A stretch of 33,371 nt of DNA from a virus: positions 1 through 33,371 of the IMG/VR virus record IMGVR_UViG_3300022602_001973; one strand, 5' to 3'. A program made the position numbers and the translations under genes. Shown one piece after another: positions 1 through 33,371 of the stretch (within the stretch, counting starts at the first letter, position 1; the number at the start of each line of letters is the position of its first letter). Below the pieces are notes generated by a model. The model searched no databases. It saw nothing but the letters and a program-made list of their open reading frames with translations, and was not told the DNA's origin.

Positions 1-80
1 TACTTGCCGCAGACATGAGCGAGTTCACACCAGAAGGGATCATGTTAAAGACTGTAATGAGCGATCGTTACAGTTTCTAA
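1..80 (+). CDS. 3' end of an unidentified protein (partial)
   Basis: The window opens inside a reading frame (codons begin at base 3) that ends at TAA 78-80. About 25 C-terminal residues are visible, ending in SDRYSF. There is too little to assign a family. It is followed directly by two hairpins, the second a strong terminator, so it is the last gene of an upstream transcription unit. Confidence 0.6.
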   Translation, partial: LAADMSEFTPEGIMLKTVMSDRYSF

Positions 81-90
81 GTACAGTTTA

Positions 91-160
91 GTGGGTGTGC
101 TGTTGAACACCCACACCAATTCCAAAGACTGTTGTATTTCTACAACAGTCTTTATTTTAA
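91..160 (+). terminator. Double hairpin with rho-independent terminator
   Basis: The first hairpin pairs GTGGGTGT (91-98) with ACACCCAC (107-114). The second is a perfect 13-bp stem, AAAGACTGTTGTA (124-136) with TACAACAGTCTTT (141-153), closed by a TTTC tetraloop and followed by a T-rich tail. It separates the upstream unit from the promoter at 164. Confidence 0.85.
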
Positions 161-163
161 TGG

Positions 164-192
164 TTGACAGGTAAAACCATATATGTTATACT
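164..192 (+). promoter_or_regulatory. Sigma70-type promoter, leaderless arrangement
   Basis: TTGACA (164-169), a 17-bp spacer and TATACT (187-192), with a TG pair one base upstream of the -10 (extended -10). The predicted +1 is seven bases past the -10, which is the A of the ATG at 199. No ribosome-binding site can therefore be transcribed for that start. Confidence 0.85.
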
Positions 193-198
193 ATACAC

Positions 199-399
199 AT
201 GATAACAGTAAATTATAACGAAGTAGAAGTAGAGTTTGAAACTCTAACCCAGGCAATGGATTGGGCAAAGGTAATAGGCAAGTTCGTTACTATTCGAGTG
301 AATGGTATGGAACTTGTAGGTGTGTTTGGTTCAGACACAATCAAAGACGGTATGTGCCCAGATGGTGTCGCATACGATTGGAAAAAGAGGAGACCGTAA
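199..399 (+). CDS. Small hypothetical protein, 66 aa, leaderless start
   Basis: I do not recognise this protein. It is 66 residues with an acidic, beta-prone N-terminal half, a central GKFVTIRVNGMEL segment and a basic end (KKRRP). The ATG lies at the predicted +1 of the promoter at 164-192, so the mRNA is probably leaderless. The only other in-frame ATG candidates (codon 20 and later) lack a clear Shine-Dalgarno sequence. The stop overlaps the start of the release-factor gene (TAATG), so the two are likely translationally coupled. Confidence 0.6.
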   Translation: MITVNYNEVEVEFETLTQAMDWAKVIGKFVTIRVNGMELVGVFGSDTIKDGMCPDGVAYDWKKRRP

Positions 400-1067
400 T
401 GAAACGAACGATTGAGATTAGGGCCGCAGAAGGCGGCGATGATAGTAAACTATTTGCTAAAGATCTAGCAGAAGCATATCGCAGATTTGCCCAAAGCATG
501 GGATGAACTACCCGCCTGATAAATGAATATCTTGGCGAAGTTCATATACTTGTCGAGGGTACTGATTTATCCGGCTTAGAAAACGAAAGCGGAGGGCATC
601 GCATACAGCGAGTTCCTCCTACCGAACGCAAGGGTCGTGTTCATACCAGCACCGTAACTGTAGCAATCATAGATGAAAGCGCACCAACGATAAAGGTGGC
701 GGATGCTGATCTTAAAATAGAATGGTATTCAGGTACAGGTGCAGGTGGACAGCACCGCAACAAGCACCAAAACTCTTGCCGGATAACTCACATTCCTAGT
801 GGCATCTTAGCCACAGCACAATGTCGTAGCCGGCAAAATAGTTTGGATTTAGCTAGAAAAACTATAGAAGAAAGACTTGACAATCTGGTAAAAACCAGTT
901 ATAATAATAACATAGCAAGCGATAGACGTCAACAAGTTGGTAGTGGCATGCGTGGAGATAAAATCCGAACTTATCGCTTCCAGGACGATGTTGTCAAAGA
1001 TCACTTAACAAACAAGACTGCCAGTGTTAAAAAAGTACTGGCAGGCAATTTTAATTTACTTTGGTAA
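399..1067 (+). CDS. RF1-type peptide chain release factor with in-frame UGA at codon 36
   Basis: With the in-frame TGA (504-506) read through, this is a 222-residue class-I release factor lacking the N-terminal domain 1. Visible landmarks are EIRAAEGGDDSKLFA near residues 6-20, a GGHRIQRV block, an RF1-type P-x-T decoding motif (PPT, 73-75; RF2 has SPF) and the catalytic GGQ (116-118) in a GAGGQHRNKH context. TGA codon 36 follows RRFAQSMG and aligns with the conserved Trp in RF1 (E. coli RYAEARRW; others end in GW). Frame is kept on both sides, so this is one nonsense codon and not a frameshift. Many neighbours stop at TGA, so the code is not globally changed. It is either regulated readthrough or a recent nonsense mutation. 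A GTG at 696 could restart a C-terminal GGQ fragment. A GAGG Shine-Dalgarno precedes the ATG. Known family role: hydrolysis of peptidyl-tRNA at UAA/UAG in the ribosomal A site. Confidence 0.85.
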
Positions 1068-1081
1068 GAAAGGAGCGATAT

Positions 1082-1690
1082 ATGCCGAGTGTATTTTTAG
1101 TATCAGATACGCACTTTGGTCACGTGGGCGTATGTCGCTTTACTAGGGCAGACGGCGTGACAAAGTTGCGTCCTTGGGATACGCCTGAGGAAATGGACGA
1201 AGCAATGGTTAAGGCTTGGAACGAAAGAGTCAAGCCTACAGACAAGGTATACCATTTGGGTGATGCGGTTATTAACCGTAGAGCTTTGGCGACATTGGGT
1301 AGATTGAACGGTGACAAGGTTTTGATCCGAGGTAACCACGATATCTTCCGTGATGACGAGTACAGACGGTACTTCCGTGAATTGCGGGCGTACCATGTGA
1401 TGGACGGTATGATCTTGAGTCATATCCCATTGCACAGTGATAGTATGGGTCGCTTCGGTGTTAACATCCACGGTCATACACATGCTAATCGTGTGCGTAA
1501 GGCTCGAGGTGTTGATGCACGTACAGGTGAAGTCTTGTACAGTGACGAAAACGATTTGCGCTATCATTGCGTTTGCGTTGAACAGTTGCCAGACTTTGCC
1601 CCTATGTTGTTTGAGGACGTTGTAAGACGCATCAAGGACGAAGGTGGTCAAGTAGGTTTCAAGAACGGTAATTTTAACAGGGCGGATTAA
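1082..1690 (+). CDS. Calcineurin-like metallophosphoesterase
   Basis: A 202-residue metal-dependent phosphoesterase with all signature blocks: DTHFGH (9-14), GD (60-61), GNHD (84-87), a metal-binding His in LSHIPLH (114) and GHTH (131-134). The fold binds two metals and hydrolyses phosphomono- or diesters; the substrate cannot be read from sequence. ATG 1082 is chosen because AAGGAG lies at 1070-1075. An upstream TTG at 1061 would run through that Shine-Dalgarno sequence. It follows the release factor by 14 bases and is close to the PTP-like gene, so the two phosphatases are probably co-expressed. Confidence 0.9.
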   Translation: MPSVFLVSDTHFGHVGVCRFTRADGVTKLRPWDTPEEMDEAMVKAWNERVKPTDKVYHLGDAVINRRALATLGRLNGDKVLIRGNHDIFRDDEYRRYFRELRAYHVMDGMILSHIPLHSDSMGRFGVNIHGHTHANRVRKARGVDARTGEVLYSDENDLRYHCVCVEQLPDFAPMLFEDVVRRIKDEGGQVGFKNGNFNRAD

Positions 1691-1691
1691 C

Positions 1692-2183
1692 ATGTGGATT
1701 CAGAACGTATCACTCTCAGACATTCCTAAAGGACATCATGTGGCTGTGGGAGAGAATTCCATGTTGATCCAAATTGTTGATCCTGCTATGGAGTTTCCTA
1801 CGCCGAAGCATCAGTTCAAAGAAGTTCATCAGTTTGAGTTCCTTGATCTTGAGCGTGATGATATGCCCGATGCCGAGGAATTTAAAATCACCGATGCACA
1901 AGCAGAGGAACTTGTACGTTTGTTGCAACATGCTCTCGACAACCACATGGATGTCGTAGTACATTGTGTAGCAGGCGTATGCCGAAGTGGCGCAGTTTGT
2001 GAAGTAGGAGTAATGATGGGATTCAACGATACAGAAGTGTTTCGCAGTCCTAACTTGCTCGTAAAGCACAAAATGATGAAAAAATTGGGTTGGACCTATG
2101 ACGAGAACGAGCCCCACACTATAAACGGTGTGGTGCTCGATTCTGGACTTATCGTGCCTAGCAATTATGAAGGTGATATATGA
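1692..2183 (+). CDS. Protein tyrosine / dual-specificity phosphatase-like protein
   Basis: A 163-residue protein with a CX5R phosphatase loop, HCVAGVCRSG, at residues 91-100 (nucleophile C92, phosphate-binding R98). Acidic residues in LDLERDDMPD (51-60) could supply the general acid. The size fits a compact cysteine phosphatase domain with no added modules. The start follows the upstream TAA almost directly, and the stop overlaps the next start (ATGA). The target could be a protein or another phosphoester; neither can be decided here. Confidence 0.75.
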   Translation: MWIQNVSLSDIPKGHHVAVGENSMLIQIVDPAMEFPTPKHQFKEVHQFEFLDLERDDMPDAEEFKITDAQAEELVRLLQHALDNHMDVVVHCVAGVCRSGAVCEVGVMMGFNDTEVFRSPNLLVKHKMMKKLGWTYDENEPHTINGVVLDSGLIVPSNYEGDI

Positions 2184-2419
2184 ACAAAAAAATCTATAAA
2201 CTGTCTAAACAAGCCGATGCGTTGGCTCGTGAGATTGAGCCCGACCTTAGGGAGATTGTGCTATACAATAGCATCCGTGATGAAAAGTTCGCCGAGTTGA
2301 TTGTGCGAGAATGTGTCGAGTCATTGTGGACGGAAGAATGTTACACAAGCGATTTGGCCTTAAAAGAATTTCTAAAGAATAGTAAGAAGATTAACCTACA
2401 TTTTGGAGTTGAAGAATGA
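2180..2419 (+). CDS. Small conserved phage protein (FAELIVREC family)
   Basis: A 79-residue soluble protein with the KFAELIVREC segment and a C-terminal HFGV tail seen in a widespread family of short T4-like-phage hypotheticals of unknown function (from memory, not searched). The shorter protein at 19550-19759 has a similar plan (EKLV...KCIDIC, ending IKQFFGIK) and may be a paralogue. The start overlaps the upstream stop and the end overlaps the next ATG, giving tight coupling on both sides. Confidence 0.7.
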   Translation: MNKKIYKLSKQADALAREIEPDLREIVLYNSIRDEKFAELIVRECVESLWTEECYTSDLALKEFLKNSKKINLHFGVEE

Positions 2420-2700
2420 GCGGTGGACATTTTCAATACAAGCAATGGGAAATTGGCAACATCGCAGACGAAGTTGAACAGTTGATCCTTGACAACGATA
2501 GTGAAGAAGTAAATCAGTATGGTGATCGTAAAGGTTGTCATTTTACGCCAGAAACTATTGCAGAATTTAAAAAAGGCCTTATAATATTAAGACAAGCACA
2601 TGTTTACGCACAGCGTATTGATTGGCTGGTTAGTGGCGATGATGGTGAAGATAGTTTTCACAAACGCCTAAAACATGATTTGGAGAAGTTGGATGCCTAA
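2416..2700 (+). CDS. Conserved phage hypothetical protein, 94 aa
   Basis: Begins MSGGHFQYKQWEIGNIADEVE, a pattern I associate with a recurrent phage/bacterial hypothetical family, and ends IDWLVSGDDGEDSFHKRL. It is acidic, mostly helical and has no membrane segment. No function is known to me. It overlaps the upstream gene by ATGA, and the downstream kinase starts inside its last codons. Confidence 0.7.
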   Translation: MSGGHFQYKQWEIGNIADEVEQLILDNDSEEVNQYGDRKGCHFTPETIAEFKKGLIILRQAHVYAQRIDWLVSGDDGEDSFHKRLKHDLEKLDA

Positions 2701-3154
2701 GTGTTATCAATTGGTTGGAATGCCGGGTAGTGGTAAAAGCACATGGATTAAAAATCAAGACTGGGCGTTAGGGCTAACTATAGTTTCAACCGATGCCTTT
2801 GTTGAAGATTATGCTCGATCAGTGGGCAAAACTTATTCTGAAGTTTTTACAGAATATATGCCCAAGGCAGTAGAATCGATGGCTGAACAAGTTGTATTTG
2901 CACGTAAGCATGGACATACTATAATTTGGGATCAAACCAGCACCACAGTAAAAAGTCGTGCTCGTAAGTTTAGCATGTTGCCCGATTATGAGCATATTGC
3001 CGTAGTGTTCGAAACACCGCCAAGGCGAGAACTAAAGCGTAGATTAGACAGTCGTCCTGGGAAAGAAATTCCAGATTCTGTAATAGAAGGAATGTTGGCG
3101 AGTTTTGAGATGCCTACAGAAGAGGAAGGTTTTAAGGAAATTTGGTATACCTGA
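2693..3154 (+). CDS. P-loop kinase, polynucleotide-kinase-like
   Basis: A 153-residue P-loop NTPase with Walker A GMPGSGKST at residues 9-17, a central WDQTST block near residue 80, and a basic lid-like segment (RRELKRRLDSRPGKEIP). The layout matches the kinase domain of T4 Pnk-type and zeta-toxin-like nucleoside/polynucleotide kinases. There is no C-terminal phosphatase domain. ATG 2693 is preferred over an ATG at 2675 because GGAGA at 2681-2685 sits at normal spacing. It lies immediately upstream of a tRNA cluster, so a nucleic-acid end-healing role is plausible but inferred. Confidence 0.75.
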   Translation: MPKCYQLVGMPGSGKSTWIKNQDWALGLTIVSTDAFVEDYARSVGKTYSEVFTEYMPKAVESMAEQVVFARKHGHTIIWDQTSTTVKSRARKFSMLPDYEHIAVVFETPPRRELKRRLDSRPGKEIPDSVIEGMLASFEMPTEEEGFKEIWYT

Positions 3155-3160
3155 TATAAT
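3155..3160 (+). promoter_or_regulatory. Candidate -10 box for the tRNA-Leu unit
   Basis: TATAAT begins right after the kinase stop codon. No good -35 is visible at 17 bp. The predicted start near 3167 would give a leader of about 10 nt before tRNA-Leu. Confidence 0.4.
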
Positions 3161-3176
3161 ATCTAAAAAATTAATT

Positions 3177-3265
3177 GCAAGTGTGGAGAAATAGGTATAC
3201 TCAGCGGGCTTAAAACCCGCCCCCGATAAAAAGGGATGCCGGTTCGACCCCGGCCACTTGCACCA
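3177..3265 (+). tRNA. tRNA-Leu(UAA)
   Basis: Class II tRNA of 89 nt with encoded CCA. Acceptor GCAAGTG pairs with CACTTGC, anticodon stem GCGGG/CCCGC encloses loop CTTAAAA (anticodon TAA), there is a long variable arm, and the T arm is GCCGG-TTCGACC-CCGGC. Confidence 0.93.
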
Positions 3266-3624
3266 AATTTGTTGTAGTAATACAGCACCAAACACCCGGT
3301 TACACTTTTCCGTAAGAAAGTGGGTGGGGCCATCACCATAGAAACGGCTAGGTACATACGGACTCGACCTCACAGCTCCTCTTAAGAGCCTAGGAAACAA
3401 CCGTAGGTAAGGTATAACGCCTGCTCCAGAAGAATAAATGTTATGGACAGAGTAACCGCTCAGTCTAGGGCTCATGTGGTGTGAGTAGCTAGACACTTTA
3501 TACGTGCTCTTTGAGTAGCTACACTGGAACACCGAAAAACTTGCCAAAGTCGACCAAAGCAAGGACCGGCCAGGAAGAGTTGGGCTACCGCGAATTCAAG
3601 CGTCACAGAGAGCACCTATAAAGT
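3266..3624 (+). ncRNA. Candidate structured non-coding RNA between tRNA-Leu and tRNA-Gly
   Basis: About 360 nt with no credible + strand gene, flanked by two tRNAs and probably co-transcribed. Local hairpins include CACTTT/AAAGTG around 3300-3320 and GTAGCTA (3485-3491) with TAGCTAC (3516-3522). The loop of that second hairpin contains 3494-3510, which pairs with 3609-3625 in 16 of 17 positions (one C-C mismatch at 3503/3616). This would be a pseudoknot whose last base is the first base of tRNA-Gly. I looked for RNase P, tmRNA and group I intron landmarks and found no convincing set. Identity is unknown. Confidence 0.45.
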
Positions 3625-3700
3625 GCGGATGAAGTGTTTGTGGTTACACGTCAGTCTTCCAAACTGAAATAGACGGGTTCGACTCCCGCCTTCCGCTCCA
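3625..3700 (+). tRNA. tRNA-Gly(UCC)
   Basis: 76 nt. Acceptor GCGGATG pairs with CTTCCGC with one T-T mismatch, D stem GTGT/ACAC, anticodon stem TCAGT/ACTGA with loop CTTCCAA (anticodon TCC), T loop TTCGACT and encoded 3' TCCA. The 5' G also ends the long-range helix described for the upstream RNA. Confidence 0.85.
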
Positions 3701-3707
3701 TTTTTTT
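3701..3707 (+). terminator. T7 run after tRNA-Gly
   Basis: Seven Ts follow the CCA end directly. The tRNA T-arm/acceptor fold could serve as the terminator stem. Confidence 0.5.
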
Positions 3708-3716
3708 GTTAACCAG

Positions 3717-3723
3717 ATAAATA
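3717..3723 (+). promoter_or_regulatory. T4-late-type promoter motif (ATAAATA)
   Basis: ATAAATA lies five bases before the ATG at 3729, with no Shine-Dalgarno sequence between. It resembles the T4 late consensus TATAAATA. If used, the transcript would start at or very near the ATG. Confidence 0.5.
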
Positions 3724-3728
3724 ATTAT

Positions 3729-4181
3729 ATGCTAACATTTATAACAGACATCACAAGTCCACTGCTAGAATTCATCAAGGATGACCCAGTGCGTCCTGAG
3801 TTGCCTGCTGAGTTCCGTGTCAGCAATAACCGTTTTGTTAGCAGTATCGTTGACGGAGAAGATCCAAAGGCTATGGTATGCGTGAGCCTATGCGACCAAG
3901 TTCCCGCTTCTGTATCTGAGTTAGCACAAGAAGCTCTAGCGCCTACTACAGCGATCTTTTACACAATTTGGAGTTACGCACCTGGCGCAGGTAAAGAACT
4001 CTTACTACAAACAGTAGAGGAAATCAAAAAACAATTTCCCGGAGTTACTCGCTTTGTAACATTGAGCCCTAAGACAGAAATGGCTCGCCGATTTCATCAC
4101 AAGAACGGTGCTGTTACACTACGCGAAAACGAAGATACTGTAAACTACGAATACAAGATTTTACAATCTGACGCCGCTTAA
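3729..4181 (+). CDS. GNAT-acetyltransferase-like hypothetical protein
   Basis: A 150-residue protein with a C-terminal block, TRFVTLSPKTEMARRFHHKNGA, recalling the end of a GNAT fold where the chain passes the acetyl-CoA pocket. The classical Q/RxxGxG/A loop is not clear; APGAGKELL near residue 80 is the nearest match. I call it acetyltransferase-like only; conserved phage unknown is the fallback. There is no ribosome-binding site, and the ATG sits just past an ATAAATA motif. The gene is convergent with the reverse-strand oxygenase and overlaps it by 21 bases. Confidence 0.55.
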   Translation: MLTFITDITSPLLEFIKDDPVRPELPAEFRVSNNRFVSSIVDGEDPKAMVCVSLCDQVPASVSELAQEALAPTTAIFYTIWSYAPGAGKELLLQTVEEIKKQFPGVTRFVTLSPKTEMARRFHHKNGAVTLRENEDTVNYEYKILQSDAA

Positions 4182-4799
4182 ACTTTCGGCGTGGCCAACG
4201 TAGCCTCTAATCATAATATTAAATGAAAGCGAAATTCTGTTATTCTCGCTTTCATTCTTCTTAACACCGTGAACCATAGGACTTAGCCAAAGCATTAATT
4301 CGCTTGGGTTAGGCGTAACATAGATACAGTTTTTGCTAATCATGCTTACAGGATTTTGATTGTTCTCATCTACATTCGGTACGAACTGAAATGTATTTGG
4401 GTTATGAAATACTATAGGACTCTTCTCTACTCCGAAAGGATAGTAAGTGCCGCTAATGATGCTATTTGTATGTCTATGAATGTGATGATGCTGACCGGGT
4501 ACTGTAACATTGATCCAACTTTGAGTTAGTTCAATTTCAATATCTTCATAGGCCAGCACGTCACGAGCATAAAAACTAACATGCTCAAGGATATCTTGCT
4601 TTAGTTTTGCCAATTCTGGACGTTCCAAAATGTCTATTGCTGTGTGTATTAGGTTGCCCTGATTATCACGCAATGGTTCATTTTGTACGATATCTAGCAG
4701 AGTTTGGTTAACATCCTGTTTATCTTCTAGGATATGGCGCATCAAGGGCCAAGCAAATAATGGAAAAAGTCCGATATCTTTTGTATTCATAGTAGACAT
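4161..4799 (-). CDS. 2OG-Fe(II) oxygenase family protein
   Basis: A 212-residue reverse-strand gene. The His-rich HHHIHRH segment (104-110) precedes SIISGTYYPF, a distal His lies in SPMVHGVKKN (H177), and an Arg (R188) precedes ISLSFNIMIRG. These are the Fe(II) and 2-oxoglutarate positions of the double-stranded beta-helix oxygenases (TIGR02466-like, by recollection). It shares the SFNIMIRG ending and overall plan with the gene at 8092-8718, so they are probably paralogues. It starts at ATG 4799; a second ATG is three codons later. No clear Shine-Dalgarno is seen. It is divergent from the epimerase gene. The substrate is unknown. Confidence 0.75.
   Translation of the reverse strand: MSTMNTKDIGLFPLFAWPLMRHILEDKQDVNQTLLDIVQNEPLRDNQGNLIHTAIDILERPELAKLKQDILEHVSFYARDVLAYEDIEIELTQSWINVTVPGQHHHIHRHTNSIISGTYYPFGVEKSPIVFHNPNTFQFVPNVDENNQNPVSMISKNCIYVTPNPSELMLWLSPMVHGVKKNESENNRISLSFNIMIRGYVGHAESLSGVRL
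4171..4192. terminator. Hairpin in the convergent gene overlap
   Basis: ACGCCG (4171-4176) pairs with CGGCGT (4187-4192) around a 10-nt loop at the tail-to-tail junction. Being symmetrical, it could terminate both directions, but neither side has a strong T run. Confidence 0.35.
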
Positions 4800-4821
4800 A
4801 TTTAAAATACTATGTTATAAT
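4793..4821 (+). promoter_or_regulatory. Sigma70-type promoter for the epimerase gene
   Basis: TAGACA (4793-4798), 17-bp spacer, TATAAT (4816-4821) with an extended -10 TG. The predicted +1 near 4828 gives a short leader containing AAAGAGG (4836-4842) ahead of ATG 4848. Confidence 0.75.
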
Positions 4822-4847
4822 AACACACAAATATGAAAGAGGTTTAA

Positions 4848-5732
4848 ATGATTATAGTTACAGGTGGTGGTGGCTTTATTGGTAGTGCCATGGTCGGGTA
4901 CTTAAACAGTATCGGTCGTGCTGACGTGATGGTTATCGATAATATGCCTCATGCCGAACAATATAAAAATCTTGTGGGCAAGACTTTTTCTATTATGGAA
5001 GAAAGAGAACTTGATCTGCTAGGTCATTATAGCCCAGGGGAGATTGAAGCAGTTATACATCTAGGTGCTATCACTAACACTTTGCACAATGACTGGAATT
5101 CAATTTACAAACAAAACATTCATCCAACTAGAAAGCTGGCGGGGCTGTGTAGTGAGTTGCGTATACCAATGGTATTTGCAAGCTCGGCGGCTGTATATGG
5201 AAACGGTAATGGTCCTTTGAATCAATATGCTCTAAGCAAACAACTTGCTGAAAGAGAAATCAAAGATCGTGCGGCCTGTTTGAGATTCTTTAATGTATAC
5301 GGACCCAACGAATATCACAAAGGACGTATGGCATCAACAATACTCAACTGGTACAATCAAATACAAGAAACTGGAAGTATCAAGATATTTGAAGACAGTG
5401 ATCAATATTATCGAGACTTTATCTATGTTGAGGATGTCTGCCGTGCAGTATGGCACATGGTCGAAAACTTTAGGGCAGGTGTCTACGATCTAGGTACTGG
5501 TAAGAGTTCTAACTTTGAGAGAGTAGCTAAAGAATTAGTCAAGCATGTAGATCAAGAAGTCTACTTAGATTATATTCCAATGCCTGCTGATCTTAGAGCG
5601 CAGTATCAAACAGACACCAAAGCAGATATAACAGCATTAGAAGCAACAGGGTTTGACGTATCCCTGTGCAGATCGATTCCAGAAGGAGTCGAGGATTACG
5701 TTCAGTTCTTAAAAGAACACTCATACTTATAA
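4848..5732 (+). CDS. hldD: ADP-glyceromanno-heptose 6-epimerase-like protein
   Basis: A 294-residue extended short-chain dehydrogenase. The Rossmann glycine motif is at residues 6-12 (G-x-x-G-x-x-G), Ser/Thr residues lie near 112-113, and the catalytic YxxxK is YALSK (127-131). The NVYGPNEYHKGRMAS block, a DFIYVEDV segment and the PADLRAQYQTDT ending are specific to HldD/RfaD rather than generic UDP-hexose epimerases. HldD interconverts D-glycero and L-glycero ADP-heptose for LPS inner core. A phage copy could alter host LPS or feed phage-encoded glycosyltransferases (two lie in this window). It is driven by its own promoter and has a good Shine-Dalgarno sequence. Confidence 0.88.
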   Translation: MIIVTGGGGFIGSAMVGYLNSIGRADVMVIDNMPHAEQYKNLVGKTFSIMEERELDLLGHYSPGEIEAVIHLGAITNTLHNDWNSIYKQNIHPTRKLAGLCSELRIPMVFASSAAVYGNGNGPLNQYALSKQLAEREIKDRAACLRFFNVYGPNEYHKGRMASTILNWYNQIQETGSIKIFEDSDQYYRDFIYVEDVCRAVWHMVENFRAGVYDLGTGKSSNFERVAKELVKHVDQEVYLDYIPMPADLRAQYQTDTKADITALEATGFDVSLCRSIPEGVEDYVQFLKEHSYL

Positions 5733-5741
5733 AGGAAAAAA

Positions 5742-6002
5742 ATGAGAGCAAGTCATATTCTAGTACCAACATTAGAGCAGGCACAGAGCCTACGCAGTCA
5801 AGCAAACGCATTGAACTTTGGTTCATTGGCACAAGCACACAGCAAATGTCCAAGTGGACGCAATGGTGGCGACTTAGGTAACTTTGGCCCAGGCCAGATG
5901 GTTAAGCCATTTGAAGATGCGACTGTAGCTTTACCATTAGGTGAGATCAGCGAGCCTGTTCAGACACAGTTTGGATATCACTTGATTCATCGTACTGGTT
6001 AA
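5742..6002 (+). CDS. Parvulin-type peptidyl-prolyl isomerase
   Basis: An 86-residue stand-alone parvulin domain, close in size to E. coli PpiC. It has SHILV at the N-terminus, HSKCPSG (33-39), the GGDLG turn, GQMVKPFEDA and QFGYHLIH at the end. The conserved active-site His, Cys, Met, Phe and His positions are all present. There is no signal peptide, so it should be cytoplasmic and catalyse cis-trans isomerisation of Xaa-Pro bonds. An AAGGA Shine-Dalgarno precedes ATG 5742. It lies between the epimerase and an oxygenase whose start is one base after this stop. Confidence 0.93.
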   Translation: MRASHILVPTLEQAQSLRSQANALNFGSLAQAHSKCPSGRNGGDLGNFGPGQMVKPFEDATVALPLGEISEPVQTQFGYHLIHRTG

Positions 6003-6003
6003 T

Positions 6004-6603
6004 ATGCTAGGTGACGTTTATGTTCTAGACGATGTAGTATCGCCCGGCTATCAAGATTTGATAGAACGAGAACTATTGAATAAAAATGCTCCGTGGCATT
6101 ATCAGCGTGATATAGCATTAGACGTTGATGATCCTAGAGCTAAGATACAAGGTCGTACACCCGGCCTTAGCCATATCTTTTTTGATGTAGACTCGGGCGG
6201 TATACGCAGTCCTATGATGTATTATCTTACCATGCCCTTAATGTTTGAAGCCGTGAACAAGATCGGGTACGAAGCTAAAGGCATGATCCAGAGCCGTAGC
6301 TTCATGCACTTTCCTATCGCGGACAAACTAAGAAAGCAGTATGACAATGTTCATGTAGATTACGGTATGGAACATTTAGTATGCTTGTATTACGTAAACG
6401 ATACAGACGGCGATACTTTTATCTTTGATAAGCAGTTTGATCCGGCGATGCCTAACCCTGATTTTTCCAAAATAGATTTAAAGGTAAAAGATCGCATCAG
6501 TCCAAAAAAAGGACGTTGTATCCTATTTGACGGAACGTACTATCACAGCAGTTCCGGTCCTACAGAGGATGTACGCTGTATTATTAACTTTGATATCGTT
6601 TAA
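6004..6603 (+). CDS. 2OG-Fe(II) oxygenase, prolyl-4-hydroxylase-like
   Basis: A 199-residue protein with the HxD...H...R ligand set: H117 and D119 in NVHVDYG, H181 in GTYYHSSSG, and R191 in EDVRCIINF for 2-oxoglutarate. The HLVCLYYVNDTDGDTFIFD stretch is the typical beta-helix core. The gene follows the parvulin by one base (TAATATG), so it is coupled. It looks unrelated at sequence level to the oxygenases at 4161 and 8092. Proteins of this type hydroxylate protein side chains or nucleobases; the target is unknown. The stop TAA is immediately followed by tRNA-Thr. Confidence 0.85.
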   Translation: MLGDVYVLDDVVSPGYQDLIERELLNKNAPWHYQRDIALDVDDPRAKIQGRTPGLSHIFFDVDSGGIRSPMMYYLTMPLMFEAVNKIGYEAKGMIQSRSFMHFPIADKLRKQYDNVHVDYGMEHLVCLYYVNDTDGDTFIFDKQFDPAMPNPDFSKIDLKVKDRISPKKGRCILFDGTYYHSSSGPTEDVRCIINFDIV

Positions 6604-6677
6604 GCTCTTATAGTTAAATGGAATAACACATTCTTGGTAAGAATGAATTCCAAGTTCGATTCTTGGTTTGAGCACCA
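6604..6677 (+). tRNA. tRNA-Thr(GGU), acceptor stem imperfect
   Basis: 74 nt starting on the base after the upstream stop codon. D stem GTTA/TAAC, anticodon stem CATTC/GAATG with loop TTGGTAA (anticodon GGT), T arm CCAAG-TTCGATT-CTTGG, encoded ACCA. Acceptor GCTCTTA with TTTGAGC has T-T mismatches at 5:68 and 6:67, so it may be decaying or may tolerate them. Confidence 0.75.
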
Positions 6678-6683
6678 AAATAC

Positions 6684-6712
6684 TTGTGAGATTTTGCCGC
6701 AGATTGTATAAT
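6684..6712 (+). promoter_or_regulatory. Sigma70-type promoter starting exactly at the tRNA-like RNA
   Basis: TTGTGA (6684-6689), 17-bp spacer, TATAAT (6707-6712). The predicted +1 is 6719, the first base of the acceptor stem of the next RNA, so no 5' leader would need removal. Confidence 0.7.
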
Positions 6713-6718
6713 TACTAT

Positions 6719-6818
6719 GCGGCTGTAAGCAAATTAGCAAAGCTCTCACTTCACGGTGTAGGATAGGGCAACGACTTAGTCATCGCCTTTGGTGGTTCGA
6801 ATCCACCCAGCCGCACCA
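6719..6818 (+). tRNA. Anomalous 100-nt tRNA-like RNA, anticodon uncertain
   Basis: A perfect 7-bp acceptor (GCGGCTG/CAGCCGC), a canonical T arm (GGTGG-TTCGAAT-CCACC) and encoded ACCA are clear. A tRNA-like D region follows the acceptor. The middle is abnormal: CTCAC can pair with GTG-T-AG only with a bulged T and a short loop TTCACG, which would give anticodon CAC (Val). The variable region is then about 29 nt, which does not fit a Val tRNA. It may be a damaged tRNA, a tRNA with an insertion, or a tRNA mimic. Confidence 0.6.
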
Positions 6819-6821
6819 TAT

Positions 6822-6897
6822 GCCCCTATAGCTCAGCTGGTAGAGCAACGGTTTTGTAAACCGTAGGTCCCGTGTTCGAATCATGGTGGGGGCACCA
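6822..6897 (+). tRNA. tRNA-Thr(UGU)
   Basis: 76 nt. Acceptor GCCCCTA/TGGGGGC, D arm with GCTC/GAGC, anticodon stem ACGGT/ACCGT with loop TTTGTAA (anticodon TGT), T loop TTCGAAT, encoded ACCA. Confidence 0.92.
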
Positions 6898-6907
6898 AAT
6901 TTTATAT

Positions 6908-7765
6908 ATGCTAAAAGACCTAACCATTGTAGTCATCGATAGTTTAAATTATGACGCAACAGTCATGGCTCTAGACTATACCAAAAAAATATTCCCCCAA
7001 GCAAAAGTTCTTATAATCAGCGACAAGGAATTTTATCCTTGCGATCAGTTCCATTACGTGGATAAGTTTGACGGTGTTGAACATTCACGTATCTGCCTCC
7101 ACGACGTAGGTGATCTCGTGGATACCAGCTATGCTCTTTTTATACAGTACGATGGTTTCCCTACACAACCAGAAAACTGGACAGATGAATTTTTGCAGTA
7201 CGACTATATCGGCGCACCTTGGTTTAAAAACAAAGAATGGCGTGTAGGTAATGGTGGGTTTAGTTTACGCAGTAAAAAACTAATGTCGTTAACTAAAAAT
7301 CTTGAGCAGGTATTTGATGGCGATGTAGGCTACCTAGAAGATCAAGTAATAAGTGTAAGTGGTCGGGAATATCTAGAGTCCCAGGGAATTAAATTTGCTC
7401 CTGTAGAGTTAGCTCGTCAATTTAGCGTAACTGAACCTATCATGTATCATAAGTCTTTTGGGTTCCACGGTCATGCTATGGTTCCTGAATATTTAGGCAA
7501 AGAAGAAACGCTTAAATGGTTAGATGCTATCGATAATAATTTCAGTGTCATACATAGGAATTTATACACTATGCCTTACCATTTATGGGCATGGGGAGAA
7601 TTAGATAGGCTAAGAGATTTTATGATAAGAGCTAACACTCTTAATTCTGGATATAACGAAGCCGCATGGAATGAGTGCCGATGGAGGATACCGTTAGCTC
7701 ATCCCGAAGTAGATACATGGGAATTACAAAAAATGATTTTTGTCTACGGATATATGGGCTCTTAG
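6908..7765 (+). CDS. DUF5672-type glycosyltransferase-like protein
   Basis: A 285-residue protein. The pattern of an FIQYDGFP stretch, then FLQYDYIGAPW, then VGNGGFSLRS, an EDQ element and a late SFGFHGH is what I recall for DUF5672, a glycosyltransferase-like family often found in sugar-modification clusters. No signal or TM segment is seen. ATG 6908 is chosen because the frame upstream lies in tRNA-Thr. The last 10 bases, including the TAG stop, are also the first bases of tRNA-Arg. With HldD and the GT-A gene it may belong to a surface- or DNA-sugar pathway; this is inference. Confidence 0.75.
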   Translation: MLKDLTIVVIDSLNYDATVMALDYTKKIFPQAKVLIISDKEFYPCDQFHYVDKFDGVEHSRICLHDVGDLVDTSYALFIQYDGFPTQPENWTDEFLQYDYIGAPWFKNKEWRVGNGGFSLRSKKLMSLTKNLEQVFDGDVGYLEDQVISVSGREYLESQGIKFAPVELARQFSVTEPIMYHKSFGFHGHAMVPEYLGKEETLKWLDAIDNNFSVIHRNLYTMPYHLWAWGELDRLRDFMIRANTLNSGYNEAAWNECRWRIPLAHPEVDTWELQKMIFVYGYMGS

Positions 7766-7830
7766 TTCAATGGATAGAATACGAGTCTTCGAAACTTGCG
7801 ATGTAGGTTCGATTCCTACAGGGCCCGCCA
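7756..7830 (+). tRNA. tRNA-Arg(UCG), overlapping the upstream CDS
   Basis: 75 nt. Acceptor GGGCTCT/AGGGCCC, D arm TTAGTTCAATGGATAGAA, anticodon stem CGAGT/ACTTG with loop CTTCGAA (anticodon TCG), T arm GTAGG-TTCGATT-CCTAC, encoded GCCA. Its first 10 bases encode the C-terminus and stop codon of the preceding gene. Confidence 0.88.
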
Positions 7831-7852
7831 CACTAAAAAGATAATTACTGAT

Positions 7853-8095
7853 ATGAACAGAGAACAGATTATTCACGCAATGTGTATGACCTTCCGCCAT
7901 GATTACGGTCTGGTAAAAGAAGAAGATCCAGGCGGTTATTCATTTCCTGGCGTTGCGGGCATGACCGAAAAAGAACGCAAAGCCCTTTGGAATTCTATGG
8001 CGCAGATATTTGATAATGATATTGCACCGCACATGACTTTCAAGCCAGATCCTTTAGATCACTACTGGGCTAACCAAAGTCAATATTCTGAATGA
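7853..8095 (+). CDS. Conserved phage hypothetical protein, 80 aa
   Basis: Begins MNREQIIHAMCMTFRHDYGL and contains NSMAQIFDNDIAPHMTFKPD. It is soluble, probably helical, and of a recurrent phage type without known function. ATG 7853 is used because earlier in-frame starts fall inside tRNA-Arg. It ends in an ATGA overlap with the following oxygenase. Confidence 0.65.
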   Translation: MNREQIIHAMCMTFRHDYGLVKEEDPGGYSFPGVAGMTEKERKALWNSMAQIFDNDIAPHMTFKPDPLDHYWANQSQYSE

Positions 8096-8718
8096 AAGCT
8101 GTAGATAAAGAATTAAGGCAATTATTTGCCACTCCTATGTTTGTATCTCGTTTGGAAGATACAAGCGTATGCGATCGCATAATCGTAGAATTAGAAAAAC
8201 TCAAATCCGCATGTACAGGACATAGCAATGACTTTGCATGGACTACTGACGATAACTTACATACCCTACCCCAGTTCCAAGAAATAACAGACTTCCTGTA
8301 TAATGAAGCAGGCGAAGTGTTAGACGTTATGGGCATTAAAAGACGTTTCCACGAAATCACTTGCATGTGGTGTAATGTGGCAGAAGTAGGGCACCAACAT
8401 ATTATTCACGCACACTCAAACAGTTTCCTTAGCGGCCTTCTATATTTGCAGGCGCCAGAAGGATCAGGAGCAACAGTATTCATGGATCCCCGTCCAGCAA
8501 GTGTTATGTGGGATCCGGATTATTTAGACAAAGAATCATTTAAAACTGCCTACATAAGCAATCAAGCAGAAAAGGGCGTATTAACTTTCTTTCCAAGTTG
8601 GTTAACACACGGTGTTGATGTAGGTCGCAAACGTCCAGAGGAAAAGCGAATAGTATTAAGTTTCAATATAATGATACGGGGCCCTATGACCCAACATTCA
8701 AAAAGGCTTGATTTATAG
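8092..8718 (+). CDS. 2OG-Fe(II) oxygenase family protein
   Basis: A 208-residue protein built like the reverse-strand gene at 4161-4799: FATPMF near the N-terminus, a His-rich GHQHIIHAHSNSFLSG block (100-114), a distal His in SWLTHGVDVG (H173), an Arg (R186) and the shared end IVLSFNIMIRG. These are the expected Fe(II) and 2-oxoglutarate positions. The two genes are likely products of duplication, now on opposite strands. The N-terminal 60 residues differ and could set specificity. Its last codons contain the -35 of the dnaK promoter. The substrate is unknown. Confidence 0.78.
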   Translation: MKAVDKELRQLFATPMFVSRLEDTSVCDRIIVELEKLKSACTGHSNDFAWTTDDNLHTLPQFQEITDFLYNEAGEVLDVMGIKRRFHEITCMWCNVAEVGHQHIIHAHSNSFLSGLLYLQAPEGSGATVFMDPRPASVMWDPDYLDKESFKTAYISNQAEKGVLTFFPSWLTHGVDVGRKRPEEKRIVLSFNIMIRGPMTQHSKRLDL

Positions 8719-8745
8719 TTTTACAGGATTTATAATGTATAAATA
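8708..8745 (+). promoter_or_regulatory. Tandem early (sigma70-like) and late (T4-like) promoters for dnaK
   Basis: TTGATT (8708-8713), 17-bp spacer, TATAAT (8731-8736) forms a sigma70-type promoter. Two bases later a perfect TATAAATA (8738-8745) matches the T4 late consensus. Both would feed a leader of roughly 60-75 nt ending in AAGGAG (8803-8808) before dnaK. Confidence 0.7.
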
Positions 8746-8814
8746 TTTGGTCAACTGTGCCGAATGGGCAGTGGCATTTATTATACAAAATCTTGCTTAT
8801 TAAAGGAGAAAAAT

Positions 8815-10737
8815 ATGTCAAAGATTATCGGTATCGATTTAGGTACAACAAACTCATGCGTTGCTGTTATTGAAAATGGAACAGCCAAAGTATTAGAAAA
8901 TTCAGAAGGCGCTCGTACTACGCCAAGTATTATTGCTTACGGTGACGAAATCCTAGTTGGAGCACCAGCTAAACGTCAAGCAGTAACAAATCCCAAAAAC
9001 ACTATCTACGCCGCAAAGCGTTTGATCGGACGCAAGTTCGACGAGAAAGAAGTACAAAAAGACATCGACTTGATGCCTTATCAAATCATCAAAGCCGACA
9101 ATGGCGATGCTTGGATCCAAGTTAAAGATGATAAATTAGCCCCTCCACAAATTTCAGCAGAAGTTCTTCGCAAGATGAAGAAGACAGCAGAGGACTATCT
9201 AGGCGAAACAGTAAGCCAAGCGGTTATTACAGTACCTGCATATTTTAACGATGCACAACGTCAAGCAACTAAAGATGCTGGACGTATTGCTGGCTTAGAA
9301 GTTCTACGTATTATCAATGAGCCAACAGCGGCCGCTCTTGCGTATGGTGTTGACAAAACAGATAAGAAAGATCGTAAGATTGCTGTGTACGACTTAGGTG
9401 GTGGTACATTTGACGTGTCCATTATCGAAATCGCTAACGTAGATGGCGACAAGCAAATCGAAGTTCTATCAACTAACGGTGATACATTCTTAGGTGGTGA
9501 AGACTTCGACCAACGCATCATGGACTATCTTGTTTCAGAATTCAAGAAAGACAGCGGTGTTGATCTAACACAAGACGTTCTTGCTCTACAGCGGTTAAAA
9601 GAAGCCGCTGAAAAAGCCAAGATCGAATTGTCAAGCTCTGCACAAACTTCAGTTAACTTGCCATACATCACAGCAGATGCAACAGGTCCTAAACATATGA
9701 ATATCAACATCACTCGTGCTAAGTTAGAAGACCTAGTTGCAGAATTGATCGAGCGTTCTATTGCTCCATGTAAGACTGCTATGAAAGATGCAGGTGTTAC
9801 TGCCGCAGATATCGACGAAGTTATCCTAGTTGGTGGTCAAACACGTATGCCTAAGGTACAAGAAGCAGTTGAGAAACTGTTTGGTAAGGCTCCACGTAAA
9901 GACGTTAACCCAGACGAAGCAGTTGCAGTAGGTGCCGCAGTACAAGGTGATGTTCTAGGTGGCGGACGTAAAGACGTTCTATTGTTAGACGTTACTCCTC
10001 TAAGTCTTGGTATTGAAACACAAGGTGGTGTTATGACCAAGATGATCAAGAAGAACACAACCATTCCTACTAAGTTCAGCCAAACTTATTCAACAGCAGA
10101 AGATAACCAACCAGCGGTTACTATTAAAGTATTCCAAGGTGAACGTGATCTAGTTGTTGGTAATAAACTACTAGGCGAATTTAATCTAGAAGGTATTGAT
10201 CCAGCACCACGCGGTGTGCCACAGATCGAAGTTACATTCGATATCGATGCTAACGGTATCCTTGATGTAAATGCCAAAGATAAGAAAACTGGTAAAGAAA
10301 AGAAAATTACTATCAAAGCAAGTTCAGGTCTAAGCGAAGCTGAAATTGAAAAGATGGTACAGGACGCAGAAGCCAATGCAGAAGAAGATAAGAAGACTTT
10401 AGAGCTTATCAATGTACGCAATGAGTCCGATTCAGTTATTGCACAAACAGAAAGAGAGATGAAAGAGTTAGGTCACTTAGTTTCTGATGATGAACGTGCT
10501 ACAGCTGAAACTGCTATCGCAGAAGCTAAGGTTGCTAATCAGGGAACTGATAAGGAATCAATTGTTAAAGCTTCGACTGCGGTAAAAGATATCCTTGGTA
10601 AATTCCTCCAAAAGTCTGCAGAAGTTAAAGAGCAGGCCAAACAAGAGGGAGAAATGGATGCTGGTAAAAGATTCAAGCATGATGATCCTTTAGCAGGTCA
10701 GGATACCATCGATGCTGAATTTACCGAAGTCAAGTAA
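8815..10737 (+). CDS. dnaK: Full-length Hsp70 chaperone DnaK
   Basis: 640 residues, matching the usual bacterial length. It opens [16 protein letters not shown] (phosphate-1 loop) and carries the [39 protein letters not shown] and [13 protein letters not shown] signatures. Next come the interdomain linker ([16 protein letters not shown]), a complete beta-sandwich substrate domain, a helical lid and the acidic AEFTEVK tail. It is an ATP-driven chaperone acting in the cytoplasm. ATG 8815 has AAGGAG at 8803-8808; an in-frame upstream ATG at 8764 has none and lies in the leader. No DnaJ or GrpE is in the window, so it presumably uses host or distant phage partners. The tandem promoters suggest expression early and late. 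Confidence 0.98.
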
Positions 10738-10900
10738 TTGGTTTAAAAGAGTTTGGCGTTTGTGGGCTAAAAGTTTGGGCGAGAAGTCCGGATCCACTAA
10801 CGCCGAATCCGATAAGATAGCTATAATAAGAACTGTAATAGTGCTGACCTATATAATAACTAATTTGGTTATTATAGCGGGTGTTATTAGGCACTGGTAG
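10712..10900 (+). CDS. Small single-pass membrane protein
   Basis: 62 residues: a basic aromatic N-terminus ([19 protein letters not shown]), a short polar link and one hydrophobic helix (about residues 36-59) ending in RHW. The start lies inside the last codons of dnaK in another frame, and the product resembles short phage membrane proteins I have seen (WAKSLGEK... followed by an I/V-rich helix). It is followed by a terminator, so it shares the dnaK transcript. Function unknown. Confidence 0.6.
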
Positions 10901-10902
10901 TA

Positions 10903-10931
10903 CATTAAGTGCTAACTTAATGATTTTCTTT
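10903..10931 (+). terminator. Rho-independent terminator after the dnaK unit
   Basis: CATTAAGT (10903-10910), GCTA loop, ACTTAATG (10915-10922): a perfect 8-bp stem followed by ATTTTCTTT. Confidence 0.75.
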
Positions 10932-10939
10932 ACCGTCAG

Positions 10940-10946
10940 GTAAATA
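10940..10946 (+). promoter_or_regulatory. T4-late-type promoter motif (GTAAATA)
   Basis: GTAAATA lies between a terminator and the Shine-Dalgarno GGAG (10956-10959) of the next gene, the position expected for a late promoter. Confidence 0.4.
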
Positions 10947-10966
10947 CAGCATATCGGAGTCCAATC

Positions 10967-11698
10967 GTGACAATAGCTTCATCTTTTAACTGGAGTGAGT
11001 GGGATAAACAGTCCATTATAGACATGGTCTATATGGCTAAGGATCTTCTTGTCGATCAACCCTTGTCAATTACCGAATTCAACAAGCGTCTAACCAAACA
11101 CATAAAATATTGGTTGCCTGTAAGAAGTCGCATTAGCTACGATCCAAAAGTTGAAGAAAATCACCTTTGGATTGGTGGCATGTATTATACAGAGTACGAT
11201 ATGGACCGTAAAAAGTGCATAGAGCTACACCTGTGTTACAAAACAGGATCTAAGCGCATCACTCTAACTTCTCGCAGATTTACCAGAATATGTAATAGAG
11301 TAGCAGACGTTCTACTACATGAAATCATACACATGCGACAAGCTCGCAAGCGTAAATTTAAAAATCTTCCAGGCTACAGTTCAACAGCCGAATCAACTAA
11401 ACAGCGCCAAGAACAAGAATATTTAGGTGACAATGACGAAATTGATGCTTATGCATTCAATATGGCATGTGAGCTAAATGAAAAGTTTTATGGCGATATG
11501 AAGCAGATAGTTGACTATTTCAATGAACCACAAAAAGGCAAACGCCGCTACTACAACACATGGCGCATGTATCTCAAAGCATTTGATTGGGACAGCGACC
11601 ATCGTATCATCAGACGCCTTAAAAAGCGTTGCATCTACTACCTAAGCCGTAGTCAAATTTCCAAACCATTTCAATCAAAAGACTGGATCCATAGATAA
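10967..11698 (+). CDS. Zinc-metallopeptidase-like protein (HExxH)
   Basis: A 243-residue protein with an HExxH motif, LLHEIIHMRQ (His118, Glu119, His122), and a downstream acidic cluster EYLGDNDEIDAYAF (about 151-164) that could give the third zinc ligand. The C-terminal third is very basic and aromatic (YLKAFDW, RRLKKRC). No signal peptide or TM segment. The motif is seen directly; the peptidase role follows from the motif family (zincin, perhaps SprT-like), and the substrate is unknown. The start is GTG 10967, supported by GGAG seven bases upstream; the first ATG in frame is much later. Confidence 0.65.
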   Translation: MTIASSFNWSEWDKQSIIDMVYMAKDLLVDQPLSITEFNKRLTKHIKYWLPVRSRISYDPKVEENHLWIGGMYYTEYDMDRKKCIELHLCYKTGSKRITLTSRRFTRICNRVADVLLHEIIHMRQARKRKFKNLPGYSSTAESTKQRQEQEYLGDNDEIDAYAFNMACELNEKFYGDMKQIVDYFNEPQKGKRRYYNTWRMYLKAFDWDSDHRIIRRLKKRCIYYLSRSQISKPFQSKDWIHR

Positions 11699-11718
11699 CC
11701 ATTTTGGTTAAAAAACTC

Positions 11719-11747
11719 TTGTATTATTCTAGCACTGGTGCTATAAT
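11719..11747 (+). promoter_or_regulatory. Sigma70-type promoter, leaderless arrangement
   Basis: TTGTAT (11719-11724), 17-bp spacer, TATAAT (11742-11747) with extended -10 TG. The predicted +1 is 11754, the A of an ATG opening a seven-codon frame. Confidence 0.75.
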
Positions 11748-11753
11748 AAGACT

Positions 11754-11777
11754 ATGATATCTAGGATTTACGTATGA
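11754..11777 (+). CDS. Seven-codon leaderless leader peptide (MISRIYV)
   Basis: ATG at the predicted +1, seven sense codons, and a TGA that overlaps the lipoprotein ATG (ATGA). The lipoprotein Shine-Dalgarno (AGGA, 11763-11766) lies inside this frame. It may couple leaderless initiation to lipoprotein translation. It is very short, so it could be chance. Confidence 0.4.
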   Translation: MISRIYV

Positions 11778-12034
11778 AACGAATTTTTTTAGTAGCTGTT
11801 CTTCTTGCCGCACTAGGAGTTGCATCCTGTGGCAAAGAACCTATCCAACGTTTTAAAGATAAATTGGACGTTAAAGTCTTACACGAAGCATCTGAAGATA
11901 CAGATACTCCTAAAGAGTTTTCAATACTATGTATTGATGGAGTAAAATATCTGCGTACACCAGAAGGTGGTATCACAGTAAAATTCCAGGCCAATCAAGA
12001 AGGTGACCCAAGTGCAGAAGAGTGCGGAGAATAA
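11774..12034 (+). CDS. Small lipoprotein
   Basis: 86 residues with a lipoprotein signal peptide: basic n-region MKR, hydrophobic core FLVAVLLAALG, and lipobox VASC with the lipid-bearing Cys at 19. The mature part is acidic, with two more Cys (CIDGVKYL and near the C-terminus ECGE) that could form a disulphide. Lipidation by host Lgt/Lsp is expected, so it acts at the envelope. Superinfection exclusion or lysis are possible roles for phage lipoproteins, but nothing here selects one. AGGA lies seven bases before the ATG. Confidence 0.75.
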   Translation: MKRIFLVAVLLAALGVASCGKEPIQRFKDKLDVKVLHEASEDTDTPKEFSILCIDGVKYLRTPEGGITVKFQANQEGDPSAEECGE

Positions 12035-12182
12035 CACGGCTACACAACATTCAAACCTAGCATTTGAAGAAATATTATCTGATAATTACAGTACAGATGG
12101 TCCAAGACTTCTAAGCCAAAATCAAATAAAGTTATTGAGCCAACAATTAAAAAATAAAAAGGTAAAAGATGAAAAAAAATAA
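12012..12182 (+). CDS. Possible small protein, 56 aa, GTG start
   Basis: An open frame from GTG 12012, with AAGG upstream, to TAA 12180-12182. It overlaps the lipoprotein end and the next gene's start. The product (FEEILSDNYSTDG...QIKLLSQQLKNKKVKDEKK) is helical with a basic tail. It bridges an otherwise empty gap in a tightly packed region, which argues for it; the GTG start and short length argue against. Confidence 0.45.
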   Translation: MQKSAENNTATQHSNLAFEEILSDNYSTDGPRLLSQNQIKLLSQQLKNKKVKDEKK

Positions 12183-12921
12183 GTTGAATATTAATGTTAA
12201 GCCTCAGGTAGCTCCATTGGCCGCTCCTGCACAACAGGCTCAACAACCAGTACCACAAGCACAACCTGCTCAGAAGGTACAACAACCTGCAGGCAAGACA
12301 CCAAGTGTTATGATCCTTGTTCCAGCAATGGAAATGGTTAATGCAGAATTTGCACAACATTTGGCGATGGCGGCCGCAAACATGGTTGCTAATGGTATTA
12401 AGATCAACTGTGCATTTAACATTGGATCAGTTATTACTATCGCTAGACGTAACCTAACTGACATTTTCCTAAAGAGTGATTTTGATTATGCTTGGTGGGT
12501 TGACTCAGATATGAAGTTCCCAATCGATGCACCTATCAAATTATTGAAGCGTGGTGTTCATTTGGTAGGCGCAAACTATCGTAGACGTCGTTTCCCAAAT
12601 CCAGGCTTTACTGGTATGATGGGAAGTGCTGGTAACTTTACAGAATTGGTTACAGATGACAATAGTCCCCCAATGCAACAAGTAGATGTTCTACCACATG
12701 GTATGATGTTAGTTCATCGTTCAGTTTACGAGAAGATTCCACAGCCACATTACCTACAAGATTATGTTCCAGAAATTAATCTTGAAATTGGTGAGGATAT
12801 CTATTTCTGTAATAAAGCCAAACAGGCTGGCTTTGAAGTCTGGGTCGATCACGAGTTGAGCAGAGAAATTGCTCACATCGGTATCTTCCACTTTAATTAT
12901 AATTTGTCAGTTCCACAATAA
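12169..12921 (+). CDS. GT-A fold glycosyltransferase
   Basis: A 250-residue protein. Residues 1-44 are a low-complexity Pro/Gln/Ala linker. The catalytic domain follows, with a DxD metal/nucleotide-sugar motif in WWVDSDMKFP (112-114), an acceptor-side GED (208-210, IGEDIYFC) and a late His (236) in AHIG, an order common to GT-A inverting transferases of phages and capsule clusters. No TM segment. It could glycosylate phage DNA, a virion protein or a host sugar; the acceptor is unknown. The start has AAGG at normal spacing. Confidence 0.8.
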   Translation: MKKNKLNINVKPQVAPLAAPAQQAQQPVPQAQPAQKVQQPAGKTPSVMILVPAMEMVNAEFAQHLAMAAANMVANGIKINCAFNIGSVITIARRNLTDIFLKSDFDYAWWVDSDMKFPIDAPIKLLKRGVHLVGANYRRRRFPNPGFTGMMGSAGNFTELVTDDNSPPMQQVDVLPHGMMLVHRSVYEKIPQPHYLQDYVPEINLEIGEDIYFCNKAKQAGFEVWVDHELSREIAHIGIFHFNYNLSVPQ

Positions 12922-12932
12922 AGAGAGGTCCT

Positions 12933-13106
12933 ATGGACAATTTTGATTCAATTGAATTACGTAAAGTAAAAAATGGTGTAATCGTCGCACTACGCACTGA
13001 CGAAGAAGATGCCGAGTATATCTTTGATACTAACCGTAAAGCGTTGAGATTTGTCAAGGACCTACTTGAAGGTAAAGTAGTTTTAGAGAAAGCCGAAGAT
13101 GAGTAA
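12933..13106 (+). CDS. Small acidic hypothetical protein, 57 aa
   Basis: Starts MDNFDSIELRKVKNG and ends EKAEDE, with a strong AGAGAGG Shine-Dalgarno. The alternating hydrophobic/charged pattern suggests a compact beta-alpha fold (VIVALRTDEEDAEYIFDTNRKALRFVKDLLEG). Function unknown. It overlaps the membrane protein gene that follows by eight bases. Confidence 0.7.
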   Translation: MDNFDSIELRKVKNGVIVALRTDEEDAEYIFDTNRKALRFVKDLLEGKVVLEKAEDE

Positions 13107-13476
13107 TTATGTTTTTGCACTTTTGATCTTATTGCAGATCAAACACTGGTATATCGATTTTGTTGATCAAACAGAAGCCGAAGTAGCAGGCAAAGGTATC
13201 TATCTAAATGCTGTAGGCATGTGGCATAGTTTTAAACAAGGTTTAGGTACCGTGTTTGTGTCTACCCTAGTCTTCGGTTTAGACTATTGGTTTTTCTCTT
13301 TAATTATAGGATTCATTGATTTTGTACTGCACTATCATATTGATTGGGCAAAAATGAATATCAACAAGAAATACGGGTATACTATTGAAAACCCGAAGTT
13401 CTGGGCATGGTTGGGTGCTGATCAAATGGCACACCAATTAACATATATTGGATTAGTATGGCTAACCGTAGCGTAA
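13099..13476 (+). CDS. DUF3307-like membrane protein
   Basis: 125 residues with hydrophobic segments near 3-14, 50-80 and 112-124, and conserved polar residues inside the membrane region: LLQIKHWYIDFVDQT, HYHIDWAKMNI and a late ADQMAHQLTYIG. This His/Asp-rich pattern matches my recollection of DUF3307 phage and bacterial inner-membrane proteins of unknown role. It overlaps both neighbours, so it is part of a coupled string. Confidence 0.7.
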   Translation: MSNYVFALLILLQIKHWYIDFVDQTEAEVAGKGIYLNAVGMWHSFKQGLGTVFVSTLVFGLDYWFFSLIIGFIDFVLHYHIDWAKMNINKKYGYTIENPKFWAWLGADQMAHQLTYIGLVWLTVA

Positions 13477-13823
13477 AAAAAGAATACAAAATCGGCGATC
13501 CTGCATGGGTTTATGGTATTGCCGCAGGTCCTGGGTACAATCGTCTAACAGAAGGTACAGTTGTACACAGTATGAATATCGAAGGGTATTCCGAGATTCA
13601 CTATGTTATTGCAATATCTAATGGCATCGAAGATTTGCTTGAAGTCCGCAGTTGGCAAAGCATGAGTCAAGATGAAAAAGGACCAATTGGATCCTTCCGT
13701 GAAATGATAATGAATCGACCTGCTGATCAAAAGGTATTGCTACGTACTGGTATGCGTTTGCCAGATGTTGAGTTAAACCCGGATTTCTTAGAAGATGATC
13801 TCCCAGACCCAATTCAAGATTAA
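13458..13823 (+). CDS. Hypothetical protein, 121 aa
   Basis: A soluble protein starting MANRSVKKEYKIGDPAWVYG, with beta-rich segments around GTVVHSMNI and IHYVIAI, a W-containing middle and an acidic C-terminus (DFLEDDLPDPIQD). The KIGDPAWVYG opening recalls small SH3-like barrels, but this is only an impression. Overlaps both neighbouring genes. Confidence 0.6.
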   Translation: MANRSVKKEYKIGDPAWVYGIAAGPGYNRLTEGTVVHSMNIEGYSEIHYVIAISNGIEDLLEVRSWQSMSQDEKGPIGSFREMIMNRPADQKVLLRTGMRLPDVELNPDFLEDDLPDPIQD

Positions 13824-13989
13824 AGGGCATAACAATGCACACAAGGCCGCGGTCTGGTGCGTTGACCAGTTTCACACTAAAAGTTGGAAAATGGATCTAT
13901 TGCCTAATGATTGGGACATTTATCTGTTTACATTTAACTTACATAAAGACGCTACACTATTTGCATTACGATGGGCCGAATACGCATAA
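13795..13989 (+). CDS. Hypothetical protein, 64 aa
   Basis: Starts at ATG 13795 inside the end of the preceding gene. The sequence AAVWCVDQFHTKSWKMDLLPNDWDIYLFTFNLHKDATLFALRW has the spacing of a small alpha/beta phage protein. The end overlaps the next gene by 19 bases. Function unknown. Confidence 0.6.
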   Translation: MISQTQFKIKGHNNAHKAAVWCVDQFHTKSWKMDLLPNDWDIYLFTFNLHKDATLFALRWAEYA

Positions 13990-14267
13990 ATTTTAATCAA
14001 GAAGGTTTAGGCAATCAGTTGTTTAACAATGTCTTGAACGCATTCAAAGAAGAAAATGGATACCACGTAGAAGCATACGAAGGGTATTATGAAAGAAAAA
14101 CTTATTGGGAAAGTGAACTAAGCGGATGGCTATCAGCAAAAGGGTTTCCATGTTTGATGTATTCGGCCAGGAACTCCTACCCTCCCTCAACTACTACAGG
14201 ATATCACCATATAGGAGTGGAGATGGAGGAAGAAATCGCTACCGTGTTCATAATAACATGGTCATAG
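13971..14267 (+). CDS. Hypothetical protein, 98 aa
   Basis: The first 60 residues (MGRIRINFNQEGLGNQLFNN...GWLSAKGF) look like a real small fold with W/Y pairs. The last 38 residues are less protein-like, so the true end could differ if the window contains an indel near 14140. It overlaps the downstream gene by 10 bases when that gene is started at 14258. Confidence 0.5.
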   Translation: MGRIRINFNQEGLGNQLFNNVLNAFKEENGYHVEAYEGYYERKTYWESELSGWLSAKGFPCLMYSARNSYPPSTTTGYHHIGVEMEEEIATVFIITWS

Positions 14268-14539
14268 AATCTAAACAAATTATCGTGCATACTATCGCAA
14301 TGGGCGATGTTGAAGACCCAGACTTGATGGTCGCTGAGCCAATTTATAAATGGCAACAAACTGATCACGGAAAATGGGTTATGGAAAATGCAGTTCCAGA
14401 CAGTCCGAGATGGAATCGATATTTGGATCCAGCAACATATGGACACAAGTACATGATATCCGCAGTATTTGAAGGGTCCAAAATTACAGAATACTACTTA
14501 CGGTTTGGCGATTCCGCCCAAAAAAGAGTTCCTTTATAG
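14258..14539 (+). CDS. Conserved phage hypothetical protein (VEDPDL family)
   Basis: With ATG 14258 the product is 93 residues: MVIESKQIIVHTIAMGDVEDPDLMVAEPIYKW...GKWVMENAV...YLRFG, a pattern I know from T4-like phage hypotheticals of unknown role. The same frame is open from ATG 14126, and ATG 14150 has an AGGG nearby. I prefer 14258 because conservation seems to begin there and the overlap with the upstream stop is then short. No Shine-Dalgarno sequence is visible at 14258, so the start is uncertain. Confidence 0.6.
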   Translation: MVIESKQIIVHTIAMGDVEDPDLMVAEPIYKWQQTDHGKWVMENAVPDSPRWNRYLDPATYGHKYMISAVFEGSKITEYYLRFGDSAQKRVPL

Positions 14540-14568
14540 TTGACAAAACCAAATAGATCTGTTATAAT
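14540..14568 (+). promoter_or_regulatory. Consensus sigma70-type promoter, leaderless arrangement
   Basis: TTGACA (14540-14545), 17-bp spacer, TATAAT (14563-14568) with extended -10 TG. Predicted +1 is 14575, the A of the exonuclease ATG. The -35 touches the upstream TAG. It shares TTGACAAAACCAAATA with the promoter at 18146. Confidence 0.88.
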
Positions 14569-14574
14569 AGTATT

Positions 14575-15111
14575 ATGAAATTAACAGCTCTGGACCTTGA
14601 ACTAAATCAACCGTCTGGCAAAATTATCCAAATTGGTGCTGTAATAGGCGATACCGACTCGGGTGAGATTAGTCAGCGCCTGCGTATCTATGTAGATCCA
14701 AAAGAAAAGCTCAACGATTTTATTATCGAACTAACTGGCATTAGTCAGAAGGACATCGATGAAAAAGGTGTTACACTAGAAGAAGCATACGCACAGTTAA
14801 GTGATTTCCATCAAAGGCATTCAACCTTTATAAATCCTCTTACTTGGGGCGGTGGCGACAGCGAAGAAATTTTTAGTCAACTAGGTCTAGAAAAGTACGA
14901 TAGTTTTTGTTTTGGACGTAGATGGATTGATGCCAAGACATTGTACGTGAGCGAGTGTATTGCTCGTGGGTTACCTGTTCAAGGCGGCTTGAGCAAGGTG
15001 ATGACTAAGTACAATATGAATTTCAAAGGGCGCAAACACGATGCTCTAGACGATGCAGAAAACACGTTTAGACTTTATCACGAAATGCTTTTAAGGATTA
15101 GACACAAATGA
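14575..15111 (+). CDS. DEDDh-family 3'-5' exonuclease
   Basis: A 178-residue stand-alone exonuclease domain. Exo I motif is ALDLEL (D7, E9), Exo II is probably WGGGD (D95), and Exo III is KHDALDDAENT (H155, D160), giving the DEDDh set. It degrades single-stranded DNA or RNA from the 3' end with two metal ions (RNase T / epsilon type). The ATG is at the predicted +1, so the mRNA is probably leaderless. It heads a long operon and overlaps the next gene by ATGA. Confidence 0.88.
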   Translation: MKLTALDLELNQPSGKIIQIGAVIGDTDSGEISQRLRIYVDPKEKLNDFIIELTGISQKDIDEKGVTLEEAYAQLSDFHQRHSTFINPLTWGGGDSEEIFSQLGLEKYDSFCFGRRWIDAKTLYVSECIARGLPVQGGLSKVMTKYNMNFKGRKHDALDDAENTFRLYHEMLLRIRHK

Positions 15112-15935
15112 GAAACTATTGGTCATGCACAAAATTTGCAGATTGGGTTCGCGGTACTGCTAAACTAGGTGCGGCTACCAGCGAAGGTTGGGATAGCTGG
15201 CGAACTGAAGCCGAGCAGTACAACCCGGTGCGCTATTGGATTGCGGAAGAACTACTTGATAACATTCAAGGCTTCTTTCTTTTTATACCGGATCGACTAA
15301 ATGACATCAGATATTACATCAACAATCGTTTCATTTCTAAGAGCCATGCTCTTACTGCCCACCCTCGTGATATCCGCCCTGGCAGTTGGAGTGACGTTGG
15401 TAATCGGTTTCTCCCTTGTTTGTTTAACGAACTTGTGGACTTTGTTGAAATCGAACAAGCGTGGCACTATGTGATGTGGAACCCAGAGGAACAGAAGAAA
15501 TACAATGTTCCTTGGTATCGTAGTGGCTGGTTACGTTGGCGCACTTGGCGGTGCCCAGAAGCAGGCCTCGCTTACTTGGATTGGGCCGCTGGTCTTACTA
15601 ATGCAGAGTTTTTGGAAGATGATAAGAAACATCTAGCTGAGCCTACACATCAAGCCAAGGCCGCAAAAGAAATCAAAGAGCTTTACACTTGGTGGACTCA
15701 GACTTATCGCAATCGCCCAGATCCTTATGAAGCAAGCGGTTGGACTGCCTACTGTGAACTTAGCCGTTTACAAAATGGTGGACGTTTGAGGTTTGGAGGA
15801 GATAAAACTCCTGAACTTAAGAAAGCTTCCAAAATGGCGCTTGATGAACTTCATAAGATTGAAAAGGCCTATGAAAAAGAAGATGAACAAATGATGATTC
15901 GGTTAATTAAAGTTCGTCAAGGACTGTGGACATGA
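15108..15935 (+). CDS. Trp-rich conserved phage hypothetical protein, 275 aa
   Basis: Unusually rich in Trp and Tyr (for example WYRSGWLRWRTWRCPEAG and YTWWTQTYRNRPDPYEASGW) with a charged helical C-terminus. No catalytic motif or membrane segment is evident. I believe similar proteins occur in large T4-like phages as hypotheticals, but cannot name a domain. It lies in a coupled string between the exonuclease and the next unknown. Confidence 0.7.
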   Translation: MRNYWSCTKFADWVRGTAKLGAATSEGWDSWRTEAEQYNPVRYWIAEELLDNIQGFFLFIPDRLNDIRYYINNRFISKSHALTAHPRDIRPGSWSDVGNRFLPCLFNELVDFVEIEQAWHYVMWNPEEQKKYNVPWYRSGWLRWRTWRCPEAGLAYLDWAAGLTNAEFLEDDKKHLAEPTHQAKAAKEIKELYTWWTQTYRNRPDPYEASGWTAYCELSRLQNGGRLRFGGDKTPELKKASKMALDELHKIEKAYEKEDEQMMIRLIKVRQGLWT

Positions 15936-16693
15936 CAGTTAAGGTAGGTTGGTTTCCATTTGTACATAACGAGGGTAAACCTAGCGAAAGCTTCGGTTAC
16001 TTTAGTGAATGGCAGAATGTAGCAGTACAGCCCCCCGAACTGGCTTACAAGTCTATTGCAGGAGATAGGGAAGGTAGCGATATCCTCCCATGCCCCGCTA
16101 TACAAGGTTATTTTAAAAATACCTATCTTGTCCGTTCGCCTATTGACTTTGTACTCACTCCTAAGGTAAGTGCTAAGACATTTAGTATTGACAGATTTGA
16201 TCAAAAGTTTTATAATGAGTGGGTTATCAGAAGACCTAATGATTTTATAAATCCGGATCGTCCAATCTGTACGTTAGGACCTAAGATGGTGTTTGTAGCA
16301 GATGAAGATATCATTATTGAATCATTACCTGCTATGATGCATGATAGTGAAACACTACGGAACATACGAGTGATTCCTGGCACATACAACATACATCGTT
16401 GGGTAAGACCGTTAGACTTTACATTTGAAATACTAGATCCTAGTAAGCCGTTAGAGTTCAAGCGTGGTGATCCTTTGTTTTACGTTCGCTTTATAGATCC
16501 AAAAGGTCGTAAGGTTGAACTAGAAAGGATTGATCAAACTGAAGAAATACTAAAGACTATGTATGGAATGGTTGTTTTGAAAAACTACATTTCCAAACTA
16601 AGTTTGGACAAGTTGTATGATATGGCCCACGATTGGATCAAAAACCGAAAGTGGTTGAAGAAAAAGAAATGTCCATTTGATTGGAGAAAGTAA
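15932..16693 (+). CDS. Conserved phage hypothetical protein (possibly DUF6065-like)
   Basis: 253 residues starting MTVKVGWFPFVHNEGKPSESFG, with ILPCPAIQGYFKNTYLVRSPIDF and a later VIPGTYNIHRWVRPLDFTFE block and a basic C-terminus. The CPA...NT...SP layout reminds me of DUF6065, but that is from memory and weak. ATG 15932 overlaps the upstream TGA (ATGA), which fits better than the in-frame GTG six bases earlier. Function unknown. Confidence 0.65.
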   Translation: MTVKVGWFPFVHNEGKPSESFGYFSEWQNVAVQPPELAYKSIAGDREGSDILPCPAIQGYFKNTYLVRSPIDFVLTPKVSAKTFSIDRFDQKFYNEWVIRRPNDFINPDRPICTLGPKMVFVADEDIIIESLPAMMHDSETLRNIRVIPGTYNIHRWVRPLDFTFEILDPSKPLEFKRGDPLFYVRFIDPKGRKVELERIDQTEEILKTMYGMVVLKNYISKLSLDKLYDMAHDWIKNRKWLKKKKCPFDWRK

Positions 16694-17046
16694 TGGAATC
16701 TTATACCGATTTGATAGTATACGCTGTCATGGCGTTGTTTTTTTATTCTTTGGCAAAGAGTATAACTGCATATTTTCTCGATGCTAAAATTAGAGATTCG
16801 ATAAAAGAAGTGTTAAATGATATAGTGCATGAAGTTAAAATTGAAAACAACGGGCCTATATACTATTGGTTTGATAAAGATACTGATGTGTTCCTAGGGC
16901 AAGGCAAATCCGAAGATGAATTAATTAATCATGTCAAAGCTAGGTTTCCAAATCACATGTTTATTATTCCTGAAAAAGGAGTACTGGCCGGACCAGAATG
17001 GAAGTTTACGAAAAAGTTTCATACTATCATTGAAAGAGATTTATGA
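16693..17046 (+). CDS. Single-pass membrane protein, 117 aa
   Basis: An N-terminal TM helix (about residues 7-26, LIVYAVMALFFYSLAKSITAYF) is followed by a soluble domain with YYWFDKDTDVFLGQGKSEDELINHVKARFP. The tail is probably cytoplasmic. The TAATG overlap with the upstream gene sets the start. No named family. Confidence 0.65.
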   Translation: MESYTDLIVYAVMALFFYSLAKSITAYFLDAKIRDSIKEVLNDIVHEVKIENNGPIYYWFDKDTDVFLGQGKSEDELINHVKARFPNHMFIIPEKGVLAGPEWKFTKKFHTIIERDL

Positions 17047-17291
17047 CTAAGAAAATTAAAATTGAATTTGCTCCAGGCGCATTTGATAATTTTGATGGCA
17101 CCCAGGAAGAGCTTGACGAATTGGTTGCCGAAATTACTCGCATGGCCGAGAGCGGAGAGATGCTCGAAAAGAGTCAACGAGTGGATATCGAAGAGCTAAT
17201 GGAGGAAGATCCTGAATGGGCTAAGGCTATAATCGAAACATTAATGCGTAGCGATGAAGAGGATCCTAACAAAGGAAGAACACTACAATGA
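17043..17291 (+). CDS. Acidic conserved phage protein, 82 aa
   Basis: Opens MTKKIKIEFAPGAFDNFDGTQEELDELVAEI, a pattern seen in small T4-like phage hypotheticals (recollection). Strongly acidic and helical. Overlaps both neighbours by ATGA. Function unknown. Confidence 0.7.
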   Translation: MTKKIKIEFAPGAFDNFDGTQEELDELVAEITRMAESGEMLEKSQRVDIEELMEEDPEWAKAIIETLMRSDEEDPNKGRTLQ

Positions 17292-17626
17292 CATCACAAG
17301 TCCCAGCAGAAGGTATCCTGCTTCGTAAAGACTACGGCGGCGCTAAACTCTATCAGGTTGTATGCGAATGTGGAGATTGTAATCACTCACACGAAGTTTG
17401 GGTAGAAGCAGAAGAAGACTACGGTGTTACTGTAACTATCTACACTCAACAAAAGACACAATGGTGGAAATGGAATCGTTGGCAAAAGATGTGGACATTG
17501 TTGACTAAAGGTTACATTAAATTCGAAGCCGATCTTATTATGAGTGAACAGCAAGCTCTTAACTATGCAGAAACCCTAAAGAAAGCATGTGCAGATGTCC
17601 GAGAATTCCATAAGCAAAAGTCCTGA
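17288..17626 (+). CDS. Hypothetical protein with CxCxxC cluster, 112 aa
   Basis: Contains VVCECGDCNHSHEVWVEAEED near residues 24-44, with three Cys and two His that could bind zinc, and a W-rich segment (TQWWKWNRWQKMWTLL). Beta-rich N-terminal half and helical end. No named family. The following gene begins about 30 bases before its stop. Confidence 0.6.
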   Translation: MTSQVPAEGILLRKDYGGAKLYQVVCECGDCNHSHEVWVEAEEDYGVTVTIYTQQKTQWWKWNRWQKMWTLLTKGYIKFEADLIMSEQQALNYAETLKKACADVREFHKQKS

Positions 17627-18149
17627 ACGCCACACCTTTCAACGAGACGGTTATATCAAACGATGTAAAGAACAAGGCAAAGAGCCCGATACTTCTATCG
17701 TTGAAATGTACAATACTTGGGCTAATGAGTCCGAATATGAAAATCGTCCAGAAAATGATTTAGAGTACGATCTGCGTACTTGTGAATGGATTTTGGAAAA
17801 GGCCCGCACTCGTGAGGATTATGCCCAAAATATCTATGCCGCCATGTGTAATATGCGCTGGCAACGTCTAGATGTCTTTCCAATCCTAAAAGACGAATAC
17901 TGGTCATGCTCATGGCGTCATGCCGGAGGAATTGTGGCAGATATGCTACAAAAGGGCGACTATATTGATTGGTACTGTTCTGGAATGGGCGGGTTAAATG
18001 CCAGCTACGAACCAACCGGTAGTGAAACTTTCGAGAATTGGCAAGTCCGTACCAAATACGTTTCAGAAGGTACAGTTACTGAAGAAATCCGAGCAGACTT
18101 CCAAAAATTGGGCTGGATTCCTTCAGAATGGCCCGATGATGGCGCTTGA
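17595..18149 (+). CDS. Conserved phage hypothetical protein, 184 aa
   Basis: The core NDLEYDLRTCEWILEKARTREDYAQNIYAAMCNMRW, then EYWSCSWRHAGGIVADM and GDYIDWYCSGMG, is a pattern I recognise from many large-phage hypotheticals; no activity is known. ATG 17595 is chosen; GTG 17589 in frame is an alternative, and either overlaps the upstream gene. Its TGA stop lies within the -35 of the promoter at 18146. Confidence 0.7.
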   Translation: MSENSISKSPERHTFQRDGYIKRCKEQGKEPDTSIVEMYNTWANESEYENRPENDLEYDLRTCEWILEKARTREDYAQNIYAAMCNMRWQRLDVFPILKDEYWSCSWRHAGGIVADMLQKGDYIDWYCSGMGGLNASYEPTGSETFENWQVRTKYVSEGTVTEEIRADFQKLGWIPSEWPDDGA

Positions 18150-18174
18150 CAAAACCAAATAAAGACTGTATAAT
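18146..18174 (+). promoter_or_regulatory. Consensus sigma70-type promoter
   Basis: TTGACA (18146-18151), 17-bp spacer, TATAAT (18169-18174). Predicted +1 near 18181 gives a 23-nt leader with AAGGAG (18193-18198). The -35 overlaps the TGA of the upstream gene and shares 16 bases with the promoter at 14540. Confidence 0.88.
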
Positions 18175-18203
18175 ATATACATATTGAACACTAAGGAGTG
18201 CAA

Positions 18204-19382
18204 ATGGCAACAAAACTTAAACAGGCAAGTATCGCAATTCGTCAAAATCGCGGCAAAGATTTGAGTCCAAAATGGGACGACATTGATGGTCTTACAGGTG
18301 AACAGTTTGGTGCCAAATACCGCGATGCCATGAAATGGTATCGATTAGAAACTTCTGCTAAAGATTTGAAGCCAAAGGTTATTGATTGGATGGGTCGTGC
18401 TGGAATGTCTAAAGCAGAGATCGCAGAATTCAAGAAAACCAAAGACTGGCGCTGTAATGCTACAATGGGTGCGATTGCCGCTTGCCTTATCAAAGGTATG
18501 CCAGACAATCATCCAGAATGGAACAAGGGTAGTAGCTTTTCTGAGTACCTTAAGAAAAGTATTAAAGAAGTAGTCGACGCAGGCAAGAATGACATTGAAG
18601 AAGAAGTAGCAGTTAAGGAAGTCAAGGCCGCGGCTCCTGTGGTTACTATCCAGGATCGTTTGAAAGAAGCCGCAGGTGACATGAGCGAAGAAATTGACTA
18701 TGCTATTGATTCTTGGATTACTGACCCAGATGCGTTTGATCCAAAAGCATTTAAGATGGCTAACCTATTGCGTGGCAAGGGTGCCAAGGCCGCTCACAGT
18801 CGCTTTATCAAGGCTTACTTTAAGTCAGGACATGACGAGCTGTTAGAGCTTGCCAGCGGTAATGCAGACGAGCAGTTGCGTGAAGGTTACAGTCATGTTA
18901 GTCGAAAGAACGTTAAGAAACTGATCGAGTTTTACGACAGCATTATGACAGCGTGTGATCAGATTGCGGCTGAGGCTAAACTTAACAAGAAGCCACGTGC
19001 TAAGAAACAAGTGCCAGCAGACAAGTTGGTTGCTAAACTTAAATTCAAAGCCAGTGACGACAAGTTAGGACTTACTTCTGTGCCACCAGCACAGTTGATT
19101 GGTGCCCAAGGCGCTGTTGTTTACAACACCAAGACACGTAAGATTGGTATCTATACCAGCCTTAACAGCAACGGATTGACAGTTAAAGGTACTACTATTG
19201 GTAACTTTACTGACAAGAGTACGCAGAAGACTCTGCGTAAACCAGAAGTACAGTTGCGAGAGTTTAAAGAGCAAAACACACAGAAGCGTATTGAGACTTG
19301 GGTCAAAAACATCAAAGCTACTGAGGTGCCTTTAAATGGTCGTATTAACGCAGACATTATGATATTGAAGGTGTTTAAATGA
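18204..19382 (+). CDS. Conserved phage protein of unknown function, 392 aa
   Basis: A Lys-rich protein with three visible parts: an N-terminal helical segment (GLTGEQFGAKYRDAMKWYR...KVIDWMGRAGMS), a linker EEEVAVKEVKAAAPVV around 132-150, and a C-terminal beta-rich basic part (LGLTSVPPAQLIGAQGAVVYNTKTRKIGIYTS, NGLTVKGTTIGNF). The C-terminal fold and basic charge would suit nucleic-acid binding, but no motif proves it. ATG 18204 has a perfect AAGGAG. Its near-consensus promoter with a normal leader predicts high expression. Confidence 0.75.
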   Translation: MATKLKQASIAIRQNRGKDLSPKWDDIDGLTGEQFGAKYRDAMKWYRLETSAKDLKPKVIDWMGRAGMSKAEIAEFKKTKDWRCNATMGAIAACLIKGMPDNHPEWNKGSSFSEYLKKSIKEVVDAGKNDIEEEVAVKEVKAAAPVVTIQDRLKEAAGDMSEEIDYAIDSWITDPDAFDPKAFKMANLLRGKGAKAAHSRFIKAYFKSGHDELLELASGNADEQLREGYSHVSRKNVKKLIEFYDSIMTACDQIAAEAKLNKKPRAKKQVPADKLVAKLKFKASDDKLGLTSVPPAQLIGAQGAVVYNTKTRKIGIYTSLNSNGLTVKGTTIGNFTDKSTQKTLRKPEVQLREFKEQNTQKRIETWVKNIKATEVPLNGRINADIMILKVFK

Positions 19383-19540
19383 ACTATCAATTTGAAAAAT
19401 GGTTAGGAATCGGACTCTTTGCTGTTATTGTGCTGATGTTTGTTGGCGCAGGTTTATCATCACATCAGCGTGATAGTTGTAGATTAGAGTTAGCCAAAGC
19501 AGGTCGGAGTGCCGAAGATATTGTTAAAATTTGTCCTTAG
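19379..19540 (+). CDS. Small membrane protein, 53 aa
   Basis: One TM helix near residues 9-27 (LGIGLFAVIVLMFVGAGLSS), then a short tail SCRLELAKAGRSAEDIVKICP with two Cys. Overlaps the upstream stop by ATGA. The tail recalls short phage membrane proteins of unknown role. Confidence 0.65.
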   Translation: MNYQFEKWLGIGLFAVIVLMFVGAGLSSHQRDSCRLELAKAGRSAEDIVKICP

Positions 19541-19549
19541 GAATATATT

Positions 19550-19759
19550 ATGAATGAAAATATACAAGAACTTTACGAAGAAGCGAGCCTTACTGAAGGG
19601 GCTAATGGTGTAAGATATAGCCTGCCAAATGAGCTTGTGGAGAAACTCGTAACATCTACTGCACAAAAATGTATAGATATCTGCGAGGCAGGCAATGCCA
19701 CTCAAACTACCAGTGGTGGTGCCGCTATCCTTATTAAACAATTCTTTGGTATCAAATAA
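19550..19759 (+). CDS. Small conserved phage protein, 69 aa
   Basis: Begins MNENIQELYEEA, contains EKLVTSTAQKCIDICEAGNATQT and ends ILIKQFFGIK. Similar in plan to the protein at 2180-2419 and possibly a paralogue. AGGA precedes the start. Its TAA overlaps the next ATG. Confidence 0.65.
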   Translation: MNENIQELYEEASLTEGANGVRYSLPNELVEKLVTSTAQKCIDICEAGNATQTTSGGAAILIKQFFGIK

Positions 19760-19848
19760 TGCATTGGATATTTCCACTATTCTTAGTAGCCACAGGACAC
19801 TTGTTCTGGGCTATCTTTTTTGCCACAATTTTTATAATGTGTGAATAG
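19759..19848 (+). CDS. Tiny membrane peptide, 29 aa
   Basis: MHWIFPLFLVATGHLFWAIF continuing to FATIFIMCE is almost entirely one hydrophobic helix. The start overlaps the previous stop (TAATG) and the stop lies two bases before the next ATG, so it fits the coupled string. Too short for family assignment. Confidence 0.5.
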   Translation: MHWIFPLFLVATGHLFWAIFFATIFIMCE

Positions 19849-19849
19849 C

Positions 19850-20038
19850 ATGAGACAAGTATTAATTGTATTAGTTAGTTTATCAATAGGATACAGTTTG
19901 AGCTATTTCACCTTGCCCAGGCACGGCGAAGTAGTGTATAATTGTAGCATAGCAGAAATAAGTCCTGACTATCCCCCGGAAATCAAAGAACAATGCAGAA
20001 AGCTCAATGTAGAAAGGTACAAAAATGATAACACTTAA
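19850..20038 (+). CDS. Small membrane or exported protein, 62 aa
   Basis: The N-terminal hydrophobic segment MRQVLIVLVSLSIGYSLSYF could be a TM anchor or signal. The tail YNCSIAEISPDYPPEIKEQCRKL with two Cys matches a recurrent short phage family (recollection). ATG 19850 is preferred over GTG 19841. Overlaps the next gene by 14 bases. Confidence 0.65.
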   Translation: MRQVLIVLVSLSIGYSLSYFTLPRHGEVVYNCSIAEISPDYPPEIKEQCRKLNVERYKNDNT

Positions 20039-20600
20039 AGAATGGATGGAACTGGTCGATTACAAGATCACTGAAGGTAGTGATTATACTTGGAGTTGCT
20101 ATGGCCCCAATGCCTATCAACTGTCTAGTTGGAACGGACTCCACGACAAAGGTGGGTATAGTTTCAATATTGTGTTTAGCACCAAGACCCAAAAGATCTA
20201 TGAAGTCACAGTATGCGACTATACCAACGACCGTGCCTATCGTTTGATAGCCGAAAACAAGCGTGAGAAGTATGCCAAAGAAGCCAAACGCCATTTAGTT
20301 AATTTAAATGAAGCATGGGATGATGTTGAGTATGTTGATTTAGAAGTCGATGACGATTTCATTCAAAAATGTCTTGCCATTAAAGCAGGTGAAGAATATT
20401 CCACTGATATAAGCATGCCTCTAGATTTGCCAGATGATTTGTTGATGTTTGCGTTCAAAGCCGCACATGCTGAGAACATGACATTCAACGATTGGATGAA
20501 CAAGATGCTTAAAAATTATATCGATGAATTTGAACGTGATCCAGAAGCGGCTAAACAACGTGCTAAAGAATGGAAGGAAAATCATGATGGGCTGGTTTAA
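20025..20600 (+). CDS. Conserved phage hypothetical protein, 191 aa
   Basis: The N-terminal half, MITLKEWMELVDYKITEGSDYTWSCYG and the following beta segments, is a recurrent phage domain of unknown role. The C-terminal half has MPLDLPDDLLMFAFKAAHAENMTFNDWMNKML, which looks like a ribbon-helix-helix-type strand-helix-helix and might bind DNA. The fusion suggests an autoregulatory or DNA-linked role, but this is inference. Confidence 0.65.
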   Translation: MITLKEWMELVDYKITEGSDYTWSCYGPNAYQLSSWNGLHDKGGYSFNIVFSTKTQKIYEVTVCDYTNDRAYRLIAENKREKYAKEAKRHLVNLNEAWDDVEYVDLEVDDDFIQKCLAIKAGEEYSTDISMPLDLPDDLLMFAFKAAHAENMTFNDWMNKMLKNYIDEFERDPEAAKQRAKEWKENHDGLV

Positions 20601-20832
20601 AAGTAAAGAAGCAGAATATAGTAATCCGGAGATCAAACCAGTTGAGGTTCCTAACTCTCAACCAAAAGGTCCTGTGTACAGCGTTGGAAAAACTGAAGAT
20701 GGTAAAGTAACCCTTAGTATGGGTTATACTACACTTACTATGACCGATGCAGGAGTTTCAAAACTAATAATGATGCTAGAAGCCGCAATGGAATCTAGCA
20801 GAGTCGAAAGCATAGAAGATGAAGTTATTTGA
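20584..20832 (+). CDS. Hypothetical protein, about 82 aa
   Basis: Starts MMGWFKSKEAEYSNPEIKPVE and contains GPVYSVGKTEDGKVTLSMGYTTLTMTDAGVSKLIMMLEAAM, a beta-hairpin plus helix plan. Two adjacent ATGs (20584, 20587) are possible with AAGGA at 20574-20578. Ends overlapping the glycosylase gene. Confidence 0.6.
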   Translation: MMGWFKSKEAEYSNPEIKPVEVPNSQPKGPVYSVGKTEDGKVTLSMGYTTLTMTDAGVSKLIMMLEAAMESSRVESIEDEVI

Positions 20833-21238
20833 GAATCTGCGTGATGATCTAATGGTTCAACAGCAAATCGATGGCCCGTGGCAACACATGGTTGGGGTCA
20901 TCATGCTAAATCAAACTGGGCGCAAGCCTGTCAAAAGTGTATTGCCGGAGTTCCTTTATTGGTTCCCAACGCCTTATGCCCTGTTAAATGCCGATGAAGA
21001 GTTTGTCAAAAGTATCATTGAGCCTTTGGGCATGATGACTGTTCGCTATCAAAGATTGATGGGAATGAGTCAAGACTTTTTGACTTGGGACGGAAATGAT
21101 GCTACAATGTTATATGGCATCGGAAAATACGGTAGCGATAGTTATGAAATATTCTTCAAACAGAACTACTCTGTACAACCAACTGACAAAGAATTAAAAC
21201 GTTATTTAGAAGAGGAAATATATGAATCCGTTTCGTGA
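20819..21238 (+). CDS. MBD4-like HhH-GPD DNA glycosylase
   Basis: 139 residues, the size of the catalytic domain of MBD4. The order of landmarks matches that domain: DGPWQHMVGVIMLNQTG (18-34), a YWFPTPYALLNADEEFV segment, PLGMMTVRYQRLM (69-81), the helix-hairpin-helix LYGIGKYGSDSYEIF (98-112) and catalytic Asp in VQPTDKELKRYL (D123), which aligns with the Asp of VHPEDHKL in MBD4. No iron-sulphur Cys cluster, as expected. Family role: removes T or U mispaired with G. The gene overlaps the MazG-like gene that follows, linking base excision with nucleotide-pool cleaning. Confidence 0.82.
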   Translation: MKLFENLRDDLMVQQQIDGPWQHMVGVIMLNQTGRKPVKSVLPEFLYWFPTPYALLNADEEFVKSIIEPLGMMTVRYQRLMGMSQDFLTWDGNDATMLYGIGKYGSDSYEIFFKQNYSVQPTDKELKRYLEEEIYESVS

Positions 21239-21584
21239 TCAAGAAAAATTTATGCGGGCCTGCGACCAAACAGTCGAAGGATTTAACGTAGATCAATTTA
21301 AACTTTATGTTTCGTTGATTGATGAAGAATTCAAAGAACTCAATGTTGCTATCAACAATAACGATCATGTAGAAACATTAGATGCACTAATTGATATTTT
21401 AGTCGTAACTATCGGAGCCGTACATTCTTTAGGTGCTGATGGAGAAGGTGCTTGGAAAGAAGTTATGAGTACAAACTTTGCTAAGATCGATAAAGAAACA
21501 GGCAAGGTTCGTAAACGTGAAGATGGAAAAGTTTTGAAACCTGTGGGCTGGGTCCCACCTAACTTAAAGGAATTCGTAAAATGA
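21222..21584 (+). CDS. MazG-like nucleotide pyrophosphohydrolase
   Basis: 120 residues, all-alpha NTP-PPase type. The metal-binding EExxE...ExxD pattern is visible as EEFKE (35-39) and ETLD (51-54), followed by IDILVVTIGA. The C-terminal KIDKETGKVRKREDGKVLKPVGW block is typical of the phage subfamily. It hydrolyses (d)NTPs to monophosphates and pyrophosphate, either for pool cleaning or to alter host alarmone signalling. Coupled to the glycosylase upstream and a small membrane protein downstream. Confidence 0.85.
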   Translation: MNPFRDQEKFMRACDQTVEGFNVDQFKLYVSLIDEEFKELNVAINNNDHVETLDALIDILVVTIGAVHSLGADGEGAWKEVMSTNFAKIDKETGKVRKREDGKVLKPVGWVPPNLKEFVK

Positions 21585-21739
21585 GGAATTGGTTTTTTCG
21601 TAATCAAAATAAAATCTCATTGTTTATAGCAGGTTGGTGTGCCTTAGCGGCTATTGACTGCTTTGGTCGAGGCGATTGGATATGGGCGGCAGTTAATGCC
21701 TTCCTGGTATTTGTGAATATCAAATTAGCCGATGACTAA
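21581..21739 (+). CDS. Small membrane protein, 52 aa
   Basis: MRNWFFRNQNKISLFIAGW opens a basic N-terminus and first hydrophobic stretch, then a polar break with FGRGDW and a second hydrophobic stretch (IWAAVNAFLVFVNI). A two-helix hairpin is likely. Starts by ATGA overlap and overlaps the next gene by eight bases. Function unknown. Confidence 0.6.
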   Translation: MRNWFFRNQNKISLFIAGWCALAAIDCFGRGDWIWAAVNAFLVFVNIKLADD

Positions 21740-21965
21740 TTTTAACGTATACGAAAGTAAGATCCATACGATTAAACCCGGGGATAAAAACTTTCTTATC
21801 CACGACAAGTTCACTGTGTCACAACGTGCAGGATTTGAAATCGATGCAGAGTGCCCTGCGCAATATAGGAGTATTATTGTCCAGTGCTATAATAGAGGTT
21901 GGCTTAAGCCGGTCGCTAATCTAACAGAACGTGAAATGATTTTTATGGGGTTATCAAATGAGTAG
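21732..21965 (+). CDS. Hypothetical protein, 77 aa
   Basis: A soluble protein with IHTIKPGDKNFLIHDKFTVSQRAGFEIDAECP and NLTEREMIFMGL. No recognisable family. Overlaps both neighbours, consistent with a real coupled gene. Confidence 0.6.
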   Translation: MTNFNVYESKIHTIKPGDKNFLIHDKFTVSQRAGFEIDAECPAQYRSIIVQCYNRGWLKPVANLTEREMIFMGLSNE

Positions 21966-22185
21966 ATACACTACAGTTTATAAAGAAGTCGAAATCGATG
22001 TTGGCTTGGATGATTTTGACGATAATGATATCCTAGAAGAAATGGAAACACGTGGGCTTGCCGTCGGAGCCAGTGGTGATGGTCGAGAATTACTTACTGC
22101 TATCTGGCTCAAACGTAGAAATGGACAAGACTATCAAGCAGAGCTAGATCAATTGATTTATAATGGGTTAGGGAAGATTGTATGA
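21958..22185 (+). CDS. Hypothetical protein, 75 aa
   Basis: Acidic N-terminal half (VYKEVEIDVGLDDFDDNDILEEMETRG) and a helical C-terminal half (ELLTAIWLKRRNGQDYQAELDQLIYNGLG). Similar short acidic proteins occur in other large phages (recollection). Overlaps both neighbours. Confidence 0.6.
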   Translation: MSRYTTVYKEVEIDVGLDDFDDNDILEEMETRGLAVGASGDGRELLTAIWLKRRNGQDYQAELDQLIYNGLGKIV

Positions 22186-22622
22186 AAAGAGAACTAGACG
22201 AATATCTATGTAAGACATTTCCAAAGATGATGGCGGATCGTAATAAGCCAATGACCGAAACAGCTATGTGTTGGGGATTCAGTTGCGGTGATGGTTGGTT
22301 TCCTATTTTAAATAGTCTGATGCAAAATATCCAACATCACCTTGATTGGAAGAACCGTACAGAAGAAGTTGTACCACAGGTGGTGCTAGAACAAGTTAAA
22401 GAAAAGTTTGGCACACTACGTTTTTATTATCGTGGTGGGGATGATTATATTGCTGGACTTGTAAGCATGGCAGAATCGATGTCAGCTATTACTTGCGAAA
22501 CTTGTGGTAAGCCAGGCACAAGAACAGGTGGCGGTTGGATTAAAACTGCTTGTAAAGAGCACGGCGGTATTGACTACGAAGAAAGCGAAGAAGATTATCT
22601 CAAGCAAGGCTATGAAGAATGA
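22182..22622 (+). CDS. Conserved phage protein with zinc-ribbon-like cluster
   Basis: 146 residues. The N-terminal half has MCWGFSCGDGWFPIL and VKEKFGTLRFYYRGGDDYIAG, and the C-terminal half has TCETCGKPG ... KTACKEHGG, a C-x2-C plus C/H set likely to bind zinc. This combination recurs in phage and prophage hypotheticals; function is unknown. Starts and ends by ATGA overlaps. Confidence 0.7.
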   Translation: MKRELDEYLCKTFPKMMADRNKPMTETAMCWGFSCGDGWFPILNSLMQNIQHHLDWKNRTEEVVPQVVLEQVKEKFGTLRFYYRGGDDYIAGLVSMAESMSAITCETCGKPGTRTGGGWIKTACKEHGGIDYEESEEDYLKQGYEE

Positions 22623-22879
22623 CCTTGCCCGATGAACGCTATCGTGCTATAATGTGGGCTAAGGATCTATGTGAGGAATTGCTAGATCCTAAAAAAACTC
22701 CTAGGGTACCAAAAGAAATTCGTCAGCAAGCCTATAGTGTATTAAGACATTTTCCGGATGAATATTATCTAAGTATGTTAGCCGAGGCTCGTCCGGATAT
22801 ACTAGAACGTAGGGGTGAGCCGTTAGACCCTCTTTACAAAATGGTCAAGCAATACGATTTAGGAAAACAGAATGGATAG
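22619..22879 (+). CDS. BPSL0761-like conserved hypothetical protein
   Basis: 86 residues with TLPDERYRAIMWAKDLCEELLDPKKTPRVPKEIRQQAYSVLRHFP split over its first 50 positions, the hallmark of the BPSL0761-type family (recollection). Function unknown. It is soluble and helical and overlaps both neighbours. Confidence 0.7.
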   Translation: MTLPDERYRAIMWAKDLCEELLDPKKTPRVPKEIRQQAYSVLRHFPDEYYLSMLAEARPDILERRGEPLDPLYKMVKQYDLGKQNG

Positions 22880-23036
22880 AAAAACTCGTAAGACTATATT
22901 AGAAGAATTACATTTAGAAGCATGGAAACATGCTATTAATGGCCAAAGACTACTGAGTCGTATTAGAGATTTAGAAACTATGTTTAAGGCAGACGATATC
23001 ATTATAGATAAACAAAAGGAAAATGAAAAATGTTAG
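22872..23036 (+). CDS. Small helical protein, 54 aa
   Basis: MDRKTRKTILEELHLEAWKH and NGQRLLSRIRDLETMF suggest two amphipathic or coiled-coil helices with a charged tail ending in NEKC. Overlaps both neighbours by a few bases. Function unknown. Confidence 0.6.
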   Translation: MDRKTRKTILEELHLEAWKHAINGQRLLSRIRDLETMFKADDIIIDKQKENEKC

Positions 23037-23452
23037 ATTGTCTAATAGTAGGTGACAGTATAGCAGTAGGTACGCACCAATTTAAACAAGAGTGCCGAAT
23101 GGTAGCTAAAGGCGGCATTAACAGTTATCAATGGGTTAATATGTATCACAGTCAGCCAAACATGTCAGCTGAAACAGTGATCATTAGCCTAGGCACCAAT
23201 GATCACAAGTATATTAAAACAGAAGCAGAACTTAATAATGTTCGAGCTCTCGTACAAGGCAAACGTGTATTTTGGATATTACCAGTAGGCAATAATCCAA
23301 AAAGCGGAGTTAGTATTGAAGAAATACAACGTATAGTTAAAAAAGTAGCTGAGGAACACGGAGATGTTGTGTTGCCAATTACAAGTACACAAGCAGATAA
23401 AATCCACCCAAGCTGGGCTGGTTACAAACAAATAGCAAAGGAAACAGAATGA
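23030..23452 (+). CDS. SGNH/GDSL-type hydrolase
   Basis: 140 residues with the four SGNH blocks: block I GDSIAVG (nucleophile S10), a Gly in KGGIN, block III SLGTND (N57), and block [11 protein letters not shown] (D123, H126). It is short for the family but complete. No signal peptide, so it may act in the cytoplasm or as a virion component. Family members hydrolyse esters of lipids, sugars or peptidoglycan; the target is unknown. Overlaps the clpP start by ATGA. Confidence 0.85.
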
Positions 23453-24069
23453 ACTTAGTACCAATGGTAATCGAAAAGACCAGTTCAGGAGAACGGGCTT
23501 ATGATATCTACAGCCGACTTTTAAAAGAACGTATCGTGTTCTTAAATGGTCCTGTAGACGATAATACTGCCAATGTAATCGTAGCACAGATGTTGTTTTT
23601 AGAGTCAGAAGATCCAGATAAAGACATCAATTTTTACATCAATAGTCCAGGCGGCCTTGTTACAGCAGGACTTAGCATTTATGATGTAATGCAGTTTATT
23701 AAATGCGATGTTGCAACCTATGTTATGGGTCAGGCCTGTTCAATGGGTAGTTTCTTAGCACAAGCTGGGGCGGCAGGTAAACGATATGTATTGCCAGAAT
23801 CACGCACTATGATCCATCGTGTTAGTTCGGGTACTCCGGGCACTGGTGGTAGCGTACACGTTCAAGAACTACAATTTGAGGACGCTAAACGCACTTTTGA
23901 AGAAAGTCAGCGCATTAACGAGCGCCTTACACAGTTGTATGTGCGTCACAATACAGCGGGCAAAACATATGATGAAATGTACGAAACTATGAAGTTTGAT
24001 ACATTTTTAAGTGCTGAAGAAGCTGTTGCATTCGGTCTTGCTGACACAGTCATTAACAAGCACGAATAA
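23449..24069 (+). CDS. clpP: ClpP-type serine protease
   Basis: 206 residues, close to the usual length. The catalytic triad is S98 in [11 protein letters not shown]123 in TMIHRV and D184 in [11 protein letters not shown]. The oxyanion-strand NSPGG (65-69) is intact. Compared with E. coli ClpP, the segment between His and Asp, which includes the handle helix, is about 12 residues longer, and the conserved QPxGGxxGQ after the His is replaced by [11 protein letters not shown]. It could form its own barrel with host Clp ATPases or process virion proteins. It lies just upstream of a tail-fibre gene. Confidence 0.95.
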
Positions 24070-24076
24070 ACTACAA

Positions 24077-24134
24077 CGTATTCCGCTAAATAGTAGGTAA
24101 AGCCCAAAAAGGGCATATCTACTATTGGAATACG
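24077..24134 (+). promoter_or_regulatory. Three-tier hairpin leader with late promoter motif
   Basis: Nested perfect arms: CGTATTCC (24077-24084) with GGAATACG (24127-24134), TAGTAG (24091-24096) with CTACTA (24119-24124), and GCCC (24102-24105) with GGGC (24111-24114). CTAAATA (24086-24092), a late-promoter-like motif, lies inside. The outer 3' arm ends three bases before the tail-gene ATG and contains its only purine-rich (GGAA) ribosome-binding candidate. Confidence 0.6.
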
Positions 24135-24137
24135 CTA

Positions 24138-25043
24138 ATGTCACTAAATGATGTCCTAACCCTAGAAAATGGAACCGTAGTTGCGTCCAGCAACCTAACG
24201 GTGTATGGTGTTTTAAACGCCGCTAAAATACAAACTAACGAATTAGTTACTCATACAAAGTATGATGCTCCATTCTTTGAATTTTCCACAAACAACGAAA
24301 CTGGCTCAAATGCCGGACATGGTTTTGTTTGGCCTCAGAATGATTATGCTCGCCAATTTATTTGGAGAGATGATCCTAGTCGTTTTTGGGCCACAGACAG
24401 TTTAGATCTAGCCCCAGATCGTGCTTATCATATCGCAGGCATGCCTGTATTGAGCCAAAGCACACTAGGCGGTAGTGTTACAGTATCCAATCTACAACAA
24501 GTTGGTGTTTTACAAGATCTAACTGTAAGCGGTGATGTTAATCTTGGTGAGAGCGTATTTTTTAACAGCGTAACAGGAAACCTAAGCATTGGCACAGATG
24601 CAGGTACCGGTGTTCTAACAGTTTACGATTCAGTTAATGACGTAGAATTGGTTATGACTGGCGGCGATAATAGCCGTGGTAAGATCGGTGCTATCCAGAC
24701 TAAGAGTCTAGATATCATCACAGACAGCCAAGCACGTATCAGCGTAGAATACAACGGTGACGTTACTATCAGCAATGAAACTGATAGAACTGCTACCACA
24801 CGCATCTATGGCCAAGTCGGCGTCAATGTTAAAAATCCAAGAGAAGATTTTGAAGTTGCAGGTAATATCCGTTGGGCAAACAAATTGTTTGCTACAGGTA
24901 GTGATATACCTACAGAAGGTTCTTATGTTAAAGGTGACATCATTTGGAATGATGGTCCTAAGAGCATGAGCTACATCGGTTGGGTTTGCATTCAATCAGG
25001 TACACCGGGTGAATGGAAGCCGTTCGGTTTAATCGGCAGTTAA
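24138..25043 (+). CDS. Tail fibre / virion structural protein
   Basis: 301 residues of beta-rich, Asn/Thr/Ser/Gly-rich sequence without catalytic motifs. The middle (GVLTVYDSVNDVELVMTGG, SLDIITDSQARISVEYNGDVTISNE) is typical of fibrous tail proteins, and the C-terminal YVKGDIIWN...YIGWVCIQSGTPGEWKPFG is a module I associate with T4-like phage fibre and baseplate-wedge proteins. Expected role: host recognition or fibre attachment. The late-type promoter motif upstream agrees with a virion gene. The unusual hairpin leader may control translation. Confidence 0.75.
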   Translation: MSLNDVLTLENGTVVASSNLTVYGVLNAAKIQTNELVTHTKYDAPFFEFSTNNETGSNAGHGFVWPQNDYARQFIWRDDPSRFWATDSLDLAPDRAYHIAGMPVLSQSTLGGSVTVSNLQQVGVLQDLTVSGDVNLGESVFFNSVTGNLSIGTDAGTGVLTVYDSVNDVELVMTGGDNSRGKIGAIQTKSLDIITDSQARISVEYNGDVTISNETDRTATTRIYGQVGVNVKNPREDFEVAGNIRWANKLFATGSDIPTEGSYVKGDIIWNDGPKSMSYIGWVCIQSGTPGEWKPFGLIGS

Positions 25044-25072
25044 TTCATCAGTGATCGACCATAAGTAATAAT

Positions 25073-25090
25073 ACAAGAGCAATCTTGTTT
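25073..25090 (+). terminator. Probable terminator after the tail-fibre gene
   Basis: ACAAGA (25073-25078), GCAA tetraloop, TCTTGT (25083-25088), then TT. A perfect 6-bp stem with a stable loop but only a short T tail. Confidence 0.5.
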
Positions 25091-25113
25091 AGGCACTTAT
25101 TTAGGGGATTACT

Positions 25114-25443
25114 ATGGAAACAAAATTAAAAAAACATCTAGAAAAGATTCAGGCATACAATCGAGAACGTCAGGGCTGGCTATACCTCAGCGGCTTTGTA
25201 ACTACTGTTATCATTGGCATAGTTACACAATGGGATAAGGTGGTTAACTTACACCTACTATGGTTAATTGTTAGTTGCGGTTTTACCATTACTGCCATAT
25301 GGTGGTTTTGGACAATGAAAATCGTCCGTCATCTTGTAGACTCCAAAACAGAAGAATATGAACTGTTGAGCGAAGTTGTACAGGATATCAGAGAAATCAA
25401 ACAAGACGTAAAAAAATCATTTGAAGAGACTAGGAAAGATTAA
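25114..25443 (+). CDS. Two-TM membrane protein with C-terminal coiled coil
   Basis: 109 residues: an amphipathic basic N-terminus, TM1 around 22-40 (WLYLSGFVTTVIIGIVTQW), TM2 around 46-68 (HLLWLIVSCGFTITAIWWFW) and a charged helix to the end (LLSEVVQDIREIKQDVKKSFEE). The topology resembles small phage membrane proteins, including holin-like ones, but no lysis neighbour is present, so I do not call it a holin. AGGGGA precedes the start. Confidence 0.65.
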   Translation: METKLKKHLEKIQAYNRERQGWLYLSGFVTTVIIGIVTQWDKVVNLHLLWLIVSCGFTITAIWWFWTMKIVRHLVDSKTEEYELLSEVVQDIREIKQDVKKSFEETRKD

Positions 25444-25449
25444 ATAAAG

Positions 25450-25471
25450 GTGTTATAATAGTTTATAACAC
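25450..25471 (+). promoter_or_regulatory. Palindromic extended -10 promoter for queD
   Basis: GTGTTATAA (25450-25458), TAGT, TTATAACAC (25463-25471): a perfect 9-bp inverted repeat containing TATAAT (25454-25459) with an extended TG. No good -35 is seen. The palindrome could be an operator or a cruciform over the -10. Confidence 0.5.
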
Positions 25472-25557
25472 ACAGCAGTCGACTCTCATGGCATTCATCC
25501 GACTTTAAACACTCTGCATGTCATCAAACTTGCTACTTTATATAAAGGAGACTAGAG
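25472..25557 (+). promoter_or_regulatory. Untranslated leader of queD, possible structured control element
   Basis: An unusually long leader for this window (about 90 nt). GCAG/CTGC and AGTCG/CGACT could pair to form a nested stem, followed by AAAGGAG before the ATG. QueD genes are known targets of preQ1 riboswitches, but I cannot match the leader to a known preQ1 class. Confidence 0.3.
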
Positions 25558-26085
25558 ATGGCAAAATTCTATTCAACAAAAACTTACGGAAACGATAGGG
25601 GTCTATCCTGTTGTTTCCGTCAATGGCGTGCCACACACAGCCATTGTTCAACACTACATGGATACTCAATCGGTATCAAACTGATCTTTGAATGTGATAC
25701 ACTAGACGACAAAAACTGGTGTATGGACTTCGGTGGACTCAAAGAATTCAAAGCGTGGGCAGACTCAATGTTTGATCATACTTTGGTTATTGCCGAAGAT
25801 GATCCAATGTTAGATCGTTTTAAAGAGATGTCGGGCTGGAGTTCAAATCCAGAACATGATAATAATCCAGAACGTGTACAAGTAGAGCCATACCGCAGAT
25901 CGGGCGTGTGCGACCTACGTATTGTACCTGGTGTGGGTTGTGAAATGTTTGCCAAAATGTGCTATGATAAGATGGCAGAATTACTGGCATCAGGTGACAT
26001 GCGCTATCCAATCAATCCATCAGTTCGTGTTAAAAGCGTAGAAGTTTTTGAACACGGTGCTAATTCCGCTACATACGAAGGTTGA
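25558..26085 (+). CDS. queD: 6-carboxytetrahydropterin synthase (QueD/PTPS family)
   Basis: 175 residues. Catalytic Cys30 and zinc-site residues lie in ATHSHCSTLHGYSI; the usual HGH is HGY here, so the third zinc His is Tyr36, as in a subset of phage and alphaproteobacterial relatives that I recall. DFGGLK (57-62), FDHT (72-75) and the terminal EHGANSATYEG complete the pterin pocket. It converts dihydroneopterin triphosphate to 6-carboxytetrahydropterin, the second step toward preQ0, which phages use for 7-deazaguanine DNA modification. No queC, queE or dpdA-like gene is in this window. An AAAGGAG Shine-Dalgarno is present. The stop overlaps the next -35. Confidence 0.9.
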   Translation: MAKFYSTKTYGNDRGLSCCFRQWRATHSHCSTLHGYSIGIKLIFECDTLDDKNWCMDFGGLKEFKAWADSMFDHTLVIAEDDPMLDRFKEMSGWSSNPEHDNNPERVQVEPYRRSGVCDLRIVPGVGCEMFAKMCYDKMAELLASGDMRYPINPSVRVKSVEVFEHGANSATYEG

Positions 26086-26110
26086 CCTTTATCAAAATAT
26101 CTGCTATAAT
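26082..26110 (+). promoter_or_regulatory. Sigma70-type promoter, leaderless arrangement
   Basis: TTGACC (26082-26087), 17-bp spacer, TATAAT (26105-26110) with extended -10 TG. Predicted +1 is 26117, the A of the nucleotidase ATG. The -35 overlaps the queD TGA stop. Confidence 0.85.
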
Positions 26111-26116
26111 ATCATT

Positions 26117-26632
26117 ATGATTATATATTTAGACATGGATGATGTTGTAGCAGATTGGATGGGTACTGCCCGTGCAATCGTAAATCGCAGTTGGAATTAC
26201 GGCGAGCGTATTCCCGATAGTGACTGGGATAAGGTCAAGGCCAAGGCACGTATGTATCGCGACCTACCTTTGAAAGAAGGTGCTATTGAATTAGTACAAT
26301 ACTGTCGTGATGCTGTAATGGATGGCCGAGCAGAAGGCCTTGCGTTCTTAACAGCACTACCACATGATTATTCTGTTCAATTTGCTCCTATGGACAAGGT
26401 TAACTGGGCGGCAAAATACTTTCCAGGCATTCCTGTATTCCTAGGACCTTTCAGTCACGACAAATGGCGCCACTGTAAACCGGGCGATATTTTGATTGAC
26501 GACCGCACCAGTAATTGTGTAGAATGGGAGAATGCCGGTGGCCATGCTCATATCTATCGCACTTGGGAAGAATGTAAACCTTGGTTAGAAAGTATACTGA
26601 ATGAAGATTTTCTCGCTTCGAGCACAGATTAG
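26117..26632 (+). CDS. HAD-type 5'(3')-deoxyribonucleotidase
   Basis: 171 residues. HAD motif I is DMDDVVADW (nucleophile D6, acid D8), motif II is in FLTALP, a Lys lies in SHDKWRHCKPGD and motif III/IV is ILIDDRTSNC. The layout is that of NT5C-type nucleotidases, which dephosphorylate deoxyribonucleoside monophosphates. An ATG frame start 69 bases upstream has no support, while the chosen ATG lies at the predicted +1 and fits the conserved N-terminus. The 3' end overlaps the next gene by 32 bases. Likely role: dNTP pool shaping. Confidence 0.88.
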   Translation: MIIYLDMDDVVADWMGTARAIVNRSWNYGERIPDSDWDKVKAKARMYRDLPLKEGAIELVQYCRDAVMDGRAEGLAFLTALPHDYSVQFAPMDKVNWAAKYFPGIPVFLGPFSHDKWRHCKPGDILIDDRTSNCVEWENAGGHAHIYRTWEECKPWLESILNEDFLASSTD

Positions 26633-26909
26633 TTTACCGTTTGATCATTTCAAACCGTTAGGTTGTATCTCAGGCAAACTGTTTAAAAATCATGCGTGGG
26701 AACTTGAACACAGTTATTACAGCGGTTCTCTAATTGATTTTGATATCAACTATAGCATACGAGAAGATCACGCAGGGTTTGATATAGTTTTTGGTATTTT
26801 TGGATACGGAGTGAGTTTCCGTATCTACGACACCCGGCATTGGAATTATGACGCAAAAACATGGGAACATTATGACTACTCAGAATACGAAGTGGACCGT
26901 TACAGTTGA
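26601..26909 (+). CDS. Hypothetical protein, 102 aa
   Basis: MKIFSLRAQISLPFDHFKPL opens a beta-rich aromatic protein with GKLFKNHAWELEHSYYSGSLIDFDINYSIREDHAGFDIVFGI spanning residues 25-66. This type occurs next to small phage genes in other large phages (recollection). Function unknown. Overlaps both neighbours. Confidence 0.65.
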   Translation: MKIFSLRAQISLPFDHFKPLGCISGKLFKNHAWELEHSYYSGSLIDFDINYSIREDHAGFDIVFGIFGYGVSFRIYDTRHWNYDAKTWEHYDYSEYEVDRYS

Positions 26910-27051
26910 AGAAGCCGACGACGGTAGTGGAGATATCGTACTTCCTCTTCCACAAGAATTACTAGATCTACAGGGCTGGAAAGAAGGTGATACTCTACTG
27001 TGGGAAGATGCAGGCAATGGTTCATGGACTCTAACGAAAGCAAAAAAATGA
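26872..27051 (+). CDS. AbrB/SpoVT-like small protein
   Basis: 59 residues: WTVTVEEADDGSGDIVLPLPQELL followed by LQGWKEGDTLLWEDAGNGSWTLTKA is the swapped-hairpin plan of AbrB/MazE-type DNA-binding domains, a common small phage protein. ATG 26872 is used; an in-frame ATG at 26848 adds eight unsupported residues. It could be a transcription regulator; no cognate toxin is adjacent. Overlaps uvdE by ATGA. Confidence 0.7.
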   Translation: MTTQNTKWTVTVEEADDGSGDIVLPLPQELLDLQGWKEGDTLLWEDAGNGSWTLTKAKK

Positions 27052-28076
27052 CTAAACGTATAGGCTTTGCCTGCAAGTGGATTGACGGGCCTAGCCAAAT
27101 TGACGGTATTAAACAAACTGATACAGCTAGACAGTTTAACACGGGCACAACTACAGTAGCTTGGTTAAATAGACAATCAAGAGATGTCGCGGAGCAAAAG
27201 TTATGGAACCTAATGGTAGGCAATATCGAAGCTGTTTACAGGTTGGTGGAACGTGTCAGCACCCTTGATCCTTCTCTTCGGATGGTTAGGATTAGCTCTG
27301 ACATTCTGCCTGTTTATACTCACGCTGACTTTGCTTATTATTGGCGTAAACCTGACGTTGTATCATACGCCGAAACCCACTTTAAGAGAGTGGGCGACCT
27401 TGCTCGCGATCGCAATGTTCGCCTGTCTATGCATCCTGGGCAGTTTACTGTCTTGGCAAGCGATAACCCAGGCATTGTCGGACGGTCGATTGACGAGTTC
27501 GAATATCACACAGACATCGCACGATGGATGGGATACGGACAAAAGTTCCAAGACTTCAAAATCAATGTACACATCAGCGGTAAACAAGGCCCGGAAGGTA
27601 TTAGGCGTGCCTATAAGCGACTGAGTCCAGAGGCTCGCAACTGTATTACTATCGAAAACGAAGAAAATTCATGGGGTTTAGATGACTGTCTCACTCTTAC
27701 AGATACTATTCCTATCGTCCTTGATATACATCATCATTGGATACGTGAGGGAGAGTACATACAACCTGGAGACGACCGTGTTAAGCGAGTTGTTGACAGT
27801 TGGCGCGGTCTTCGTCCTACTATGCATTACAGCATATCTCGCGAAGATATTCTTGTGGGGCATTCAACTACCCATCGGCCAGACATGGCATCATTACTTG
27901 TAGAAGGCTACAAAAAGCAAAAGCTCAGAGCACATTCTAATTTCTACTGGAATCAACCAGCGAATGAATGGGCACTGAGCTTTTTAGAAACACATGATAT
28001 CATGTGCGAATCTAAGGCTAAGAATCTAGCCAGCTTTGCTCTATACGAGCAGGCAAAAGAACTTACTTTGCTTTAG
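27048..28076 (+). CDS. uvsE: UV damage endonuclease UvdE/UvsE
   Basis: 342 residues, near the usual bacterial length. TIM-barrel metal-site landmarks in order: VRISSDILPVY, LSMHPGQFTVLAS, HISGKQG, IENEENSW, LDIHHHW, MHYSIS and AHSNFYWN. It incises 5' of UV photoproducts and some other lesions, starting repair without UvrABC. ATG 27048 overlaps the preceding stop (ATGA); upstream in-frame starts would run through the AbrB-like gene. The 3' end is convergent with the reverse-strand gene and overlaps it by 14 bases. Confidence 0.92.
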   Translation: MTKRIGFACKWIDGPSQIDGIKQTDTARQFNTGTTTVAWLNRQSRDVAEQKLWNLMVGNIEAVYRLVERVSTLDPSLRMVRISSDILPVYTHADFAYYWRKPDVVSYAETHFKRVGDLARDRNVRLSMHPGQFTVLASDNPGIVGRSIDEFEYHTDIARWMGYGQKFQDFKINVHISGKQGPEGIRRAYKRLSPEARNCITIENEENSWGLDDCLTLTDTIPIVLDIHHHWIREGEYIQPGDDRVKRVVDSWRGLRPTMHYSISREDILVGHSTTHRPDMASLLVEGYKKQKLRAHSNFYWNQPANEWALSFLETHDIMCESKAKNLASFALYEQAKELTLL

Positions 28077-28329
28077 GCTTACGACCAGCTGTTTTCTTTG
28101 CGGCTGGTGCTTTAGCTGTTTCAGCTTTTGGCTTACGTGGAGCACGTGGCTTTTTAGCTGGAGCTTCTGCTTTAACTTCTTCAACAACAGGTGCTGGAGC
28201 GGCTTCAACAGTTTCTACCTTGTATGGAGCAACTTCTGCTTGCTCTGCTTGAACTAACTCTTTTGGTTTTCTGCTAAAGAATACAAGAGCTACAATAACT
28301 ACGAAAATAATACCAATAATAATTTCCAT
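28063..28329 (-). CDS. Membrane-anchored Lys/Ala/Pro-rich protein
   Basis: 88 residues on the reverse strand with a GGAAGG Shine-Dalgarno. Residues 1-19 form a TM helix (MEIIIGIIFVVIVALVFF), then an acidic Val/Ala/Glu linker, then a tail of KKPRAPRKPKAETAKAPAAKK type like a histone-H1 C-terminus. A single-pass N-terminal anchor with a cytoplasmic DNA-binding tail is the simplest reading. TTAAATA on this strand about 20-30 bases upstream resembles the late motif. One of only two reverse genes in the window. Confidence 0.7.
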   Translation of the reverse strand: MEIIIGIIFVVIVALVFFSRKPKELVQAEQAEVAPYKVETVEAAPAPVVEEVKAEAPAKKPRAPRKPKAETAKAPAAKKTAGRKPKAK

Positions 28330-28370
28330 GATGGAACCTTCCTTTTAAAAGTACAGCTATTTAATATCTC

Positions 28371-28377
28371 ATAAATA
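28371..28377 (+). promoter_or_regulatory. T4-late-type promoter motif (ATAAATA)
   Basis: ATAAATA in the divergent spacer between the reverse-strand membrane gene and the SOD unit. It would place transcription start close to the small frame at 28380-28490. Confidence 0.4.
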
Positions 28378-28379
28378 CC

Positions 28380-28490
28380 ATGGATATGCAAAAAGAGTCA
28401 AGCGCCGATTTACCGTTCAGCCACATTGGCTGTGCTGAAAAAAGAAATAGGGAAAATTCACGGCTTGCGGATCCTCGGATGCCCTATTGA
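28380..28490 (+). CDS. Possible small protein, 36 aa
   Basis: An open frame MDMQKESSADLPFSHIGCAE continuing to RMPY and TGA. ATG 28386 in frame is an alternative start eight bases after the late motif. No Shine-Dalgarno. It occupies an otherwise empty spacer before SOD; it may be a genuine leaderless late peptide or chance. Confidence 0.35.
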   Translation: MDMQKESSADLPFSHIGCAEKRNRENSRLADPRMPY

Positions 28491-28511
28491 CCGCTTGACG
28501 AGATATTTATT

Positions 28512-29069
28512 ATGTACAATTTTATAAAAACTATTGCTGAAGGACGTACTCCAAAGGAGCTGACGCAGATAACATTGCCCTACGCTAAAGACGGGCTGGA
28601 ACGTAGCCTAAGCAAACAGGCCATAGAATATCATTACGGAAAGCTATATAAAGCCTATGTTGACCGTTTTAATGCGGGGGAAGGCGATCCTAACTTTAAC
28701 GAAGCTGGCGCATACTTACATAGCATCTATTTCAGCCAATTTATGCCACCCGAAGGTAGCAATAAACCTACTGGCAACATCCTAACCTTTATTGAAAAAC
28801 ATCATAAGAGTTGGGATAATTTTCAAGAATCATTCGAAACCACTGCTATGAAAATACAAGGCAGTGGTTGGGTATATCTAGCCAAAGACGGCAAAATTAA
28901 AACAATCACAAATCACGAAATCAAAGAAGATATCGTAATTTTAATAGACTGGTGGGAACATGCTTGGGCATTAGACTATCAAGCAGACAAACAAAAGTAT
29001 CTTGCCAATCAATGGAAGATTATGGATTGGTCAGTAATTAACAATCGTATATTTGATTTCAACATCTAA
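28512..29069 (+). CDS. Fe/Mn-type superoxide dismutase
   Basis: 185 residues with all four metal ligands: H41 (EYHYGKLY), H70 (GAYLHSIYF), D146 and H150 (IDWWEHAWALDY). The GSGWVYL block and the final QWKIMDWSVINNR match the family. In the active-site entrance, the His of the usual HYGKHH is Leu here, while the gateway Tyr position is kept, so activity may be altered. No signal peptide, so cytoplasmic. It converts superoxide to hydrogen peroxide and oxygen. No Shine-Dalgarno is seen. Its last codons carry the -35 of the sufC-like promoter. Confidence 0.88.
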   Translation: MYNFIKTIAEGRTPKELTQITLPYAKDGLERSLSKQAIEYHYGKLYKAYVDRFNAGEGDPNFNEAGAYLHSIYFSQFMPPEGSNKPTGNILTFIEKHHKSWDNFQESFETTAMKIQGSGWVYLAKDGKIKTITNHEIKEDIVILIDWWEHAWALDYQADKQKYLANQWKIMDWSVINNRIFDFNI

Positions 29070-29081
29070 AGAAGTTATAAT
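29053..29081 (+). promoter_or_regulatory. Sigma70-type promoter, leaderless arrangement
   Basis: TTGATT (29053-29058) inside the SOD gene, 17-bp spacer, TATAAT (29076-29081). Predicted +1 is 29088, the A of the SufC-like ATG. Confidence 0.82.
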
Positions 29082-29087
29082 AGTTAA

Positions 29088-29822
29088 ATGCTAAAAATAA
29101 AAAATCTAAACATAAAATCAGCAGACAATGAAATACTTAAAGATGTTAACCTAGAAGTCAAGCCCGGAGAAGTCCACGTAGTTCTTGGCCCCACTGGTAG
29201 CGGAAAAAGTGGATTAGTCATGGCACTGGCGGGGTTACCATTTGTAGATGTAGATTCCGGTTCCATTACATTTAAATCTAAAAGTCTTCTAAAACAATCA
29301 ATACAAGAAAGAAGCCTAAACGGGCTTGTATCTGTCTTTCAGCATCCTGTAGAAATACCAAATACTACAAACTGGGATCTGTTTTGTAACATACTAAAAC
29401 TAAGAAAAGACAAAAGGGATCCGCAGGATCTAAAAGAATTATATAATGAAACAGCGGAGAGCCTAGGATTAGATAAAAATCACGGCAGTACACCCGCCGA
29501 CAGCGACGGTATGACTCACTCCGAGGCCATACGCAACGAATTACTAATCAGCTTCTTACTCGATCCTAATCTACTGATTGTAGACGACATCGATGAAAAA
29601 TTAGATGCAGAAGATAAACTTGCAGTAGCGTTAAATATAAAAAACTTCATTCATACTAAACGTAGAGCCGGAATTATCTTTAGTAAAGATAAACAGGTAT
29701 TAGAGTTAATAGAACCGACACACGTTCATATTATGGCGAAGGGACAACTTGCGCTGTCTGGCAATATTGATATTTTAAAAAGGATTGAAGAAGATGGGCA
29801 TCCAGAGCTTTCTACAAGCTGA
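29088..29822 (+). CDS. SufC-like ABC ATPase with degraded catalytic motifs
   Basis: 244 residues alignable end to end with SufC (LKIKNLNI..., PGEVHVVLGPTGSGKS, FQHPVEIP, VHIMAKGQLALSG). Key ABC positions differ: the Walker A threonine is Gly (GKSG, 39-42), the signature SGGE is THSE (143-146), the Walker B catalytic Glu is Asp (VDD, 165-167), the D-loop SGLD is EKLD, and the switch His is Lys (FSK, 198-200). ATP binding may remain, but normal hydrolysis is doubtful. SufC normally energises the SufBCD scaffold for Fe-S cluster assembly. It is coupled by a 29-base overlap to the SufB/D-like gene. Leaderless start. Confidence 0.85.
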   Translation: MLKIKNLNIKSADNEILKDVNLEVKPGEVHVVLGPTGSGKSGLVMALAGLPFVDVDSGSITFKSKSLLKQSIQERSLNGLVSVFQHPVEIPNTTNWDLFCNILKLRKDKRDPQDLKELYNETAESLGLDKNHGSTPADSDGMTHSEAIRNELLISFLLDPNLLIVDDIDEKLDAEDKLAVALNIKNFIHTKRRAGIIFSKDKQVLELIEPTHVHIMAKGQLALSGNIDILKRIEEDGHPELSTS

Positions 29823-30621
29823 AAAAGGCGATCCGGATTGGTTGTTTAGTCCTGATGAGTACTTTGGAAAACAATTTAAACTCAGCGAAGCTAATACAGT
29901 CGAATTAAAAGAGGGTAAAAAAGACCAGGTAGTATTGCGTCATACTCCTACAGAAAAGGGTCTTGTGGCTAAACATCTCAAGATAGATCTTCGAGATAAC
30001 AGCCAACTAGACTTGTTTGTATTAAATGATACCAATGCAAAATTGCAACAGGTATGTTTATATGACATACATCTGCGAGAAGGATCTACTCTTAATCTAG
30101 GAATATTTGTCAAGGGCGGAAAGTTTAATAAACACATATTTCAAATTGAGCTAGACGATGGTGCTAATTTTAGCAACTTTGGTTACATGAATAACAATGA
30201 TTCAGGTGATACTGAGGTTATTTTTAAAGTATTCCAAAAGGGCGCAGAGTCATTATGTACACAGTTAATAGCCGGTGAAGCTGGGCCTAATAGCCAAACT
30301 GTTTATCAAAGCATGGTACATATTGATGCGGGTGCAGAAGTAGTTGAGACTGGAATTGAGAATATCAATATAGTCACAGGTCCTAACGGCAAGTGCTATA
30401 GTCGGCCCGATGTTACAAGTGAAAACGAAAGTGCAAAAATACGTTACGGAAGCCAAACAGCTTTCATCGATGAAAGCATGATCCTGTATCTTAATAGCAA
30501 AGGGTTAGGTGATACTGAAGCCAGGAATCTTATTCTACAAGGCTTTAAAACCACTGTTTTTAATTTAATTCAAGGTGACGATCTTAAGACAGAAGTTGCG
30601 CAAATGTTTGAGTCTGACTGA
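29794..30621 (+). CDS. SufB/SufD-like protein
   Basis: 275 residues with a right-handed beta-helix-type middle (LKIDLRDNSQLDLFVLND, YDIHLREGSTLNLGIFVKGG, HIFQIELDDGANFSNFG) and a SufBD-like ending, FIDESMILYLNSKGLGDTEARNLILQGF. The Cys/His used for cluster assembly in SufB/SufD is not evident: the equivalent stretch reads KIRYGSQTAFID. It is shorter than host SufD (about 420). ATG 29794 is preferred over TTG 29785. It would pair with the SufC-like ATPase. Whether it builds clusters or modulates the host Suf scaffold is unknown. Confidence 0.75.
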   Translation: MGIQSFLQAEKGDPDWLFSPDEYFGKQFKLSEANTVELKEGKKDQVVLRHTPTEKGLVAKHLKIDLRDNSQLDLFVLNDTNAKLQQVCLYDIHLREGSTLNLGIFVKGGKFNKHIFQIELDDGANFSNFGYMNNNDSGDTEVIFKVFQKGAESLCTQLIAGEAGPNSQTVYQSMVHIDAGAEVVETGIENINIVTGPNGKCYSRPDVTSENESAKIRYGSQTAFIDESMILYLNSKGLGDTEARNLILQGFKTTVFNLIQGDDLKTEVAQMFESD

Positions 30622-30626
30622 CAATT

Positions 30627-30646
30627 AACAGTCGTTGGACTGTTTA
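30627..30646 (+). terminator. Terminator after the SOD-Suf cassette
   Basis: AACAGTC (30627-30633), GTTG loop, GACTGTT (30638-30644), followed by TATT. The stem begins six bases after the stop codon. Confidence 0.6.
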
Positions 30647-30649
30647 TTG

Positions 30650-30706
30650 GTAAATACCCTATAATACTATACACCTGAGAGAGGAGTGAAATTACTCCGA
30701 TAAATA
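30650..30706 (+). promoter_or_regulatory. Promoter/leader region of the large tail gene
   Basis: Three elements in order: GTAAATA (30650-30656), TATAAT (30660-30665, no good -35) and, after a GGAGT/ACTCC hairpin (30683-30687 with 30694-30698), ATAAATA (30700-30706). The two late-type motifs suit a virion gene. TAGGGA near 30715 is the likely Shine-Dalgarno. Confidence 0.5.
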
Positions 30707-30725
30707 TAGGATCGTAGGGAATAAA

Positions 30726-33371
30726 ATGCCAACAATTTCAACAGCCAGTCTGATTCAAACAATTAATTTAGGTGCCCAGTCCAACGACGGCACAGGTGAC
30801 GCAATACGCGATGCGTTTAATAAAGTCAATCAAAACTTTGCAACTATAGCCGGTGTATTAGGCGTCGGTTCAGGATTATATTTTACCAAACTAATAGATA
30901 CACCACATCTATTATCTCCCAATAAAGCAATCGTAACAGATGCATCTGGTCTAACACTTACTCAATTAAGTCTAGTAGGTTTAGGCGGTATACAGTTTAC
31001 TGCTGATCAAACAGCCAAGACCCTAACTGTAAACAGTACAATCACCAACATTGTTAAAGATCCAAACCCCGTTTTGGCTAACAATTTAAGTGCCAACTAT
31101 ACCTGGCGTGGTATTGACTTTGCAGATCCAGTTGATGATCAAGATCTTGCTACTAAAAAGTGGATCTACGACAATTTCTTAAATCGTGATAGTAACTATC
31201 AATCTATCACCAGTACCAACCCACAAACAGGTGCAAACTTTACAACCACAGTTGTAGAAGGTAGCACACTACGTCATAACATACAGTTAGTTCCTAGTGG
31301 AGCTAATACAAGCACAAATACTGGCAAGTACATTACAATTTACAATTCTACAGGTACTACATCCACTGTTGACATCAGTAGAGGGCAATGGTTACCTAGC
31401 CATTTAACTCGTAAGGATTATGTAGATACTAAAATATCTTTACAAGGTACTAATACTGTAGATCCTGCTACTGGTGCTATTAATACCGGTATGGGAACAA
31501 TGAGTGGTCCATTAGTATTGTTTCGTGATCCTGTTCAAACAGATCCCGACAATACTGCGGCTACTAAAGCCTATGTAGACCAAAACAGTCCTTTAAGTAA
31601 AATCAACTTTTACGTAAGCCTAAATGGTAACGATGCCAACTATGCAGTTCCTGCATACAAGAGAGGCCGTTCTTTAGCGTATGCATTCAGAACTATTAAT
31701 CAAGCCGCGCAGGCCGCTATTGCATCGCAGGCAGTTAGTGAAATTAAATTAGGACCGTACCAACGTTATATCACAACCAACAACTATCAAACCAATGTAC
31801 AAATTGAAAATACTTCTACAAGTTTGATACCTAATGCTATCAAAATTAATGTCACATACAACGGCGGTCTAGGTACTGATCCATTTATTGAACGTAGTAT
31901 TCGTCCTGGTATGTACCTACAAGGTGCTGATAGTAATGCGATGGCTGACATTCTAAACGTCAGTTTAACACAATCTAGTAACGTAGAAGAATATTACGAA
32001 GTTGCTTATGTAGATTATGCACAGACATTCAATAGTGCTATTACACCAAATCAATTAACCGGTGATGTTACATTTACCTTAATCAATTACAATATCGTTC
32101 CTATTCCAAATTTCTGGGTAGGTTACAAGTTCCAACTAGATCAAAACGTTGGTGGCCAAAGCGGTACTATTATTTCAGTTAGCAATTCTTATGATGCTAA
32201 TGGTAACGTATATGATACGTTTGTAGTTAGAATGGACTCTCCATTAACTAACTTGAATAGTATCAGCGGACAGTTCTGGCATGTATATTCTGGTTACTTT
32301 ATCCAAGGTGAAAATTTACGCTACGGACAACGCTATAACAAATTAGAAATTTCCTTGATCGTAGAATCGGGCGAGTACAACGAACAGTTCCCGATTCGTA
32401 TGGCAGACAACGTATCTTTACGTGGTGATGAATTCCGCCGTACAATTATTAAACCTGCGTATGTTAACGGAACAGCTAGAGCAAGTATTAGTACTTCTCC
32501 ATATGTCAACATGTGGTTCCGCCGTGATACACAAACTGACGGTTTGATTACTTGCGAAATTAGCACAGCAACAGACTATGCGTCAACACTAACAAGTGTT
32601 GCAGTTACTCCAGCTGGTATTACTAACGATCCTACAACAGGGGTAGTTACATTTACTCTTACAACAAGTTCGGCAGTTACAGTTCCTTCGAGCTGGCAGA
32701 AAAAGGTTTTTGCACAATATAATCCAGACGGTGTTACCTATGCCGCTATCGGTGAAATTACTTCAGTTAACCAAAACACTTTCTATGTTAACCTAGCTGA
32801 AAATTACAATAACCAACGAGCTATTGGTAGTACCGCAACTATCGCAAGCGGTAGCTGGCACGTATTTGATCCTATCAACTTTGGTTACCACTATCTACGT
32901 GATCCATCTAGACCAGCAAATTACTTAGCTAATCCAAACACTGGTGGTTTTGTTCATGCTTACAATATCATCCAAGGCAACTTGGAATTCTTGAAAGCTG
33001 AAATTTATGGTTATATTGATCAAAAATATTCAGGACAATTTGTTTTAGATCCTGTAAAATGCAAACGCGACATTGGCATCTTATTAAATGCATTATCATA
33101 CGATCTTAAGTTTGGCGATATCAATCAATCGATCAATGCCGCTGATTCTTATGTAAGCGATCCAAGCATTCTATCTACTTCATATTCTACTCTGTTACCT
33201 TTAACTGTAGATATGATCGGATATATTAATACTATCTTACAGAGCGTATTGATTAACTCAGCTCCTACTACAAGATATTCTGCGTTAACACAAACAACAT
33301 TTAGCTATAGCGCAGAAGGCAATAGTTTATTCACAGTACAAGACTTAACTTCTACAATGCAGGCTATTCTC
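30726..33371 (+). CDS. Large tail fibre/tailspike-type virion protein (partial, 3' end beyond window)
   Basis: 882 codons are open to the window edge with no stop. The N-terminal SNDGTGDAIRDAFNKVNQNF is a motif of T4-like tail and baseplate-attached proteins. DDQDLATKKWIYDNF and TAATKAYVDQN are the repeated ATKxYVD units of long tail fibres. FYVSLNGND...RSLAYAFRTINQAAQAA begins a pectate-lyase-like right-handed beta-helix. LDPVKCKRDIGILLNALSYD recalls repeats in T4-like cyanophage structural proteins. Expected role: adsorption, possibly with polysaccharide depolymerase activity, though catalytic residues cannot be assigned. Preceded by late-type promoter motifs. Confidence 0.85.
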   Translation, partial: MPTISTASLIQTINLGAQSNDGTGDAIRDAFNKVNQNFATIAGVLGVGSGLYFTKLIDTPHLLSPNKAIVTDASGLTLTQLSLVGLGGIQFTADQTAKTLTVNSTITNIVKDPNPVLANNLSANYTWRGIDFADPVDDQDLATKKWIYDNFLNRDSNYQSITSTNPQTGANFTTTVVEGSTLRHNIQLVPSGANTSTNTGKYITIYNSTGTTSTVDISRGQWLPSHLTRKDYVDTKISLQGTNTVDPATGAINTGMGTMSGPLVLFRDPVQTDPDNTAATKAYVDQNSPLSKINFYVSLNGNDANYAVPAYKRGRSLAYAFRTINQAAQAAIASQAVSEIKLGPYQRYITTNNYQTNVQIENTSTSLIPNAIKINVTYNGGLGTDPFIERSIRPGMYLQGADSNAMADILNVSLTQSSNVEEYYEVAYVDYAQTFNSAITPNQLTGDVTFTLINYNIVPIPNFWVGYKFQLDQNVGGQSGTIISVSNSYDANGNVYDTFVVRMDSPLTNLNSISGQFWHVYSGYFIQGENLRYGQRYNKLEISLIVESGEYNEQFPIRMADNVSLRGDEFRRTIIKPAYVNGTARASISTSPYVNMWFRRDTQTDGLITCEISTATDYASTLTSVAVTPAGITNDPTTGVVTFTLTTSSAVTVPSSWQKKVFAQYNPDGVTYAAIGEITSVNQNTFYVNLAENYNNQRAIGSTATIASGSWHVFDPINFGYHYLRDPSRPANYLANPNTGGFVHAYNIIQGNLEFLKAEIYGYIDQKYSGQFVLDPVKCKRDIGILLNALSYDLKFGDINQSINAADSYVSDPSILSTSYSTLLPLTVDMIGYINTILQSVLINSAPTTRYSALTQTTFSYSAEGNSLFTVQDLTSTMQAIL

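Follow-up and report, generated by a model that had tools for sequence, protein, structure and literature searches.

A tailed-phage RF1-like release factor gene whose synthesis appears to be gated by stop-codon readthrough

Why would a phage gene for a protein that terminates translation carry a stop codon within its own reading frame? We studied this question at a locus in a virus record of 33,371 bases, here called the window, which contains five tRNAs, a ClpP protease, a nucleotide-sugar epimerase and weak tail-fibre matches, and thus represents a fragment of a tailed phage. On the plus strand, positions 399–1067 form an ATG-started frame preceded by a Shine–Dalgarno-like GAGGAG at 387–392, six nucleotides before the ATG. 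Its translation consists of MKRTIEIRAAEGGDDSKLFAKDLAEAYRRFAQSMG, a stop, and TTRL...GGHRIQRVPPTERKGRVHTS...GTGAGGQ...NLLW before the terminal TAA, with TGA at 504–506 (codon 36) as the single internal stop. If this UGA is read as a sense codon, the product has 222 residues; if it terminates, the short open reading frame at 399–506 is expected to give a 35-residue product. A metallophosphoesterase frame at 1061–1690 overlaps the end of the gene, and in relatives the tRNA genes are dense around it, with up to 35 in 12.7 kb in one locus (L055).

We first asked what the gene encodes. Pfam identified the end of the PCRF domain (103–194) and the RF-1 domain, while the TIGR00019 prfA profile was covered only from position 116 to 340 of 361, at 195 bits against a full-length cut-off of 423 bits. 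The N-terminal domain 1 is therefore missing, and we consider the protein RF1-like rather than RF1 ("mini-RF1"). An AlphaFold2 model had modest confidence (mean pLDDT 77.6), and its best matches in the PDB were ribosome-bound RF1 (E 2.6e-18). The PxT codon-recognition motif of RF1 (UAA/UAG type) is present as PPT at 615–623, preceded by the Gln of RF1 in RIQRV and aligned with PVT of RF1, and the GGQ peptidyl-tRNA hydrolysis motif is at 744–752; PPT, this Gln and GGQ were invariant in the family sample. A profile of the family aligned codon 36 with the conserved Trp of solved RF1s (YAERKGW in 2fvo and 1rq0).

Two scans of viral contigs gave 80 and then 19 further distinct relatives in the window's group, the nearest of them (L002) being a separate contig with 99% identity. 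All 99 have TGA at codon 36 and no other internal stop. As TGG would be the obvious alternative if UGA were simply Trp, its absence shows selection for the stop itself. Both parts of the gene are under purifying selection, with dN/dS of about 0.15 before the TGA and 0.08 in codons 63–90, and ATG starts the gene in 93 of 94 cases. Chance, an assembly error or a decaying gene cannot give this pattern, and the observation is real.

The stop is not explained by a changed genetic code. In the window, 21 of 46 gene calls end in TGA, and six large relatives of 142–364 kb end about 28–41% of their genes in TGA. None of the 1009 distinct tRNAs of all loci has the anticodon UCA. When we searched these six genomes for in-frame TGA shared by homologous frames, only one case was common to all six: this gene. 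Three of the six standard-code relatives carry tRNAs with the amber anticodon CUA (174391–174465 in the record of locus L014, 363408–363482 in that of L049 and 130–204 in that of L068), and 8 distinct CUA tRNAs were present among all loci.

We next looked for RNA signals around the stop. Synonymous variation falls to 0.20 in codons 37–45 against a gene mean of 0.49, and the RNA at 514–575, starting 7 nt after the UGA, folds into a long stem with arms at 514–533 and 556–575. RNAalifold predicted nothing for all 72 sequences together, probably because one clade uses another pairing register, but split alignments resolved this. In 52 sequences of the main group, 94% of the pair cells are standard pairs, double changes occur in 57 cells against 19.6±3.8 in shuffled data (0/500), and sliding the partner by one base leaves 45–48% paired. 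A divergent group has a different sequence with its own hairpin at nearly the same place. In comparison with gene versions with permuted synonymous codons, the mean folding z was –3.22 for codons 37–62, with 92% of sequences below –2, while every other window along the gene stayed above –2. A covariance model found one significant match in each of the six genomes, at this gene, and also found several remote members not used to build it; Rfam contained no such family. The hairpin is conserved, although its role as a stimulator is inferred.

The base following the TGA also departs from that of ordinary stops. It is A in 66, G in 26, C in 2 and U in none of 94 genes (A in the window), whereas ordinary TGA stops in the large relatives are followed by U in 172, A in 153, C in 89 and G in 88 cases; a U at this position reduces readthrough (PMC5289835). 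The sequences are related, however, and these counts are not independent.

To see whether the pattern extends beyond the window's group, we searched with remote members and classified the reading frames between the AEGGxD and PPT motifs. This resulted in 191 distinct genes, of which 185 carry a recoding site; eight loci could not be classified automatically. Of these, 124 have in-frame stops only: 106 have one UGA (94 of them at codon 36), 15 have two UGA, 2 have UGA plus UAG and 1 has UAG. The remaining 61 have a +1 shift site of RF2 type at CUU followed by UGA (44), UAG (16) or UAA (1), and 6 of the 191 genes have no site. Around the other readthrough genes, neighboring long frames mostly use TGG and hold no TGA, so these stops are not explained by a changed code either. 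A strong hairpin signal was detected only in the window's group: the other readthrough groups showed weak folding signals (mean z about –0.7 to –1.3) and the shift groups about none. The shift sites carry GGAGG within nine bases upstream of CUU in 33 of 61 cases, against 1.1% elsewhere in the same genes, and host RF2 genes in the same genomes show the same arrangement. The RF2 type of cassette thus exists in RF1-like genes, sixteen times with UAG, the codon that an RF1-type factor should read itself.

Although the family is found mostly in phages, its bacterial members include isolate genomes such as Minicystis rosea and Pyxidicoccus fallax. Myxobacterial genomes (loci L326, L327 and L329–L333) carry this kind of factor with a CUU UGA or CUU UAG shift site and, where searched, normal RF1 and RF2 as well; gene callers probably mark it as frameshifted. 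The full-length RF1 genes found in six of the bacterial genomes are uninterrupted.

On full-length sequences, the family forms one clade (100/98), separate from RF1, RF2 and PrfH, and joining it with PrfH was weakly rejected (p-AU 0.047). On the C-terminal part alone, the window's group forms a clade (98) that also holds one shift-type member. The states of readthrough, shift and none require 12 changes, and the UAG shift sites are scattered about as in shuffled labels. The gate is kept while its form changes, which is what selection for regulation would give.

The sequence-only reading of the locus had proposed an RF1-type factor with UGA at a conserved Trp codon, dependence of the full protein on UGA readthrough, and a mirror image of the RF2 autoregulatory frameshift. 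These proposals hold up and extend to a whole family, including literal RF2-like CUU-stop sites in RF1-like genes, although the dependence on host RF2 remains inferred. Its side suggestion, a relic of or a step toward code change, is not supported.

We consider it likely that programmed readthrough of UGA 36 gates the synthesis of an accessory phage release factor. In this model, the ribosome starts at ATG 399 and meets UGA in a leaky context, with the hairpin near the mRNA entrance when the UGA is in the A site. If host RF2 acts promptly, the 35-residue peptide is released; if termination is slow, a near-cognate tRNA reads the UGA and the full factor is made. The inserted residue is probably Trp, as tRNA-Trp is the UGA near-cognate (PMC3521657) and Trp is the residue of RF1. 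The factor should then take over UAA/UAG termination and free RF2 for UGA, closing a negative loop across factors. The gating stop is mostly UGA, however, which a PxT-type factor is not expected to read, and feedback of the window's factor on itself would be indirect at best. The conserved UGA, the coding on both sides, the hairpin, the standard code and the family-wide recoding sites are evident from the sequences, but most of these are metagenomic, with unknown hosts, and Trp insertion, dependence on RF2, the stop specificity of the factor and the feedback are inferred without expression data.

The main alternative is readthrough at a fixed ratio, with the UGA and hairpin simply setting a low constant amount of the factor and no sensing of RF2 or of termination capacity. 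All sequence evidence for readthrough fits this equally well, and 3′ RNA structures are also how viruses set fixed readthrough ratios (PMC5009743). We nevertheless consider it unlikely: the gene is itself a release factor, its relatives use RF2-type shift cassettes whose known role is sensing release-factor level, and a fixed low level could be had more simply with a weak ribosome-binding site.

The other explanations appear far less plausible. A general reading of UGA as Trp, or a suppressor tRNA brought by the phage, could draw on the recoding of stops in some phages, on the tRNA-Trp(CCA) genes of the large relatives and on the U11–A24 D-arm pair of the Hirsh UGA suppressor seen in 12 of 20 distinct tRNA-Trp(CCA) in the loci. 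The last is only a lead in the absence of a bacterial control set, and the normal use of TGA, the lack of UCA anticodons and the uniqueness of the shared TGA largely refute this explanation. Selenocysteine insertion would fit a UGA closely followed by a hairpin, but it appears very unlikely as the column is Trp in RF1, the apical loop varies, relatives replace the UGA by UAG or by a frameshift or have Phe, Leu or Ile at the column, and no Rfam match was found. Similarly, phage families of short RF-1-domain proteins exist (phrog_20323, phrog_3122) and a GTG-started frame is present at 696–1067, but two separate products without readthrough are highly improbable: there is no in-frame ATG between the UGA and PxT in 91 of 94 genes and no ATG, GTG or TTG in 52 of 94, and the part before the UGA encodes the conserved RF1 domain 2. 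A pseudogene or a sequencing error, suggested only by the internal stop, is refuted by the conservation in 99 separate contigs with purifying selection on both sides.

Among known systems, the autoregulatory +1 frameshift of bacterial RF2 (prfB; e.g., AGGGGG-UAU-CUU-UGA-C) similarly places an early stop inside a class I release factor gene that has to be bypassed to make the factor. The cassette itself (often an SD-like GGAGG, about 3 nt, CUU, a stop and mostly C) is present in 61 relatives but not in the window, where the same frame continues through the UGA, with a 3′ hairpin; the gene is also RF1-like and accessory, the site lies in domain 2, and relatives also use UAG and UAA. The class I release factor of Mimivirus and Megavirus is made through UGA readthrough, with Trp proposed, and a frameshift, and the viral tRNA-Trp has a Hirsh-like A (PMC3521657). 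That factor is of eukaryotic/archaeal type, from an amoeba virus and not homologous to this family, and no conserved 3′ hairpin is described in the section consulted. PrfH is likewise a class I factor without domain 1, but the window protein scores far below the TIGR03072 cut-off (48 against 166.65 bits), and the PrfH genes found are uninterrupted and show no PxT motif in the sequences inspected. Huge phages are known to carry RF1- or RF2-like genes (PMC7162821), and the huge-phage records LR756502, LR745206, LR756501 and LR756504 carry members of the family; the passages found in that paper mention no recoding inside the gene, and close relatives of these genes lie among neighbors with TGG and no in-frame TGA.

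The frameshift of RF2 is a textbook feedback loop. A 2016 review states that no RF2 gene with an early same-frame UGA is known, that the UAG/RF1 counterpart is unknown, and that regulatory frameshifting for RF2 or antizyme has not been replaced by regulatory readthrough in any known organism, with one giant-virus factor noted for readthrough plus frameshift (PMC5009743). We found nothing on the present family in searches of an open-access library, although most subscription papers and preprints were outside the search and priority is not certain. It is probable, though not established, that the clade is gated almost universally by programmed recoding whose form evolution exchanges, so that each factor is made only when release-factor activity falls short; the clade would then contain both the RF1/UAG counterpart of RF2 autoregulation and the readthrough version of it. 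The pattern also suggests that large phages monitor and adjust translation termination during infection, and that gene callers will split or miss these genes.

The shift-type member inside the window's clade (L322, 8102–8765, from a Hahella MAG) has TGG at codon 36 and, a few codons on, a CUU UAG C shift site, with readthrough exchanged for frameshift. Of the 61 shift-type genes, one (L289, 3001–3673) appears to need two events, UGA readthrough at +2 and a +1 shift at CUU UAG C, as in the Mimivirus factor. Finally, a member without a gate (L297, near 3100), whose sister L313 has CTT TGA C, reads Lys-Phe-Glu in frame at that place, as if the shift site had been lost by one base.
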